Shown here: in pieces, positions 1 to 64,000 of the stretch
How positions within the stretch are numbered: position 1 is the first letter of the stretch
How the letters are laid out: the number at the start of each line of letters is the position of its first letter
Origin: Lentisphaerales bacterium
GTDB lineage: Bacteria; Verrucomicrobiota; Lentisphaeria; Lentisphaerales; Lentisphaeraceae
Reading direction: 5' to 3'
Length of the DNA stretch: 64,000 bases
Assembly: GCA_022446985.1 (NCBI GenBank)
Contig: JAKVBD010000003.1
Coordinates: 62,001-126,000, forward strand
The notes under the pieces: model-generated
What the model was told of the DNA's origin: nothing
Seen by the model: only the letters and a program-made list of their open reading frames with translations
The model's database searches: none
Position numbers and translations under genes: made by a program

Positions 1-1
1 C

Positions 2-2371
2 TATCCTGCCGTAATCCTACTTTTTGTTTGTACTCTACGGCACCTGTTTGGACTGACTCACACAGCTAACTGGATTTACGTAGGAGGCTATACTCTTACA
101 GTTTTGGGCTTTGCTATGATTTTAGGTTGTTATCCTGAATTTCTATCGGGCCTTTGCTCCATCTTAAACCTCAAAGAAATTCCAGGCGGCGCTTTTGGCA
201 GCACTCTTTGCCACCCTGAGTTTGGCTGGCTCAAGTACATACTGAATACAGTTGGCTGTACGATCCTTGCATCCACAATGATTCTTATAGGTCTTATAAC
301 AATCTGGCTTTATGATTGGCGACACTATAGTCACAAACTCTGGAAAGAAGTCAGCACAGAAACTCCAGCAACAGTTAAAGAAATCGACCTGCGCAAAAAT
401 GAGACCAAACAAAAAAATCAAGAAAGTAAATCTCAGCTTCACGACACAGCAAGTAACGTCATCACGAAAGTCAATTCAGTCTTTTCCTGGATGAAGGTTC
501 GCCCAGGAAGGCAGCTCAACACCATCGAAAGGCTCGGTGTTGAAGAACAAGGCGAAGAACAAGCCAGTGAAACAGAAGTCGTGCCAGCCATTGCAGATTC
601 ACAACAAGCTCTCTCCTATGAAACAACTCAAGATGAAGCTTCAGAACAACAAGAAGCTTCAAAACCTCTGTTATTGAAGAAAAAATCACCTCAAGAAGAT
701 GATGGCTTTGAAGATGTACCGGGTATACTTGATGATGGAGAGCCAGCCTTTCAAGTGGAAGAATCAGCTAACGACATCCAAGAAACTGCACTGAATGAAC
801 CGGATATGACTGAATATGTTGATCCTGGTGAAATTGAGCCTTTACCTGATATCATCAACGATGATGATATAGACTCCCCTGTTGTCAAACACGCCACATC
901 CACCTACAAGACTCCAACCTGTGGGATCATCGACAAAGTCAATGAACAAATTACTGTTGATGAAAATGAAATAAATCGCAAGCGCGAGATTCTTCAGGAA
1001 ACTCTCGACAGCTTCAGAATAAAAGCTTTAACCGGCAATGCCACTCCGGGCCCGAGAGTCACCCTTTTCGAAATCATTCCAGAAAAAGGTGTTAAAGTTG
1101 AAAAAATTGCCAACTTAAACAACAACATCGCCATGGAGCTCCAGGCTGAAAAGGTTCGTATTCTAGCTCCTATCCCAGGGCGACGTTCAGTTGGTATAGA
1201 AGTTCCAAATGACGAATCTTCTCCTGTTTGTTACAGAGCCCTACTGGAATCAAAAGAGTTCCAAAACTCCAAAGCTATGCTTCCCGTCATTCTTGGTAAA
1301 GACATTAGTGGAAAACCGATAATAATGGATTTAGCCAAGGCTCCTCACCTACTGATTGCGGGTGCTACCGGTGCCGGTAAATCCGTATTCATGAATACGC
1401 TTATTTTAAGTCTTCTCTTTAAGTTCAGTCCAGATGAACTACAGATGATCATGGTTGACCCAAAATTTGTCGAATTAACCGGCTACAATACAATCCCACA
1501 TCTTATCTGTCCGGTAATCACCGATCCACAGAGAGTACCAAGTGCTTTACGTTGGGCTGTATTTGAAATGGATTGCCGTTACCAGTTGCTTGCTGCAGTA
1601 GGTGTTAAAAACCTCGAGGCTTTTAACAATCGGGTTAAAAAGCCAGATGAACCCGGATTTGACAGTGAAGGCAACAAAATCCCGGATAAACTCCCAACAA
1701 CTATTATCATCATTGACGAATTGGCAGACCTGATGATGATGGCTAAAAAGGATGTTGAAACATCTATCGCCCGTATTGCCCAGAAAGCCCGTGCCGTTGG
1801 TATTCACCTGGTCATCGCAACTCAGCGTCCAAGTGTAGATGTTGTAACGGGTGTCATCAAAGCCAACTTTCCTACTCGTATTGCCTTTAAAGTTTCTTCA
1901 AATGTTGACTCTAAAACAATCCTGGACAGAAAAGGTGCTGAAGAACTACTTGGTATGGGTGACATGCTTTTCATGCCTCCTGGCTCGTCGAACATCATGC
2001 GTATACAAGGTGCCTGGGTTAAAGATCAAGACATCGAAACCGTCGTTAACCACTGTGCTGGACAACAACAACAAAACTTTATAGATATCTTCAAAAGTGA
2101 TGAAGAAGAGCAAGATTCTCTAGAACAAGGCGAGCTTTTTCCTGAAGAGACATTCTCAAATGGAGATGAAGAGCTGATTCACAAAGCCATAGAAATTATT
2201 AAGCGCGATAGACGTGCCTCAACCTCTCATATTCAAAGAAGGTTAAGAATTGGCTACAATAGAGCTGCAATCGTGATGGAAGCTCTCGAAGAACGGGGTA
2301 TTGTAGGTCCTCAGATTGGCTCTGCCAAACGAGAAATTTACCTTGATAGAATTGATAGCGGCGATGAATAG
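2..2371 (+). CDS. ftsK: DNA translocase FtsK/SpoIIIE (5' partial)
   Basis: FtsK is a hexameric, septum-anchored dsDNA pump that clears and aligns chromosome termini at division. The frame is open to the left edge, so the true start lies outside the window; 789 residues are visible. In order there are about three hydrophobic segments (the last at about 240-320 nt), an acidic low-complexity linker, and the motor. The motor has a Walker A GATGAGKS at 1361-1384, a Walker B IIIIDELAD near 1705-1730, and an ATQRPS motif. A C-terminal winged-helix gamma domain (IQRRLRIGYNRA) would read polar DNA sequences. The linker carries a KPLLLKK motif at 662-682 that recurs three times in the next gene. The stop overlaps the ribosome-binding site of that gene, so the two are probably co-transcribed. 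Family assignment is secure. Confidence 0.96.
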   Translation, partial: YPAVILLFVCTLRHLFGLTHTANWIYVGGYTLTVLGFAMILGCYPEFLSGLCSILNLKEIPGGAFGSTLCHPEFGWLKYILNTVGCTILASTMILIGLITIWLYDWRHYSHKLWKEVSTETPATVKEIDLRKNETKQKNQESKSQLHDTASNVITKVNSVFSWMKVRPGRQLNTIERLGVEEQGEEQASETEVVPAIADSQQALSYETTQDEASEQQEASKPLLLKKKSPQEDDGFEDVPGILDDGEPAFQVEESANDIQETALNEPDMTEYVDPGEIEPLPDIINDDDIDSPVVKHATSTYKTPTCGIIDKVNEQITVDENEINRKREILQETLDSFRIKALTGNATPGPRVTLFEIIPEKGVKVEKIANLNNNIAMELQAEKVRILAPIPGRRSVGIEVPNDESSPVCYRALLESKEFQNSKAMLPVILGKDISGKPIIMDLAKAPHLLIAGATGAGKSVFMNTLILSLLFKFSPDELQMIMVDPKFVELTGYNTIPHLICPVITDPQRVPSALRWAVFEMDCRYQLLAAVGVKNLEAFNNRVKKPDEPGFDSEGNKIPDKLPTTIIIIDELADLMMMAKKDVETSIARIAQKARAVGIHLVIATQRPSVDVVTGVIKANFPTRIAFKVSSNVDSKTILDRKGAEELLGMGDMLFMPPGSSNIMRIQGAWVKDQDIETVVNHCAGQQQQNFIDIFKSDEEEQDSLEQGELFPEETFSNGDEELIHKAIEIIKRDRRASTSHIQRRLRIGYNRAAIVMEALEERGIVGPQIGSAKREIYLDRIDSGDE

Positions 2372-2383
2372 GAGGCTTTGCAA

Positions 2384-4009
2384 ATGAATAATGATGACAA
2401 TTCAATACAGCAAAATCTACCTTTATCATGGGATGATTCAGAGCAGAATATCGAAGAAACCCTGCAGCCTAAACCTCTTCTGTTAAAGAAGGCTCCTGAA
2501 CAACAAATTCAGGAAATGAATGACTACGAAGAAGCTTCAAAGCAGAATATCGAAGAAAAGCTGCAGCCCAAACCTCTTTTATTAAAAAAAGCTGCAGAGC
2601 CAGAACCCCCTGCCGGCGATTCAAACGAAGAAATCAATAGCTCCTACGACGAAGAGACACCAAGTCCTGAAGTCATAGTTGCGCCAAGGCCACTTTTACT
2701 CAAAAAGGCCGCTGAGGTACAAGAAGAACAACAGGACGTTGAGGAAAGTAATTCAGAGGAAGAAACTGAAGCAGCCGATGATTTCGAAGATTACGAAAGT
2801 GAGATGGATGAAGAAACTGTCGATTACAGCGAATACAGCGATCCCGACAAAAAAACTATCTCCTACTTAAAAGTTCTTCAGGAAAGTACAGAGGAAACTA
2901 ACTCTGAGCCTGAAACAAGCTCTGAAAGACGGGATGCAATCACAACTGATTCTGTCAATGAGAATACTTCTGAAACTAATAAATTAGAGGCTGACAATAG
3001 TATCGAGGCAGAAGCTGACTTCGAAAATCAGGCCGATCCAGAAGCAAGCTCTGGAACATCTGAAGAAATTGATATTTCAGATGAATATACTGAAGAGCAG
3101 CAAAGTAACATCGACGACATTTTAGACTCCAAGCCTGAAGATATTTTAGCAACTGACTCGACTCCACTCTTTGAAGAAACTGGCACTTTTTCTCTTGAGC
3201 ATGAACCTGAAGAGGATGAGGAAAGTGAAAATCAAGAAGACCAGAGTGACGCCGAAGAAGATAGTCGCCTGGAAATCGAAGAAGATACTTTGGAAGATTC
3301 AATAGAAGACAGATTAGCTGAAGAAACTGAGTCTGATAAAAATACACCAACAACTGCAGAAGAAAGTGTTTTTGCACTCAAAGCAGAAACCTACTATGAA
3401 ATCGAATCCGAGCAAGAAAACGATGTTCCTGACTCACCAGAAATTACAAATACTGATGAGAGTGAAGAACTAAAAGAATCTTCAACTGCGGCCGACATCA
3501 CTACTCATGACTCATTTCAAACCCTTGGTGCTCTTTTGCAAGAAGCACGTTTAGCTAAAAGCTTCACCATAAAAGATGCTTCTGAAGTTACACGAATCAA
3601 AAGTTCCTACATCATCTCTTTAGAAAACAATGAGCTTGATGAACTCCCAGCAAGAGTTTACATACTAAACTATATTCGCCAACTTGCTCGAGAGTATGAC
3701 ATTTCTCATACACCTCTTATCGAAAGCTATGAAAGACAGGTAGGAGAAAATGAAAGTGGCGATCAACATGTCATGAGTGTTGGTGATGATGACGCTAGAA
3801 AAGCAACTAAACCGGCGAGTAAGCTCAACACGATCATAGTCATTACCGCCTTTCTACTCTTGGGAATATTGCTCTTTGCCGCCTACTACATGAAGTGGCT
3901 TAACCCTCAGACAAGTTTAGCAGATCATCCAACGGTTGAAATTAACCTGGACAGCTTAAAAGAAGAGATAAAACTTCCAACGCCTGAGTTTCCGGTTCCT
4001 GAAAAATGA
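2384..4009 (+). CDS. RodZ-like membrane protein with N-terminal HTH and acidic repeats
   Basis: This 541-residue protein starts with about 370 very acidic, low-complexity residues. They contain three KPLLLKK/RPLLLKK motifs (2471-2491, 2570-2590, 2687-2707); the first two sit in a longer QNIEE-x-LQPKPLLLKKA repeat. A RodZ-type HTH_25 domain follows (about residues 377-450), then one transmembrane helix near residues 482-506 and a short periplasmic tail. RodZ links MreB filaments to the envelope, so a role in cell shape or division is inferred. The usual order is reversed in weight: the disordered cytoplasmic part precedes the HTH rather than following it. The start was chosen at ATG 2384 because AGGAGG (2370-2375) lies 8 nt upstream; an in-frame TTG at 2378 is only 2 nt away. 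The stop overlaps uvrC (ATGA). Confidence 0.75.
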   Translation: MNNDDNSIQQNLPLSWDDSEQNIEETLQPKPLLLKKAPEQQIQEMNDYEEASKQNIEEKLQPKPLLLKKAAEPEPPAGDSNEEINSSYDEETPSPEVIVAPRPLLLKKAAEVQEEQQDVEESNSEEETEAADDFEDYESEMDEETVDYSEYSDPDKKTISYLKVLQESTEETNSEPETSSERRDAITTDSVNENTSETNKLEADNSIEAEADFENQADPEASSGTSEEIDISDEYTEEQQSNIDDILDSKPEDILATDSTPLFEETGTFSLEHEPEEDEESENQEDQSDAEEDSRLEIEEDTLEDSIEDRLAEETESDKNTPTTAEESVFALKAETYYEIESEQENDVPDSPEITNTDESEELKESSTAADITTHDSFQTLGALLQEARLAKSFTIKDASEVTRIKSSYIISLENNELDELPARVYILNYIRQLAREYDISHTPLIESYERQVGENESGDQHVMSVGDDDARKATKPASKLNTIIVITAFLLLGILLFAAYYMKWLNPQTSLADHPTVEINLDSLKEEIKLPTPEFPVPEK

Positions 4010-5481
4010 GTTCTTTCCGGAGGACTGAGTATCGTACTCAGGACATTCCTAAAGATCCTGGAGTATATGTCTACAGAGACCAGTTTAAACAAGTCATATA
4101 TATAGGCAAGGCAAAGTCATTAAGAAAGCGTCTGTCTAATTATTTTCAGCCTTCGAGGATGCGTACTGCTGATCCTAAATTACGATCATTAATCAACAGT
4201 ATAGCATATTTTGAGTATCACGTTGTTAAATCTGAGTCAGAAGCGCTCTTACTCGAATCCCGTCTTATTAAAGAATATGCACCGAAGTATAATATATTGA
4301 TGAGAGACGATAAACGTTTCCTTCTCATTAAAATTCATCTCGGAGAAAAATTTCCTAAACTAATTCTGACTCGGCTTCGAAAAGATGACGGCGCCAATTA
4401 TTTTGGTCCTTTTCCAAAAGCTGGAGTCCTTCGTGACACACTCGATTTCCTGACTAAATATTTTAATTTGCGCTCATGCTCTCCACTCATTCCCGATGAA
4501 AAAGACTTCAAGCATTGCCATGCGTCCGTTTTAGCAAATTGCTCAGCACCTTGTAATGGATCCGTTAATCGCGACCAGTATATGGATCACGTCAATGAAC
4601 TTATGACTGTACTAAATGGTAAAGTCACAAATATAATCACCGATTTAAGTGACGAAATGAGCATACATGCTCAGGCTGGTCGCTTTGAGAAAGCTGCTGT
4701 AGTACGTGACATTATCGAAAACATAAAGTCGATTTTCAAACCGCAAAGAAATTTTGCGACATCTGCCTTAAAACAACGTTCGGATCTTGAAGCTGTTAAC
4801 GAACTTCAAAAGTACTTAAATCTTGAGAATCCACCTAAAGTCATCGAGTGTTTCGATAACTCCAACTTTCAAGGTTCAAATGCTGTCGCTAGTATGGTCC
4901 AATTTCGAGATGGTAAACCATACACAAAAAATTACCGGCATTTTAAGATTAAAACGGTCGAAGGCATTGATGACTTTGCCAGCATGAGGGAAATCGTTAA
5001 AAGGCGATACTCCCGATTAATTAAGGAAGAGCAACCTCTGCCGGATATGATTCTAGTTGACGGCGGTAAAGGTCAGTTGAGTAATGCCTGCGATGCATTA
5101 GCTGAAATAGGTGTTACCGGCATCGCTATTTATGGCCTGGCCAAGCGTTATGAAATTCTCTTTAAGCCTAATCAAAGCGAAGGCATATTCCTACCGACAG
5201 ATTCATCTGCACTGAAGATGCTTCAGCACCTAAGAGATGAAGCCCATAGATTTGCCATAACTTTTCACAGAAGTTTGAGAAACAAAAGAATTACAGACTC
5301 AATTCTTGATGATATACCAGGTATTGGTAAAGTTAGAAAAATGCAGATCCTTAAAGAGTTTGGATCCGTTAAAAACCTGAGAACAAAATCTCCCGAAGAC
5401 CTTTTGGCAAGAGTTCCTGGGATTGGTTCAAAGATGGCCGAAACCATCTTCGAACACTTAAATCGCAAAAAGCGCAATTAG
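4006..5481 (+). CDS. uvrC: UvrABC excinuclease subunit C
   Basis: UvrC makes the two incisions flanking a DNA lesion after UvrA/UvrB recognition. The protein has an N-terminal GIY-YIG nuclease (PGVYVYRD...VIYIGKAKSL), and a cysteine segment with four Cys (CSPL...CHAS...CSAPC) matching the Fe-S ligand pattern of UvrC. Next come a UVR helix pair (QAGRFEKAAVVRDII), the RNase H-like 5' nuclease with ECFDNSN and LVDGGKGQ, and two C-terminal helix-hairpin-helix motifs (IPGIGKVRK, VPGIGSKMA). At 491 residues it is clearly shorter than the roughly 600 of E. coli, the loss being in spacer regions rather than catalytic motifs. It overlaps the upstream gene by 4 nt and converges on fabD with a 4-nt overlap of the coding ends. 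Confidence 0.95.
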   Translation: MSSFRRTEYRTQDIPKDPGVYVYRDQFKQVIYIGKAKSLRKRLSNYFQPSRMRTADPKLRSLINSIAYFEYHVVKSESEALLLESRLIKEYAPKYNILMRDDKRFLLIKIHLGEKFPKLILTRLRKDDGANYFGPFPKAGVLRDTLDFLTKYFNLRSCSPLIPDEKDFKHCHASVLANCSAPCNGSVNRDQYMDHVNELMTVLNGKVTNIITDLSDEMSIHAQAGRFEKAAVVRDIIENIKSIFKPQRNFATSALKQRSDLEAVNELQKYLNLENPPKVIECFDNSNFQGSNAVASMVQFRDGKPYTKNYRHFKIKTVEGIDDFASMREIVKRRYSRLIKEEQPLPDMILVDGGKGQLSNACDALAEIGVTGIAIYGLAKRYEILFKPNQSEGIFLPTDSSALKMLQHLRDEAHRFAITFHRSLRNKRITDSILDDIPGIGKVRKMQILKEFGSVKNLRTKSPEDLLARVPGIGSKMAETIFEHLNRKKRN

Positions 5482-6320
5482 CCGATTTGGCGAATAAGAG
5501 AAGTTAAAACTTTACCCGGGCCAAGTTCAATAAACTCAAACTCGCCTTTGCTCTTAAGAAATTCAATTGTTTCAACCCAGCGTACAGAACTGCTAATTTG
5601 ACCAGCTAGTGTATCAAGAATATTTTCCGCATCGTATTCCGTAGCGTTGATGTTTGAAATTACTGGAACTTCTGGAGCATTGAATTCAAATTGAGAAGCA
5701 AAGGCCTTAAACTCTTCTTGAGGTGCTTCCATATATCTTGAATGGAAAGCTCCACTTACAGGAAGAACAACATATCTTTTAGCACCAGCGTCTTTAAAGG
5801 CTGACTCTGCAGCTACTATATCTTCCTTCATACCAGAGAGAACAGTTTGCTTAGAAGAATTAAAGTTGGCAACATCAATCTTATCCAGACCAGAACTCAC
5901 CAAAGTCTCTCTAATCGTTTGAGCAGACATACCAAGAACTGCAGCCATGCCACCGCCTTCAACTTTGCTCATAATCTCACCACGTTTTGCGACGAGTTTC
6001 AAGCCTGTAGCGAAGTCAAAAACTCCAGCTGTAAGTAGAGCGTTATATTCACCTAAGGAGTGTCCTGCAGTGTAGGCTGGCTTTTCACTGTCTTCGCTTT
6101 GCTTTTCATAAAAGTTTAGAGCATTAACGATGTAAAGTGCCGGTTGAGTATACTGAGTTTGAGAAAGCTTCTCTACTGAGCCTTGCAGACACAATTCCTT
6201 AACAGAATAACCAAGAATTTCATCTGCCTGTGAAATCAAGTCCGCATACTTATCAAACAGTTCTTCGCCCATACCGATTTTTTGGGAACCCTGTCCAGGG
6301 AAAACGTAAACTTTACTCAT
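5478..6320 (-). CDS. fabD: Malonyl-CoA:ACP transacylase FabD
   Basis: FabD moves malonyl from CoA to acyl carrier protein at the start of fatty-acid elongation. The 280-residue protein opens with FPGQGSQ, has the nucleophile elbow GHSLGEYNAL (Ser) and the catalytic His region SGAFHSRYM, and keeps the family length. It lies 45 nt downstream of the lipase gene on the same strand, and its coding end overlaps the end of uvrC. No other fatty-acid synthesis gene is visible nearby, which is unusual since fabD commonly sits with fabH, fabG and acpP. Confidence 0.95.
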   Translation of the reverse strand: MSKVYVFPGQGSQKIGMGEELFDKYADLISQADEILGYSVKELCLQGSVEKLSQTQYTQPALYIVNALNFYEKQSEDSEKPAYTAGHSLGEYNALLTAGVFDFATGLKLVAKRGEIMSKVEGGGMAAVLGMSAQTIRETLVSSGLDKIDVANFNSSKQTVLSGMKEDIVAAESAFKDAGAKRYVVLPVSGAFHSRYMEAPQEEFKAFASQFEFNAPEVPVISNINATEYDAENILDTLAGQISSSVRWVETIEFLKSKGEFEFIELGPGKVLTSLIRQIG

Positions 6321-6365
6321 ATTGATCCTTTAAAATTTAATCTTGCTGAAAGTCGATCTAAAATG

Positions 6366-7220
6366 CTATTTTTCAAGCTCTTTTTGTATAAGATGACGTG
6401 CTATAGCCTGACTATAATTTACGGGGCTATGATCTGTAAGGGAACGAGTTAGAGCCTGACTCGGTCTAAGCCAGTTTAAAGATAAAAAATACTTAAAAGA
6501 CTGCTTCCATTTCATTCGCAGACTTTCCTGCTCAACCAGGTCTTGCTTATCATTTATAAATATCAGTTTCCCGGTATGCCTGAAGCCAAATTTTTCTGGA
6601 GGCAACATAGTCACACCATCGCAGCAATTTATATAACGCCGATAAGGAACCTTTATTAAAGATGTTATTTCACAGCCTGCCACTCGAGGTGCTCCAAATG
6701 TAATGAGACACTTCACTGTCGTCCTTGACGCGATAATTTGCGCAATTGCTCCCCCTAAACTATGACCACACAAAATAATGCTATGATCTTCTTCAAGTAC
6801 CGGCTGCAGATCAGTCCACAGCTTGTTTGTAGCTTCAAGAAAACCACGGTGAAAGGCTGCCTCTTCTGCACGCTTCTTGAAAAACTTGATATCCAAAACA
6901 TTATCTTTAAAAGTACATGAACCCTGTATCACCAGAAACTTGAGACCATTTATACGACATAGATAGGCATACTGGGTGTCGGCTCTAAAACTTTGTAGGA
7001 ATTCGCCCTTATCTTGAAGCTCTTCTCGTATTCCCCCCTCCGACCTATATGAAATCTGACTCAGATTAGCAGCCCACCAATCAACCAAGTAACTTTCAGA
7101 CGACTTCAAACCAGCAATCCAGCCTTCTTGAAAGTGCTGAAATGCCGCCACTGTACCCGGCTGAAAAACAGCCTTTTTAGAAAAGTCTAAATCAAAACAA
7201 TTCAACCTCACTCCGCGCAA
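6366..7220 (-). CDS. Class 3 lipase-family protein
   Basis: The 284-residue protein is an alpha/beta hydrolase of the fungal-type (class 3) lipase family. The nucleophile elbow is GHSLGGAIAQ, preceded by the strand SIILCG, and an Asp-containing strand and a late His (DHSPVNY) fit the Ser-Asp-His triad. No clear signal peptide is seen, so the enzyme is probably intracellular and the substrate unknown. The start is uncertain: the longest frame begins at TTG 7220, and GTG or TTG codons a few residues in are equally plausible. No ATG lies near. The gene precedes fabD by 45 nt, so a lipid-related operon is possible but unproven. Confidence 0.75.
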   Translation of the reverse strand: MRGVRLNCFDLDFSKKAVFQPGTVAAFQHFQEGWIAGLKSSESYLVDWWAANLSQISYRSEGGIREELQDKGEFLQSFRADTQYAYLCRINGLKFLVIQGSCTFKDNVLDIKFFKKRAEEAAFHRGFLEATNKLWTDLQPVLEEDHSIILCGHSLGGAIAQIIASRTTVKCLITFGAPRVAGCEITSLIKVPYRRYINCCDGVTMLPPEKFGFRHTGKLIFINDKQDLVEQESLRMKWKQSFKYFLSLNWLRPSQALTRSLTDHSPVNYSQAIARHLIQKELEK

Positions 7221-7244
7221 AACATACCGACCTGTATATTGAGT

Positions 7245-7260
7245 TGTTAAAAATTTAACA
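7245..7260. promoter_or_regulatory. Perfect 7-bp inverted repeat, operator-like
   Basis: TGTTAAA and TTTAACA face each other across 2 nt in the divergent region between the lipase and the large DHH-like gene. The right arm could double as a -35 box (TTAACA) for rightward transcription. Position and symmetry suit a dimeric repressor, but no regulator is assigned. Confidence 0.3.
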
Positions 7261-7364
7261 GTTTTGTGTATATCTTAAATAAATTCAGCTTGAAAGATTT
7301 ACCAGAAGTAAACATAATAAGTATAGATGATAAATTAACAAGGCTTAGACTCGAAGGGTTAAAA

Positions 7365-10010
7365 ATGCCATCCAAAAAATCTGATAACGTTCCTCTAGAT
7401 GGGGAAGTGTTAATTGGTGATTTGAGTTTTGAAAAAACTGCCTTTGAAGGCAGCGATGACGCTCTCAAAAAATTCACTTCTGAAGAATTTAGAAACAAGA
7501 CCAGTATTGAGCGCAACAAAACAGTTAATGAAACTCTCCTTGAGCTCATTATGAAAGCGCCTGCTAAATCCTACCTTCTCTGCGAATTACTTGATTACCT
7601 TCAAAGGGTAACTGAAAACAATATTCTGGATGGCAATTACAACCAAACTGCATTTGAGCACTGGCTCAATCAGCACTCTGGCCTCTCTTACGAAGAAAAC
7701 CGCCAAATTCGTGGTAAAATCGTCGGTAAATATATCCCTCGGGACGAATTTCAGACTCTTTTCCCTGTCGGCCACGAAAAAGTCTACAACAACAGTCACA
7801 TCGTAACTGCTCATAATCCACCAGACCTTGATTCTAGTACTGCATCATTTGTCGGATGGCTAGATGCCTTTGCTTGCCGTGTGGGTGGTGCTATGACAAT
7901 TTGGAATATGCCACAAGGGCAGCCTGGACCGGTCATATCAAAACTATTTTTAGACCTGCTTGGGCCAGCAATTTTCACACGTGTCGCGAAAGCAAAAGCG
8001 ATGATTTCTCCTGTAGCCATGGATCTGGTTAGACAAAACCGCTTAATCCGTGTCGCGGGTGAGAGTAACATCCGAGACTTCCGACATAACCGTCATGAAA
8101 ATCACATTATCCTTGTTGACGAAGACGGCTACTATGTTGGTGACTGGCGTGTTTCTGACGTTGACTCTGTTGGACATATTCAACGCTTACTCAACATCTG
8201 CCTGAATATTTTCGAAAAACAAATGGTTCGAAGACTTACAGACATCTTTACTAAAAAAAGTATTCAGAAAGCTGAACTAGAGGATTTCATAGAGTCGATT
8301 CTCAATCAAAAGGTCCCAGAGCGCGGCCTTGACCTACATCGCCTCAATAGTTCAGAGTACGACCAACTCGATGCCTACCTTAAAAAAGTTCTTAAGGTTG
8401 AAAATGGCTGCCAAGCATCGCTCAAGCAATTTTTTGATACCATGGATGAACAAACGGGTACAGACTTCAATGCCTTTGAGTCGGCTCTGCGTCAATTTAT
8501 AAACCCGGACAACTTCGATCTGGATGAGTGTTTCAATACAAACACTGCAAATGTTTTTTCACTCTTTAATGAAGCCTATACTGCCCTCATTGCAGCAACT
8601 CGCAAATCTCGTGAGCACTTTGACCGTATCGACGTCGCCATGGCAATCAAAAGTGATGTTCTTGGGCGTCAACCAAGTTACTTGACCACTAAAGCTGAAT
8701 ACACTGAGATTGTCGATAAGATCAAAGATTACCGGCACATCAGTGTCTGCTTCCCAGATAAAGAAGATAGACTGATTCCTGTTGGTGTTATTCACCGTGA
8801 AGACGTTGAGAAGGCTATTCAAGGTACAGTCACAATGCGTGACTTCTGTAACTTCGATGAAATCAAAGTAGCCAAATGTATAGAGGTTATCTCTGCCATA
8901 GATCACCACAAGTCTACAATCAACTCTAAAAGCTGTATGACAATAACTGTGGCAGATGTTCAATCGGCCAACGTATTGACTGCCGAAAAGGCCTTTTTCC
9001 TAAATGACCGATATGGAACTCATGGTCAGAGTCTCACCTCAATTGATGAGCAGATCAAAGAATTACAAGCCGCAGATTCAGATGCCAAAAACCTTAGGCT
9101 CTTTGAAAGACTTATTAAGAAAAAGCAGGCCCACCACAATGCTGGAAGCCAATTCTTCGTTTCACCTGAGCGTGAAACTCAAGAGTACCTTTTCTTCTTA
9201 AACGCAATTATAGATGACACTGACCTTCTCAGCAAAAGTGGCTGGCGAGATATTATCTGTGTTTGTGAACTGATCAATCGCCTGAAAAGTATTATGCTAA
9301 AGAAGGAAGTAGAGGTACTCGACGTAACACACTACCCTAGAACCCCTAGATTCCTTAAAAATGCGATTCAGGATGTTCTGACAAACCAAGATACTTACTC
9401 ATTCTATAAAGGCATATATAATTATCGTGAAGAAGTCATCAACACTTGGATGTTAGATAAAGCTTCATTAGGTCGCTGCTTTGAAGACAGAAAGATTCAG
9501 AATGAGACTTGCTGCGTGAGTCAATTTAAAATATTCTCGGGCAATAGAGCGACCTTCAATGAGAAGAGGTTTGAGTTATTACAGTACTGGTTCAGCATAA
9601 AAAACTTTGTTCGCTCTAAATCTTCAGAAGTTGATTTCTTCCTACATATGATCTCAACTATTGCCGGTGGAAAAGAAGCCTATGAAGGAAAAATGCCTGA
9701 TAATGGCGAAGAAGACGAAATCTGGCTAAGCGTTAATTACGATAGTGACCAATCTACTTCTCGCTTCAGACAGTTCCTCGAGTATTTGAAGGATAGTCCA
9801 AAGTTTAATCAGATTAAAATGCATATGACTATTGAAGGTCCAGCAAGTGACGGACGTGATTTGATCGCCGGCATTCTTAGAGTTACGGTCCCACATGCGA
9901 CTTATGACTTCCTCGAAAATGACCTGCCTGAGCCTATCGTTGTCTTTAAATTTAAACAAGGTACTCTTAACAGCCGTAAAGCTGATATTACACCGTTTCT
10001 ACCAAATTGA
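7365..10010 (+). CDS. Large DHH-superfamily phosphoesterase-like protein (family II pyrophosphatase-like)
   Basis: The protein is 881 residues long from ATG 7365 and I do not know a named orthologue. Three separated motifs resemble the DHH phosphoesterase/family II pyrophosphatase core. They are AHNPPDLDSS near residue 150 (metal-binding HxNPDxD-like), IDHHKS at about residue 512, and NAIIDDTDLL near residue 615, the last resembling the SDT motif that follows DHH in family II pyrophosphatases. More than 300 residues separate the first two motifs, which is much larger than in known enzymes. A segment just before DHH (LIPVGVIHREDV) has a CBS-like look. No signal peptide is seen. The frame is open from GTG 7266, but 7365 has a GAAGGG upstream at suitable distance. 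A terminator follows at 10055. Hydrolysis of pyrophosphate, polyphosphate or a nucleotide is inference only. Confidence 0.55.
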   Translation: MPSKKSDNVPLDGEVLIGDLSFEKTAFEGSDDALKKFTSEEFRNKTSIERNKTVNETLLELIMKAPAKSYLLCELLDYLQRVTENNILDGNYNQTAFEHWLNQHSGLSYEENRQIRGKIVGKYIPRDEFQTLFPVGHEKVYNNSHIVTAHNPPDLDSSTASFVGWLDAFACRVGGAMTIWNMPQGQPGPVISKLFLDLLGPAIFTRVAKAKAMISPVAMDLVRQNRLIRVAGESNIRDFRHNRHENHIILVDEDGYYVGDWRVSDVDSVGHIQRLLNICLNIFEKQMVRRLTDIFTKKSIQKAELEDFIESILNQKVPERGLDLHRLNSSEYDQLDAYLKKVLKVENGCQASLKQFFDTMDEQTGTDFNAFESALRQFINPDNFDLDECFNTNTANVFSLFNEAYTALIAATRKSREHFDRIDVAMAIKSDVLGRQPSYLTTKAEYTEIVDKIKDYRHISVCFPDKEDRLIPVGVIHREDVEKAIQGTVTMRDFCNFDEIKVAKCIEVISAIDHHKSTINSKSCMTITVADVQSANVLTAEKAFFLNDRYGTHGQSLTSIDEQIKELQAADSDAKNLRLFERLIKKKQAHHNAGSQFFVSPERETQEYLFFLNAIIDDTDLLSKSGWRDIICVCELINRLKSIMLKKEVEVLDVTHYPRTPRFLKNAIQDVLTNQDTYSFYKGIYNYREEVINTWMLDKASLGRCFEDRKIQNETCCVSQFKIFSGNRATFNEKRFELLQYWFSIKNFVRSKSSEVDFFLHMISTIAGGKEAYEGKMPDNGEEDEIWLSVNYDSDQSTSRFRQFLEYLKDSPKFNQIKMHMTIEGPASDGRDLIAGILRVTVPHATYDFLENDLPEPIVVFKFKQGTLNSRKADITPFLPN

Positions 10011-10054
10011 GCACCTTCTGCCTCAGATAGCCCACTAAATCAATAATGTGACAA

Positions 10055-10084
10055 AAAGAGCCCACTTGTGGGGCTCTTTCTTTG
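10055..10084 (+). terminator. Rho-independent terminator after the DHH-like gene
   Basis: A perfect 9-bp stem (AAAGAGCCC at 10055-10063 with GGGCTCTTT at 10071-10079) has a 7-nt loop and is followed by a short T-rich run. It ends the 2.6-kb gene upstream and isolates the small gene at 10161. Confidence 0.8.
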
Positions 10085-10160
10085 CACTCTAAGCTCAAAA
10101 GAGTCTTTGGCATGCAACTTTCTTAATGGTTAGTTAACTGATAATTAAGAGGTTTTTTAC

Positions 10161-10505
10161 ATGAAGAAATATATAGTAAATATTGAAGACATAGGCGCCC
10201 TGTCTGAAGCCGCTGCATTGCAAGATTCAAAAATTTTCCTCGAAAGAGATTCTAAGTCTTCTTTTTATATAGCTCACCTTGAAAGCTCTGTTGAAATCCC
10301 CAGTGGGATTCGCGCTCTTGAAATGGAATCTCCTTCTGCTAGTAAAGATGATGACTCAACAGAAGGAGATTATTCATCAAAGAAATTTCTAGATTTAAGA
10401 CTCTGTATCGAAATCCCTCAAAAGATCGATAAAAAAGATGTAGAACAAGCACTTTGTAAAGAAATCTCAAAGACTTTAAAAACTTTGATCAAAGAAAAGA
10501 ATTAA
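10161..10505 (+). CDS. Hypothetical protein, 114 aa
   Basis: I do not recognise this small protein. It is soluble, without signal peptide or membrane segment, and has a Ser/Asp-rich middle (residues about 57-72) separating two mixed alpha/beta-looking halves. The Lys-rich C-terminal helix (KEISKTLKTLIKEKN) is strongly basic. An AAGAGG sits upstream of ATG 10161 and strong terminators lie on both sides (10055-10084 and 10527-10555). It is therefore a self-contained transcription unit, which supports it being a real gene. Confidence 0.6.
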   Translation: MKKYIVNIEDIGALSEAAALQDSKIFLERDSKSSFYIAHLESSVEIPSGIRALEMESPSASKDDDSTEGDYSSKKFLDLRLCIEIPQKIDKKDVEQALCKEISKTLKTLIKEKN

Positions 10506-10526
10506 AAGATTATTTATACACCCAAA

Positions 10527-10555
10527 GGCCCTGCTAACCTTGGCAGGGCTTTTTT
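10527..10555 (+). terminator. Rho-independent terminator after the 114-aa gene
   Basis: GCCCTGC (10528-10534) pairs with GCAGGGC (10543-10549), flanked by an A-run on the left and six T on the right. It lies between convergent genes and could act in both directions. Confidence 0.8.
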
Positions 10556-10563
10556 AATGCTCA

Positions 10564-11583
10564 TTATTTTGAGTCCTCTGAGGCCATTTGAAATAGTGCC
10601 TTCAATACGTCCGAGCTTACCAAAAGCCCAACTGACAAAAATAAAGTTATGACTATTACTGTAATTAAACGGAAAGTATTTTCATAGTTCAAGCTTTGTA
10701 AATCAGTTTTAGAGACCTCACACTTAGCAGATTCTTTCTCTACAAGAAGTAAAGTGGTTTTAAAACGCTGATCTACAGTCCAATTCGTTGTTGCAGCTTC
10801 CCGAATATTCTTCTTCATCAACTCTAACTCATCCATGACAATGAAAACTCTTTTTTTATTCCCGCTATCTTCTTCTGAAAAGTTTTCATCCTGTACTGCC
10901 AAAGCCACGTTCACTTTGCGCATGATATTCTGGTACTGAGCTAAATGGTTCAGCATTGTATCTATATTCGATTTACTTTCAGAAGCTTCAACACTTGCCT
11001 TCAAGCTACTTAAGTAATCAATAGACTCCTTAAGTAACAAAACATTCTTTTCATATGTTTCAGCCGGAGAAGAGATAAGATAAAAATCACCTTCCTTACC
11101 TTCCTCTTGACTTTTTTCACCTTCAGGATTCTCACTTATCCACTTTTTTAAAAGGGCATATTCTCTCATCTTTTCCAGAAGAAAGTTTACAGATCCAGAA
11201 AAGTTCTTAAAAACCAACTCCTTGAAGATTTCTGAATTCTTCTCAATACTCTGAAGTTGCTTTTTTAGGTCTTCAAAATGCTCAACCTCTGTATAATCCT
11301 CGTAAACTTCAGGATCTAAATAAAGCTTAATCTCCTCTTCATTACTGGTCATTAACTGACGATGAAGCTGCATCACTTTATTTTTCGTTTGGCCATAATC
11401 CCTTAGCAAAACAGTAAGGCTGTGAATTAATTCTGGATTGTTTTTATATATCATATTCTCATGACGAGTCCGCCATTGCAAAACCAAAACAGCACTGAGT
11501 ACTATGCCTGCCATCAAAGTAACCAGAGCTAAGAGCTTCGAAGTTTTTATAAATAAATTTCCAAACAAAAAATTCTCTTTCAT
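10564..11583 (-). CDS. Two-TM membrane protein of unknown function
   Basis: This 339-residue protein has a transmembrane helix at about residues 17-36 and another at about 305-325. Between them is a long, highly charged, helical segment, presumably periplasmic. The layout (TM, extended helical sensor-like domain, TM, short tail) resembles the input half of chemoreceptors or histidine kinases, but no HAMP, kinase or MCP signalling domain follows. GGGGG stands about 9 nt before the ATG. The gene lies 15 nt after the DnaJ-zinc-finger-like gene and is probably in the same operon, so the two products may work together at the inner membrane. Confidence 0.55.
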   Translation of the reverse strand: MKENFLFGNLFIKTSKLLALVTLMAGIVLSAVLVLQWRTRHENMIYKNNPELIHSLTVLLRDYGQTKNKVMQLHRQLMTSNEEEIKLYLDPEVYEDYTEVEHFEDLKKQLQSIEKNSEIFKELVFKNFSGSVNFLLEKMREYALLKKWISENPEGEKSQEEGKEGDFYLISSPAETYEKNVLLLKESIDYLSSLKASVEASESKSNIDTMLNHLAQYQNIMRKVNVALAVQDENFSEEDSGNKKRVFIVMDELELMKKNIREAATTNWTVDQRFKTTLLLVEKESAKCEVSKTDLQSLNYENTFRLITVIVITLFLSVGLLVSSDVLKALFQMASEDSK

Positions 11584-11598
11584 CTAACTACCCCCTAA

Positions 11599-12684
11599 CT
11601 AAAGACCGATGGTCTGTTCATCTAAACTTTTTATCTTAATCCTCAATTCTGGTGAATCTTCTATCTTTACAGCTTCACTTAAAGCCGTTACTGCTTTACC
11701 TATGTGTCCACGACTTTCATATTCTTCGGCCATTTGAAGTAATTGCAGGAAGTAAAGTTTCTTTGCTAAAGGCTGAACCATCTTTGACTTTGGATTTCTT
11801 TTTACAAAATTCTCTACTATAGCTGCAGTCTCAGCACTATTGGCTTTAAATTTTTGCGTCAGCGCCTTTAAAAGTGACTCACCTGATTTATCTATCCCCT
11901 GCTGCTCTTCCTTAAGCCTCATCTTAGCGGCTGCTTCTTGCAGGCGGCTCCTCTCAACCTCTAACTCTTGCAGACGTTTTTGAGTTATCCATTCCCCATT
12001 TATCTTAACTAAACCCTTTGATTTTTGTAAAGACTCAAATTTTGCCTTATCCTTGTCTTCAATCAACTGCTTTAAAACAATTAATTTATCCTTGAGAAGC
12101 ATCTTTACTTTCTCTTTACTAAAAGCCATACCTGTGGTTCGACATGGTGCACAATTACCTGGGACAGTTCCCTCTCCTTTACACTTCCTACAAATATCAG
12201 CCCCCAAGCATATGCTACAATCCACCAGAATTACACCAAATTCTTTATCTCTAACTTTAACTTTTCCTTCCTGACAAAGGCTATTGGTACACGTCGATTT
12301 TCCATTACAAACCAAACAGGTAACTTTGCCAATACCACTTCCTTCACACGCCTGACATGTATCTTGAAGGTTTACAGAAGTTTTATAAATAAGAATGGGA
12401 GACATAGGTGACTTCTTTTCTATTTCTACCACCATTTTAGTGAAAAGCTGCTTATCTCTAATGAACCAACTCAATAAAAGTGATGATTCAAGATAGCTCT
12501 GCAAAATCTTATCTGACTGAATACCTTTGTAAGAATAGCTCTTAAAACTGTCTACTGAGGTCTTAGATAATTCATCCAGCTTTAACATTCCCTCGACAAT
12601 TAGACCTAAGTCCTTATTATCTGCCAAAGCAATGTTTGCAATAAGAAGAATATTTATAAAAAAGCATGTAATCGCTTTAATCAT
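11599..12684 (-). CDS. Exported protein with DnaJ-like cysteine-rich zinc-finger region
   Basis: An N-terminal signal peptide (about residues 1-21, ending ANIALA) is followed by a helical stretch. A cysteine-rich region comes next (about residues 110-185) with repeated CxxC and CxxCxGxG elements like the zinc-binding domain of DnaJ: CQACEGSG, CLVCNG, CSICLG, CRKCKGEG, CAPC. There is no J domain. Behind it are a charged coiled coil (LEVERSRLQEAAAKMRL) and a helical C-terminus resembling a TPR pair. A zinc-stabilised adaptor or chaperone-like scaffold outside the cytoplasm is inferred. The start at 12684 is the first Met before the signal peptide. The gene is divergent from the kinase-LRR gene. 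Confidence 0.6.
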   Translation of the reverse strand: MIKAITCFFINILLIANIALADNKDLGLIVEGMLKLDELSKTSVDSFKSYSYKGIQSDKILQSYLESSLLLSWFIRDKQLFTKMVVEIEKKSPMSPILIYKTSVNLQDTCQACEGSGIGKVTCLVCNGKSTCTNSLCQEGKVKVRDKEFGVILVDCSICLGADICRKCKGEGTVPGNCAPCRTTGMAFSKEKVKMLLKDKLIVLKQLIEDKDKAKFESLQKSKGLVKINGEWITQKRLQELEVERSRLQEAAAKMRLKEEQQGIDKSGESLLKALTQKFKANSAETAAIVENFVKRNPKSKMVQPLAKKLYFLQLLQMAEEYESRGHIGKAVTALSEAVKIEDSPELRIKIKSLDEQTIGL

Positions 12685-12956
12685 ACCACCCGTTTTTTAA
12701 GCTCAATATAGCCTTTGCCCCCTATCTTTAAAACTTAATTCAGGAATTAAAACTCCATGGTATTTTGCTCTAACTTCTCAGAATATTTTGTAGAGATGAG
12801 CTTTTTTAAATTTCAACATTCCCATTAAACTACTCGCTCTCTATTGTTCTTCACCTGACATTCAGACACCACTTATAAGTACATTTCTCTTATATTTGTC
12901 GGCATTTCCATAAATTCAGCTTATATTAGAGCAGAAACCGACTAAGAGTGGTATTT

Positions 12957-15041
12957 ATGGACAACAGTAAAAGTGACAAACAGGTTTTCGAGTCTATGAA
13001 AAAAGGCTTTGGCCGATTTTACCAGCAAGCTAAAGAAGAGTCCAACTCAGAGCAAAGTAAGATTGACTATGAGATTGATAGAATCAAAGCAATCCGCCAA
13101 GACTCCAGCCGCTATTCACAATCTCGAATTCATGCCCAGGGAGGCATGAAAAAGATCATACGCTCGACTGATAGGCTGACTTATCGTCAAATTGCTATAG
13201 CAAAAATGAAAGCCGAAAAGTTTTCGATCTCTGATCTAAAGATGTTCCTTCACGAAGCTAGAATTTTAGCCAGACTCAATCATCCAAATATCGTTCCAAT
13301 CCATGACATAGGTGTTGATCAACAAAACCAGCCTTACTTTACCATGAAGCTGCTAAGCGGAGAATCTCTTGGAGAAATACTCGATAAGCTAAGAGCCAAG
13401 GAAGAAGAGTATGTTGCACGCTTCCCACTGCCACGATTATTAGAAATTTTTATAAAAATCTGTGATGCCACGGCCTTTGCACACTCAAGGAATATCGTTC
13501 ACCGTGACCTGAAACCAGATAATGTCCAAGTTGGTGATTTCGGGGAAGTTCTACTTTGCGATTGGGGGCTGGCGAAAGATATTAATTTACCCAACCAAAG
13601 TACTGAAGAAATTAAAATATCAGAAATAATCGAAAGGCAAACCCTGAATGGCACCATAAAAGGCACTCCAGGCTACATGGCCCCAGAACAGGTAGATGAC
13701 CTTGCTGAAATAACAGAGAAAACAGACATCTATGCTCTAGGCTGTATTTTATACTCAATCATTACACTCGAAAAGTCTATCGATAGCTCAGACCTGGATA
13801 CAATTGTTGACTCAATCACAACTGGAGATATTGTTCCTCCTCACCTAAGAGTCTCTGATAATGTCCCCAAAGCCTTAGAAGCTGTAACCCTAAAAGCTAT
13901 GTCTGTCGCCCCAGACAAGCGCTATGAAAGCCCTAATGAAATTGCCAGCGAAATAAAAGCTTACCTGGATGGTTTTGCCACAGATGCCCAAAAAGCCGAT
14001 TTCAAGACTCAGATTTATCTTCTCATTAAGAGGAACAAAACTATTTCGACGCTGATTTTCTGTTCTTTCTTAATAATAGCGACGCTTGTTTCTTACTTCC
14101 TAATTGAGCTCAAGAAGAGAGAAGCTATGGCTCTTGATGCCATGAAGGAAGCACAGTTTCAAAAATCTGCTAAAGATAACCTAGGTCACAGTGTAGCTCC
14201 GGATTTTTACAATAAGGCTATAGAAGAACTAAAAGCTTATAATTTTAAGCAGGCAATCAATTTTGCTCGTATTTGTACAGAATTAGACAATTCTTACATT
14301 AAAGGCTGGTCACTTTTAGGGAAACTGCAGATTGGCCGGCATGACTTCTCAGGCGCTCTTCAAGTATTTCAAAAAGGCAACACTCCTTCCAATCAAAAAC
14401 TAGCTGCTCTTTGTCAAGAACTACAAAAAAATCAAAATTTAACAAACGACGCTATCCTCAGCCTTTTAACACACTCTGACTTAAAAAATATTTTACCCTT
14501 CTTTATCAATACCCTTTATCAGAATATGAGCATTGAAAACAAGAACAAAATGGCAATTGACCTTTTTAAGCAACTAAACAAATCAAATGGAGCGAGGATC
14601 GAAGTCCAGAACTCGATTAACTGGAAAATCGTACCAGTAAACTTTAAAAAGGTTCATCAACAAAGCCTTGAGCTTCTCCATGGTCTTGAAGTCAAAAGCT
14701 TAGATTTAAGCTCTTGTCCTGCCTTCTCCTTAAAAGTACTCTCTTCACTTCCACTGGAGACTCTCAATCTATCTAACTCAAAGTTCCTAAATCTGAATCC
14801 ACTCAAAGATATAAAATTAAAAGGTCTGAATATTTCTCACACGCAAATTACTGATTTAAAAATTCTTAGAAACCAACCTTTAGAAATTCTCGATATTTCA
14901 AATTCTGCGGTAAAAGACATAAATATACTTTTAAAGCTAAGAAACTTGAAAACTTTGACTATTTCAAAGTTTCACAACGACAAACAAAACATTGTCCAAT
15001 TCCTACGTAAAAAAGGAGTTGAGGTAGTAATAAAAGAATGA
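12957..15041 (+). CDS. Membrane Ser/Thr protein kinase with C-terminal leucine-rich repeats
   Basis: This 694-residue Hanks-type kinase has its catalytic loop HRDLKPDN near residue 181, a metal-binding motif CDWGLAKD near 202 (DWG in place of DFG) and GTPGYMAPEQ near 236. The ATP-anchoring Lys is likely in IAIAKM. The glycine-rich loop is degenerate (AQGGMKK). One transmembrane helix follows (about residues 361-385), then a helical TPR-like region and four or so leucine-rich repeats (about 578-668; LKGLNISHTQITDL type). The kinase would be cytoplasmic and the LRR sensor periplasmic. Start ATG 12957 was chosen over GTG 12948 because TAAGAG lies 8 nt before it. It is divergent from the DnaJ-zinc-finger-like operon and 7 nt from the LysR gene. 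Confidence 0.85.
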   Translation: MDNSKSDKQVFESMKKGFGRFYQQAKEESNSEQSKIDYEIDRIKAIRQDSSRYSQSRIHAQGGMKKIIRSTDRLTYRQIAIAKMKAEKFSISDLKMFLHEARILARLNHPNIVPIHDIGVDQQNQPYFTMKLLSGESLGEILDKLRAKEEEYVARFPLPRLLEIFIKICDATAFAHSRNIVHRDLKPDNVQVGDFGEVLLCDWGLAKDINLPNQSTEEIKISEIIERQTLNGTIKGTPGYMAPEQVDDLAEITEKTDIYALGCILYSIITLEKSIDSSDLDTIVDSITTGDIVPPHLRVSDNVPKALEAVTLKAMSVAPDKRYESPNEIASEIKAYLDGFATDAQKADFKTQIYLLIKRNKTISTLIFCSFLIIATLVSYFLIELKKREAMALDAMKEAQFQKSAKDNLGHSVAPDFYNKAIEELKAYNFKQAINFARICTELDNSYIKGWSLLGKLQIGRHDFSGALQVFQKGNTPSNQKLAALCQELQKNQNLTNDAILSLLTHSDLKNILPFFINTLYQNMSIENKNKMAIDLFKQLNKSNGARIEVQNSINWKIVPVNFKKVHQQSLELLHGLEVKSLDLSSCPAFSLKVLSSLPLETLNLSNSKFLNLNPLKDIKLKGLNISHTQITDLKILRNQPLEILDISNSAVKDINILLKLRNLKTLTISKFHNDKQNIVQFLRKKGVEVVIKE

Positions 15042-15048
15042 GAACAGC

Positions 15049-15948
15049 ATGAATATAACACTTAGACAACTTGAAGTTTTTGTAGCCGTCGCTCGTTGTG
15101 GCAGTGTAAGCCATGCGGCATCTGAACTCTTCCTATCTCAACCTGCCGCCAGTATGGCTCTTGCTGAACTGGAAAAAATTTTAGGCGATAAATTCTTTGA
15201 CCGCAAAGGCCTTAAACTACATCTAAACGAAAAAGGCAGGGCTTTACTACCCTTGTCAGTGGACACCCTAAACCGAGTTGATGAGATACAAACTAAATTC
15301 AGCAAAAAGTCATCTGCTCCTGCCGGTATTTTTAAATTTGGCTGTAGCACTACAATTGGCAGCTATGTCATCCCTCCTCTCCTCGACATCTTCATAAAAG
15401 AATTTCCTGAAATAGAAATATCCATGAATGTTCAAAACTCAGGAGTGATCATAGATAAAATCTTAAACTTTGATTTAGATATGGCAATCATCGAAGGTAC
15501 CTGTCACAATTCATCAATTGAAGTAACCCCATGGCGCAAAGACAGGCTCGCCGTATTATGCTCTCCCAAACACCCTTTAGCACAAAAAACGACTATCACT
15601 GAAGAAGATATCAAAAATGCCAAATGGATTCTCCGCGAACACGGTTCGGGAAGTCGCGAAATTTTTGAAAGTTCTCTGGAAGGTAAAATCAATAACCTAA
15701 ATGTTGTTCTTGAGCTAGGAAATACCGAAGCAATTAAAAGTGCTGTTGAATCCGGTATGGGAATAAGCTGCCTATCTATCTACAGCATCGAAAAGTCAAT
15801 TAAGCATGGGGAACTCATTGAGTTAAAAACACCCTTTTTAGACCTCAGTCGTTTTTACTATATTCTTGTTCATAAAAAGAAATACAAAAATGAACTATTA
15901 AATGTTTGTTTAGACTTCTGGTCCAACTACTCAACTATAAAGAGTTAA
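15049..15948 (+). CDS. LysR-family transcriptional regulator
   Basis: The 299-residue protein has the typical N-terminal winged HTH (LRQLEVFVAVARCGSVSHAA) and the LysR linker helix. A periplasmic-binding-protein-like effector domain follows, with a CSPKHPLA segment and a GNTEAIKSAVESGMGIS motif common in CysB/CbbR-like members. It starts 7 nt after the kinase-LRR stop and may be co-transcribed. The next gene is a porin on the same strand after 192 nt, a possible target. The effector cannot be read from sequence. Confidence 0.93.
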   Translation: MNITLRQLEVFVAVARCGSVSHAASELFLSQPAASMALAELEKILGDKFFDRKGLKLHLNEKGRALLPLSVDTLNRVDEIQTKFSKKSSAPAGIFKFGCSTTIGSYVIPPLLDIFIKEFPEIEISMNVQNSGVIIDKILNFDLDMAIIEGTCHNSSIEVTPWRKDRLAVLCSPKHPLAQKTTITEEDIKNAKWILREHGSGSREIFESSLEGKINNLNVVLELGNTEAIKSAVESGMGISCLSIYSIEKSIKHGELIELKTPFLDLSRFYYILVHKKKYKNELLNVCLDFWSNYSTIKS

Positions 15949-16046
15949 TTAACAGTTAACGCTCTTAATATTGAACTCAAAACTCGCTCAAATGGTGTTT
16001 TATTACAACATTCTGTTAATATTCCCTTAACCGTGAGTAAAATGAG

Positions 16047-16108
16047 TGTGAATTTTTTAACATGTATGTTTATAATTCATTAACGTAAAGATTTTCTTAA
16101 TAATCTTT
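16047..16108 (+). promoter_or_regulatory. Porin promoter and leader hairpin (candidate)
   Basis: A perfect TATAAT at 16071-16076 stands 18 nt after a weak TGTGAA -35 (16047-16052). In the leader, AAAGATT (16087-16093) and AATCTTT (16102-16108) can form a hairpin with an 8-nt loop, which may stabilise the mRNA. The region upstream is rich in TTAA motifs (15944-15960). Confidence 0.45.
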
Positions 16109-16140
16109 GCCAGGGAAACAGAAAATAATAAGAGGTGAAA

Positions 16141-17445
16141 ATGCTCATCCGCAAACTAAGTGCTATTGCTGCAATCTGCGGCTATTGTACAGTATCTTCT
16201 CCAGCAATGGCAGAAGATCTAAGTGTTAAAGAAATGCTTCTAAAGCAACAACAGCAAATAGAAGCTCTTCAGAGCAAAATTGCTGAGCAGGAAGCTGTTC
16301 ACAATGAAGCTTTAACTCACTACATCAAGAACGAAGTAGACCGTGCTCTTGCAGATCACAGCGGCAGTCTATTAACACTTGGCAGCAATGTTGAAAACCT
16401 GACTTTCAAAGGTGACTTGAGAGTAAGATGGGAAAATGCTGATTGGGATGATAATAGCAACGATGATGCAAACAGTAAAGCAGGAAAGCAACAAGACAGA
16501 TTCCGTCAGCGTTTCCGTCTTGGCTTTCTTTGGAAAACGAATGAAGGCTGGGAAATCGGCGCTGGTTTAGCTACTGGCGGCTCAAGTGCAATATCAGCAA
16601 ATGACACTTACTCTGAAGGTAGTGCATTTGAGACAGGTAATATTAGCCTTGATTACGCTTACGCTAAACACAAGTTTGACAGTGGTATAAGCTTAACATT
16701 AGGTCAGCATAAAAACCCATTTATACACTCTGGCATTATGTACGACAGCGATGTAAGATTTGTCGGTGCTACAGGCCAATTCAGCAATGATAGTGGCTTT
16801 TTTGCAACTGCTGGTGCTTACGAAGTTTTCAACTACGACAAAGATGCTGAAGACTCTGCGAAACTTTTTGCCGTACAGGCTGGTGTATCACAAAGCGGTT
16901 TAACTGCAGCTCTAGGTTATTTCCATTACAATTCGGCAATCACAGATGAATGGACTGACCTTGATGCTGATGATGCATTCGATGACAATGAGTGGTCAAA
17001 CAACGATACTGATTTCCAAATCGTTCATGCTTATGCTGGCTTTGAAGGTAAAACTGATAGCTTTGGATACAATGTTTATGCAGAGTATTTCGTAAATATT
17101 GGTGCTGATAATGATGGCACATCACAAGCTGTTGGGCCTAAAAACACTCTTGACCCAGAAGACGAAGATACTGGTTTCGTTCTCGGGGCTGATATATCAG
17201 TAGATAAGATGAAGTTTGGATACCAATATGCAAATATTGAAGCTGATGCGGCCTACAGAGAGCTAACAGATAGTGACTTTGCATCGTCCATCTCCGAGCA
17301 AACAAATGCAGAAGCACACATCTTTAAAGCCAGCTATAAAGTTACCAAAAATTTCTCCATCGGCACTAAATATGTGATGGCTGAAGAAATTGACGGAACT
17401 GATGAAGGCGAACTTTTCCAGTTTGACTTTAAATACAAGTTCTAA
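16141..17445 (+). CDS. Outer-membrane porin
   Basis: The 434-residue product has a signal peptide ending SSPAMA, then a short coiled-coil (KEMLLKQQQQIEALQSKIAEQ) likely to trimerise. A long series of amphipathic beta strands with acidic, Asn/Asp-rich loops follows, ending in FKYKF with the C-terminal Phe that marks outer-membrane beta-barrels. It fits the putative porin families of Gram-negative bacteria; solute specificity is unknown. Start ATG 16141 was preferred over in-frame GTG 16135 because AAGAGG overlaps that GTG and lies 5 nt before the ATG. It has its own promoter and terminators, so it is probably expressed alone and strongly. Confidence 0.88.
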   Translation: MLIRKLSAIAAICGYCTVSSPAMAEDLSVKEMLLKQQQQIEALQSKIAEQEAVHNEALTHYIKNEVDRALADHSGSLLTLGSNVENLTFKGDLRVRWENADWDDNSNDDANSKAGKQQDRFRQRFRLGFLWKTNEGWEIGAGLATGGSSAISANDTYSEGSAFETGNISLDYAYAKHKFDSGISLTLGQHKNPFIHSGIMYDSDVRFVGATGQFSNDSGFFATAGAYEVFNYDKDAEDSAKLFAVQAGVSQSGLTAALGYFHYNSAITDEWTDLDADDAFDDNEWSNNDTDFQIVHAYAGFEGKTDSFGYNVYAEYFVNIGADNDGTSQAVGPKNTLDPEDEDTGFVLGADISVDKMKFGYQYANIEADAAYRELTDSDFASSISEQTNAEAHIFKASYKVTKNFSIGTKYVMAEEIDGTDEGELFQFDFKYKF

Positions 17446-17463
17446 TTTGGAATTATTCATTAA

Positions 17464-17481
17464 AGGCTTCTTCAGAAGCCT
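17464..17481. terminator. Hairpin just after the porin gene
   Basis: AGGCTTC and GAAGCCT form a perfect 7-bp stem with a TTCA loop, 19 nt after the porin stop. No T-run follows directly, so it may protect the 3' end rather than terminate. Confidence 0.45.
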
Positions 17482-17492
17482 GATTTGATCAC

Positions 17493-17527
17493 AAAAAAGC
17501 CGGACTGAAATTCAGTCCGGCTTTTTT
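17493..17527. terminator. Strong bidirectional terminator between porin and gatB
   Basis: A 17-bp perfect stem centred on 17510 has A6 on one side and T6 on the other, giving a rho-independent terminator on both strands. It separates the convergent porin and gatCAB units. Confidence 0.92.
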
Positions 17528-17547
17528 GATTTAAGCTTTACTAATAA

Positions 17548-18996
17548 TTATTCACTAAGCTTTTTCTTAAGCATAGGAATAACCATTGGTGCTGGAGCTT
17601 TACCTTTAGAAGCTCGCATAACCTGTCCCATAAGAAACTGAATCGCATTCTGCTTACCTTCTTTGTACTCTGCAACTGCTTTAGGGTTATTTGAAATTGC
17701 TTCATCAACCCAGGCTTCCAGAGCACTTTCATCAAGCTCAACAATTAAGTTCTTAGCTTTAGCCAACTCTTCGGCATTTCCACCCTCTTCTAAAAGAGTC
17801 GGCAGAAGTTTACCATAGGCATTTTTCTGAATCTTATTTGCTTCAACAAGCTTAACCAAATCAACAAGATGTTCCGGCTCAAGCTTAGTCTGGTCAAGAG
17901 TCTTACCACTTTCAGACAATAAGGCATTTAACTGATTCATCATAATATTTGCGATGGCTTTAGGCTTCTTAACCTTTTCACCGGCTTTCAAGAAAAAGTC
18001 CGCAGTGGATTTCTCCAGAGTCAAAACATGAGCATCGTACTCAGTAACACCAAAATCTTTTTCAAACTTCTTGCGGTACTCAAGTGGAGTCATTGGCTTT
18101 TCAGCTTTAAAAGCTTTAATCTGCTCTTCTGACAGTACTACTGGAGGAAGGTCCGGCTCCGGAAAATAACGGTAGTCATCTGCAGTTTCTTTAAAACGCA
18201 TATGTACAGTTTCACCAAGAGCATCATTCCAACGACGTGTCTCCTGACGAATAGAGCCGCCATTTTCATAGATCTCAGTCTGCCTTTCAATCTCATAATT
18301 GATCGAAAGCCAGATGTGACGAGTCGAGTTCAGGTTTTTAATCTCTACCTTAGTATTAAAAGGAGTTCCGGGCTTATGAATAGAAATATTGACATCACAA
18401 CGGAATTGACCTTTTTCCTGATCACAATCGGAAATTCCACCATATCTCATAATCTGTTGTAGAGACTGAACATAGGCATAAGCTTCATCAGCACTATGCA
18501 TTTCCGGCATCGAAACTGTTTCAAGCAGAGGAACTCCTGCTCGGTTATAATCAACAGTTGAGTACTTCTCGTCATCAAAGTGAGTTGATTTACCAACGTC
18601 CTCTTCCAGGTGAATACGCTCCATACCGACAAAACGCTCTTCAATCATTTCACCTGAGAGACCTTTACCACCAATTGGAATTCTACCATGCTCACAGAAA
18701 GGCAAATCAAATTGAGTAATCTGGAAGTTCTTCGGCTGATCCGGATAGAAGTAAGATTTGCGGTCAAACTTAGAGTAACGGGCAATTTGACTATCTGTCA
18801 TCAAACCGGCTTTAACAATCTGGTGAATTGCTTCACGGTTAACTACAGGTAAAACCCCAGGGTGCCCAAGACAGATCGCACAAGTATTTGTATTTGGCTC
18901 ATCGCCATAAGAGTTCTTACAGCTGCAAAAGACTTTCGTTTCAGATTTGGCCTGAACGTGAATTTCAAGACCTATAACTGCTCTCCATTCAGACAT
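17548..18996 (-). CDS. gatB: Asp-tRNA(Asn)/Glu-tRNA(Gln) amidotransferase subunit B
   Basis: GatB binds the misacylated tRNA and phosphorylates the side chain before amidation in the GatCAB complex. The 482-residue protein begins EWRAVIGLEIHVQ, carries the cysteine zinc motif (CSCKNSYG...CAICLGHPG) and ends in the YqeY-like tail domain that contacts the tRNA elbow (ALEAWVDEAI...QFLMGQVMRASKGKA). It is the last gene of gatC-gatA-gatB, 1 nt after gatA. The organism therefore makes Gln-tRNA or Asn-tRNA, or both, by the indirect route. Confidence 0.97.
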   Translation of the reverse strand: MSEWRAVIGLEIHVQAKSETKVFCSCKNSYGDEPNTNTCAICLGHPGVLPVVNREAIHQIVKAGLMTDSQIARYSKFDRKSYFYPDQPKNFQITQFDLPFCEHGRIPIGGKGLSGEMIEERFVGMERIHLEEDVGKSTHFDDEKYSTVDYNRAGVPLLETVSMPEMHSADEAYAYVQSLQQIMRYGGISDCDQEKGQFRCDVNISIHKPGTPFNTKVEIKNLNSTRHIWLSINYEIERQTEIYENGGSIRQETRRWNDALGETVHMRFKETADDYRYFPEPDLPPVVLSEEQIKAFKAEKPMTPLEYRKKFEKDFGVTEYDAHVLTLEKSTADFFLKAGEKVKKPKAIANIMMNQLNALLSESGKTLDQTKLEPEHLVDLVKLVEANKIQKNAYGKLLPTLLEEGGNAEELAKAKNLIVELDESALEAWVDEAISNNPKAVAEYKEGKQNAIQFLMGQVMRASKGKAPAPMVIPMLKKKLSE

Positions 18997-18997
18997 A

Positions 18998-20464
18998 TTA
19001 TAGCTCCGCTTCTTTTAAAGTTAATTCAGAATTTTGTTCATAAGCATAGGCTGCTCTAAAGACGGCTTTTTCACCAAGAGCCGGCCCCATGATTTGTAAA
19101 CCAATCGGCATCCCCTTGTCGTCCTCTCCACAAGGTACTGAAATACCGCAAATACCAGCAAGATTAGCACTCGTCGTCAAAATATCCGCCAGGTAAAGTT
19201 TAACTGGATCGTCTGAACTAGTCCCAAACTCAAAAGCAGTCTCAGGAGAAACTGGCGATACCAAAACATCGCACTGTTCAAAAGCCTTCTCAAAATCCTG
19301 ACGAATAAGAGTTCTTACTTTCTGAGCCTTGTGGTAGTACTTATGATTATCATATGTACTTAGAACATATGTACCTAACATTATTCTACGCTGAACTTCT
19401 TCACCAAAACCCTGTGAACGAGTATCGTTGTAGAGATCAAGAATTCTGCCAGTCTCGTTGATTCGGTTACCATAACGAATACCTTCAAAACGTGCCAAGT
19501 TCGTTGAGGCTTCTGCAGTTGCAATAACATAATAAGTAGCAATGGCATATTTAGTATGTGGCAAAGATACTTCTACTACTTCAGCACCTTGAGCTTTAAT
19601 ATTTTCAATAGCTTCTTCAACGCGCTGTCTAACGGCTGCTTCCATACCATCTACTTCAAAGTATTCTTTTGGAATACCAACTTTCATACCAGCAAAGCTT
19701 GCACCTTGCAGAGAAGATTCAAAGTCAGTAATCTTTCCAGGCAGTGAAGTAGAATCCATCTTATCTTCACCGTTGATTATATCGAGAATCAATGCTGAGT
19801 CCTGAACGTCTTTTGTCATAGGACCAATTTGATCTAGAGAAGAACCAAAGGCTACCAGACCGAAACGCGAAACCAAACCATAAGTTGGCTTCAAACCAAC
19901 AATACCGCAGAATGATGCTGGCTGACGAATAGAGCCACCAGTGTCAGAACCCAAAGCACCTAAAAACTCTTTGGAGGCAACACCTGCTGCTGAACCGCCA
20001 GAAGAACCACCTGGAACACAGTTCAGATTATGCGGGTTTGCTGTTTTCTTAATTTGGCTTGATTCTGTTGTTGAGCCCATGGCAAATTCATCCATGTTCG
20101 CTCTACCAAAAACGATACAACCTGCATCCTTTAACTTGGTGACAACTGTAGAATCGTAAATATTCTCAAGGCCATTCAAGATTGATGAAGAACAACGGGC
20201 TTCTTCACCTTTTGCAACAATGTTATCTTTGATTGTAATCGGCAGACCATCGTAGCGGCCAAAAGCTTTACCTTCAGCTCGACGCTTATCTGATTCTTCT
20301 GCAGCAGCAATGACTTTTTCGTCATCTATAGAAACAAGAGCACCCACTCTTTCTTCTACCTCTTCAATTCTAGACAGCAACGCTTCACAAAGTTCACGTG
20401 AAGTTACTTCTCCGGCTACAAGTTTATCTGCAGCTTCGTGTAATGTAAGATCAATCAAACTCAT
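18998..20464 (-). CDS. gatA: Asp-tRNA(Asn)/Glu-tRNA(Gln) amidotransferase subunit A
   Basis: GatA is the glutaminase that releases ammonia for the amidation. The 488-residue protein shows the amidase signature with the Ser-cisSer-Lys triad: PITIKDNI (Lys), GGSSGGSAAG and GSDTGGSIRQPA. Length matches the family. It overlaps gatC by 4 nt and is followed by gatB after 1 nt, the common gatCAB order. Confidence 0.97.
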   Translation of the reverse strand: MSLIDLTLHEAADKLVAGEVTSRELCEALLSRIEEVEERVGALVSIDDEKVIAAAEESDKRRAEGKAFGRYDGLPITIKDNIVAKGEEARCSSSILNGLENIYDSTVVTKLKDAGCIVFGRANMDEFAMGSTTESSQIKKTANPHNLNCVPGGSSGGSAAGVASKEFLGALGSDTGGSIRQPASFCGIVGLKPTYGLVSRFGLVAFGSSLDQIGPMTKDVQDSALILDIINGEDKMDSTSLPGKITDFESSLQGASFAGMKVGIPKEYFEVDGMEAAVRQRVEEAIENIKAQGAEVVEVSLPHTKYAIATYYVIATAEASTNLARFEGIRYGNRINETGRILDLYNDTRSQGFGEEVQRRIMLGTYVLSTYDNHKYYHKAQKVRTLIRQDFEKAFEQCDVLVSPVSPETAFEFGTSSDDPVKLYLADILTTSANLAGICGISVPCGEDDKGMPIGLQIMGPALGEKAVFRAAYAYEQNSELTLKEAEL

Positions 20465-20772
20465 GACTCTGCATCCTCTTTCTCTTCAATCATCTGAGGA
20501 ACGCGGTTCTGGTTATCTTCCGACTCAGGGAAGGTTGCAACTACTTCGCTTACTGCTACTGACTGACCAACAACATCTTCACGAATAACATTTTCAACAG
20601 TCACTGCAAAGTTAGTGCCTTCGACATTTTCTATATCAAGTTCTGAAATGCCATCAACCATTTCCAGTATGTCCCCCATTTGCTTTTTAAGCATCGGGAT
20701 CTGCTCTTCTTTTAAAGTCAGTCTGGACAGTTTGGCATAATGCTCAACATCAAAATCCTGGCTCACGTTCAA
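20461..20772 (-). CDS. gatC: Asp-tRNA(Asn)/Glu-tRNA(Gln) amidotransferase subunit C
   Basis: GatC is the small belt protein that wraps GatA and GatB. The 103-residue product has the N-terminal HYAKLSRLTL helix, the LDIENVEGT turn and the IREDVVG motif typical of GatC. It is the first gene of the operon and overlaps gatA by 4 nt, so the subunits are translationally coupled. The tail is unusually acidic. Confidence 0.93.
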   Translation of the reverse strand: MNVSQDFDVEHYAKLSRLTLKEEQIPMLKKQMGDILEMVDGISELDIENVEGTNFAVTVENVIREDVVGQSVAVSEVVATFPESEDNQNRVPQMIEEKEDAES

Positions 20773-20919
20773 CTCCAGTTTATGGTTAAATTCGATATTT
20801 AAAATTTGAATACAGGCACATTAAACCGCCTAGCCGATAAGGCAAGATTCAGCTGCTGTAGAAAAGTATTATTGAAGGAAGAACTGTTGAGGAAAGCTAA
20901 ATTATTACACACTTTCTCT

Positions 20920-21375
20920 TCAACGTTTAATTTTATCCTCTGAATCAAGCATAATGGTGACGGGCCCGTCATTGTGAATTGTCACTTTCATGTCGGCGCC
21001 AAACTCACCACTTTGAACCTTCACCCCAAGAGCTTTACATCTCTCATTAAATAATTCATAGAGGAGAATAGCTTTTTCAGGTCTGGCTGACTCTGTAAAG
21101 CCTGGACGCTTCCCTTTTCGAGTATTGGCATAAAGAGTGAATTGCGAAATAACAAGTAAATCATAGCCTCTATCCATGAGAGAGTCATTAAATTTGCCAT
21201 TGGCATCAGTAAAGACCCTTAAGTCAGACATTTTGTCTACCAGGTATTCAACGTCTTTTTCTGTATCATCATGTCTTACTCCGAGAAGAATGACGAAACC
21301 ATTGTCGATTTCGCCCTTAATCTCACCGGCGATCATTACTCGGCCATAGGTGACTCTCTGTAAAAGAGCCCTCAT
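20920..21375 (-). CDS. dtd: D-aminoacyl-tRNA deacylase
   Basis: Dtd hydrolyses D-amino acids and glycine wrongly attached to tRNA. The 151-residue protein has both family motifs: SQFTLYA and the cross-subunit NDGPVT containing the Gly-cisPro. Its N-terminus (MRALLQRVTYGRV) is typical. The start codon shares one base with the stop of the upstream rdgC-like gene (TAATG), so translation is coupled. Confidence 0.96.
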   Translation of the reverse strand: MRALLQRVTYGRVMIAGEIKGEIDNGFVILLGVRHDDTEKDVEYLVDKMSDLRVFTDANGKFNDSLMDRGYDLLVISQFTLYANTRKGKRPGFTESARPEKAILLYELFNERCKALGVKVQSGEFGADMKVTIHNDGPVTIMLDSEDKIKR

Positions 21376-22487
21376 TACTCGCTGTGAGTTTCTGGATTGT
21401 GGTAAAGTCTGTTAGTTGCCCAATCGTGAACATCTTCTATTAGAGTGGAGCGATCTTTACCTGAGAAACTTTTGATAAACTCATGATAAAGGTGATAAAA
21501 AGCCTGCTGAAGCACATTTAAGAATTCAATTCTTTCTTCAAACCTGGCAATCCTATCCATCGCTTCGCCATCAGGTAGCTTTACAGATTTGAACATAAAG
21601 AAGTCTGCATCAAGTGTGAATGTCCAAATCTCATCGCCACGAACAAAAGATAAACGAGCGCTTCTAAGTTTTTTACCGGCACGAATGGCTTGGTGCGCTT
21701 CTGGGCTCAATGTAGGCAAACCTTTTCTAAGAACTGATTCATGAGCTCCCATATTCTCTGAACAAAGAATTAGTGGCCCATCAATTCCGACAGTAAACTC
21801 GCCTACATCCGGAACAGTAAATTTTGGTGTATCTGACTCGACTTTGTACCAAATCCAGGTAAGAAAATCTCTACCAAGCATGAGTTCATCGCCACTATTA
21901 AGATTTGTACCTGCAAAATCAATTGGATCGAATTGTACACTATTTGTTTCCAGTGCACGCATAGCTTCCCCCACTGGAGAAAGCGGCACAGCTTCACAGC
22001 CGATCGTTTCAATAAATAACTTTATAAGATTGTCGCTCTGTTTCACTGAACTTGAGCCGATATAAAGGATATTTGTCTCATTATCAAAAACGACTGGAAT
22101 ACCGGAAAATTGAGGAGGCATGAACTTCAATAACTGTTCTTCAACTTCTTCTTTAATCTCTTTTTTGCGCTTTCTGCTAACAGAGCTTATCTTTTCTGCT
22201 TCCATAAGTGCCAATTCTCGCTGCATACATTCTGCATTCATCAGTGACTTTGGAATTTTGCGAACTGCACTTCTAAAATGGAGATGAAGAAAGTCTCCGA
22301 CGTAAGCGGTATCCGAGTCAATTCTTCTTTCCAGTAAATGTCTGGCTACCCAACCAAGATTTGGAGTATCTGTAACTTTTTCCGGCAAACAAGCTGCATG
22401 CTCGGAAAACTTCTCTAGGTGATCTTCTGGGATGTCTTCTAAGACTTTATAGACATTGAAAGAAATGTTACCGCTGTCAAATGGCAT
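21375..22487 (-). CDS. rdgC: RdgC-like recombination-associated protein
   Basis: RdgC forms a ring around DNA and restrains RecA in proteobacteria. This 371-residue protein shows the family layout: an early GWVARHLLERR segment and a Lys/Glu-rich helix (SRKRKKEIKEEVEEQLL) running into MPPQFSGIPVVFD. An IYIGSSS strand and a second repeated half with the PLSPVGEAMRAL motif follow. It is somewhat longer than E. coli RdgC. Start ATG 22487 was chosen because the longer open frame would run through the divergent nuclease gene, and AGGG lies 7 nt upstream. It is coupled to dtd. Function outside proteobacteria is inferred only from similarity. Confidence 0.7.
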   Translation of the reverse strand: MPFDSGNISFNVYKVLEDIPEDHLEKFSEHAACLPEKVTDTPNLGWVARHLLERRIDSDTAYVGDFLHLHFRSAVRKIPKSLMNAECMQRELALMEAEKISSVSRKRKKEIKEEVEEQLLKFMPPQFSGIPVVFDNETNILYIGSSSVKQSDNLIKLFIETIGCEAVPLSPVGEAMRALETNSVQFDPIDFAGTNLNSGDELMLGRDFLTWIWYKVESDTPKFTVPDVGEFTVGIDGPLILCSENMGAHESVLRKGLPTLSPEAHQAIRAGKKLRSARLSFVRGDEIWTFTLDADFFMFKSVKLPDGEAMDRIARFEERIEFLNVLQQAFYHLYHEFIKSFSGKDRSTLIEDVHDWATNRLYHNPETHSE

Positions 22488-22579
22488 AATAAACCCTGGT
22501 GCGTTATTGTCAGTTATTGAAATTTTAATGTCAGCTAAGTGACATCTTTTATATCTGTTTTCAATACTAATAAGGGCAT

Positions 22580-23071
22580 ATGATGAAAAAAACTCTCTTC
22601 TCAATTTTCTTTTTATTCTGTTTCCTGAAAATGGCCCATACAGAGTCAATTCAAGTCGTTTTTAACCGGGACTGCGAAGGCCAACTTGTCAGTCATATAG
22701 TTAAGGCAAAGAAAAACATAAAAGTGGCAATCTACTCTTTCACTCGCTTTAAAGTCGCTAGAGCCCTCATAAATGCTAAAAACAAAGGTGTGAAGGTTGA
22801 ACTTGTAGTCGATGGTAAACAGGCTGAGGGTGAATACGGTGATAAAATTATACAGCTTTTAAATAACAATGGCATAAAACCGCAACTTATTTTCAAAGAG
22901 CACGGGCATATGCATCATAAATTTATGATTATTGATGAGTCCATAACACTCACAGGCAGTTACAACTTCTCGACTAATGCAGCAAAGCTAAGTGATGAAT
23001 CTCTACTCATCATCGATAATAAAAAAATTGCTCAGAAGTTTATAAATGAATGGCAAAGGCTCCTCAAATAG
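22580..23071 (+). CDS. Exported phospholipase D-family nuclease (single HKD)
   Basis: The 163-residue protein has a signal peptide (hydrophobic segment, cleavage near MAHT-ES) and one complete HKD motif: HHKFMIIDESITLTGSYNFS. One motif per chain and this size match the Nuc endonuclease subgroup, which dimerises to build the active site. It probably degrades nucleic acid in the periplasm or outside; lipid cleavage is less likely. AAGGG precedes the tandem ATG codons at 22580/22583. A weak imperfect hairpin (about 23078-23099) follows. Confidence 0.85.
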   Translation: MMKKTLFSIFFLFCFLKMAHTESIQVVFNRDCEGQLVSHIVKAKKNIKVAIYSFTRFKVARALINAKNKGVKVELVVDGKQAEGEYGDKIIQLLNNNGIKPQLIFKEHGHMHHKFMIIDESITLTGSYNFSTNAAKLSDESLLIIDNKKIAQKFINEWQRLLK

Positions 23072-23138
23072 AAAAAGCGCAACTTATAGAAGCTGCGCTC
23101 GTCCTCAACAAAAAATAAAACTAAGAAATCGAGTCTGT

Positions 23139-23468
23139 TTAAGTCGACATGCTCAGAACTTCTTTATAGGCTTCTAAAAGCTTATTTCGAACTTCTTTCA
23201 TGAGTTGGAAAGCAATATCCGCTTCTTCCATTTTCATGACAACATCTTGAATACTGGTTGACTCCCCAGCAGCAAGTTGTTTAATTGAACTGTCGGCTTC
23301 TTTCTGTGCGACGTCAACGTCTTGTATTAACTGACCTAAGACCTCATCAAAAGCAGGTGCATCCTTATCTCCAGTGACCTCGGCAGTCTGCTGGTGAAGT
23401 TTTTGCAACTCTTGAAGTTGAGTCTGCAAAGTTTCCATCTGCGGATTTATATCGTTGATCATATCCAA
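23139..23468 (-). CDS. fliE: Flagellar hook-basal body protein FliE
   Basis: FliE joins the MS ring to the proximal rod. The 109-residue protein has the short disordered N-terminus, the central FDEVLGQLIQDVDVAQKEAD helix and the conserved C-terminal helix (AFQLMKEVRNKLLEAYKEVL). It is the third gene of flgB-flgC-fliE, a common order. Confidence 0.94.
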   Translation of the reverse strand: MDMINDINPQMETLQTQLQELQKLHQQTAEVTGDKDAPAFDEVLGQLIQDVDVAQKEADSSIKQLAAGESTSIQDVVMKMEEADIAFQLMKEVRNKLLEAYKEVLSMST

Positions 23469-23498
23469 AAGCCTCTGTTTCTTTTAAATATACACTTT

Positions 23499-23933
23499 TT
23501 ATGACTGTCCGCCAAGCTGTATAGTTTTTTCTGCCATCTTCTTACTCTCTTTCATGAGCTGCAAGTTGGCTTCATAAGCTCGCGTCGCCGTCATCATATC
23601 CACCATTTCCTCCAAAGGGGAAATATTCGGTTTTTTCAGCATTCCTTTCTCGTCAGCATGCGGGTGTGAAGGGTTAAATATTTCAATCGGATTCCGCTGG
23701 GAAGCAACAACATCTTTAACAAGGACACCACCCAAATTTGCGCCGTTATTCTTTCTGACATTTTGATTCAAAATAGTCTCAAAAACAACAATCTTTCTCT
23801 GGTAAAGGTTTTTACCTTGAGGAGATGTACTCTGAGAGTTCGCTATATTATTAGCTGCTACCTCCATTCGCAAACTTTCTGCGCGAAGGCCTGAGCTACT
23901 GATAGTCGAAGCTGGTATTAATTCATATCCCAT
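23499..23933 (-). CDS. flgC: Flagellar basal-body rod protein FlgC
   Basis: FlgC forms part of the proximal rod. The 144-residue protein carries the N-terminal rod signature (SSGLRAESLRMEVAANNIAN) and the C-terminal helix (EEMVDMMTATRAYEANLQLM) shared by axial flagellar proteins. It lies 10 nt after flgB and 30 nt before fliE. Confidence 0.96.
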   Translation of the reverse strand: MGYELIPASTISSSGLRAESLRMEVAANNIANSQSTSPQGKNLYQRKIVVFETILNQNVRKNNGANLGGVLVKDVVASQRNPIEIFNPSHPHADEKGMLKKPNISPLEEMVDMMTATRAYEANLQLMKESKKMAEKTIQLGGQS

Positions 23934-23943
23934 GATTCATCTC

Positions 23944-24297
23944 CTACCTTATAGCTGACTTGATAATGCCGACTTTGGATTTGAAAGCCTTTTGCATTAG
24001 GCTGAACATGACCCCATTTTGTGACATCTCATTCATCTCTTCTGTTATGTTAATGTTGTTCCCATCATTTCTCGGAGCGCCGCTCTCATCCAAGACAACT
24101 TTACCTTTCAACTTATGTAGATCATCTAAAGATCCACTTGAAAGAATTTCTTTTAACTTGTCTTCAAATTCTAACTCGCGCCGCGAATACCCTGGAGTAT
24201 TTGCATTTGCAATATTGTGAGCAATAACCTTTTGCCGGCCTGTTGACATTTCCATCATCTTGCTGAGCAGTGCTATTGAGTTTTCATCGCCTAACAT
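23944..24297 (-). CDS. flgB: Flagellar basal-body rod protein FlgB
   Basis: FlgB is a proximal rod subunit. The 117-residue protein has the rod motif RQKVIAHNIANANTPGYSRR and a C-terminal axial helix. The frame extends to TTG 24336, but ATG 24297 with an AGGTGA upstream is the better start. A sigma-54-like promoter is placed at 24332-24347, so this is probably the first gene of flgB-flgC-fliE. Confidence 0.93.
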   Translation of the reverse strand: MLGDENSIALLSKMMEMSTGRQKVIAHNIANANTPGYSRRELEFEDKLKEILSSGSLDDLHKLKGKVVLDESGAPRNDGNNINITEEMNEMSQNGVMFSLMQKAFKSKVGIIKSAIR

Positions 24298-24331
24298 CTC
24301 TTCACCTATATTTTTGTCTAAACTCTTGCCA

Positions 24332-24347
24332 CTCAAGAATCGTACCA
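24332..24347 (-). promoter_or_regulatory. Sigma-54-like promoter for flgB-flgC-fliE
   Basis: On the minus strand TGGTACG, four bases and TTGAG match the -24/-12 pattern with correct spacing, except that the -12 GC is GA. Transcription would start about 25 nt before flgB ATG 24297. The mismatch lowers confidence, but the neighbouring flagellin operon has a better copy. Confidence 0.4.
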
Positions 24348-24438
24348 GGTTTTCGAGAACTCACTTCATTGCATTTCCCGGGGCATTTTCTGCCGATTTA
24401 GGTAATATCTTCCATTAGCTCTTCACAAACTCATTCAA

Positions 24439-25380
24439 TTACCCAAGTAATTGAAGGACTTGCTGTGGCAATTGGTTTGCCTGTGCTAACATTGAGTTAC
24501 CAACCTGTGTTAAGATCTGGTACTTAGAAAACTGAGTAGTTTCAAAGGCCATATCTACATCACGGATTTTACTCTCTGAGGCACGAAGGTTGTCCTCATA
24601 GGAAAGCAACGCAGACTTTGTCTGTTCCATTCTGTTTTGCTGTGCACCCAGACGTGCTCTTGCATTCGCGATAAAGTTAATCGCATGTGCAATCTTACCA
24701 ATTGAGTTTTGCGTATTCACACTCATCGCGGAATTATCGACAATAGAACTCCATGAAACAGTATCTCTTGTAGAGCCAGTTGTCACATTAGCAGAGTTGT
24801 AAGTATAAGCTACTGTTGTGCCGATAATTTCAGTATTGGTAACCTGTAAATCGACCAATTGTAGATCAACTGTTTGATCCGTATCTGATCCAACCTGAAC
24901 TTTAATTGAGCCGCTTTCGACACCATCACCAGTAGTTATGGCAATACCATTACCACCACGGAACAAGTACAAGCCATTGTACTTAGCTGCCGCTGTACTC
25001 TGTGAAGTAATACGCTTAATTTCATTTTGCAGAGCAGAAAATTCAATCTGTACGTTTGCTCTGTCTTCTACTGTTTTGGTACCATCGTTTGCTTCGATTG
25101 CCAATTCACTCATACGAGCCAGCATGTCATTCATTTTTTGTAACCATGAATCTGCAGTCTGAATCAATGATATTGAGTTATCTACGTTTGAACGGGCCAT
25201 TGCCACATTTCGAGCCTGGCTACGCATTTTTTCACTGATACCGATGCCTGACGGGTCATCCGCTGCACCTTTTACACCAGTTGCCAAGTGATTCATTGCC
25301 TTCTGCATCATCGTTGTATTTGACGAATAATTCGACCATACATTAAATGCAGCTGAGTTATTAAAAACCTGCATTCCCAT
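24439..25380 (-). CDS. Flagellin
   Basis: The 313-residue filament protein has the conserved N-terminal D0/D1 helices (ATGVKGAADDPSGIGISEKM, VDNSISLIQTADSWL), a short Thr/Val-rich variable centre, and the C-terminal D0 helix ending NQLPQQVLQLLG. The first 20 residues (MGMQVFNNSAAFNVWSNYSS) depart from the usual MALxINTNxxAL start. AAGGAG stands 8 nt before the ATG. The gene lies 11 nt after fliW in one operon with a sigma-54-like promoter. Confidence 0.95.
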   Translation of the reverse strand: MGMQVFNNSAAFNVWSNYSSNTTMMQKAMNHLATGVKGAADDPSGIGISEKMRSQARNVAMARSNVDNSISLIQTADSWLQKMNDMLARMSELAIEANDGTKTVEDRANVQIEFSALQNEIKRITSQSTAAAKYNGLYLFRGGNGIAITTGDGVESGSIKVQVGSDTDQTVDLQLVDLQVTNTEIIGTTVAYTYNSANVTTGSTRDTVSWSSIVDNSAMSVNTQNSIGKIAHAINFIANARARLGAQQNRMEQTKSALLSYEDNLRASESKIRDVDMAFETTQFSKYQILTQVGNSMLAQANQLPQQVLQLLG

Positions 25381-25391
25381 TTTCTTACTCC

Positions 25392-25910
25392 TTAGTTTAC
25401 TTTTGTGTTGAAGTTTGTTGATGTTGAAGCTTGACCGATAGAGTTCCAGACATTGTATCTGAGGAGCTCAGTTTCCGCATCTTCCATAATTACCTGCTCT
25501 GCTTTAAGTGAGCGAGCATTAATTAAAATTGGTGACATGAGGTTTGCTGTCGTCGTGTACATATCTCTTCCAACAGAAACCAAACAAAGAGCGATCAAAT
25601 CATCCATATCCTGCACATCTATATTTGAGTATGTTTCACTGTTTAACTGGATCATGTAAGATGGATTTAAGATAAAAGGGTCCACACATACAAATGAAAC
25701 CTCAGGATCGAGACTTGAATGCATGTAAATAAACGGTTTCAGTCTTGGCTCTTTTCTGAAAGTGAAATTTTTATAATCCTCAAAAGCACTGATTCCTTCA
25801 GGAAAGCTAATCTCTTTCTCTAGCACCACTTCTAACTGTTTGGAGAAACCATTGTATTGATGGCTTGCGGTGTATAACAGATCAGCTGCCACTGTCTGAG
25901 TCATATTCAT
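25392..25910 (-). CDS. fliW: Flagellar assembly factor FliW
   Basis: FliW binds flagellin and the translational repressor CsrA, tying filament translation to export. The 172-residue protein shows the ISFPEGISAFEDYKNF motif and the CVDPFILNPSYMIQL segment typical of FliW. No csrA is visible nearby. Start ATG 25910 was chosen because AAGGAG lies 6 nt before it; the ATG two codons earlier abuts the Shine-Dalgarno sequence, and the longest frame (to 25955) would start near the predicted transcription start. The gene directly precedes flagellin. Confidence 0.88.
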   Translation of the reverse strand: MNMTQTVAADLLYTASHQYNGFSKQLEVVLEKEISFPEGISAFEDYKNFTFRKEPRLKPFIYMHSSLDPEVSFVCVDPFILNPSYMIQLNSETYSNIDVQDMDDLIALCLVSVGRDMYTTTANLMSPILINARSLKAEQVIMEDAETELLRYNVWNSIGQASTSTNFNTKVN

Positions 25911-25959
25911 ATTCATCTCCTTTAAAATCTTGTTCTTAAAATTTCTTACTATCATTTAT

Positions 25960-25975
25960 TGCAGTGACCGTGCCA
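25960..25975 (-). promoter_or_regulatory. Sigma-54 promoter for fliW-flagellin
   Basis: On the minus strand TGGCACG-GTCA-CTGCA matches the -24/-12 consensus (TGGCACG-N4-TTGCA) with the essential GG and GC at the correct spacing and a single mismatch. Transcription would begin about 40 nt before the fliW ATG. Confidence 0.75.
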
Positions 25976-26074
25976 GCGTGCCATACAGTACAATAAAAAC
26001 AACACAAAGAACTAATAATAAGATATTTATGAATTTAAATATTTTCATAAAGAAGATTAATCAGGTAAAAAATG

Positions 26075-26123
26075 ACTAGGAACTTTTTGCCCCATTGGGT
26101 AAAAAGAGACATTTTTTCCTAGT
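26075..26123. repeat. Nested inverted repeat between fliW and the HDOD gene
   Basis: Outer arms ACTAGGAA (26075-26082) and TTCCTAGT (26116-26123) enclose a 10-bp stem (26083-26092 with 26097-26106, one G-T pair) capped by CATT. The inner part, read on the minus strand, closely resembles the hairpin at 55066-55085. It lies about 150 bp upstream of the predicted flagellin promoter start and 100 bp before the HDOD gene. The remainder of 25976-26223 shows nothing else that I can name. Confidence 0.6.
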
Positions 26124-26223
26124 TTCCGGCGGAGATATTTAGCGGATTAAAAAATGGACTGAATTGAAAGGTCTTCGGTTTTTCTTTATGATTCTAGGAA
26201 GCAAATAACACACTGGAAAAATC

Positions 26224-27084
26224 GTGAAAGACATCATCCTCAACTACGTCAAAAACTTGGATAATCTTCCAGCGTTGCCAGAAACATCTCTTTCTATCAT
26301 GAATGCATTAGCAGATGAAAGTACTGGACTAAACGAAGCTGTTAACATTATTAAAAGAGATCCTTCATTAGTCATGAGAATCATGAAAGTCGCTAACTCT
26401 GCAAAATTTGGCGGTACTATGAAAGTGACGGCACTAGAAGTCGCGGCTGGACGGCTTGGAGTCAATTTACTGAAACAATTAGCACTGCTTGACAGTGTCA
26501 TGAATCTCTTCCCTGATCAAAAAGGCGGCTATGACTCGCGAAACTTTTGGGAACATAGCTTATGCACTGCTTCCACAGCAGAATTATTGCTCAAAAGATT
26601 AGCTTCAAACCCCAACCTATACCTACCTAAAAAGCTCGAATGCTTCACGGCATCATTACTTCATGGTGTTGGAATGTTGATCCTGGAACTTGGTTTTTCA
26701 AAATCCACTAAAAGTATTGTAAACTATCTTCAAGAAGAAGGCCTTACTCTACTGGAAACTGAAATTCAGATAATCGGTATTTCAAATCGTGAATGTGGAG
26801 AGATACTTTGTAATTATTGGCAACTTCCAGAAACAATAACTTCTGCAGTACGCTGGCACTTGGCTCCTGAAAACTCTCCGGAAGACTCCCAAAGCCTATG
26901 TGAGATTATTTATCTGGCAAAGTCTATAGCTCTTCACCAATCAATTAATGACTCGATATTTAAACCTTTTTCTCTGAAACACAAAACCGAAATATTTGAA
27001 AAGTACGGTTTAAACGAACTCTCAGAAGAAGAAATAATTTCTATGGCCAACCAAGCATTGGAAAATTCCCTGAGCATAATATAG
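26224..27084 (+). CDS. HDOD-domain signalling protein
   Basis: The 286-residue protein is almost entirely an HDOD domain, an HD-related fold usually without phosphohydrolase activity and used in signalling. Matching segments are NLPALPETSLSIMNAL near the start, DPSLVMRIMKVANSAKF, and a RLGVNLLKQLAL helix. The later HGVG takes the place of the HD pair. The start is GTG 26224 with GGA 7 nt before it; no good ATG is available upstream. It lies next to the flagellar operons, which suits a motility or signalling role, but no partner domain is fused. Confidence 0.85.
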   Translation: MKDIILNYVKNLDNLPALPETSLSIMNALADESTGLNEAVNIIKRDPSLVMRIMKVANSAKFGGTMKVTALEVAAGRLGVNLLKQLALLDSVMNLFPDQKGGYDSRNFWEHSLCTASTAELLLKRLASNPNLYLPKKLECFTASLLHGVGMLILELGFSKSTKSIVNYLQEEGLTLLETEIQIIGISNRECGEILCNYWQLPETITSAVRWHLAPENSPEDSQSLCEIIYLAKSIALHQSINDSIFKPFSLKHKTEIFEKYGLNELSEEEIISMANQALENSLSII

Positions 27085-27108
27085 TTCATTTAAAAATTCG
27101 GATTTTAA

Positions 27109-27825
27109 ATGAAAGTTTTAGTTCTCGGCAAAGGCTATGTTGGTAAAACGTATTGTGAAAAATACCCAGACGCCATAGGTACCAGAAGAAAAGTCACCCA
27201 TAAAGATACTCCCTCCTTTGATCTCGAGAACCCTGCGACCTGGAAAAATTTGCCAAAAGCAGAAACTATTATCTGGACCTTCCCCGCAACTCCACTGGAA
27301 AAAGTTCAAAAGTTTTACGAGGAAAAACTTCAAGACTGTAAAAACCTGATAGTTTTAGGCAGTACTTCCAGATATATCATTAAAAGACAAAAACAAAGAA
27401 TTGATGAAGATTCGCCCATAGATACAAGCATTCTAAGGGTACAAGGTGAAGAGTTTTTGAAACAACAGGGAGCTACAATTCTTGCGCTTGCTGGAATTTA
27501 TGGACCAGATAGAGATCCGGTAAACTGGCTCTACAAAGGTCTTATTCGCAACCCCAAAAAAATGCTGAACTTGATTCATTTAGATGACATCATAAGCATT
27601 CTCGACCATTTTGTGCATTCCCCAACTAAAGGTGAAACTTTTAATCTTTCAGATGGCGAAGCCAAATCCTGGATGGAAATCGGAGAAAAAGCAGGTTTTC
27701 ACTTTCGCATGCCTGGAGAAAGAGAGCTTAGCAAAATCATCATCAATAAGAAAATCAAAGACCGCCTTCCAAAAGATTACAAATTTAAAGAGCGATACTC
27801 TTCATGGCAACTGAACAACAATTAA
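27109..27825 (+). CDS. NAD(P)-binding SDR-type epimerase (YeeZ-like)
   Basis: The 238-residue protein has an N-terminal Rossmann motif with LGKGYVGKTY, an LGSTSRYI strand and a GIYGPDRDPVNWL segment typical of atypical extended short-chain dehydrogenases such as YeeZ. The catalytic Tyr of the YxxxK motif is not clearly present, as in other atypical members. The substrate is unknown. The last 22 nt overlap the start of the Rsm22-like gene in another frame, so the two are translationally linked. Confidence 0.75.
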   Translation: MKVLVLGKGYVGKTYCEKYPDAIGTRRKVTHKDTPSFDLENPATWKNLPKAETIIWTFPATPLEKVQKFYEEKLQDCKNLIVLGSTSRYIIKRQKQRIDEDSPIDTSILRVQGEEFLKQQGATILALAGIYGPDRDPVNWLYKGLIRNPKKMLNLIHLDDIISILDHFVHSPTKGETFNLSDGEAKSWMEIGEKAGFHFRMPGERELSKIIINKKIKDRLPKDYKFKERYSSWQLNNN

Positions 27826-28916
27826 AACAAACCTTCCCTGATTGGTATGAAAAGTGGCTATTTCGCTCTCTAGGACTCGAAGAGGAAGAGATCACTTCTG
27901 AAGAAATCCTCAAGCCCTTGCTTTCACTCAATAACCATTGGCTTCAGGAAAACTACAACAAAGAAGAATACAGCTGGGATAGTTCTCAAGTTGCGAAATC
28001 ATATGCTCTGTACTATATGACTGCTAACATACCTAAGCTTTGGGTGATGTACAATCATTCAAAACAATGGCAACAAACACATCTCTCAAATATTATCGAT
28101 ATTACTGAATATGGTTGTGGCCCAGGAACTTTTCTTTGGGCTTATTTATTCTATCTCCATAAACACTTCCCTGAGCAACTAAAAAAAATCCGTACTATTA
28201 AAGGCGTTGACCATTCCAGCGAAAACCTCCAAATCGCTCATAGTCTGTATAATGAGCTCATAAAAATTGATGAGTTCAGTCATATCAACGCAGTGTTCAA
28301 ACTTGCCGAGTGGCAAGAAGAGATTGCCAATCAGCCTAAAATTACCAAAATAAACCATATGACTATTTTTGGAAATTCCCTGATCGAATCATCTGGCCAT
28401 ATGAATATCTTGGAGACCCTGAATTTCGGTAACCTTCTTATCCTTGAGCCAGGTACCAACAAACACTTTCAAAGACTGCGTAATGTAAGGGATAAACTTG
28501 TCGATAAAAACTACACAATACACTTTCCCTGTCCCCAAAGTTCAAAATGCCCAATGCCTGAAAATAATTGGTGCCATTTTAATGTGAACAGATTTTTAAT
28601 GCCTTTCATGCAAAAAATCTCCAATGCTGCCGGTCGACGAAACCATAAACACCACTTCTCTGGATTTATTTTTTCTAAGCAGGAAAACCAGGAATATAAT
28701 CAAAATTGGAGAATACTTTCCAGCGCACGCAAAGCTAAAGGCAGCGTTATTCGCTTCCTTTGCGATGGTAAGTCTGTTAAAGAAGTCGTCCTCAACAAAA
28801 AAGAAAAATCTGACCAGAACCGCGATTTTATCAAAGCCGAAACCGGCGCTCTTGGGCAATGCTCTTCAAAACTCAAAAACAAGCGTCTATATAAAGGCGA
28901 TTCATTCAAACTGTAA
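27804..28916 (+). CDS. Rsm22-like ribosomal small-subunit methyltransferase family protein
   Basis: The 370-residue protein shows a class I SAM-binding motif (EYGCGPGTFLWAY, near residue 103) and the family signature LILEPGT. It also has a cysteine cluster CPQSSKCPMPENNWCHF (about residues 246-262). These match Rsm22/METTL17, proteins tied to mitochondrial small-subunit assembly in which the cysteines bind an Fe-S cluster. Function in bacteria is less settled; ribosome assembly or rRNA modification is inferred. A basic C-terminal tail follows. It overlaps the upstream SDR gene by 22 nt. Confidence 0.8.
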   Translation: MATEQQLKQTFPDWYEKWLFRSLGLEEEEITSEEILKPLLSLNNHWLQENYNKEEYSWDSSQVAKSYALYYMTANIPKLWVMYNHSKQWQQTHLSNIIDITEYGCGPGTFLWAYLFYLHKHFPEQLKKIRTIKGVDHSSENLQIAHSLYNELIKIDEFSHINAVFKLAEWQEEIANQPKITKINHMTIFGNSLIESSGHMNILETLNFGNLLILEPGTNKHFQRLRNVRDKLVDKNYTIHFPCPQSSKCPMPENNWCHFNVNRFLMPFMQKISNAAGRRNHKHHFSGFIFSKQENQEYNQNWRILSSARKAKGSVIRFLCDGKSVKEVVLNKKEKSDQNRDFIKAETGALGQCSSKLKNKRLYKGDSFKL

Positions 28917-28968
28917 AATGGTGTACTTCTTGCGTATGATATTGACACGTCATTTATACTTGTGAACC

Positions 28969-28998
28969 TTGATTTTAAGCAAGAGCTCTTAATATAAT
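28969..28998 (+). promoter_or_regulatory. Sigma-70-type promoter before the cNMP-binding gene
   Basis: TTGATT (28969-28974) and a perfect TATAAT (28993-28998) are 18 nt apart, 46 nt before the start at 29045. It would drive the cNMP-binding and FHA-cyclase pair. Confidence 0.6.
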
Positions 28999-29044
28999 AA
29001 TGTGTCCATTCATAAGAAAAACAGGGAACAACTGAGGATAGGCT

Positions 29045-29545
29045 ATGGCCATTAACCATATTGAAGATTTAAATCTACCTGAAATCACTGTTAAAGCTGG
29101 TGACAACGTACTCGAAGAAGGTGCACAAAGCTCAAAAATTTATATCCTGCAATCCGGTTGTGTTAAAGTAACAGCAAATGGCGAAGAATTATGTGAAGTC
29201 GACGTCAAAGGAGCTGTTTTTGGGGATATGTCAGTCTTACTTGGAAGAGATACCAGTGCTGAAGTTAAAGTCACTGAAGACTCTACATTCATCCTCATAG
29301 ATGACGCAGCCAACTATTTGAAAACTCAGCCAGAGCTTATTTTTGGTATTGCACAGATTTTAGCCACTAGACTGGTCCATATGAATGAAGTATTTGTTGG
29401 TGCGAGAAAAAACATCAACAATTCAACCTCGACAAAAATTAAGAAGAAACTTTACTCGTGGATGATGTCAACTAACAACTTTTTTGACAGAGATATAATG
29501 AATCCATTTCAAGAAGCACAAGTATCAACAGAAGAAAATAACTAA
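29045..29545 (+). CDS. Cyclic-nucleotide-binding domain protein
   Basis: The 166-residue protein is one CNB (cupin-like) domain: VLEEGAQSSKIYILQSGCVKV, then GAVFGDMSVLLGRDTSAEV in the phosphate-binding cassette. The Arg that normally contacts the cyclic phosphate (PRxA) is replaced by Thr/Ser here, so binding may be weak or different. A helical tail follows, without DNA-binding domain. It lies 8 nt before an adenylate cyclase gene, so the pair probably forms a producer and reader unit. Confidence 0.85.
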   Translation: MAINHIEDLNLPEITVKAGDNVLEEGAQSSKIYILQSGCVKVTANGEELCEVDVKGAVFGDMSVLLGRDTSAEVKVTEDSTFILIDDAANYLKTQPELIFGIAQILATRLVHMNEVFVGARKNINNSTSTKIKKKLYSWMMSTNNFFDRDIMNPFQEAQVSTEENN

Positions 29546-29553
29546 GCGTTTAT

Positions 29554-30513
29554 ATGCCCGCAGTTCTGAAAATACTTCATAAAGACAGCAGGGTCGAGGA
29601 ATTCTCCTGCCTGCAAATTATGACTATTGGTCGAGATAAGTCAAGTACTCTACATTTACATGACCCACTCGTTTCAAGAAACCATGGAGTTATCAGAGCC
29701 GTCGGCAAAGAACAGTACTATCTGCTTGATACCGGTTCGAGAAATGGCATATACCTTAACAACCGACGAATCAGTGCGCCTATGCTCTTAAAGGATGGGG
29801 ACAAAATAACCATTGGCGACACCATTATAGGTTTCAGCCAGGACATTATTGAAGCTCCTGCTCTAGAAGATACTCTGGATAATACTGCAACTGACTTTGC
29901 AGAAACCATGCACTATGTTAAAGCCGACATTCGTTCGATTATAGTTTTAGTCTCTGACATTCGTGGCTTCACTAGTATCTCAGAAAACTTACCAATTGAG
30001 TCACTTACAAAGCTCATGTCACACTGGTTCCAAGAAGTACAAAATATCGTCGAAAAGAACCACGGCATCGTCGATAAATTCATAGGTGACTGCGTTCTCG
30101 CAAAATGGGAAGTAGAACCTGGCGATACAGATAGCCTCCTATCTGCTCTAAATACAGCACACTGCCTAAATAACGTCACGATTGAATTGGGAGATAAATT
30201 CTCTGAAATTGGTCACCCTCTTCAAATAGGTGTTGGCCTCAACTATGGCCAGGCTGCTGTCGGAATTGGTGCAGACAACACAATTATGGGAGACGTTGTA
30301 AATACTGCCTTTAGGCTTGAGACCTCCTCGAAAGAACTAGATACTGACATTGTCATGAACTATAGCTTTTACTCATTACTTCCCGAAGGCTTTCCACTCA
30401 GTGAAACCCAGAAAATTACTGTCAAAGGTAAGGCTGATGCCCTTACGGTGAGCGCAGTTGACTTTCAAACATTGAACGTCTACCTGCGTAACTGTGTGCA
30501 AATACCGCGCTAA
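29554..30513 (+). CDS. FHA domain-class III adenylate/guanylate cyclase
   Basis: The 319-residue protein joins an FHA domain (GRDKSSTLHL...SRNH...SRNGIYLNNR, about residues 25-75) to a class III nucleotide cyclase (about 130-300). Both metal-binding Asp are present (SDIRGFT near 134; DKFIGD near 173), as is the transition-state VNTAFRLE motif. The Lys in VDKFIGD suggests ATP as substrate. The FHA domain binds phosphothreonine, so activity may be set by Ser/Thr kinases such as those in this window. No membrane segment is seen. It follows the cyclic-nucleotide-binding gene by 8 nt and converges on folK with a 1-nt gap. Confidence 0.9.
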   Translation: MPAVLKILHKDSRVEEFSCLQIMTIGRDKSSTLHLHDPLVSRNHGVIRAVGKEQYYLLDTGSRNGIYLNNRRISAPMLLKDGDKITIGDTIIGFSQDIIEAPALEDTLDNTATDFAETMHYVKADIRSIIVLVSDIRGFTSISENLPIESLTKLMSHWFQEVQNIVEKNHGIVDKFIGDCVLAKWEVEPGDTDSLLSALNTAHCLNNVTIELGDKFSEIGHPLQIGVGLNYGQAAVGIGADNTIMGDVVNTAFRLETSSKELDTDIVMNYSFYSLLPEGFPLSETQKITVKGKADALTVSAVDFQTLNVYLRNCVQIPR

Positions 30514-30514
30514 A

Positions 30515-30994
30515 CTAAATCAGTTCGAAGACTTCAGGTTTTCCTGTCGTGTCATTGAGACACTCTTCCAAAGTGCCATCTTCATTCGGCAAAATAATCT
30601 GCGGGGTTATTTCCAGCAAAGGCATGTAAACATAAGGACGGGTTTTAATCTCAGCCTCTGGAACATTTAGATCCGGAATAACTTCATCTCCAAATAAAAT
30701 CAAATCAAGATCCATCTTTCTGGCAGAGTGCTTAGGCATATCTTTATTTCTTCCAAGCTCGTATTCTATTTCTCTCAAAACAGAAAACTTTAATTGCTCA
30801 GCGGTCAAAGAAGTTTTTACCTCGACCATACCATTTATAAAATCAGCTTGACCTTGAGCTGTCCCCATAGCCGGGAATTTATAAAAAGACGATATCGCTG
30901 TTATATCCAACAACTGCTTTAAACGCTCTACTGCCATTGGTATATGCTTCTCTGGCTCAATATTTGAACCTATGCCTATGTATGCAACTGTCAT
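30515..30994 (-). CDS. folK: HPPK (2-amino-4-hydroxy-6-hydroxymethyldihydropteridine pyrophosphokinase)
   Basis: FolK transfers pyrophosphate from ATP to the pterin in folate synthesis. The 159-residue protein has the IGIGSNIEP start, FYKFPAMG and the HPPK signature with metal ligands (ARKMDLDLILFG). It is the last gene of rlmD-era-folB-folK and shares one base with folB. Confidence 0.95.
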   Translation of the reverse strand: MTVAYIGIGSNIEPEKHIPMAVERLKQLLDITAISSFYKFPAMGTAQGQADFINGMVEVKTSLTAEQLKFSVLREIEYELGRNKDMPKHSARKMDLDLILFGDEVIPDLNVPEAEIKTRPYVYMPLLEITPQIILPNEDGTLEECLNDTTGKPEVFELI

Positions 30995-31347
30995 TATCTT
31001 GTCCTGAAAATTTCCACCGCTACACTTTCTGCATGCTGTAACGCTTGTGGTTTATCAATTGAAACAGTACAAGATAAGACGCGCTTGTCCCTCAAACAAA
31101 TTTTTGTGATATTTTCCGCCAAAGTCTCAATTAAATCATAATGTGAAGTATTCATGTGCTCAACAATCGCATCGTGAATTATCGAGTAGTCTACGGCGTC
31201 TTGAATATCGTCAGACGAACAGGCCTTACTGCAGTCTACATCCAAGATTGCATTGACATATACCGGTTGCTTATGAATCCTTTCTTCTGGATTGATGCCA
31301 ACTAATATATTTTGCTGTAAGTTGCGAATAAAAATTTTATCAGTCAT
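30994..31347 (-). CDS. folB: Dihydroneopterin aldolase
   Basis: FolB cleaves dihydroneopterin one step before FolK. The 117-residue protein has FIRNLQQNILVGINPEER (catalytic Glu), a VDYSIIHDAI helix and the C-terminal VSIDKPQAL strand with the catalytic Lys. Start ATG 31347 (MTDKIFIRN) fits the family length and overlaps the era stop by 8 nt; an in-frame upstream start at 31380 would add an unlikely Trp-rich leader. Confidence 0.93.
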   Translation of the reverse strand: MTDKIFIRNLQQNILVGINPEERIHKQPVYVNAILDVDCSKACSSDDIQDAVDYSIIHDAIVEHMNTSHYDLIETLAENITKICLRDKRVLSCTVSIDKPQALQHAESVAVEIFRTR

Positions 31348-32257
31348 TATCCACAACCCCCATATCTTTAAGGAAGCCACCTTTATTCTGCCAATCCAGA
31401 GCTGTTTTCACATAAAGCTTCAGATCAATAAACTTTTCAATATCTTCACGCAGTTTTTGGCAAGTATTCTTCTTAATTTTATTTATCATTGAACCTTTAA
31501 CGCCAATGACAATTTTCTTCTGAGACTCTCTTTCGACATAAACTGTGGCGTTTATTTTGACTTTCTTATCAGTCTCCTGCCACTTATCAATTTTTACCGT
31601 TAAAGCATGAGGAATCTCATCAAAAATCAACTCATTTGCCGATTCGCGAATAATCTCTTCCGCAATATCACGCATAAAGGCGTCCGCCACCTGGTCCTTA
31701 GGGTACATAAATGGGCCTTTAGGCAGGAGCTCTGTTATTTTTGCCAATAGCTCTTTAGTATTCTTTCCATCTTTCGCAGACATTTCGAAAACAGGAATAT
31801 CGCCTAAATACTCAAGGTACTTCTCTTTAATTTTCCTGACATTCTCTTTAGATGCTATATCCGTTTTGTTAACGGCCAAGACACAAGGCTTACCACACTC
31901 CGCCAACGAAGTAACTACCATCTCATCTTCGTCACCAAACTCTCGAAACGCATCGCAGATGCAAAGCACTACATCATTTTTCGAAATACTGGTTTTTATG
32001 GTCTTCTCCATAGCTTCATGCATTTTATTCTTACACTCATGCATGCCTGGAGTATCTGCAAAAATCACTTGTGAATTATCATCACTCAATATACCCAACC
32101 AACGCTTGCGAGTTGTATTCGGACGGGTGGAAACAGCCGCCAAGTGATATCCCAAAACGTGATTAAGGAATGTTGATTTCCCTACATTCGGGCGGCCAAC
32201 TATAGTAACATACCCGACAGACCCACAAGGCCATTCTTCACCTTCTGTGTTAAACAT
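31340..32257 (-). CDS. era: GTPase Era
   Basis: Era is an essential GTPase that binds the 3' end of 16S rRNA during small-subunit maturation. All G motifs are present: GRPNVGKST (G1), FADTPGM (G3), NKTD (G4) and SAK (G5). They are followed by the C-terminal KH domain (VIGVKGSMINKIKK). Start ATG 32257 was taken; a TTG at 32293 would extend it by 12 residues. It overlaps the end of rlmD and the start of folB by 8 nt each. Confidence 0.96.
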   Translation of the reverse strand: MFNTEGEEWPCGSVGYVTIVGRPNVGKSTFLNHVLGYHLAAVSTRPNTTRKRWLGILSDDNSQVIFADTPGMHECKNKMHEAMEKTIKTSISKNDVVLCICDAFREFGDEDEMVVTSLAECGKPCVLAVNKTDIASKENVRKIKEKYLEYLGDIPVFEMSAKDGKNTKELLAKITELLPKGPFMYPKDQVADAFMRDIAEEIIRESANELIFDEIPHALTVKIDKWQETDKKVKINATVYVERESQKKIVIGVKGSMINKIKKNTCQKLREDIEKFIDLKLYVKTALDWQNKGGFLKDMGVVDND

Positions 32258-33473
32258 CTTTCTCTTCCCGCTCAAGCAAGACCATGGTTTCAAAGTGAGA
32301 TGTTTGAGGGAACATATCCAGTAAAGCCATTTTGTTCACTTTGTAATCACCATCGTTACAAATTCCTTTCAAATCCCTAGCCAGAGTCGCTGGGTCACAA
32401 GAAACATAAAGAATCCAGGACGGTTTATGTTTTTGAATAGATTCAATCGTCTTCTCTCCACAACCTCTTCGTGGAGGATCGATAATCAAAATAGTAGAGT
32501 CACCTTTGTTGCGCAAATGCTTATTTATCAGCCTATTGGCATCGCCAGCGATATAATTAAAAGACTTAACGCCCCATTGTAACGCATTGTGTTTAGCAGC
32601 CTCGATACTTGCATCATTCTCTTCAATACCGATAACATGCTTATCCTCAAGTCCCATTGACAAAAAGCCTGCACCACAAAAAGCATCGATTACTCTTGGC
32701 TGAGGTAAAACATTCAGCCATTCTTTGGTAATATTGAATAAATGCTCAGCAACTTCAGGGTTAACTTGATAGAAAGCGCCTAATGGCACTCTAAAGCTTC
32801 TGCCATTTAAAGTTTCTTTACGCCAAGGCATACCTTTCGGAGCACTGCCATAGTAAATCACCGGCTCATCTTCACCACTCCAACGCAAAGTCGCGGCTTT
32901 AGGCTTTTCCCGCTTAGCATTTTTATATCCCCAGGGAGTTCTTTTAAGAACGCGAATCATATCATTAATTTCTTCTTTCGCTATAGGACAGTTTCTTACA
33001 TCAAGAGTTTCGCGATTATTCAGATGTTTATAACCATAAATAATGTGATCATCTGGATCTTTATAAGCATTTAAGGTAATTCTATTGCGATAAGCAAATT
33101 CATTTTCTGAAGGGATTATTTTTTCAATCTCTGGCATTTCGTCTAAACTGCCAATACGGCTCAAAACCTGTTTAAGCTGTGATTCTTTTAAACTAAGCTG
33201 AGTTCTGTAATTTATATGTTGGTACTGACAACCACCACACTGACCATACAATTCACATGCAGGCTCTATGCGATTTTCTGATGGCTCAACAATCTCGACA
33301 ATCTCTGCTTCTATAAAACGTTTTTTAACTGCTGTGATTCTTACTTTGACTTTTTCACCGGGAATGGCAAAAGGAATAAAACAAACAAGGCCATCTAAAC
33401 GAGCTACGCCGTTGCCCCCAAAAGCTACGTCAGCGACTTCAACCTCTAATTCTCTACCTACTTTATAAATCAT
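32250..33473 (-). CDS. rlmD: 23S rRNA (uracil-5-)-methyltransferase, RlmD/RumA type
   Basis: The protein methylates a uracil in 23S rRNA (U1939 in E. coli for RlmD). The product (407 residues) has an N-terminal TRAM domain (GRELEVEVADVAFGGNGVAR) and an Fe-S cysteine cluster (CELYGQCGGCQ). The SAM fold contains VIDAFCGAGFLS, the DPPRRG motif, and the catalytic SCDPATLARD. RlmC or another TrmA-family target cannot be excluded. ATG 33473 was chosen since TTTGAG lies just upstream and the longer frame lacks similarity. It is the first gene of the era-folB-folK operon and divergent from the repeat-protein gene. Confidence 0.88.
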   Translation of the reverse strand: MIYKVGRELEVEVADVAFGGNGVARLDGLVCFIPFAIPGEKVKVRITAVKKRFIEAEIVEIVEPSENRIEPACELYGQCGGCQYQHINYRTQLSLKESQLKQVLSRIGSLDEMPEIEKIIPSENEFAYRNRITLNAYKDPDDHIIYGYKHLNNRETLDVRNCPIAKEEINDMIRVLKRTPWGYKNAKREKPKAATLRWSGEDEPVIYYGSAPKGMPWRKETLNGRSFRVPLGAFYQVNPEVAEHLFNITKEWLNVLPQPRVIDAFCGAGFLSMGLEDKHVIGIEENDASIEAAKHNALQWGVKSFNYIAGDANRLINKHLRNKGDSTILIIDPPRRGCGEKTIESIQKHKPSWILYVSCDPATLARDLKGICNDGDYKVNKMALLDMFPQTSHFETMVLLEREEKDV

Positions 33474-33588
33474 CTCAAATCCAGCTGTTATTAACAGAAA
33501 AAACGTGCATTTAGCACCACTATGCTTATATTCTAAAAAAGACTGCACAGTATCGGTTTATAAAGCGAAATGTCAAACAGGGTTTAGA

Positions 33589-36165
33589 ATGAAATTCTTT
33601 TGGAAATCAATATTCATCTTATTATTCATAAATATTAACTTAGTCGCTCAAGATCAGGGCCTTAAGTCTTTAGTCAATCAGTTAGGCGCCGAAAACTATC
33701 AAGACCGTGAAGCTGCTACTACGCAACTCTGGGAAATGGGCAAAAAAGCCCTTGAAGCATTAAAAGAAGCGACCCAATCAAGCGATCCGGAAATAAGTGA
33801 CAGAGCAAAGCTGTTAGTTGCCCGCATAGAACTGGGTGTCACTCCCAATACTCCAAGAGCACTCATCAAAACACTTCAAAAATACCATGATAGCGATGAC
33901 CAGGCCAAGGGGCAAATGCTAATTGAGCTATCCAGACAAGAGGAAGGTTGGCTTATCATTAGGACTCTTCTCTTGAAAGACCTGGACCAAAATCTGGCAG
34001 ACATCATACTCTCACAAGTTGACACAAACATGATCCTTTCACTCCGCGATAAAGGTCAACATAAAGACGCTGGAGCGATTCTCGAATTAGCAGTCATTTT
34101 CAATCCCGATCCTTCCTGGATCTATAATCTGGCAGCCTATACAGATGAAACAAATTCGCAGACTGAAACTCTAGAGCGCTTCACAAGTCTCATCAATCTT
34201 GTCTCTGAAGATAAATTTGAAATTAAAGCCTCCATCTTTCATACTCAGGCAATTCTTTATCGATCTATAAAAAAATATGAGGAAGCGGCAAAAAGCAGTC
34301 AAGACCTCTACAAATTGGCTTTTGCAGAAGATTCAGACTCTCTCAAAGATCTCAGCAAGCCTCTTTTTATTGACACTCATCTACTTGCAGAAAAATATGC
34401 CTACCTTGAATCATTTTGGGAAAAGACAAGTTTAGAGATTCCAGAAAAAAATCGCTTATGGAACGTTCTGTGGCTCCAAAGAATGCAAGGAAAGGATTTC
34501 TCTGAAACTTTAAACTCAACTGTAAAGTTGATGGATAATGAAAATGATTATCTCACTCTTTCAACAGTTCTACTTCTTAATGGCGAAAAGAGTAAAGCCC
34601 TGGAAATACTCGAAAAGTACGAAGACTACGAAATCCTTGCGGAACTCGCTCGATCAGGTCTTGATTATATAACTTATGAAAAGTGGCTTAAAAAAGCTGC
34701 TGAAAAAGAAGAAGACTACAAGCTCGAGTTACTGGCTTTTAACGCTGTTAATAAAGGTGATGAAAGTGGCAAAGATTCATTATTACAAGCTGTAGACAAG
34801 AGGACTTACAAAACAAAGAAACTCACTGCCCTGCTCTACCTTCACCAAGCGGGCTTTAAAAAAGAATCTAAAAAAAGACTGGCAACATTCTTAGCAGATA
34901 AGGAAATAGAAGACAACGATGCTTTAAGAGCTGCCTGGACTTTAACTGAAAAAAGAAGCCTCGGCGAGCTTTTTGTAACTCTAAGAGATAAAAGCAAAAA
35001 TAAAACTCCAGAAGATGCTCTAGAGCTGGTAACGCTACTATCCCTTACTGAAGACCCAGACTCTTTTGTAGAATATGTCAGACTTCTTGAAGAAAAATTT
35101 GAAGGTTATCACCGCGAAATGAGGCAGATAACCAGCATCCTTGGAAGTTACTGCCTTGAAAAAGAATGGAATGCCAGTGCCGCTGGTGTTATGGCTCTCA
35201 TGGAACCAGCACAAAGAGGCCTATTCAACTCTCTCATGGAATCAGAAGCTAGAATTAGGAATCAGGAATACACCAAGGCTGTTCACAATTTACTCGGCCC
35301 TGTAGGCACCCCAAAGATCTCTTTACCGTACTATCTTGTTGCTCAAGCTTACGCCCTGAATAATGAAGTTGAAAAACAGGAGAAGGCACTCGAGTTTGCC
35401 AGAGCCTACGATATGGGCCGAGAAAATATCATTTCTATGACCAGCCAATACCTCTACGAAAACGGTCACTATGACTTCTTCCTCGAAACAACGGAAAAAT
35501 TGACGCGTATGGGTGCGGCCATGTCCCCATTTAGAACAAGAAGCTTTGAACGTCTGAGTTCTAGCCATATCCATAATTTAAAACACAGTAAAGCTAAACC
35601 CTACTTCATGGCCTATTACAAACTGGCATCTTCTGACCTGACTCTTTTACAAGGTGGTCCATCTGAAGCTATGAGGCTTGCGTATCAATTCAATGAATAT
35701 AAACTTCGCGAAGCTGTTGAAGCCAAAGATAAAGCTAACATGAAAAAATATGCAGCTAAATGCGAAGAGCTTTTTCTAAATAACATTGAAGTTCCCATTC
35801 TTCTCAAAAACTCGGACTTCAACTACTCACAAGAACTACATAAAAAATACTTCAACAATCAGTGGAGTCACATGGCCAAGTCCATACAATCCCTGCCAAA
35901 TCACTCCATTCTGCTAAACTCTATAGCATGGTTGGGTGCACTCAATGACTATGAACTTAATGAGTGCCTTAAGTTTGTTGAAAAAGCCATTAAACTTCAA
36001 CCCAGTGCCGCAAATTACGACACCAGAGCAGAAGTTCTATACCGTTTAAAAATGTACAAAGAAGCTCTCGAAAGTATTGAAAAAGCAGCAAATCTAGATA
36101 AACTTGAGCCTTTCTTCCGCGACCGTGTAGACATGTTCCGCAAAGCCGCTGAAGCTAATAAGTAA
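33589..36165 (+). CDS. Large exported HEAT/TPR-repeat protein
   Basis: The 858-residue protein begins with a signal peptide (about 20 residues, ending NLVAQ). A HEAT-like unit follows (NYQDREAATTQLWEMGKKAL...DPEISDRAKLLVARIELG), a module frequent in exported planctomycete and lentisphaeral proteins. Most of the rest is helical repeat of TPR type, clearest at the C-terminus (ANYDTRAEVLYRLKMYKEAL). No catalytic motif is seen, so a scaffold role in the periplasm is inferred. ATG 33589 has AGGG upstream and starts directly at the signal peptide; the frame is open to 33505. Confidence 0.75.
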   Translation: MKFFWKSIFILLFININLVAQDQGLKSLVNQLGAENYQDREAATTQLWEMGKKALEALKEATQSSDPEISDRAKLLVARIELGVTPNTPRALIKTLQKYHDSDDQAKGQMLIELSRQEEGWLIIRTLLLKDLDQNLADIILSQVDTNMILSLRDKGQHKDAGAILELAVIFNPDPSWIYNLAAYTDETNSQTETLERFTSLINLVSEDKFEIKASIFHTQAILYRSIKKYEEAAKSSQDLYKLAFAEDSDSLKDLSKPLFIDTHLLAEKYAYLESFWEKTSLEIPEKNRLWNVLWLQRMQGKDFSETLNSTVKLMDNENDYLTLSTVLLLNGEKSKALEILEKYEDYEILAELARSGLDYITYEKWLKKAAEKEEDYKLELLAFNAVNKGDESGKDSLLQAVDKRTYKTKKLTALLYLHQAGFKKESKKRLATFLADKEIEDNDALRAAWTLTEKRSLGELFVTLRDKSKNKTPEDALELVTLLSLTEDPDSFVEYVRLLEEKFEGYHREMRQITSILGSYCLEKEWNASAAGVMALMEPAQRGLFNSLMESEARIRNQEYTKAVHNLLGPVGTPKISLPYYLVAQAYALNNEVEKQEKALEFARAYDMGRENIISMTSQYLYENGHYDFFLETTEKLTRMGAAMSPFRTRSFERLSSSHIHNLKHSKAKPYFMAYYKLASSDLTLLQGGPSEAMRLAYQFNEYKLREAVEAKDKANMKKYAAKCEELFLNNIEVPILLKNSDFNYSQELHKKYFNNQWSHMAKSIQSLPNHSILLNSIAWLGALNDYELNECLKFVEKAIKLQPSAANYDTRAEVLYRLKMYKEALESIEKAANLDKLEPFFRDRVDMFRKAAEANK

Positions 36166-36184
36166 AAATTTTAAGGATCTCTGC

Positions 36185-37003
36185 ATGTCATTCAGACTTT
36201 TGGACTCCGGTAATTTCCGCAAGTTAGAAGTTATCGGCAAACACCGTATCGTTCGCCCCTGCCCTCAAGCTGTTTGGGAACCCAGACTCGGTAAAAAAGA
36301 ATGGAATCAAGCAGAGGACACCTACCTAAGATCTTCGTCTGGCGGTGGAAAATGGCAAAAGAAGTGTCTTCCCGAAAGATGGAATATTAACTTCGGCGGA
36401 GCAGACCTGCTCATCAAACCAACAAATTTTGGTCACCTCGGTATATTCGCCGAACAGCTGGAAAACTGGAAATGGCTTGAGAAAGTAGCCAAGCCAGGAA
36501 TGAATACCCTGAACCTTTTTGCTTACACAGGTTGTTCAACTTTAGCTATGAGAAGAGGCGGTTCTTCTCCGACTCACTGCGATGCTGCTAAAGGTATTGT
36601 TGATTGGGCGCGAGAAAATGGCACTCTCAATGATCTAGATGGTATCCGTTGGATAGTTGACGATGCGAAGAAATTCCTCGAGCGAGAAATACGCCGGGGC
36701 AAAAGTTATGAAGGAATCGTTCTTGATCCACCAAGTTATGGTCGTGGCAGCAAAGGCGAAGTCTGGAAGATTGAATCTGATCTGGTTCCACTTCTTAAGT
36801 CCTGTCGTGAACTTATGAAGGAGCCAAAATTTCTGCTTCTCAGCTGTCACTCCCCTCACTTTTCAGCTAAAGTACTTGAAAACCTTGTCGTTTCTCTCTG
36901 GGGTGAAAATATCGAAATGGAAAGCTTTGAAATGCTCATTCCTGAAGAATCTTCGCGCCGGGCTATTCCAAGTGGAAACTGTGTCCGCGTGACCTTTAAA
37001 TAA
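36185..37003 (+). CDS. SAM-dependent methyltransferase, RlmI-like
   Basis: The 272-residue protein has a class I methyltransferase core with NLFAYTGCSTLAM (SAM loop), a CDAAKGIVDWAREN strand and VLDPPSYGRG, the NPPY-type motif of rRNA m5C and related enzymes. It resembles the catalytic half of RlmI but lacks an N-terminal PUA domain. The target, probably rRNA, is inferred. It follows the repeat-protein gene by 19 nt. Confidence 0.8.
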   Translation: MSFRLLDSGNFRKLEVIGKHRIVRPCPQAVWEPRLGKKEWNQAEDTYLRSSSGGGKWQKKCLPERWNINFGGADLLIKPTNFGHLGIFAEQLENWKWLEKVAKPGMNTLNLFAYTGCSTLAMRRGGSSPTHCDAAKGIVDWARENGTLNDLDGIRWIVDDAKKFLEREIRRGKSYEGIVLDPPSYGRGSKGEVWKIESDLVPLLKSCRELMKEPKFLLLSCHSPHFSAKVLENLVVSLWGENIEMESFEMLIPEESSRRAIPSGNCVRVTFK

Positions 37004-37025
37004 ATTAAAGTTTACCAGTTTTTAA

Positions 37026-37055
37026 GTGTTCAGTTATTTTTCCAAAAATGAACAC
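37026..37055. terminator. Dyad between convergent rlmI-like and ribA genes
   Basis: GTGTTCA (37026-37032) and TGAACAC (37049-37055) pair, with an inner ATTTTT/AAAAAT stem and a 3-nt bulge. It lies between convergent stops and could end transcription from both sides, though no external T-run is present. Confidence 0.4.
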
Positions 37056-37065
37056 GGTCAAAATA

Positions 37066-38205
37066 CTAAATTCTATGCCCCATACGGGTTTTCTTCGTAT
37101 CCAGATAACGCTTATTATGCTTAGATGGCGGAATGATGTGTGATACCTGAGCATCAATCTTTAATCCATAGCGGTGTAAGCCATCAATCTTTGCAGGATT
37201 ATTTGTCATGAGCTTAATAAAATCAAAACTCAAGTGATTCAGTATTTGAGCACCGATCACATAATCCCTGGCATCTTCAGGCATACCAACAGCGATATTC
37301 GCATCTACAGTATCCATACCATGAACTTGTTGAAGATAATATGCATCCAGCTTGGCTTCCAAACCAATACCACGACCTTCCTGACGAAGGTAAACTAAGG
37401 CTCCCTTGCCGTACTTCTGAACTTCTTCCAAGCCTTTACTTAACTGATCTCCACAGTCACAAAGAAGAGAACCAAAAACATGACCTGTTAAACATTCTGA
37501 TTCAATACGCACCAATGGCACCTTATCTGAGCCATCATCGGCCACAAACGCCCAGTGGTAGCGTCTGTCAATTTCAGAATAGTAAGAGTAAAGCTTAAAA
37601 TCACCTTGTTGAAGCTCAAGGTCAGTAACACCGGTAAACTCAATCAGATTTGGATTAAAGAAACGTGAAACTAAAATTTCATCAGTTGTTATTACCTTAG
37701 TATCAACACCGGCTATTTGCTCAACAACTTCCTTTGGTTGACCTTTTTCGTCATCCATCAATAAACCATAAATAAGAACACCGTCTGCCTCATCAACGTT
37801 TGACATGAGCTCTAAAATTCTGGCTTCCGCCGAAGTATCATCAAGAATCTCTGTTGACTTAACCGCACGCATCAAAATTCTATCGTGACCTGCTAAAGCT
37901 TCATTGTCAACTAAAGAAGACATAAGCTCCTTCAGACCTTCAAGAGAAAGAGTACAGCTTAAAGGAATATCAGAACTTTTAACATTTCTGTACTTGGTAT
38001 TTTTCTTGATAAAGTAGTCACTCACGAGAATCGACAGGTTACGCCCATTTGCTAAGAGAGCTATTACAGTTTCATCTTGTAAATTCTCAGCAGAAATAAC
38101 CAGGTAGCTACGCTTTACGTCATCTTCTTCATGCTGGTAAATCAGTGCCAACCCATTCTTTAGATGGTCAACTTTCTCAATAAGCTTTTTCTTGATATCA
38201 TTCAT
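37066..38205 (-). CDS. ribA: GTP cyclohydrolase II with degenerate RibB-like N-terminal domain
   Basis: RibA opens GTP as the first step of riboflavin synthesis. The C-terminal half of this 379-residue protein has intact zinc ligands (SECLTGHVFGSLLCDCG), the catalytic LVYLRQEGRG, the PEDARDY motif and the KHNKRYLDTKKTRMGH tail. The N-terminal half has the size and place of the DHBP synthase (RibB) domain but lacks the acidic DDExRENEGD loop and the GHTEA histidine, so it should not make DHBP. It shares one base (TAATG) with the upstream RibBA-like gene. Confidence 0.9.
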   Translation of the reverse strand: MNDIKKKLIEKVDHLKNGLALIYQHEEDDVKRSYLVISAENLQDETVIALLANGRNLSILVSDYFIKKNTKYRNVKSSDIPLSCTLSLEGLKELMSSLVDNEALAGHDRILMRAVKSTEILDDTSAEARILELMSNVDEADGVLIYGLLMDDEKGQPKEVVEQIAGVDTKVITTDEILVSRFFNPNLIEFTGVTDLELQQGDFKLYSYYSEIDRRYHWAFVADDGSDKVPLVRIESECLTGHVFGSLLCDCGDQLSKGLEEVQKYGKGALVYLRQEGRGIGLEAKLDAYYLQQVHGMDTVDANIAVGMPEDARDYVIGAQILNHLSFDFIKLMTNNPAKIDGLHRYGLKIDAQVSHIIPPSKHNKRYLDTKKTRMGHRI

Positions 38206-39314
38206 TAGAAGCGTACCTGCTCAACAATTTCGAGACCATATTTATCCAGTCCCTGTAAAGTAATATCTTTATTTGCCAGAAGCCGCATTTTTCGCACCCC
38301 AAGATCTCTAAGAATTTGGGCTCCAAAACCATAAGACATGCTTTTTCCCATGGGGCTCAATGTTTTTAAGCGACCACCTTCTGACCAAATATCAGTCGGT
38401 CTTTTCTCTTGGTGGAAAAGTGAATTAGTGTGTTGCTCTGGAGTATTGCGTAAAAATACAACCGCTCCTACTCCACCACAGTCTGCAACGGCTTTCATGG
38501 CCTGATTCAGGTAAGACCCCTCATCATTGCTCAAACGGTTCACAATATTTGCAATTGACCATTCACTGTGAACTCTCACCAATGGTACATCATCTTCTTT
38601 GAACCTGTCTGTTCCATAAGTTAAAGCTAGATCAATTCCTCGTGACTTATCAAAACGGGACTTATAAACATGAAGTCGAAAATCACCGTATTCTGTTGGC
38701 ATATTCACAGCATTTATATTTTCAACGAGAGGTTCATTTTGGAAACGATATTCAACAATACTGTGTATCGTACAGCATGAGATTGACAACTCTCGGGATA
38801 AATTCAAAAGATCCTCTTCAGAAGCATAATCGCCATTTTCGTTCAGAATATCGCAAACAACAGCACCTTGACCAATACTTCCTAGGCGAATTAAGTCATA
38901 GGCTGCATCTGACAATGTTGGTCTGACCAACGAGCCACCTTCTTCTGCTTCAACAGCAAAAATATGTCCCGGCCTTTTTATGTCATTTGGCTGAGCATGT
39001 AGAGAACTGGTCACTTTAATGGTGGTATTCCTGTCTAAAGCAGAAATACCAGAGCCCATAACTTCAGCAGCATCAAAAGATATTTGCGCTTCTGTATCAA
39101 GGGGCAAATCCAACTCTTGAAACTTAGTGCGAAGCATAACAAGTGAAATCAGACCACGGCCATAAAAAATCATCCGGTTAATATCATCCGGTGTAGAAAA
39201 CTCTGCTGGCAGTACAAAACAACCCTTCTTATCAGATCCTGACTGATCTGTCAAAATGACCATTCTGCCTTCTTTGAGCTGGCTGATTGCTGATTCTGTT
39301 GAAATTATGTTCAT
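38205..39314 (-). CDS. RibBA-like protein with both catalytic sites altered
   Basis: The 369-residue protein is collinear with RibBA. The RibB-like half keeps FYGRGLISLVM, ISALDRNTTIKV and KRPGHIFAVEAEEGG. However, its metal loop reads DQSGSDKKGCFV instead of the acidic consensus, and the catalytic GHTEA is replaced by PTLSDA. In the GTP cyclohydrolase II half the three zinc Cys are gone (HSEWSIANIVNRLSNDEG). It therefore appears to be a pseudoenzyme, perhaps a partner of the RibA encoded 1 nt overlapped downstream. ATG 39314 has AAGGAT 7 nt upstream. No FMN riboswitch is visible in the 92-bp upstream gap. Confidence 0.75.
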   Translation of the reverse strand: MNIISTESAISQLKEGRMVILTDQSGSDKKGCFVLPAEFSTPDDINRMIFYGRGLISLVMLRTKFQELDLPLDTEAQISFDAAEVMGSGISALDRNTTIKVTSSLHAQPNDIKRPGHIFAVEAEEGGSLVRPTLSDAAYDLIRLGSIGQGAVVCDILNENGDYASEEDLLNLSRELSISCCTIHSIVEYRFQNEPLVENINAVNMPTEYGDFRLHVYKSRFDKSRGIDLALTYGTDRFKEDDVPLVRVHSEWSIANIVNRLSNDEGSYLNQAMKAVADCGGVGAVVFLRNTPEQHTNSLFHQEKRPTDIWSEGGRLKTLSPMGKSMSYGFGAQILRDLGVRKMRLLANKDITLQGLDKYGLEIVEQVRF

Positions 39315-39406
39315 ATATAAATCCTTGATGAGAGGCACAACTCTATAACCGGTTATCAATAAGACAATAGTTCATTTGAGGAATGAATGCGAAAATTCTC
39401 TAATGT

Positions 39407-40351
39407 TTACGCGTATATTTTGCTAAAAGGGTAAATTGCCAGGAACTCTTTTAGTTCTTGCTCTCTTCTTTCTTTAAACTTTTGTGTCGCCTGAGACTCA
39501 GTAATTGGTATGTGAGAAAGCTTCTTCAATAGCTTATTAGCGGCAGTCTCATAGCGATGCAAGTCATCGGAAAAAGCAAAGCTTCTAAACTTTTCTTGTA
39601 CGTAAATTAATGCCTGAGAACTCGGCTGAACTAAACCCTCGTCATAGAAGCGGTAATCGCGTAAATCATCAAGAAGTATTTCATATGAAGGGAAATATAA
39701 AACCTGCTTCAGTTCACCCACTAACTTATGAACCAAACAGACCAACTGTGCTTTACTCAGCTGATTCTTCACTAAACTATCACGCACATGACGCACTGGG
39801 CTAACTGTAAGAACTACATTCAAAGCTGAATTGAGGGTAAATAATTGCTCAAGAGCTGCTTTCAGCTGCTTATACATTTCATCAACCGAAAGCAAAACTC
39901 TTGCAAACCTGTCCGCGGGCAAACGATGGCAATTAGTCACAATCTCCCCCGACTTAATATCCTTATAAGCGTAAGAAGTGCCTAAAGTGATAATCAATAA
40001 ATCGGCCTGTTCTAAACTTTTTCTGCAGCCTGAAACCGTTTCACTTAATCTCTCTTTAGCAAAAGATTGATTATCATGACTGAACTGCCCATGATACATG
40101 GTATTCAACCAAAGCTCATCCTTCTGCTCCCAGTCCCCTATTGAATCACCTTCAATAGTTGAATCGAGAAGAGTAGAAATGGAAATAGGATTGTAAATCA
40201 CTCCATATGGATTCAGGCAGGATTCTATTCCTAATTTAGCGAAGTAGTCGCCTATGCGATCAGCGAAGCACGAACCTAAAGTCACCAACTTGAATTCTGG
40301 TTTTAAGTCCAGCTCTCTAGCAACTTTTATTTCCGTCCGAAACTTCATCAT
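39407..40351 (-). CDS. GSCFA-domain protein
   Basis: The product (about 314 residues) shows the GSCFA family signature LGSCFADRIGDYF near the start, an LGTSYAY motif and a VSPVRHVRD segment. These resemble the SGNH-hydrolase-like blocks expected for this family, whose biochemical role is not settled. No signal peptide is seen. Start ATG 40351 (or 40348) follows an AGGAAAG. It lies between hisF and the ribA pair on the same strand, without clear functional link. Confidence 0.85.
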   Translation of the reverse strand: MMKFRTEIKVARELDLKPEFKLVTLGSCFADRIGDYFAKLGIESCLNPYGVIYNPISISTLLDSTIEGDSIGDWEQKDELWLNTMYHGQFSHDNQSFAKERLSETVSGCRKSLEQADLLIITLGTSYAYKDIKSGEIVTNCHRLPADRFARVLLSVDEMYKQLKAALEQLFTLNSALNVVLTVSPVRHVRDSLVKNQLSKAQLVCLVHKLVGELKQVLYFPSYEILLDDLRDYRFYDEGLVQPSSQALIYVQEKFRSFAFSDDLHRYETAANKLLKKLSHIPITESQATQKFKERREQELKEFLAIYPFSKIYA

Positions 40352-40414
40352 TGACTTTCCTGGGACTACTGGCGACCCGCCGGCATACAATTTACCGAAT
40401 GATCGATTATAGCC

Positions 40415-41194
40415 TTACCAATCCATTCTCAATTGTACACCGTGGCTGTGCATTTCTTCTTTAATCTGCGGACAAGTATAAGTACCATAATGAACCATAC
40501 TGGCAACCAACGCGGCTTCAGCATTTGTTTTACTCAAAACGTCAGTCAAGTGTTGAGGTACACCGCCACCACCACTGGCAATAACTGGAATCGTCACTGC
40601 ATCAGCAATCATACCGGTTACATTCAACTCATAACCCGTCTTCATACCATCTGCATCAATAGAGTTCACACAGATTTCGCCAGCACCAAGTCTTTCAACC
40701 TCAAGCGCCCACTCTACTGCATCCTTATCGACCTCAGTTCTACCGCCATGGATAACGACTTGGTAGCCACTCGGAAACTTTTCCGATTTACCAACATGCT
40801 GTACATCCATACCAACAACTACACACTGGCGGCCAAACAACTCTGCCCCCTCAGAAATTATATTTGGAGTTCTAACGGCCAAAGAGTTAACACTTACTTT
40901 CTCTGCTCCAGCCAGGAGTACATCTCGCATATCCTGTACATTGCGAATGCCACCGCCCACTGAAAATGGGATAAATACTTCAGAGGCAACATCGCGGACC
41001 ATATCCAGGTCAATCGGACGACCTTCTGCAGAGGCTGTTATATCGTAGAAAACCAACTCATCGACACCTTCTGCAGAATATCGGCGTCCCATTTCAACCG
41101 GATCACCGATATCAACATTACCTTTAAACTTGATGCCTTTGGTCACTTTTTTATCTCTAACATCGAGACAAACAATTAAGCGTTTATTAAGCAT
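40415..41194 (-). CDS. hisF: Imidazole glycerol phosphate synthase subunit HisF
   Basis: HisF is the cyclase half of IGP synthase in histidine synthesis. The 259-residue TIM barrel starts [19 protein letters not shown] with the first catalytic Asp, has [21 protein letters not shown] with the second Asp, and a C-terminal PVIASGGGG phosphate site. Its ATG shares a base with the hisH stop (TAATG), coupling the two subunits. The canonical SMDRDG loop reads NSIDADG here. No other his genes lie nearby. Confidence 0.95.
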
Positions 41195-41817
41195 TATAGA
41201 CTCCCATCCCACTTAGCAAAGTTTTTCAGTAACTGTAATCCATGACGTCCACTTTTTTCCGGGTGAAACTGAGTTGCTACCAAATTTCCAGCAGTTAGTG
41301 CCGAAGTAAAAGTAAGACCGGCATACTCCGTTTCAGTCAAAGCATTTTCAGCTTCCGCAGGTGATGGATAGTAAGAATGAACAAAGTAAAAGTTGGTTCC
41401 ACTTTTTATATCTTTGAAAATTGGGTGCTCTTTCCCGAACTTAACTTGATTCCAGCCCATTTCCGGGACTGTAACATTTGGGTTGTCAAACTGAAAGCGA
41501 ATTGTCTTACCTTTAATGATTCCAAGGCAATCAACACCGTCATCTTCTTCCGAGTGCTCCATGATAATCTGTGTACCCAGGCAAATTCCCAAAACAGGCT
41601 TACCAGAGTCAACACATTCCTTCAGGACTTTACCAATGCCCATTTCAGTCAAACTCTTCATCGCTGAACCGGCTGCACCGACACCTGGGAATATCACATG
41701 ATCAGCAGCTAGAATTTTCTCCGGTTCATGAGTCACAATAGACTCGACGCCAATTTTCTCTAAAGCCCTTTGAACACTCCGCAGGTTTCCTGCTTTATAA
41801 TCAATAACTGCAATCAT
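41194..41817 (-). CDS. hisH: Imidazole glycerol phosphate synthase glutaminase subunit HisH
   Basis: HisH supplies ammonia from glutamine to HisF. The 207-residue class I glutamine amidotransferase has the nucleophile GICLGTQ, the [11 protein letters not shown] oxyanion-strand region and the His-Glu pair in QFHPEKSG. It is coupled to hisF. The 288-bp region upstream holds its promoter and that of the divergent ftsB-like gene. Confidence 0.96.
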
Positions 41818-42039
41818 GCTAACTTATCCGCTGGTAAATATTAAATTTGAAATTGAACGGCAATATATAGTAATGCCCAAAAATTACTCATAGTTTTTCA
41901 CTAAAAAAATTGTGAATAAACAAGCCCATATGCAAAAGAAAAATTTCAGGCAATAAATAATCCAAAAGTTTTCAGTACCACACCTGTTAAGGCATGGGCT
42001 CACTTTCCCTAAAGATTTCCCTTTACCAAAATTGTCTTC

Positions 42040-42069
42040 TTGCAAAGAAAGGATATGTTTTGCTATACT
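42040..42069 (+). promoter_or_regulatory. Extended -10 promoter before the ftsB-like gene
   Basis: TTGCAA (42040-42045) and TGC-TATACT (-10 at 42064-42069) are separated by 18 nt, giving an extended -10 promoter 37 nt before the start at 42106. It would drive the ftsB-like gene and hemW. Confidence 0.6.
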
Positions 42070-42105
42070 CTGTTTTATAACTAATTTTTTATAGAATTTT
42101 CATTA

Positions 42106-42402
42106 ATGACTAAGTTTGTTATTTTAACGCTCTTTTTAATAAGCACTTCACTTGGTGCTTACTATCTGGTGCCTATATACCAGTCAAACGAGGAGCTTAA
42201 AAGAGAACTTGACAGAACAGAGCTATACCTCCTTGAGCAACAAGAAGAAATTGCCAAGAAAAGAAAGCTAATCGATGACCTAAACAGAAATCCTGCAGCC
42301 ATTGACAAAGTTGCCAGAGAAAAATTTGGACTTTGCCGTGAGCGTGAAAGAGTTTATAAATTCACCGATGAAGATAAGCTTAGAGAGCAACTGGAAAAGT
42401 AA
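42106..42402 (+). CDS. FtsB/DivIC-family septum formation initiator
   Basis: The 98-residue protein has an N-terminal transmembrane helix (about residues 5-24), a coiled coil (SNEELKRELDRTELYLLEQQ) and the C-terminal motif NPAAIDKVAREKFGLCRE of the FtsB/DivIC family. These proteins hold the FtsQLB complex together at the septum. It lies 5 nt before hemW. Assignment as FtsB or DivIC proper is not possible from sequence alone. Confidence 0.85.
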   Translation: MTKFVILTLFLISTSLGAYYLVPIYQSNEELKRELDRTELYLLEQQEEIAKKRKLIDDLNRNPAAIDKVAREKFGLCRERERVYKFTDEDKLREQLEK

Positions 42403-42407
42403 CTTCT

Positions 42408-43526
42408 ATGCTGCAGTCTTCTGCGCCCTATCACTCACTTTATATACATGTACCATTTTGCAAAAATATTTGTGATTATTGTGACCTCTACTCTATTGTT
42501 AACAACGAAAACAGTTCTCGAAACGCTTACTTAAAGAAAATCGCCGTTGGCTTGCAACAGAACTCTCCCCGCCTCCAGCAACTACAATCCATTTTTATTG
42601 GAGGCGGAACTCCATCTCAACTTACCCCCAATGAGATGAAAGTATTCTTCAAAAGTATAAATGACTACACCTCATTCGGCACAGACTGTGAATTCTCTGT
42701 TGAATGCAACCCTGTATCCATCTCCCCTGAAAAGCTGCAAATCCTCAACGAATCCGGAGTCAACCGCCTTAGCTTTGGAGCGCAATCAACAACCAGAAAA
42801 ACCCGCCATACACTCGGTCGCAGAACTTCACGCAGCCAACTTGAAACAGCACTAGAGAATGCCCAGGAGCAAGGGTTCAAAAACATAAACATCGACCTGA
42901 TTTATGGCATACCGGGACAAACTCTTGAGGATTGGCAGGAAGACTTAAAAGTAGCACTCTCATATGATCTGCCACACTACTCTGCCTACTCACTCATACT
43001 TGAAGAAGATACGGCTCTTTCAAAACGTTATGACTCCGTAGATGATGAACTCGCAGTTGACATGTATAACCTCACTGAAGAAATGCTTTCGAACCAAAAA
43101 CTGATTCGCTACGAAATTTCTAACTATGCCAATCCGGGTAAACACTGTCGACATAATTACGACATCTGGAAAGGCGCAAGCTATCTGGGATTAGGACCAG
43201 CTGCCGCTTCATTTGATGGCACCACCCGCTGGACACAAATCCGCGATCTAGAAAAATGGCTAGCTAATGAAGCTCCTGATGTGGACGAACTTCCTTCAAA
43301 AGAAAGAATTGGCGAAATCCTCTCCTTTGGATTTAGAACTGTTAATGGCTGGCGAAAAGAAGAACTTACCAATCTTCTTGGACACGATGCTCTAAGACTG
43401 TTCAAAGATACCTTCGAGCAACTTTTACAGGACGAGCTTCTACAATTAACAGACAACTCTTATAAACCGACCAAAAATGGACTTTTATTCGCCGATACTA
43501 TCGCCGAATCATTCATTTTTTGTTAA
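42408..43526 (+). CDS. hemW: HemW-like radical SAM haem chaperone
   Basis: The 372-residue radical SAM protein has the cluster motif CKNICDYCDLYS (CxxxCxxC), FIGGGTPSQL for SAM binding and the NIDLIYGIPGQTLEDW segment common to HemN and HemW. It lacks the longer N-terminal arm of true coproporphyrinogen dehydrogenase (HemN), so the haem chaperone HemW is favoured. It follows the ftsB-like gene by 5 nt. Confidence 0.9.
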   Translation: MLQSSAPYHSLYIHVPFCKNICDYCDLYSIVNNENSSRNAYLKKIAVGLQQNSPRLQQLQSIFIGGGTPSQLTPNEMKVFFKSINDYTSFGTDCEFSVECNPVSISPEKLQILNESGVNRLSFGAQSTTRKTRHTLGRRTSRSQLETALENAQEQGFKNINIDLIYGIPGQTLEDWQEDLKVALSYDLPHYSAYSLILEEDTALSKRYDSVDDELAVDMYNLTEEMLSNQKLIRYEISNYANPGKHCRHNYDIWKGASYLGLGPAAASFDGTTRWTQIRDLEKWLANEAPDVDELPSKERIGEILSFGFRTVNGWRKEELTNLLGHDALRLFKDTFEQLLQDELLQLTDNSYKPTKNGLLFADTIAESFIFC

Positions 43527-43649
43527 TCTCTTTTTCCTCTTCACCTAGCACAAGTGGCAATATACCAAAGGCAAGCCATGTTAATTGATATAAATTTAAA
43601 AACCAACAATCAGATTGAATATGGGAATTAAAACTCGGAAGGGTTATTT

Positions 43650-45989
43650 GTGAAGTTTCAGTGTGTTCTTTGCCTTTCAACTTATAATGCTACAAACGTC
43701 CAGCTTGGCGACTCTATTAACTGCCCAAACTGTTCTAGAAATATCGTCATTCCAAAAAAAGCATTTGACCGCGGTCGAGTCATTGGTGGAGACTTTGTCA
43801 TTGACCGTGTCCTCGGTACTGGCGGCATGGGTACAGTCTACCTGGCAAAACAAACCAGTCTTGAACGTGAAGTTGCCCTTAAAGTTCTTTCCCGTAAATT
43901 TTCAGTCGACCCCAAATTCCGCATGGAATTCCAAAGGGAGGCTCGTGCTGCTTCTCGACTAACTCACTCAAACCTGGTACAGGCTTATGCTTTCGGTGAA
44001 GACGAAGGTGACCTCTTCCTCGCTATGGAGTATGTCGAGGGGGTAACCCTTGGTGACCGCCTCGATAACGACACTCGTCTCATAATCGATGAAGCGCTAA
44101 ATATCATCCAGCAGGTAGCAGAAGGCCTCCACTTTGCTTGGACTCAAGAACAACTTATTCACCGCGACATCAAACCTGATAACATTATGTTGACGTCAGA
44201 TGGTCACGTTAAACTAACAGATATGGGTCTGGCCCGAACTGCTATTGAACTTGAAAATGTCACTGAAGTCTCCGGTACCCCGGCCTACATGAATCCAGAA
44301 CAGTTTACCAAGCAAGCCATGGACTGTAAAGCAGATATTTACAGCCTCGGTGTTTGTTTATTTCACTCAATAAGCGGTCAATTACCGTTCGATTCACCAA
44401 ATGTTCGTGAACTGGCTCGTCAGCACATACAGGACAAAGTTGAATTCCCGGACAAAACAGTTGACTTGCCAAATGAAGTTAAAAAGCTCATTAGAAAAAT
44501 GATGCAAAAAAATCGTGAAGAACGTCACAAAGACCACGAAGACCTTTTGCATGACATCTATAAAACCAGAACCAGACTCAATAATTCCGGCCAACATATC
44601 CCTAGTGTTCATACCCTTTCATTCAACAGGTATGAGTTCAAAAATATGACTCCACAACGGAAGAGTAAATCAACCGATACCGTTAGCAGTACCAAGCAGC
44701 TGCCTAGAAAAAAAATAAATCCTTTGAGCTCTGCTACATCACACATGACGACAACCTTCTCCACAGATGACTCACCTCGTTCTGTGACCGCCATCATCAT
44801 GAGTAACATTTTAGCCGCTTGTGCCATTTTAGCCGCTGTAGCCCTCGCCTTTATGTTTGGTGGAGATAGTGAAAGTAAATTTTATGCCGACACTCAGGAC
44901 TTCATCGAATCAATTGACCAAAGTCAGCCCAATATAGAAGATATCCTCAATAAAACCGACGAACTTCTCGCTCAGGAAGTAACCTCTACTCCAAATAAAA
45001 AAGACTACTATGCAAGAAACCGGCTTCTGGAAATCAAAAACCGTTACCTAAAACTTCTTGTTAGTGAAAAAGAAAGTGAATTTAAAAATATCCAGAAAAC
45101 TATTGAAAAGAGAAAGCAGGATAACAGACGCCTAACCCTCGAGAAAAGTAAGATTGAGGAACAATATATTGGCGAGATCAAAAAGCTTAAATCACAACTT
45201 GAGGATGCTCGTAGTAAGCAAAATAAAATTGTCTTGAAAGCAGAAACCGATACCAATAAAAAAACACAAACCTTTTCTTTCGCTAAATCGATATCTGAAG
45301 ACATGGAACTCTTGCAAAATTTCTGGGAACAGGAAAAGAGCAAACACCGTCTCGAAATCTTAAAGCTTTTGGCTACTAAAAAATTCCAGACTGCCCTTAA
45401 GTATATCGAAGAAAATTCACGTGATTACTCCGGTGTATATAGCAAATGGTTCTTTAGACAGAAAAAGATTATTGAAGATGCCGAAAATGTTTGGAATACT
45501 GTTGAGCTTAATTTGAGCGAACTTAAAGGTGAAGCAATTGACCTCGATGAAGGTTCATTCATCATTGAGAGAGTCTATGCTCAAACGTCCGAGATTGAAA
45601 CGACTGCTGGAACTCTAATTAAGCTGACCGACCAAAGCACTGAAACTTTCATTAAAGAAATTTACGAAAAAATATGTGAATCATTAGGGATCAAAGCTCA
45701 TTCAGGCTATGCATTTGCGATTTCAAAACTGGACTTCAACTTTGCTTACTCACTCAAAAAAGACATACGAGTTACAGAGTACGCCCAAACCTATGTCGAT
45801 GAACGCATCAAGTCCATTTCACGCCTGGTTGAGAGTACTGAAATAGAGCGTGCTGAAGAAATGGCCAAAAAGCTTTATAAACAGTGTTCAGGTCTCGACA
45901 GCATAACGGATCTTTCCCCTAGAATCAAAGCAATATTCGGTAGAGATATTTTTTATACTGAAGAAGAATTACCAAACTCTGATTTCTAA
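43650..45989 (+). CDS. Zinc-ribbon Ser/Thr protein kinase with TM and coiled coil
   Basis: The 779-residue protein begins with a zinc ribbon (Cys 5, 8, 25 and 28) directly before a Hanks kinase domain. The kinase has LGTGGMGTVYLA (glycine loop), EVALKVL (Lys), HRDIKPDN near residue 171, DMG in place of DFG near 192, and GTPAYMNPEQ. One transmembrane helix lies at about residues 380-404, followed by a long coiled coil (about 467-530) and an unassigned C-terminal domain, presumably periplasmic. The start is GTG 43650 with GGAAGGG 6 nt upstream. A substrate could be the FHA-cyclase, but no link is proven. Confidence 0.9.
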   Translation: MKFQCVLCLSTYNATNVQLGDSINCPNCSRNIVIPKKAFDRGRVIGGDFVIDRVLGTGGMGTVYLAKQTSLEREVALKVLSRKFSVDPKFRMEFQREARAASRLTHSNLVQAYAFGEDEGDLFLAMEYVEGVTLGDRLDNDTRLIIDEALNIIQQVAEGLHFAWTQEQLIHRDIKPDNIMLTSDGHVKLTDMGLARTAIELENVTEVSGTPAYMNPEQFTKQAMDCKADIYSLGVCLFHSISGQLPFDSPNVRELARQHIQDKVEFPDKTVDLPNEVKKLIRKMMQKNREERHKDHEDLLHDIYKTRTRLNNSGQHIPSVHTLSFNRYEFKNMTPQRKSKSTDTVSSTKQLPRKKINPLSSATSHMTTTFSTDDSPRSVTAIIMSNILAACAILAAVALAFMFGGDSESKFYADTQDFIESIDQSQPNIEDILNKTDELLAQEVTSTPNKKDYYARNRLLEIKNRYLKLLVSEKESEFKNIQKTIEKRKQDNRRLTLEKSKIEEQYIGEIKKLKSQLEDARSKQNKIVLKAETDTNKKTQTFSFAKSISEDMELLQNFWEQEKSKHRLEILKLLATKKFQTALKYIEENSRDYSGVYSKWFFRQKKIIEDAENVWNTVELNLSELKGEAIDLDEGSFIIERVYAQTSEIETTAGTLIKLTDQSTETFIKEIYEKICESLGIKAHSGYAFAISKLDFNFAYSLKKDIRVTEYAQTYVDERIKSISRLVESTEIERAEEMAKKLYKQCSGLDSITDLSPRIKAIFGRDIFYTEEELPNSDF

Positions 45990-46003
45990 AAATTAGGAAA
46001 CTC

Positions 46004-47938
46004 ATGGAATACCAATCCATCCTCATTCAAAATGTTACGCCATCTGTTGATGGTGGCAAATATCCAGCAAAACAACGCCTTGGCTCAGATGTAAAAGTTT
46101 CCTGTGAAGCTTTTCGCCATGGCCACGATGCAATCAAACTTATTCTTAAGCACAGACGCAAAGGTCTAAAGAAATGGCATGAAACTGCCATGAATTGTGA
46201 AAATGGCGGCCTCGACTTTTACTCGGGCTCATTTACACCAGATCTAATTGCCTTGTATGAATTCCAGGTATTTGGTTATACCGACCACTACCACAACTGG
46301 TCGAAAGATACTAAGAAAAAACTCGATGCTGGCGAAGATTTAACAAGTGATCTTATGGCGGGTATTCAGCTATTAGAAGCCTGCCAAAAAAGAGCGACTC
46401 CGAAAAAGTTGGCTCAGGACCTCAAAAACACCATCACTTATGTAAAATCACTCAAGACGAATGATGAGAAAGCCCGTAAACTTTTATCTGACGACATCAT
46501 TAACTTGGCCGGTTTGGCGCCTGACAAAGATTGTCCAGATTGCGGTGAGTCTGAAATTTTCAAAGTCCGTATCGATCGCAAAGCGGTAGAATACGCTACC
46601 TGGTATGAGATCTTCCCGCGTTCTGCAGGTAAAGTTGAAGGTCAGTCTGGCACTTTCAAAGATGTCGAAAACCTTCTTCCATACATCAGTGGCATGGGCT
46701 TTGATGTTCTTTACTTCCCGCCCATTCATCCGATTGGTCTTACCAAGAGAAAAGGTAAGAACAACGCTCTAACAGCACAAGCTGGCGACCCTGGCAGTCC
46801 ATACGCTATTGGTGATGAAACTGGCGGTCACTTTGCTATCCACCCTGAATTAGGCACAATTGATGACTTTGACCACCTGGTAAAAACCTGTGCGGACTTC
46901 GGCATGGAGATCTGTCTGGACTTTGCCTTAAACTGTTCTCCGGACCACCCATATCTAAAGGAGCACCCGGATTGGTTCTATCGTCGTCCGGATGGTACGA
47001 TTAAATTTGCAGAAAATCCACCAAAGAAATATGAGGACATTTACCCTCTGAACTTTGAGTGTGAAGACAAAGATAACCTCTGGCGCGAAATCAGAGATAT
47101 TCTTCTTTACTGGGCTTCTCATGGAGTGAAAACTTTCCGTGTTGACAACCCGCATACCAAACCGATCCAATTCTGGGAATGGTGCATAGAAGAAGTTCTT
47201 ATTAAGTACCCGGATGTCATCTTCCTCTCTGAAGCTTTCACCAAACCAAGAGTTATGGAAAGCCTCGCCAAAATCGGTTATCATCAATCTTATGGTTACT
47301 TCACTTGGCGTGAGACCAAAGAAGAATTAACTGAGTACTTTAACTACCTGAACAATACCGATGTCAAAGATTACATGATCTGTAACGTCTTCCCGACTAC
47401 CCCGGATATTCACCCGAAGTACTTACACTGGGCCAAACCGGAAATGTTCAAAATCCGTATGGCTTTGGCAACGATGCTCTCTCCAGTTTACGGCATGTAC
47501 TCAGGCGTTGAACTTTGTGAAAACGTTCCTGTTGGCTACAAAGACGAATTGCTCAATTCTGAAAAGTACGAGTATAAAGTCAGAAACTTCGATGATCCGA
47601 TCTCTATATCTGGTCTGGTCACAGAATTAAACCAAATCCGTCGCACCAATCCAGCTCTTCAAAAAGTGGGTAATCTTAAATTCCATGACATTAACAATGA
47701 CAAACTTATCTGCTTCACTAAGTACGAAGAAGGTAATTTACTGCTTATTGTCATCAACCTTGACCCAGAGCACGAACAAAGTGGCATGATTAACTTTCCA
47801 TTCTGGGAGTTCAATTTACCGGAGCATTACAAAGTTCATGATCTGCTAACAGATGAAGTTTATCACTGGCAAGGATCGGAAAACTACATTTCCCTGAATC
47901 CTCTGAAGCAAGTTGCGCATATATTCAGAGTATTCTAA
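46004..47938 (+). CDS. glgE: Alpha-1,4-glucan:maltose-1-phosphate maltosyltransferase GlgE
   Basis: GlgE adds maltosyl units from maltose-1-phosphate to alpha-glucan. The 644-residue GH13 protein has the N-terminal beta domain and YATWYEIFPRSAGK at the start of the barrel. The nucleophile is in FRVDNPHTKP (about residue 380) and the acid in FLSEAFTKP (about 409), both matching GlgE. The usual partners (trehalose synthase, maltokinase, glgB) are not in the window. It follows the zinc-ribbon kinase by 14 nt and ends at a strong terminator. Confidence 0.93.
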   Translation: MEYQSILIQNVTPSVDGGKYPAKQRLGSDVKVSCEAFRHGHDAIKLILKHRRKGLKKWHETAMNCENGGLDFYSGSFTPDLIALYEFQVFGYTDHYHNWSKDTKKKLDAGEDLTSDLMAGIQLLEACQKRATPKKLAQDLKNTITYVKSLKTNDEKARKLLSDDIINLAGLAPDKDCPDCGESEIFKVRIDRKAVEYATWYEIFPRSAGKVEGQSGTFKDVENLLPYISGMGFDVLYFPPIHPIGLTKRKGKNNALTAQAGDPGSPYAIGDETGGHFAIHPELGTIDDFDHLVKTCADFGMEICLDFALNCSPDHPYLKEHPDWFYRRPDGTIKFAENPPKKYEDIYPLNFECEDKDNLWREIRDILLYWASHGVKTFRVDNPHTKPIQFWEWCIEEVLIKYPDVIFLSEAFTKPRVMESLAKIGYHQSYGYFTWRETKEELTEYFNYLNNTDVKDYMICNVFPTTPDIHPKYLHWAKPEMFKIRMALATMLSPVYGMYSGVELCENVPVGYKDELLNSEKYEYKVRNFDDPISISGLVTELNQIRRTNPALQKVGNLKFHDINNDKLICFTKYEEGNLLLIVINLDPEHEQSGMINFPFWEFNLPEHYKVHDLLTDEVYHWQGSENYISLNPLKQVAHIFRVF

Positions 47939-47948
47939 AAATCTCATC

Positions 47949-47981
47949 GGCCGTACTGCTTTACTCAGTACGGCCTTTTTT
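47949..47981 (+). terminator. Rho-independent terminator after glgE
   Basis: GGCCGTACTG (47949-47958) and CAGTACGGCC (47966-47975) form a perfect 10-bp stem with a 7-nt loop and six T behind it. Confidence 0.92.
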
Positions 47982-48008
47982 ATATTAACACAAAGGAGAC
48001 AAACACTA

Positions 48009-48752
48009 TTGAATAACACCAAGATTCCCAAAGAATGGAATATCCCTGAAAAGATGCGTCGTCGCTTTGGTAAAAATGGCGTCGGTAAACAAAGATCGAT
48101 GTATTTAGATGAGCATCTGCTCATCATCCTTCATCAAGCTCCGGACTCTGAAACCAAAAGCCGCACAGCCCGTATCTATTGGCGCAACCCTCAAGGTCAG
48201 TGGAAATCCTCCCAAGGAGGTAAAGACATCTATCACCTTCGCCAACATATCGAAGACTACTCTAAGCGTGAAATTGTCCTCGACAAACTATACGAAGAAG
48301 CGACAACTCCAGAGCACTACTTTGATTTATTAGAAGAATTAACCCCTCTGGTTCGTTCATCGCAAAACATGACAAATGCTCTTCAGCAAGCTCGTGAATA
48401 CGTCGAAGATGAAGATATCATCGACCTTCGTGACAGATGTCAGGAAATTGCCCGTGAAGTTGAAATCCTCAATACCGATGCGCGCCATGGTCTCGACTAT
48501 CAAGTTGCAAAACGCGCTGAAGAACAAGCAAGATACTCCATGCAAAACCTTAAGAGTACGGACCGTCTAAATGTACTCGTAGCCATTTTTCTACCGGTAA
48601 CCGCTATCTCTGGAATCTTTGGAATGAACCTCAAAATTGGTCTGGAAGACGTCCCTGCGACAATTTCATGGATGATTATGATCGGATCATTCCTGCTTGG
48701 CTTCGCTGTAAAAGCCTGGGTTATTCCATCAAAGAAGAATAACGAGACCTAA
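48009..48752 (+). CDS. CorA-family metal transporter, short form
   Basis: The product (247 residues from TTG 48009) has a helical soluble domain and two C-terminal transmembrane helices with the CorA signature GMN in GIFGMNLKIG. This is the pore motif of Mg2+/Co2+ (CorA) and Zn2+ (ZntB) transporters. The soluble part is shorter than in E. coli CorA. The start is inferred from AAAGGAG at 47992-47998, 10 nt before a TTG; no ATG fits, and the open frame to 47913 crosses the glgE terminator. It has no obvious operon partner. Confidence 0.8.
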   Translation: MNNTKIPKEWNIPEKMRRRFGKNGVGKQRSMYLDEHLLIILHQAPDSETKSRTARIYWRNPQGQWKSSQGGKDIYHLRQHIEDYSKREIVLDKLYEEATTPEHYFDLLEELTPLVRSSQNMTNALQQAREYVEDEDIIDLRDRCQEIAREVEILNTDARHGLDYQVAKRAEEQARYSMQNLKSTDRLNVLVAIFLPVTAISGIFGMNLKIGLEDVPATISWMIMIGSFLLGFAVKAWVIPSKKNNET

Positions 48753-48859
48753 AAAGAAGTCCGCTCTAACAATTTTCAACAAACCAAGATTGTATTTAAT
48801 ACTTCCAAAAACTATTCTTCAAAAGCCCCTGACTAAAAGTAGCCTGAAGGATAGTACCC

Positions 48860-50692
48860 ATGGAAATCTTATGCGGACCAATATTAAGAAACGTTTCATC
48901 ACACAGCGTCAATATTTGGCTCGCTGTTGAGAAAAATATTGAGATTACCGGTGAAGTTTGCAACTACTCAACTTCTTGCGAAATTCAAAAAGTCCAGGTT
49001 GCTGCCAAGCTTTACACCTACCTCATTACACTAACCCCACAATCCGGTACGTTCCCGAAAAATGAGGTTCTGTATTATGATTTAAAATCAGCTATTGTTG
49101 GAGACAATGGCCCAGAAATAACCAGCCTTATCGACTCTGGTGAGCTTTCTTACAGTCAAACTAACAAACTCCCTTCATTTGTTATCGGCGAAATGGCCCC
49201 AATACTTAGTGGCTCATGCAGAAAACCTCATTCTGAAGCTGATGACATGCTGGTTTATGCCGACTCTCTCCTTAAAGATCACTGGCAAAACACTTACAGG
49301 CGTCCAAAGGCTTTATTTATGAATGGTGACCAACTGTATGGAGATGATTGCGATGAAGATTTCCTCAAAGCGGCAATTCAACTTGGTTCTGAGCTTTTTG
49401 GGCATGATCATGTAGAGAATTTCCCCACCGGAGATGGTCAAAAACAAGTTTCCTTAAGAGTAAGTAATCCTGGAGACGATAATGACTTTCGTCGTTGGTA
49501 TGATGCCGGAGAATGGGAAAGAGAACACTTTATAAACAAAGTTGGTATGAGTTCTCACAAGTCCGACTATCACCTCATTTTATTTTCAGAGTACGTCTCT
49601 GCATACCTCTTAATATGGAGTAATAAAGCCTGGGACAAACTCCTGAGTTCCTCTTCTTTATCTATAGAATCTGAGCACTTAAAGTCATTTATCAAAGGTC
49701 TTCCTAGAGTTAGGCGTCTTCTGGCAAACATTTCTACTTACATGATTTTCGATGATCACGATGTCACCGATGACTGGAATATTAATAATTATTGGAAAGA
49801 GAACATTACTTCTCCAGGCAAACGCCTCATTGGCAATGCCATGGCCGCTTATTGGCTTTTCCAAGGCTGGGGAAATAAACCAAATTCTTCTAAGTCGGCG
49901 GAGATACATCCTAAAGTCGTTAATTATATTGACAAGATACGCGCTTGTCAGAATTCGCAGGACATCGAACAGCCTCTCCACACTCTGTTAAATGAAACAG
50001 ATAATTGGTGGTTTCTCATCAATGCTGGAGAAAACTGTCAAATCCTGACACTGGATATTCGCTCTAAACGCTATAAAGGGAAAGATAAAAAAGAACTTTC
50101 CGGCCTGAGTGACCCGAAGTTCTTAAAGTCAAAAGTCTTTTCTGAAGTCTCAGAAAATCTTGAGAATCTCATAATCATCAGTCCTACGCCATTTTTTGGA
50201 TTTTCTAAAATTGAAAATCTACAGGCGTTTTCGGGAGAAATTCCTCTTATAAATAGCGTAACACTAGCCGAACGTGAAAGTTGGCATGGAGAGAAAAAAG
50301 ATGCTCCAAAGGAATCGAGCGATCAATTTGTAGAAATACTCAAAGAGAAGAGTCCAAAACAAACCTTCATAATTTCTGGAGATGTTCATTATGGCTTTAT
50401 CAAAAAGGGCAACCTCTGTAAAGCAAATATTGAAAATGTCTGGCAGGTAACTGCAAGTGCACTTAAAAATGTGCCTACACTTAAGTGGGCTTTTGCCTTA
50501 CTTATCAAAGATACCGAAGAAAAATGGTTTAAAGAAAACTTCCACACCGATGAACCAAGCCTTTGCCGATCCTGTGAAGGTCGAGTCATTTTTGATGGCC
50601 CAAACATGGCCGAAGTTGATTACCGGGATTTACTCACCCCCGTGACTCTCCATCACCGTAAAAATAAGATGACAGAGAGACATACTTTTTAA
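48860..50692 (+). CDS. PhoD-like metallophosphatase
   Basis: The 610-residue protein has an N-terminal beta domain and then metal-binding motifs of the PhoD family: MNGDQLYGDD, IFDDHDVTDDW and IISGDVHYGF. No signal peptide is visible, unlike classical PhoD alkaline phosphatases that are Tat exported, so it may act in the cytoplasm. Substrate is unknown. AAGGA stands 9 nt before the ATG. It ends 3 nt before the oppositely directed SMP-30 gene. Confidence 0.85.
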   Translation: MEILCGPILRNVSSHSVNIWLAVEKNIEITGEVCNYSTSCEIQKVQVAAKLYTYLITLTPQSGTFPKNEVLYYDLKSAIVGDNGPEITSLIDSGELSYSQTNKLPSFVIGEMAPILSGSCRKPHSEADDMLVYADSLLKDHWQNTYRRPKALFMNGDQLYGDDCDEDFLKAAIQLGSELFGHDHVENFPTGDGQKQVSLRVSNPGDDNDFRRWYDAGEWEREHFINKVGMSSHKSDYHLILFSEYVSAYLLIWSNKAWDKLLSSSSLSIESEHLKSFIKGLPRVRRLLANISTYMIFDDHDVTDDWNINNYWKENITSPGKRLIGNAMAAYWLFQGWGNKPNSSKSAEIHPKVVNYIDKIRACQNSQDIEQPLHTLLNETDNWWFLINAGENCQILTLDIRSKRYKGKDKKELSGLSDPKFLKSKVFSEVSENLENLIIISPTPFFGFSKIENLQAFSGEIPLINSVTLAERESWHGEKKDAPKESSDQFVEILKEKSPKQTFIISGDVHYGFIKKGNLCKANIENVWQVTASALKNVPTLKWAFALLIKDTEEKWFKENFHTDEPSLCRSCEGRVIFDGPNMAEVDYRDLLTPVTLHHRKNKMTERHTF

Positions 50693-50695
50693 GAA

Positions 50696-51598
50696 CTACT
50701 TAAGTTTTACCACATAGGCTGCATCGCGAACCGTGATGGCAGCCAGTTTAGCTTCTGATGAGAAGTCGATTGATGTTGGTTTATTAGGAGTCATAATTTC
50801 TCCCAGGCGCTTACCATCAACATCAAAAAGAATGATTGATTTTAAGCTACAGGCCCAGAGTCTTCCATGAGGCCCAAATGATAAGCCATCCAGTCCCCTG
50901 ACCTTTTCTGCTAATACCTTCTTATTAGAGAGTTCACCACTCTGACTTACATCCCAACGGTAAAGTGTTCCTGACGCTCCAATAAATAAATATTTTTCAT
51001 CTGGAGAGAAAACTATGCCATTCGGGTATTTTAAAATATTGATAACTGAAGTCAGCTTTTTAATACTTGGGTCATACTTAAATACATGATCCTGTTGCAG
51101 CTCTTTAACTTCATGAGGTCTTTTCTTAAATAAAAATGGTGGATCTGTAAACCAAACTGTACCGTCTGACTTAACGCGAGCATCATTGGGCCGGCTTAAT
51201 TGCTTACCTTCATATTTTTCTGCGAGAACTTCAGATACCTTAGCATCTTTATTCCAGCGCACTAATCTACGACTATTCTGCTCAACAACGTAGTAACCAC
51301 CTTTGCCATCAGGTCTAAAAGAGGTCGCTTCCGGAGAATCATGTCGCCAGGTAATTAAACCACCCTTTTTTGTCCACTTATAAGCAATAAACTGATGGTG
51401 GGCCGCATAAAACAAAGTCGGCACACCATCCTCCATAATCCATTGAGCTCCTTCACAGCCTGCATGCTCAGAGCTCAACTGCTGCCACTTTGCTCCTTTC
51501 ACAAAAATACCATTCTTTAATGAAGCCGGTTTCGTTTCCACTTCTTGAGCTCCTAAAGAGAACAACAGAGCCCAAAAACTAATTAAAATTCTTTTCAT
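50696..51598 (-). CDS. Exported SMP-30/gluconolactonase-family protein
   Basis: The 300-residue protein has a signal peptide (about 17 residues, ending SLGAQ) and a six-bladed beta-propeller of SMP-30 type. Motifs are LSRPNDARVKSDGTVWFTDP (metal-binding Asn/Asp) and KYPNGIVFSPDEKYLF. These enzymes hydrolyse sugar lactones. It is the last gene of the carbohydrate locus on this strand and is separated from the preceding isomerase gene by a repeat block, so it may have its own promoter. Confidence 0.88.
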   Translation of the reverse strand: MKRILISFWALLFSLGAQEVETKPASLKNGIFVKGAKWQQLSSEHAGCEGAQWIMEDGVPTLFYAAHHQFIAYKWTKKGGLITWRHDSPEATSFRPDGKGGYYVVEQNSRRLVRWNKDAKVSEVLAEKYEGKQLSRPNDARVKSDGTVWFTDPPFLFKKRPHEVKELQQDHVFKYDPSIKKLTSVINILKYPNGIVFSPDEKYLFIGASGTLYRWDVSQSGELSNKKVLAEKVRGLDGLSFGPHGRLWACSLKSIILFDVDGKRLGEIMTPNKPTSIDFSSEAKLAAITVRDAAYVVKLK

Positions 51599-51918
51599 TT
51601 CTATTCCTATTTATACCTTTTACCGAAGACAAACACATCTTACAAGAGAGAAAAATTCTTCGGAGCCATACCTTTACCGGCGAGTCGCCGATGCTCCCAG
51701 AAAACTCTTCGGCGCATACACATCCTTCTCTGCGCCTCCGCGCCTCTGCGTGAAAAAAATCTTCAGCGCAATACACACCTATTTGCGTCTCCGCGCCTTT
51801 GCGTGAAAAAACTCTTCGGCGTCATACCTTTACCGGCGAGTCTTCAGCGCAATACACATCTATTTGCGTCTCCGCGTCTTTGCGCGAAAAAAATCTTCAG
51901 CGCCATGTGAATCCCAGA
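51599..51918. repeat. Array of GC-rich intergenic repeats
   Basis: The gap between the SMP-30 and isomerase genes consists of six degenerate units starting TCTTCRG, at 51657, 51706, 51760, 51813, 51841 and 51894. Three full units are 53-54 bp and contain ATACAC followed by GCGTCTCCGCGCCTTTGCGTG and an A-run. The first unit instead carries a CGGCGA/TCGCCG hairpin (51678-51690). Spacers are not unique, so this is not a CRISPR array. The reading frame through it on the minus strand gives an Arg-rich peptide with no sign of a gene. Confidence 0.85.
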
Positions 51919-52860
51919 TTAAGCGTACTTAGACCACAGATCCTCGATCATTTTCTTAGTTCTAACTATGCCGACACGCTCATCCAGTTCTGGATTCGGA
52001 CCTTCATACTCAATACCAATCCAACCAGCATAGTCACTCTCAAGCGACATCTTCATCATGCGCTCAAAATTAATCTCAAAATCGAACTTGCGGTGCTTCA
52101 TCTCGTACTCAGTTCCAGGAGTTACATCAAAAGCCTTGGCGCTAAGAGCCTTCGCATGGGGAAGCATCGCTTTAATTCCCTTGTACGGATCATAAAGAAC
52201 ATTTTTTTCGCGGTCCCAGAAATTACCAAAATCAGGAAGAATTCCGCAAGCTGAATGCCCCGTCGTCTCGACAACTGAAGCCAACCACTCGCCATTTCCT
52301 GAAAGGCCGCCATGATTTTCCATTATGATATTCATCTTGTACTTCTCGGCCTGTTCACAAAGACATCTCAAGCCATCTGCGAGTAATTTGCGCTGCTCAT
52401 CAGGAGTTCCCTGACTACGGGCATTGACGCGAATACTATGACATCCAAGAACAGCTGCTGCTTCTACCCACTTCATGTGATTATCCACCGCCTGCTTTCT
52501 CTTGGCATTATCTGGATCACCAAGATCACCTTTGCGGTCAACCATAATCAACAGGTTTTCAACACCGGCATCTTTAGACCTTTTCAACATCTCCTTAGTG
52601 AACTTCATTTTCGGCTCTCTATTTGGAAAAAAATGTCCGACGTATTCCACGGCATAGATTCCCAGATTCTTAGTCACTTTGGGGAAATCCAATGCATCCA
52701 TTGGCTTGTAACCTTTTCTCTTAAAAAGCGCTCTATGGAAAGAGTATTGAGCTAAAGAAATCTGCAATTTTCTTTTTGGTTTGGAAGCCACACAAGAAAT
52801 TGCAGCCAAAGCGGCTACTCCACCTGCAATCACTTCACGGCGATTCAGTATATTTGTCAT
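51919..52860 (-). CDS. Tat-exported sugar phosphate isomerase/epimerase-like protein
   Basis: The product (313 residues) has a twin-arginine signal (NRREVIAGGVAALAAISCVAS), whose Cys may also serve as a lipobox. An AP-endonuclease-2/xylose-isomerase TIM barrel follows. Metal-ligand-like residues appear in NIIMENHGG, LPDFGNF and IEYEG. Being exported is unusual for sugar phosphate isomerases; such proteins are frequent in planctomycetes and relatives and their substrates are unknown. GTG 52869 is an alternative start (AAAGGA lies between). It follows galM by 12-21 nt. Confidence 0.82.
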   Translation of the reverse strand: MTNILNRREVIAGGVAALAAISCVASKPKRKLQISLAQYSFHRALFKRKGYKPMDALDFPKVTKNLGIYAVEYVGHFFPNREPKMKFTKEMLKRSKDAGVENLLIMVDRKGDLGDPDNAKRKQAVDNHMKWVEAAAVLGCHSIRVNARSQGTPDEQRKLLADGLRCLCEQAEKYKMNIIMENHGGLSGNGEWLASVVETTGHSACGILPDFGNFWDREKNVLYDPYKGIKAMLPHAKALSAKAFDVTPGTEYEMKHRKFDFEINFERMMKMSLESDYAGWIGIEYEGPNPELDERVGIVRTKKMIEDLWSKYA

Positions 52861-52881
52861 AGTATTCACTCGTCCTTTCTA

Positions 52882-53910
52882 TTATAAATTTTTTAATCGT
52901 TTAATTATTTTTGCCTTAAAAACCTCTCCCGGTTTTAAAAGTGTATCAGGAAATTGCGGATTGTGCACCGAGTCTGGATAATGCTGTGGCTCCAGACTGA
53001 CTCCTGCATACTTATTGTAAACAGCGCCTCGTTTAGCATGAACCTTATCCAGATGATTGGCGGTATAAACGTGAATCGCGGGTCTACTAGTGTGAATCTC
53101 CAGCTTTCTTTCACTGACCGGATCAGAGAGCTCGGCAGCCAAATTCATTTCACAATTTCCTTCTAAAACCATATCCACATCGAAACACTCATTTTTCGCT
53201 AAAGCATCTCTAAGTATTGTCGGGAACGTTAAATCAAAAGGAGTCCCTATATTGTCGATTATTTCACCAGTAGGAATACCATCATCGTAATACTCCAGAC
53301 GCTTTTGAGCATTGATCAACAACTCATGTCCTTTAACATCTTCTGACTTTTTGCCAGCAAGATTAAAGTAGGCATGCTGCGTTAAATTTACCGGGCAGGT
53401 TTTATCAGTCTCAGCTTCTAATGAGAAGTGAAGTTCATTCTGTTCATTCCAGGTATAGGTTGCTGTGACTTTTAAATTCCCGGGGTAACCATCATCTCCA
53501 TCTGGAGATACAATGGTAAAAGTAACTCCAGCCTCTTCCCTACTCTCAAAAGTTTCGGCCGACCAAAGAGATTTCTTCAAGCCTTTACTGCCACCATGTA
53601 TGTGATGATCACCGAGATTGGTTTCTAAATCGTATACCTTGCCATCCACTGACATTTTGCCATTTGCGATGCGGCCACTAACCCGGCCGTTTGTCGCTCC
53701 AAAAGAATTTTCGTCGTTTATATAATCCTGTAAATTATCATAGCCCAAAACAACATCATCTAACGCGCCTTCTACATCCGGCACATTCACAGAGATCAAT
53801 CTGGCGCCAAATTCAATCAAAGAAATCGAGGCCCCATTGAAGTTGGTCACTTCGTATTTATAGACCGTTCTGTTTAAATATTTTCCAAAAGTTGTTTTAG
53901 TAACTCTCAT
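52882..53910 (-). CDS. galM: Aldose 1-epimerase (galactose mutarotase)
   Basis: GalM interconverts alpha and beta anomers of aldoses. The 342-residue protein has FGATNGRVSGRIANGK, HHIHGG, NLTQHAYFNL (catalytic His) and the late GVSLEPQHYPDSVHNP with the catalytic Glu. No signal peptide is present, so it acts in the cytoplasm. It sits between two TIM-barrel isomerase genes in a carbohydrate locus. Confidence 0.93.
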   Translation of the reverse strand: MRVTKTTFGKYLNRTVYKYEVTNFNGASISLIEFGARLISVNVPDVEGALDDVVLGYDNLQDYINDENSFGATNGRVSGRIANGKMSVDGKVYDLETNLGDHHIHGGSKGLKKSLWSAETFESREEAGVTFTIVSPDGDDGYPGNLKVTATYTWNEQNELHFSLEAETDKTCPVNLTQHAYFNLAGKKSEDVKGHELLINAQKRLEYYDDGIPTGEIIDNIGTPFDLTFPTILRDALAKNECFDVDMVLEGNCEMNLAAELSDPVSERKLEIHTSRPAIHVYTANHLDKVHAKRGAVYNKYAGVSLEPQHYPDSVHNPQFPDTLLKPGEVFKAKIIKRLKNL

Positions 53911-53935
53911 CGTTTCCTCGAAGTTTTAAAATGAA

Positions 53936-53959
53936 GCCGCCCTCTCATAAAGAGCGGCC
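53936..53959 (-). terminator. Hairpin after the sugar isomerase gene
   Basis: GCCGC and CTCT on one side pair with AGAG and CGGC across a CATAA loop with one bulged C. It lies just downstream of the 53990 stop on the minus strand, with a TTTT run behind; it may only partly terminate. Confidence 0.45.
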
Positions 53960-53989
53960 TCAAATATCGTAGTAGTATGTGTATGGGTG

Positions 53990-55045
53990 TTAATTAATTC
54001 CAAGAATGCGCTTATTGCTTTCTTCATCGGCTTCGCCACCGGCAAAGTCATCAAAGGCTTTATCGGTAACGCGAATGATGTGATCGGCAATAAATTTAAC
54101 CCCTTCAGTTGCGCCATCCTCCGGGTGCTTCATGCAGCATTCCCATTCGAGAACAGGCCAACCATCGAAGTCATACTTCGCCATTCTGGAAAAGACGCCT
54201 TTGAAATCAACCTGACCATCTCCGAGTGAACGGAAACGTCCCGGTCGATCAATCCAATCCGCATAGCCGCCGTAAACTCCGGCGCGTCCACTTGGAATGA
54301 ACTCAGCATCTTTAACGTGAAACACTTTGATCTTTTCGTGATAAATATCGATGAACTCTAGATAATCCATGCACTGAAGAACAAAGTGAGATGGGTCGTA
54401 AAGAATGTTGCAGCGTGTGTGATTGCCACAGGCCTCTAACATTCTCTCAAAAGTTATGCCGTCGTGCAGGTCTTCACCCGGGTGCAGTTCAAAACCTATG
54501 TCGACTCCACACTCATCAAAATAATCAAAAATCGGCAACCACCTTTTAGCCAATTCTTTAAAACCGGCTTCCACCAAGCCTTGAGGTCGCTGTGGCCATG
54601 GATACATGGTGTGCCATAGCAGTGAACCAGAGAAAGATCCCTGAGTTGTCAGGCCTAGCCTTTGCGATGCCTTTGCAGCATACTTCATTTGCTGGACAGC
54701 CCACTCTGTTCTTTCCTTGGGCTTACCATGTAGTTCTTTTGGTGCAAAAGTGTCAAACATGGCGTCGTAAGCCGGATGAACGGCCACAAGCTGGCCGTGA
54801 AGATGACTGGCTAATTCAGTAATTTCCAAGCCATGACTGGCGACGATGCCTTTAAGTTTATCGCAATAGTCTTGACTCTCTGCAGCCAATTTTATGTCTA
54901 TGCAACGCTCATCCGAGGATGGAATCTGAATGCCTTTAAAACCTTTCGAGGCAGCCCATTCTGCGGCGTTATTTAAGTTATCAAATGGCGCTTCTGAGCC
55001 CATAAACTGAGCAAGAAATAGCGCCGGATCTTTAAGAGTTTTCAT
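53990..55045 (-). CDS. Sugar phosphate isomerase/epimerase (TIM barrel)
   Basis: The 351-residue cytoplasmic protein belongs to the AP-endonuclease-2-like TIM barrel superfamily. Metal-ligand segments are IGFELHPGEDLHDG, NILYDPSHF, KVFHVKDAEF and VLEWEC. Its closest type, judged by the HPGED and HVKDAEF blocks, is the isomerase family found beside GFO/IDH oxidoreductases in polyol and sugar catabolism. The substrate is unknown. It lies 79 nt before galM. Confidence 0.88.
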   Translation of the reverse strand: MKTLKDPALFLAQFMGSEAPFDNLNNAAEWAASKGFKGIQIPSSDERCIDIKLAAESQDYCDKLKGIVASHGLEITELASHLHGQLVAVHPAYDAMFDTFAPKELHGKPKERTEWAVQQMKYAAKASQRLGLTTQGSFSGSLLWHTMYPWPQRPQGLVEAGFKELAKRWLPIFDYFDECGVDIGFELHPGEDLHDGITFERMLEACGNHTRCNILYDPSHFVLQCMDYLEFIDIYHEKIKVFHVKDAEFIPSGRAGVYGGYADWIDRPGRFRSLGDGQVDFKGVFSRMAKYDFDGWPVLEWECCMKHPEDGATEGVKFIADHIIRVTDKAFDDFAGGEADEESNKRILGIN

Positions 55046-55065
55046 TTCTTAAATCCTGTATACAA

Positions 55066-55145
55066 TTTTTCCCAATAGGGAAAAGATAAATAATCGGGGG
55101 TTTGGGTGAACTTCACCCAATGGGGTTCGGGGCGAGCCCCGATTA
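55066..55145. repeat. Cluster of three palindromes upstream of the isomerase gene
   Basis: The first is TTTTCCC-AATA-GGGAAAA (55067-55084). The second has outer arms TAATCGGGG (55091-55099) and CCCCGATTA (55137-55145). Inside these are TTGGGTGAA-C-TTCACCCAA (55102-55120) and GGGGC-GA-GCCCC (55129-55140). ACCCAATGGGG at 55115-55125 also occurs, inverted, at 26090-26100. The cluster lies between the aldo/keto reductase and isomerase genes and may be a mobile palindromic repeat with a regulatory or 3'-end role. Confidence 0.65.
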
Positions 55146-55205
55146 ATGGGACTCTATTCCAAATCTCAACTAAGGAAAGAGCTCCTTAGAGATTCTTACT
55201 GGTAC

Positions 55206-56195
55206 TTAAGCTTTCAAGATCTTCTCGATATCATCCAGTTCTTCTGGAGAGAATGTTCTGTTATCCAGTGATGCTACGGCATCCTCGATATGCTGAACAC
55301 GGCTGGCTCCAAGAATAACTGATGTCATTGCCGGGTGTTTAAGTACCCAGGCAACAGCCATTTGTGCTAAAGTCTGTCCGCGTCTTTCAGCAATCGCGTG
55401 AAGTGCTTTAACTTTCCCCAGGACAGCATCGTTCACTTCATCTTTCTGAAGGAAACCATCATCACGACCAGCTCTTGAGTTAGCCGGAATACCATTCAAG
55501 TATTTGTTTGTAAGGAGACCTTGCGCCAGAGATGAGAAGCTGATACATCCCATACCTGTTTCTTCAACGGCATCGAGAAGACCATCTTCAACCCAGCGGT
55601 CAAACATGCTGTAGCGTGGCTGATTGATAAGACAAGGAGTCCCCAGTTCTTTAAGAATGGCAGCGGCTTCTTTAGTCTGTTCGGCATCGTAAGAAGAAAT
55701 ACCGACGTAAAGAGCACGGCCTGAACGGACGATATGATCAAGTGCGCCCATAGTTTCTTCCAGTGGAGTTTCTGGATCAAATCTGTGAGAATAGAAGATA
55801 TCAACATAATCAAGCCCCATGCGCTTGAGACTCTGATCACAGCTGGCAACGAGATATTTCTTTGAGCCCCACTCACCATAAGGTCCAGGCCACATATCGT
55901 ATCCGGCTTTACTTGAGATGATCAATTCATCGCGGTAAACATTCAGGCCTTCTTCAAGGATCTGGCCAAAGTTCGTTTCTGCAGAACCGTATGGAGGGCC
56001 ATAGTTGTTTGCCAGGTCGAAGTGAGTAATCCCCAAGTCGAATGCCTTGTGAGTCATTTGTTTGGCATTTTCATAAATATCATTGCCACCCCAGTTGTGC
56101 CATAGGCCAAGTGAAATTGCCGGTAATTTTAGACCGCTTTTACCACAACGGTTATAAACCATAGAATCATAGCGTGAATCTGCTGCTTTATACAT
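55206..56195 (-). CDS. Aldo/keto reductase, YghZ-like
   Basis: The product (329 residues) is an NADPH-dependent aldo/keto reductase. The catalytic tetrad is visible as Asp and Tyr in FDLANNYGPPYGSAE, Lys in IISSKAGYDM and His in YSHRFDP, and the cofactor end is VILGASRVQHIEDA. The MWPGPYGEWGSKKYL loop matches YghZ (L-glyceraldehyde-3-phosphate reductase). ATG 56195 is 10 nt from AAGGA; the upstream ATG 56204 abuts the Shine-Dalgarno sequence. A sugar-derived aldehyde is the likely substrate in this locus. Confidence 0.92.
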   Translation of the reverse strand: MYKAADSRYDSMVYNRCGKSGLKLPAISLGLWHNWGGNDIYENAKQMTHKAFDLGITHFDLANNYGPPYGSAETNFGQILEEGLNVYRDELIISSKAGYDMWPGPYGEWGSKKYLVASCDQSLKRMGLDYVDIFYSHRFDPETPLEETMGALDHIVRSGRALYVGISSYDAEQTKEAAAILKELGTPCLINQPRYSMFDRWVEDGLLDAVEETGMGCISFSSLAQGLLTNKYLNGIPANSRAGRDDGFLQKDEVNDAVLGKVKALHAIAERRGQTLAQMAVAWVLKHPAMTSVILGASRVQHIEDAVASLDNRTFSPEELDDIEKILKA

Positions 56196-56204
56196 AATAT
56201 TCAT

Positions 56205-56509
56205 TTCCTTTGTTTTTTAATTTTTTAAAATTTTTCTTTTAGTCGTTCCATCCTCCCGCAGAGGGCTGCGGGGCTCCCAGGCTTTCAGCGAGCTACATCA
56301 AATTCTTGTTAATCCTTTCCAAAAAATTCTTCGGCATCCTCTACCGAATAATCCTTTCGTGCCTTTGGTGTTTTTAGTGGACCAAACTTATTACCGGCGG
56401 GCCGCCGGTGTTCCCATAAATACCTCTAGGTGAGACCTATTTCAGCGAACGAACACTCCCCTTCTTCAGCGCTCTCAGCCTCTACCTAGAACTGGTTACT
56501 TAAAACCTC
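56205..56509. repeat. Intergenic repeat region between AKR and DUF1501 genes
   Basis: This 305-bp gap has no gene. It holds AAAAAATTCTTCGGC (56321-56335), like the units at 51.65-51.9 kb, and an ACCGGCG-GGC-CGCCGGT hairpin (56393-56409) with following TGTTCCCA. The hairpin segment matches 51674-51700 at about 22 of 27 bases. An unrelated CTTTCGTGCCTTTGGTG string lies at 56354-56370. Any promoter for the reductase gene must lie near 56210-56300. Confidence 0.7.
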
Positions 56510-57883
56510 CTAAGCAATAAGCTCCGGTATAATGTCCGCACCTACTTGAGATAATTGTTTATTTCGACCAGCATGGAAGAAAGTCAGACGATTATCGTCC
56601 AGCCCCATCAAGTGTAGAATCGTCTTATGTACATCCTTAATGGGGTGCACTTTCTCAACAGCATTCAAACCTATTTCATCAGTCGCACCAATCGTATGAC
56701 CTGCTTTAACTCCACCACCGGCAAACCACATAGTCATACCAGTTGCATTGTGATCACGACCGGCTTTCTTACCGCCACCACGAACACCATTATCTGGAGA
56801 ACGACCAAACTCACCAGTGAATATCACTAAAGTATCTTCAAGAAGTCCACGCTGCTTGAGATCCTGCAGTAAACCGGTAATCGGCTTATCAACACCCTGA
56901 ATTCTCTTCTTATGAGCATCTTCCAGGTAGTCATGCGAATCCCAACCACTGGCATACACCTCAACAAAACGAACACCTTTCTCAACTAAACGGCGGGCCA
57001 AAAGACAACGACGACCAAAGCTGTCAGTAACTTTATTACCGATGCCATACATATCCTTAACATGCTGCTGTTCGTTATCGACATTGACGATTTCAGGTAC
57101 CTGATCCTGCATGCGATACGCCAGCTGATATGCTTCCATTCTTGCTTTCAAATCTCCATGATCTGGATGTTTGCCAGCATGAGCTTTATTAAAAGCAGTC
57201 AGTAAATCGAGATTAGCTTTCTGCGTTGAGCGAGCCACACCTTTAGGCGGATTCAAATCTAAAATTGGCGAACCTACCGGGCGCATAGGAGTTCCCTGAA
57301 AATAAGCCGGGAGGTATCCGTTTGACCAATTTGCCGCACCACCCTGCGGGTAGTTCAGTTCAGGCAGAATAACAAAACCAGGAAGGTCAGGGTTTTCAGA
57401 ACCAAGACCATAAGTTACCCAGGCACCGATTCCCGGATCGCCGATAAATTTATTACCGGTATTCATATGATAACATGCCGTTGGGTGATTGACCGATTCA
57501 GCCTGAGCGCCTTTGTAAAAACAAATGTCATCCGCAACTTTTTCAAGTTCCTGAAAGTGCTCACACATCCAGGCTCCGGACTGACCGGTCTGACGGAACA
57601 TATAAGGACTGCCTACGTAATACCTTTTACCGGATTCCATGTTGGATTTAAACTTCTTCTCTTTAACGAATTCTTTCATGTGAAGCTTATTTAAAGCCGG
57701 CTTAGGGTCGAATGTATCCATGTGACTTGGAGCGCCTTCCATGAAAAGCATGATCACTCTTTTTGCTTTGGCAGGCAGGTGACCTTTTTTCGGATCTAAA
57801 GGACCGGCAAAACTTTGCTGAGGTACTGCAAGAGCACCGGCGGTTCCGGCCATTGAGTAAAGAAATTGTCTTCTATTAATCAT
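56510..57883 (-). CDS. DUF1501-family exported protein
   Basis: The 457-residue protein opens with a twin-arginine signal (NRRQFLYSMAGTAGALAVPQ) and then the DUF1501 domain, distantly related to the alkaline phosphatase/sulfatase fold. Blocks are VIMLFMEGAPSHMDTFDPKP, VEVYASGWDSHDYLEDAHKK and FTGEFGRSPDNG. The function is not established. It stands 11 nt after the AraC-PSD1 fusion gene, matching the usual PSD1-DUF1501 pairing in planctomycetes and relatives, so the two products probably act together outside the cytoplasm. Confidence 0.93.
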   Translation of the reverse strand: MINRRQFLYSMAGTAGALAVPQQSFAGPLDPKKGHLPAKAKRVIMLFMEGAPSHMDTFDPKPALNKLHMKEFVKEKKFKSNMESGKRYYVGSPYMFRQTGQSGAWMCEHFQELEKVADDICFYKGAQAESVNHPTACYHMNTGNKFIGDPGIGAWVTYGLGSENPDLPGFVILPELNYPQGGAANWSNGYLPAYFQGTPMRPVGSPILDLNPPKGVARSTQKANLDLLTAFNKAHAGKHPDHGDLKARMEAYQLAYRMQDQVPEIVNVDNEQQHVKDMYGIGNKVTDSFGRRCLLARRLVEKGVRFVEVYASGWDSHDYLEDAHKKRIQGVDKPITGLLQDLKQRGLLEDTLVIFTGEFGRSPDNGVRGGGKKAGRDHNATGMTMWFAGGGVKAGHTIGATDEIGLNAVEKVHPIKDVHKTILHLMGLDDNRLTFFHAGRNKQLSQVGADIIPELIA

Positions 57884-57894
57884 TATCTAACCTC

Positions 57895-60800
57895 TTAGTA
57901 CACGTATAGAAATTCATTTGAGTTAATCATCACCAGGCAAAGCTCAGCCAGCGCTCTGGTCGATGCATCGACATCCCATGGCATGAGATCGCGCTCGTAG
58001 TATTTCATAACCGTCAGTTTTTGCGGCCATGAAACCGGCTCACCGGTTTTTTCGGCAATCATCTCACCGGCAACTTCAGTCGGCAATTCAAACTTCTCAG
58101 GTTTATTTTGCTGATGTTGAACTTTCATTTTCTCAAGATGCGCAACAGCCTGCTCCATCTCGGTTGCATTTGGCAGTCTGCCATAGAACTTCTTAAACGT
58201 TTCATTAACCTGGGCTACGAACCCTTTATGGCTGCCGGCAATTCGATTGGCAATAGCAAGAGCACGGTGATGAATGTACTCACTGTTAAAGAGTGAAAAT
58301 GCCTGCGGCGTCACCGTTGTTTCATCTCTTCTGGCACAGGACAATTCTGAACCGGGTTTATTAAAAACTTCCAGTAATGGATCAGCTTTAGAACGACGTA
58401 CAAAAGCATAAATCTGTCGGCGATTTCTTTCCGCTCTTTTAGCCGATGGTTGCAGCACTGGAGCCAGAGATCCCATAATTAACTGATTCTGTATCATGAC
58501 TTCCCAGTTCATTTCAGGAAAGATACCAGGACCGCCCATCTCTGCATTAAACTCACCACTCATTTTGAGAAGTGTATCGTAAATCATCTCTGCCTGTAAG
58601 CGGCGAACCGGAAAATAACGCAGCAGTTTATTATCCGGATCTTTGGATTTTAGCGTCTCAAACTGCTGATGATCATTCGACATCTGATAAGCCTTGGAAG
58701 TCATGATGTACTTGTGAAGCTTCTTGATTGACCAACCTTTTTCAACAAACCAGCTTGCCAGGTGATCCAATAATTCCGGGTGAGTCGGCTTAGCGCCTGA
58801 AACACCGAAGCTATTTGGCGTATTAACCAGACCTGTCGAAAAGTGCTGTTGCCAAATGCGATTGACAATAACTCGCGAAGTCATCGTATTTTTAGGACTT
58901 GCCAACCATTTAGCGAATGCCAAACGACGACCTTCAAGGGTATGTGGAACGCTATTGTAAGTCGTTGCCTGAGCGACATCATTGGATTCATACATCGCAG
59001 ACAGAACTCCCGGCGTCACCTTTTCTCCTGGAGATTCGATCGAACCACCGGTTAAAATAGCCGTTGTTGGAACAGCACCTTCCCCCTTCTTCTTGGGAAG
59101 AGGAAGGTCTATAAATTTTGATGCTGTTACCCTAAGTTCTCCATTATAAACTGAGTAAGCAAAAGGTTCGAAGCGCTTTAACTCTCTCTCAAAATAATTC
59201 TTCTGTTTACTAACGATGTTCTTAAAGGACTCAAGGTCCTTATCATCTTTTCTCTTTTTGAGCTCAGTTTCGACTTCAATGATTTTCTCTTGGGCTAACT
59301 TGTCGCTGAATTTCTTACCAGAAATATTTTCTGAATTCATAAATGGTAATTTGCGCTCAGCGAATTGAGTCCCGGCAAAGACTGCCTGAATACGGTAATA
59401 ATCCTTGGTGGGAATCGGGTCAAATTTGTGGTCGTGACACTTCGCACAGCCCAATGGCTGAGCTAGAAAAGTCTTACCAACACCTTCTGTAACATCATCA
59501 AGAAATAGCTGACGAGTCACTTCTTCTACACTCATTCCGGTGTGTTCCCAGGCTCCCATTCTGAGGAAACCTGTAGCTATAATTTTTTCAGGACTGTGTG
59601 GATCCATTTCATCGCCGGCAATCTGCTCCATGGCAAATTGATCAAATGGTTTATCCTGATTGAATGAGCGAATCACATAGTCGCGGTAACGCCAGGCATT
59701 TGGTCTTTCAAAATCATTGGCATAACCACCTGTGTCAGCATAGCGGGTGACATCCAGCCACATACGCGCCATTTGTTCGCCATAGTGTTTTGACGCCATC
59801 AAGCGATCAATTGCTTTTTCATAGGCATCTTTAGACTGATCTTTAACAAATTCCTGAATTTCTTCATAACTTGGATTAAAGCCGGTAAGATCTAGATAAG
59901 CGCGGCGAATCAACTGTTCCTTACTTGCTGCAGGTGCCATAGCGACTTCAGTTTTTTTGGCTTTTTCCTCCAGGAAATTATCAATGGCATGTTTATGTCC
60001 GGTATTTGGAACCTCATGCTCAACGACCGGTTGATAAGCCCAGATATCTTCGATGTTGTAACGACGATTTGCCCAATCTTGCGAAAGTGCACCACTGGAA
60101 GAAACTTTGACAAAGCTGGTATCATTCTCAAGAATCGAATCATCCGGCCAATTGGCTCCGGCATTGATCCAATCCTCAATCCAGCCAATTTGAGCTGCAG
60201 TCAGTTTATTTGACTCTTTGGGGGGCATGGCGTCATCTTCATCTTCTCTTTTAATAAGAGACACCAATGGACTGTCAGCGGCATTCCCAGGAATGATCGC
60301 TGCTTTACCTGATTTGCCGCCTTTTAGCATGCCTTCGTGGGTGAGCATGTTATAGTCGCCTTTGATCTTCTTTTCATTTTCACCATGACAACCAAAGCAC
60401 TCCTGAGCGAAGAGAGGTTTAATTTTACGCAGGAAAAGTAGATCTGTTTCAGATGGCTTTTCATTTGCCGAAAGTTGATTCCCTGAGAACATGAAAATCG
60501 AACATATAAAGAATATGATCAGTAATTTAACGCTGTTGCCCATGCCGTTAAGGTCTTTGCTTTTCTTCTCTGACTGAAATCTCTTGCGATACTCTCTCGG
60601 AGTCATGCCACGGAGTTGCTTAAATTGAGTCGAAAAGAAAGATGCTGCCGAGTAGCCAACCTGCTCAGCGATTTCATTGAGATCCATCTCGGTATCTTCT
60701 AAAAGACGAATAGCTTCTTCTGTTCGCAGGTGATTCATCATTTTTACCGGCGTTGTGCTGTAAACCAACTTAAAGCGACGCTGCATCTGACTGACAGAAA

Positions 60801-61479
60801 GACCGGAAATCTCTGCCAGATCTACAATGCGAATAGCGGTTCTGTAATTCTGACAAATATGGCTGACGACATTCGCCATGGAAACGGCAAAACGATCATC
60901 GTTGGCATTGACCTTTTCGTAATAACGACTGAGGTAACAAACCAACTGCACAAATAAACCGCGAATGACACTTTTGTATCCTGCTGCATGATCTTCAAAT
61001 TCTGTGAATAGCTTTTGAAATACTGCTTTACACTCAGTCAACTCACTTGGCTGAAGACGGAAGCGCTGGCGGTAAGTCATACTTTGTGGAGTTCGGGCTT
61101 CAATGTCGAATAAGCCATGATACCCCATAAGTTTATTTAAATCATCCAGATGATTTGCCAATTCTTCCTGATCAAACTGAACAATCGCCAAGCGCAGGTT
61201 TTCGCATTTCACAAAACCATGCTGGTGATCACCATTGATCACAAAGACATCGCCTTCCTCAATCTGATAGTCTTCATAATCTGTCACATGAACAGCCGAT
61301 CCACTGAGAACTATATTCAACTCTGAATACTCATGTCCATGCATAGGAAAGTCTTCATTATGCTCTACATCCAGAACATTAAACGGAAACCCATCCCGCA
61401 GGTCTCCAGACATAGTTCCCGTACAAACGTGAGCTTGTCTTTTACCTCTAATCGTCTTTACACTTTTTGCTTCCATCAA
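57895..61479 (-). CDS. AraC-type regulator fused to exported PSD1 (cytochrome, DUF1549, DUF1553) protein
   Basis: One uninterrupted frame of 1194 residues joins two normally separate proteins. Residues 25-115 form a RhaS/RhaR-like cupin (DFPMHGHEYSELNIVLSG, GDVFVINGDHQHGF) and about 205-305 an AraC double HTH (GYSAASFFSTQFKQLRGMTP). A hydrophobic helix follows at about 316-335, ending in a signal-peptidase-like LSANE. Then come a Planctomycete cytochrome domain with CFGCH near 362, DUF1549 from about 500 with a second CAKCH motif near 677, and DUF1553 to the end. Met 313 (60543) could start a separate PSD1 protein, but no Shine-Dalgarno is present there. Predicted topology puts the regulator in the cytoplasm and the haem part in the periplasm. 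It is 11 nt before DUF1501. Confidence 0.82.
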   Translation of the reverse strand: MMEAKSVKTIRGKRQAHVCTGTMSGDLRDGFPFNVLDVEHNEDFPMHGHEYSELNIVLSGSAVHVTDYEDYQIEEGDVFVINGDHQHGFVKCENLRLAIVQFDQEELANHLDDLNKLMGYHGLFDIEARTPQSMTYRQRFRLQPSELTECKAVFQKLFTEFEDHAAGYKSVIRGLFVQLVCYLSRYYEKVNANDDRFAVSMANVVSHICQNYRTAIRIVDLAEISGLSVSQMQRRFKLVYSTTPVKMMNHLRTEEAIRLLEDTEMDLNEIAEQVGYSAASFFSTQFKQLRGMTPREYRKRFQSEKKSKDLNGMGNSVKLLIIFFICSIFMFSGNQLSANEKPSETDLLFLRKIKPLFAQECFGCHGENEKKIKGDYNMLTHEGMLKGGKSGKAAIIPGNAADSPLVSLIKREDEDDAMPPKESNKLTAAQIGWIEDWINAGANWPDDSILENDTSFVKVSSSGALSQDWANRRYNIEDIWAYQPVVEHEVPNTGHKHAIDNFLEEKAKKTEVAMAPAASKEQLIRRAYLDLTGFNPSYEEIQEFVKDQSKDAYEKAIDRLMASKHYGEQMARMWLDVTRYADTGGYANDFERPNAWRYRDYVIRSFNQDKPFDQFAMEQIAGDEMDPHSPEKIIATGFLRMGAWEHTGMSVEEVTRQLFLDDVTEGVGKTFLAQPLGCAKCHDHKFDPIPTKDYYRIQAVFAGTQFAERKLPFMNSENISGKKFSDKLAQEKIIEVETELKKRKDDKDLESFKNIVSKQKNYFERELKRFEPFAYSVYNGELRVTASKFIDLPLPKKKGEGAVPTTAILTGGSIESPGEKVTPGVLSAMYESNDVAQATTYNSVPHTLEGRRLAFAKWLASPKNTMTSRVIVNRIWQQHFSTGLVNTPNSFGVSGAKPTHPELLDHLASWFVEKGWSIKKLHKYIMTSKAYQMSNDHQQFETLKSKDPDNKLLRYFPVRRLQAEMIYDTLLKMSGEFNAEMGGPGIFPEMNWEVMIQNQLIMGSLAPVLQPSAKRAERNRRQIYAFVRRSKADPLLEVFNKPGSELSCARRDETTVTPQAFSLFNSEYIHHRALAIANRIAGSHKGFVAQVNETFKKFYGRLPNATEMEQAVAHLEKMKVQHQQNKPEKFELPTEVAGEMIAEKTGEPVSWPQKLTVMKYYERDLMPWDVDASTRALAELCLVMINSNEFLYVY

Positions 61480-61641
61480 ACACCAATGACCAAATACTTA
61501 AATTAAACTTTAATAACCTATACTCCCAAAACTCAATATTTGTGAACTAATATTTAAATTTTATTTAAATTTTTAACTATAAAAACACTATATAATATAC
61601 TCAAATATTTGATTTTAAACAACTTATAAATAAAATACAAA

Positions 61642-61687
61642 ATGACATTATTTTAAACCATACTCTTAGATGACATTATTCTTAAAC
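61642..61687. promoter_or_regulatory. Paired direct repeats upstream of the AraC-PSD1 gene
   Basis: ATGACATTATTTTAAAC (61642-61658) and ATGACATTATTCTTAAAC (61670-61687) differ by one inserted base, and their starts are 28 nt apart. AraC-family proteins often bind such tandem half-sites, so autoregulation of the gene starting at 61479 is inferred. Confidence 0.5.
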
Positions 61688-61805
61688 TAATTAATTAAAA
61701 TCGCTGCAGAAAGAAAGGGGTTTTTCTATCTACACTAGATAAGCGTCACAAAATTAAAACTGATAAAATTACTACAGGGAAAGAAGCTGGATTTACAATT
61801 AGCTG

Positions 61806-61898
61806 ATGAGAAGCGGATACCTGATTTCAATTTCACTCAATATCATCAGCATTCCTTTTATCTGCATAGGAGTTGGCGGGGCAGGCTTTTTTATATGA
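61806..61898 (+). CDS. Possible small membrane peptide, 30 aa
   Basis: The frame MRSGYLISISLNIISIPFIC continues with a Gly-rich hydrophobic end (IGVGGAGFFI), giving one predicted membrane helix. No convincing ribosome-binding site precedes it, and it could be chance or the remnant of a signal sequence. Kept only because the rest of the gap is empty. Confidence 0.2.
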   Translation: MRSGYLISISLNIISIPFICIGVGGAGFFI

Positions 61899-61956
61899 TA
61901 CCATCGTTAATTATACGATAGTTGACGCAGCAGTCTGCACTTGAATTGAGAAACTA

Positions 61957-61972
61957 AAGTAAGCGCTTTATT
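61957..61972. promoter_or_regulatory. LacI-family-like palindrome
   Basis: AAGCGCTT at 61961-61968 is a perfect 8-bp palindrome with partly symmetric A/T flanks (AA at 61957, TT at 61971), the type of centre bound by LacI/GalR regulators. No LacI-type gene is seen in the window. Confidence 0.3.
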
Positions 61973-62050
61973 CTAAGACAAAGACCTTCAAGATTTTGTG
62001 TGGGATAATTTTTGATACAGACATATTTTATAATTCTCAGTGTACTCGGT

Positions 62051-62090
62051 CTCTGTGGTAAAAAACGATTACACCACTAATGCCACAGAG
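62051..62090. repeat. CTCTGTGG/CCACAGAG inverted repeat
   Basis: Two 8-bp arms (62051-62058 and 62083-62090) are separated by 24 nt. The string resembles short repeats seen between genes elsewhere in this window in being GC-richer than its surroundings, but there is no shared sequence. Confidence 0.5.
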
Positions 62091-62263
62091 GATATATAAA
62101 GAAGATTGCAAGTGAATAAGACTATTGATTTCTAGTAGTTATAAAATGCCAGAATTATAGAACTTTGATAAACTCTTTTTTCAGTACCCACTTGAACGGT
62201 TTATGCTCCCGAACCCAACACTGTTTCCAGTAGCCCTTTAAAAAATCGTTTTCCACACAGTCC

Positions 62264-62914
62264 TTACTGTTCAACATCCCAGAAAGTATGGGTCCCCGTA
62301 TTTACACCAAGAAGAAAACTTATAGACTTCGACTTACTGCTGCCATCCAAAAAAGTCACATTCGCTCTATCAAGGTGACGAGCGACTCGTTCCTCTTCCG
62401 GTAACTCCATAAGACTGGCCGAATCCATATACCACCAACCTGACTTTGAAAAGTTTTTCTTTGAATCAATGGCCATTGCAGTTTCATCTGCCGTCGCTTG
62501 ATGCAAGGCTGTTTGATGAAACGAGCCATTTGCCCAGGTGCTTCCCGCAACTCCAGGAGTCAAAGCTATGGACGATTGCCAAACTTCTGTTAACTCCATA
62601 CCACTTGGACATTTCTGCACATTTGATGGGCCGCCATCCCCTAGTGGTCCCTCAGGCAACAAACTTGGAATCAAACGATCAAACCAACGGGTACTGTTAG
62701 TATCCTTATGAGAAGGACCATAATTATTGTTATCAATAATATAGGAAGTCACCGCTATTCCTACTTGCCGTTGATTACTCATACAAACAGTCTGCATGGT
62801 CTTATTTCGAGCTTTCGCCAAAGAAGGTAACAAAATACTGGCAAGGATACCAATAATAGAAATAACAACAAGAAGTTCAATAAGAGTAAACTTCGACACG
62901 ACACGATTATACAT
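62264..62914 (-). CDS. Type II secretion-like pseudopilin (prepilin N-terminus)
   Basis: The product (216 residues) has the prepilin motif KFTLIELLVVISIIGILAS with Glu5 of the mature form, then ILLPSLAKAR. The C-terminal part has VARHLDRANVTFLDGSS, the H-x9-DG-type block of PVC pseudopilin-like proteins. Lentisphaerae carry very many such proteins, whose role is unresolved. ATG 62914 is 9 nt from GGAG; the earlier TTG/ATG codons overlap the Shine-Dalgarno sequence. It stands alone, with no secretion genes nearby. Confidence 0.85.
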   Translation of the reverse strand: MYNRVVSKFTLIELLVVISIIGILASILLPSLAKARNKTMQTVCMSNQRQVGIAVTSYIIDNNNYGPSHKDTNSTRWFDRLIPSLLPEGPLGDGGPSNVQKCPSGMELTEVWQSSIALTPGVAGSTWANGSFHQTALHQATADETAMAIDSKKNFSKSGWWYMDSASLMELPEEERVARHLDRANVTFLDGSSKSKSISFLLGVNTGTHTFWDVEQ

Positions 62915-63065
62915 ACACGACATCTCCAATACAAATACACAACGTTAAGGAAATGCCTAAAGAGCAAAACAGCTTGTAAAGTTTAAACTCATTTGTGTAT
63001 ATTTGGGCAACTTAGCTACAGCAAGACAAAAAGGGACCTACATATAAAGAAAGGGACAAAAAGAA

Positions 63066-63141
63066 TGGAGGCACGAACCGGATTCGAACCGGTGGTACAT
63101 GGTTTTGCAGACCATTGCCTTACCACTTGGCTACCGTGCCT
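63066..63141 (-). tRNA. tRNA-Cys (anticodon GCA), CCA encoded
   Basis: On the minus strand a cloverleaf runs from AGGCACG to CGTGCCT followed by an encoded CCA. The anticodon stem ATGGT/ACCAT holds loop CTGCAAA with GCA anticodon, and the T arm reads ACCGG-TTCGAAT-CCGGT. Confidence 0.97.
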
Positions 63142-63311
63142 TCAAGGTGCCCCTATATTAGCACCGACTCTTTTCTTGTCTATTAAGATTTGATGAAATT
63201 TTCAGAGATTTTCGGGGCTATGACAAAAATGCTGACATTGATCATATTTTGAGGCTTGTTGAACGCTCTCCTTAAGCTACTTTTGCTCAAGATATTTTGA
63301 AGGATTTGGAA

Positions 63312-64000
63312 TGAAACTTAACCCGTACTTGACGCAGAAGCGCGAATACCCGCTTTTTATATATGCCAGAAAGGCCGAAGAACTCAAAGCTCAGGGAGTC
63401 GATGTCATTAACCTGACTATCGGCGACCCACTCGATGACACCTACCCGGCAGTCCGTGAAGCAACAATCAAAGCTTTGCAGGGAAAAACAAATTCGGCCT
63501 ACCCGGCATCCAAAGGCTCCAAAGAACTTTTAGAAGCTGTCAGCGACTGGGCCAGGAGAAATCACGATTTGAATCTCGATCCGACTAAGCAAATCATTTC
63601 CTGCAATGGTAGTAAAGAAGCTATCTTCCATGCGGCTATGCTTTTTGACTGGAGCGATGGTGGCGAAATCTTCATTCCTTCACTCTCCTACCCGGTTTAT
63701 GAAAATTCGGCCGCTTTACACAGCATAAAATACAAATATCTACCGTTAACCGAGGAAAACAATTTTCTTCCAGATCTCGATGCTATATCTGACGAAGACT
63801 GGCAAGTCTGCAAAATGTTCTGGATTAACTCGCCTCATAACCCGACGACAGCCATTGCTGATTTAGAGTACCTTCAAAAACTTGTCGATTTAGCAGAAAA
63901 GCATTACTTCATGATTTGTGCTGATGAGTGTTATAACGATATTCACTATGGGCCAGTTCCACCTTCAATTCTCGATACCAAACCTTCAAAGAACTGGATC
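63312..64000 (+). CDS. Class I/II PLP aminotransferase (3' partial)
   Basis: The frame from ATG 63312 (AAGGA 6 nt upstream) runs open to the right edge, 229 codons. It has the class I aminotransferase start (NLTIGDPLDD), SAYPASKGSKELLEAV, the cofactor-contact CNGSKEAIFHAA, the NSPHNPTT motif and the ADECYNDIHYG Asp/Tyr segment. The PLP Lys would lie beyond the window. It resembles aspartate or LL-diaminopimelate aminotransferases; the exact substrate is undecided. Confidence 0.9.

Follow-up and report, generated by a model that had tools for sequence, protein, structure and literature searches.

An AraC-family regulator joined in one reading frame to a PSCyt1-PSCyt2-PSD1 protein in two Lentisphaeraceae species

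PSCyt/PSD proteins are frequent in PVC bacteria and their function is unknown (PMC5615132). In a 64,000-nucleotide stretch of a Lentisphaerales genome (GCA_022446985.1, contig JAKVBD010000003.1, positions 62,001 to 126,000; hereafter the window), one frame on the reverse strand (57895-61479) runs for 1194 codons without a stop, counted from TTG 61479, and places a RhaS-like AraC regulator ahead of a protein of this kind. The locus raises the question of whether such a frame yields one polypeptide and, if so, how a DNA-binding regulator and a haem-motif protein of the exported type could work as one. The domain sets on both sides of the join are already known; no published AraC-PSD1 fusion was found in the literature covered, which includes few papers on these families.

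One frame, two protein families

The original prediction described the 1194-codon frame as a RhaS-like cupin and AraC helix-turn-helix (HTH), then a hydrophobic helix, then a haem-motif PSD1 protein, and inspection of the frame together with Pfam analysis bears out each of these elements (Table 1). Models matched along the 1193-aa protein comprise AraC_binding/Cupin_2, HTH_18 (E 2e-21), PSCyt1 (2e-16), PSCyt2 (3e-80) and PSD1 (2e-81). ATG 61476, directly after TTG 61479, opens a frame of 1193 codons and is almost certainly the true start of the fusion, because both the ortholog in a second species and a free paralog begin with M(E/K)AK, and the alignment sets the window start at this codon. 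The N-terminal part belongs to the AraC/XylS family, with HTH_18 above its gathering score and AraC_binding and Cupin_2 above their cut-offs. It shares the cupin and double HTH (residues 40-300) of RhaS/RhaR-type activators and its best NCBIfam model is RhaS; at 98 bits against the curated equivalog cut-off of 288 it is RhaS-like rather than RhaS. Such activators are soluble proteins with nothing beyond the HTH, whereas in the fusion an export signal and a further 850 residues of an exported-type protein come after it. That second part has the three Pfam domains in the usual PSCyt1-PSCyt2-PSD1 order, two CxxCH motifs (CFGCH and CAKCH, in which the C, C and H residues are invariant across both species), a signal-peptide-like segment and an adjacent DUF1501 gene, all as in ordinary members of the family. 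An ordinary member begins at its signal peptide, whereas the fusion has 315 residues of AraC regulator and linker ahead of it. An AlphaFold model of the fusion from a two-sequence alignment reached a pLDDT of 30.

Table 1. Features of the fused gene and its cluster (window positions)
Feature	Position	Strand	Basis or remark
Fused gene araC-PSCyt1-PSCyt2-PSD1, 1193 aa	57895..61476	(-)	ATG 61476 to TAA 57895; ortholog G001 (S10.bin.24) C102:708-4226
AraC regulator, residues 1-302, RhaS/RhaR-like cupin sensor and HTH_18	60571..61476	(-)	Pfam; RhaS model E 5e-28
Cupin ligand-binding domain, about residues 30-130, motif HGHEYSEL	61087..61389	(-)	Pfam; RhaR structure 5u93 E 1e-7
AraC double HTH DNA-binding domain, residues 199-302	60571..60882	(-)	Pfam; 70% identity between both species
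Linker, residues 303-315, charged, variable	60532..60570	(-)	Alignment
Internal ATG, Met 312 of 1193	60541..60543	(-)	Absent from second species; without Shine-Dalgarno
Signal-peptide-like segment, residues 316-337, VKLLIIFFICSIFMFSGNQLSA	60466..60531	(-)	Proposed cut A337/N338
PSCyt1 cytochrome c domain with CFGCH (residues 360-364) as haem motif	60214..60399	(-)	Pfam
PSCyt2 (DUF1549)	59365..59985	(-)	Pfam; second CxxCH is CAKCH, residues 677-681
PSD1 (DUF1553) domain	58138..58929	(-)	Pfam
DUF1501 gene, RR-type signal, next in cluster	56510..57883	(-)	Pfam; 76% identity in second species
Aldo/keto reductase, L-glyceraldehyde 3-phosphate reductase subfamily	55206..56204	(-)	89% identity in second species
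Xylose-isomerase-like TIM barrel (IolE-like)	53990..55045	(-)	90% identity in second species
Candidate operator, direct repeat AATAATGTCAT twice, start-to-start 28 bp	61642..61680	(-)	Upstream of fusion; the genome's only such pair

The same fusion is present end to end in a second species of the genus, the metagenome-assembled genome (MAG) Lentisphaeraceae S10.bin.24 (JAJPOQ010000096.1; 86% complete), with 62–63% identity over residues 1-1193 and no stops, and is followed there by the same three genes, giving the same four-gene cluster in the two genomes from which the fused state is known. Synonymous divergence between the two copies has reached saturation (pS about 0.85-0.9), whereas pN amounts to 0.27 for the AraC part (0.21 for the HTH alone) and 0.26 for PSD1, which indicates constraint on both halves, and indels in the linker keep the frame. 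The join is therefore most likely older than the divergence of the two species and has remained in frame since then. The original prediction had held that lack of the fusion in any related genome would point to an assembly error or a missed stop, and on this point the second copy speaks for a genuine fusion. A stop deleted in error between two neighbouring genes might be suspected, since the window comes from a draft genome of 271 contigs (estimated contamination 5.4%) and the other genome is itself a MAG; the occurrence of the same join in two different species, with differing sequence at that point and in-frame length differences, nevertheless makes such an error exceedingly improbable and refutes it for practical purposes.

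As no stop lies between the halves, a ribosome starting at ATG 61476 makes the whole protein. Two proteins could still come from the one frame if the PSD1 part were made mainly from Met 312 (ATG 60543), with the full-length product a minor by-product, and in the window species this methionine is placed exactly where a signal peptide would be expected to begin (MGNSVKLLIIFF). Its Shine-Dalgarno pairing of -1.7 kcal/mol is nevertheless what random ATGs give at the median, whereas gene starts across the window reach a median of -4.9, in agreement with the earlier remark that no such site is visible there; the fusion's own ATG 61476 is also weak (-2.8). In S10.bin.24, moreover, Met 312 is replaced and no ATG or GTG codon occurs between the AraC domain and the helix (the valine there is GTT). 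The nearest start candidates in that species are a TTG within the helix, an ATG downstream of it and, upstream, the MTPREYRK ATG at the HTH end, and none of the three has a clear Shine-Dalgarno. With the AraC part running on without a stop, full-length product is also expected whenever AraC is translated. A start at Met 312 was set aside as neither conserved nor preceded by a Shine-Dalgarno, and the originally offered alternative of a PSD1 part beginning at this codon is weakened accordingly by the second species. Separate initiation thus appears unlikely as a conserved mode, given the lack of ATG and GTG codons ahead of the helix in S10.bin.24, and the two-protein scenario as a whole is very improbable. 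We are highly confident that the single-polypeptide fusion is real.

The joining segment and predicted topology

The segment between the two halves resembles a signal peptide. Residues 316-330 form the hydrophobic maximum of the protein (Kyte-Doolittle mean 2.7 over 15 residues), the helix comprises 12-13 hydrophobic residues, which is signal-peptide length, and LSA/NE follows. The nearest unfused PSD1 paralog, encoded in S10.bin.24 (G001 C6), begins with MRMKLLMSIIFVFSLVLPTVNA/NEQEKFF, and both joins align with this signal peptide as VKLLIIFFICSIFMFSGNQLSA/NEKPSET in the window and FKALLLFFTVFSFMSPSLQA/EDKANE in S10.bin.24. An L-x-A ahead of a polar NE or ED is kept in both fusions, with alanine at -1; the leucine at -3 of the proposed cut is acceptable, not ideal. 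The joining segment is most simply read as the former N-terminal signal peptide of the PSD1 protein. As the paralog's signal peptide, including its A/NE site, matches the helix, cleavage near LSANE, as first proposed from the window alone, is plausible.

The haem motifs and the homology to a signal peptide suggest that the C-terminal part lies on the exported side. Haem attachment to CxxCH happens in the periplasm during c-type cytochrome maturation, which supports translocation of this part. An N-in/C-out arrangement is therein strongly indicated by the sequence. The original prediction of a membrane-tethered transcription factor is retained as regards a conserved single-frame fusion with this implied layout, while a permanent tether is now less favoured than cleavage, towards which the features of the helix incline us slightly.

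Origin, distribution and a free copy of the regulator

When 198 genomes from the class and 388 from the phylum were searched, the latter with a query spanning the join, only the two genomes of the genus showed the fusion among the matches listed. A contig search of public genomes matched only the S10.bin.24 fusion and one distant AraC gene, no fusion was found in viral contigs, and no plasmid record covered 80% of AraC plus PSCyt1. One match (G353) that apparently ran from an HTH end through TGA into PSCyt1 proved to be a PSD1 gene of the ordinary kind that has a start of its own. With the TIM barrel as its marker, the cluster is absent from the other four genomes of the family.

Beyond the genus, the unfused AraC proteins closest to the fusion among those found come from two Verrucomicrobiota families (G389, 41% identity; G507, 40%), and in both genomes the AraC gene lies divergently beside a PSD1 gene (47% and 45%, respectively), head to head at about 175-200 bp, followed by DUF1501 (64% in each). 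The G389 regulator groups with the fused clade in the AraC tree (support 100/100). Because these relatives adjoin related PSD1-DUF1501 pairs, the fusion seems to have brought together a regulator and its neighbouring operon, and it most likely joined the operon's local regulator to its target, the operon's first protein. Fusing divergent neighbours would have required a change of strand for one of the genes. The 6.3-Mb window genome has 42 PSD1 matches, and several of these have an AraC gene next to them or divergent from them; not counting the fused one, five AraC genes occur no more than 2 kb from a PSD1 gene, versus 1.2 expected (P 0.006).

The window genome also encodes a free AraC copy (C207:32056-32958; L031 10048-10965, - strand) that is 82% identical to the fused domain, has a stop right after the HTH and stands among other neighbours with no PSD1 nearby. 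No helix or PSD1 remnants were found behind it. In the AraC tree it pairs with the window fusion and the S10.bin.24 fusion falls outside that pair (support 96/96), and for this reason it most likely derives from the AraC portion of the fused gene and is younger than the fusion event. It is under constraint (pN 0.10 versus pS 0.74), which suggests that the regulator works without a tether. The cupin motif HGHEYSEL and close variants of it are kept in the fused copies, the free copy and G389, and this conservation, combined with the existence of a free-standing paralog, suggests that the regulator itself responds to a sugar in the cytoplasm. A prepilin-like gene (FTLIELLxVI...) precedes both the fusion (window 62264-62929) and the free copy (L031 11098-11754) on the same strand; such genes may be abundant in this genome and the shared placement could be chance.

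Possible modes of action and wider meaning

We posit, as the probable overall reading of the sequence, that a local RhaS-like activator was fused to PSD1 through a cleavable signal peptide and regulates its own cluster. The AraC part would fold in the cytoplasm, and the internal signal sequence would send the haem/PSD1 part through Sec in an N-in/C-out orientation. Signal peptidase I would probably cut after A337, which would release the periplasmic PSD1 protein and keep the regulator at the inner membrane by a short hydrophobic tail. The cupin probably senses a cytoplasmic sugar, as in RhaS and RhaR, and the AraC domain would activate the fusion, DUF1501, the aldo/keto reductase and the TIM barrel. 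Such a fusion would keep regulator and PSD1 protein one to one and place the regulator at the membrane. Action on its own cluster is in itself a reasonably probable element of this scheme. No operator common to both species was found, the window repeat AATAATGTCAT being without a counterpart in S10.bin.24, and promoter-like and terminator-like sites across 57500-62300 occur at chance level.

ToxR/CadC-type regulators (PMC10269533) have the same order of parts, with a cytoplasmic DNA-binding domain at the N-terminus, then a single hydrophobic helix, then a periplasmic domain at the C-terminus. They carry a winged helix, whereas the fusion has an AraC HTH and its own cupin sensor, so that the resemblance is one of working layout only; the fusion further differs in its large predicted periplasmic part with two CxxCH motifs, normally a separate protein, and in a helix that looks cleavable. 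The main text of that survey does not mention AraC. Elsewhere in the window genome an ECF sigma gene is followed by a 1166-aa PSCyt1-PSCyt2-LamG-PSD1 protein (L106 6804-10847, the same as G000 C215 24803-28846) and then by DUF1501. The N-terminus of this protein, of about 75 residues, has no Pfam match and is followed by a strong transmembrane helix (Kyte-Doolittle 3.1); from its gene position it is possibly a membrane anti-sigma factor with a periplasmic PSD1 part. As in the fusion, the PSD1 part is coupled across the membrane to an N-terminus that is predicted to be cytoplasmic and is apparently regulatory, but the regulator is of another type, the transmembrane helix is stronger and the sigma factor is a separate gene.

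A permanent, ToxR-like tether, as in the original prediction, in which an uncut anchor would let the periplasmic haem/PSD1 part sense haem redox state or a substrate and signal to AraC, would draw on the N-in/C-out layout of transmembrane regulators of that type and on the sigma-linked protein of the same genome, whose cytoplasmic N-terminus and clear transmembrane helix lie directly downstream of an ECF sigma gene; PSD1 domains may thus have entered membrane regulators more than once. We nevertheless consider this reading rather doubtful, given a helix of only signal-peptide length with L-x-A before NE/ED in both species, an AraC part that retains its cupin ligand motif, and a constrained, untethered copy that suggests function as a free protein. 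It is less probable again that export or cleavage of PSD1 sets the activity or position of AraC, by which the cell would gauge cytochrome secretion or haem loading, possibly with the operon DNA held at the membrane. The reading that we prefer remains a sugar-responsive regulator made together with, and then cut from, its PSD1 partner.

In view of the sigma-linked protein, a possible function of PSD1 domains as sensors deserves attention. Nature also provides here a transcription factor attached to a signal peptide, for which the untethered copy in the same genome serves as a natural control. The fusion and its side-by-side unfused relatives form a Rosetta-stone link that ties this PSD1 subgroup to a RhaS-like sugar regulator. 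The subgroup is on this evidence probably under sugar control, and the regulator offers a way to the ligand of its system.
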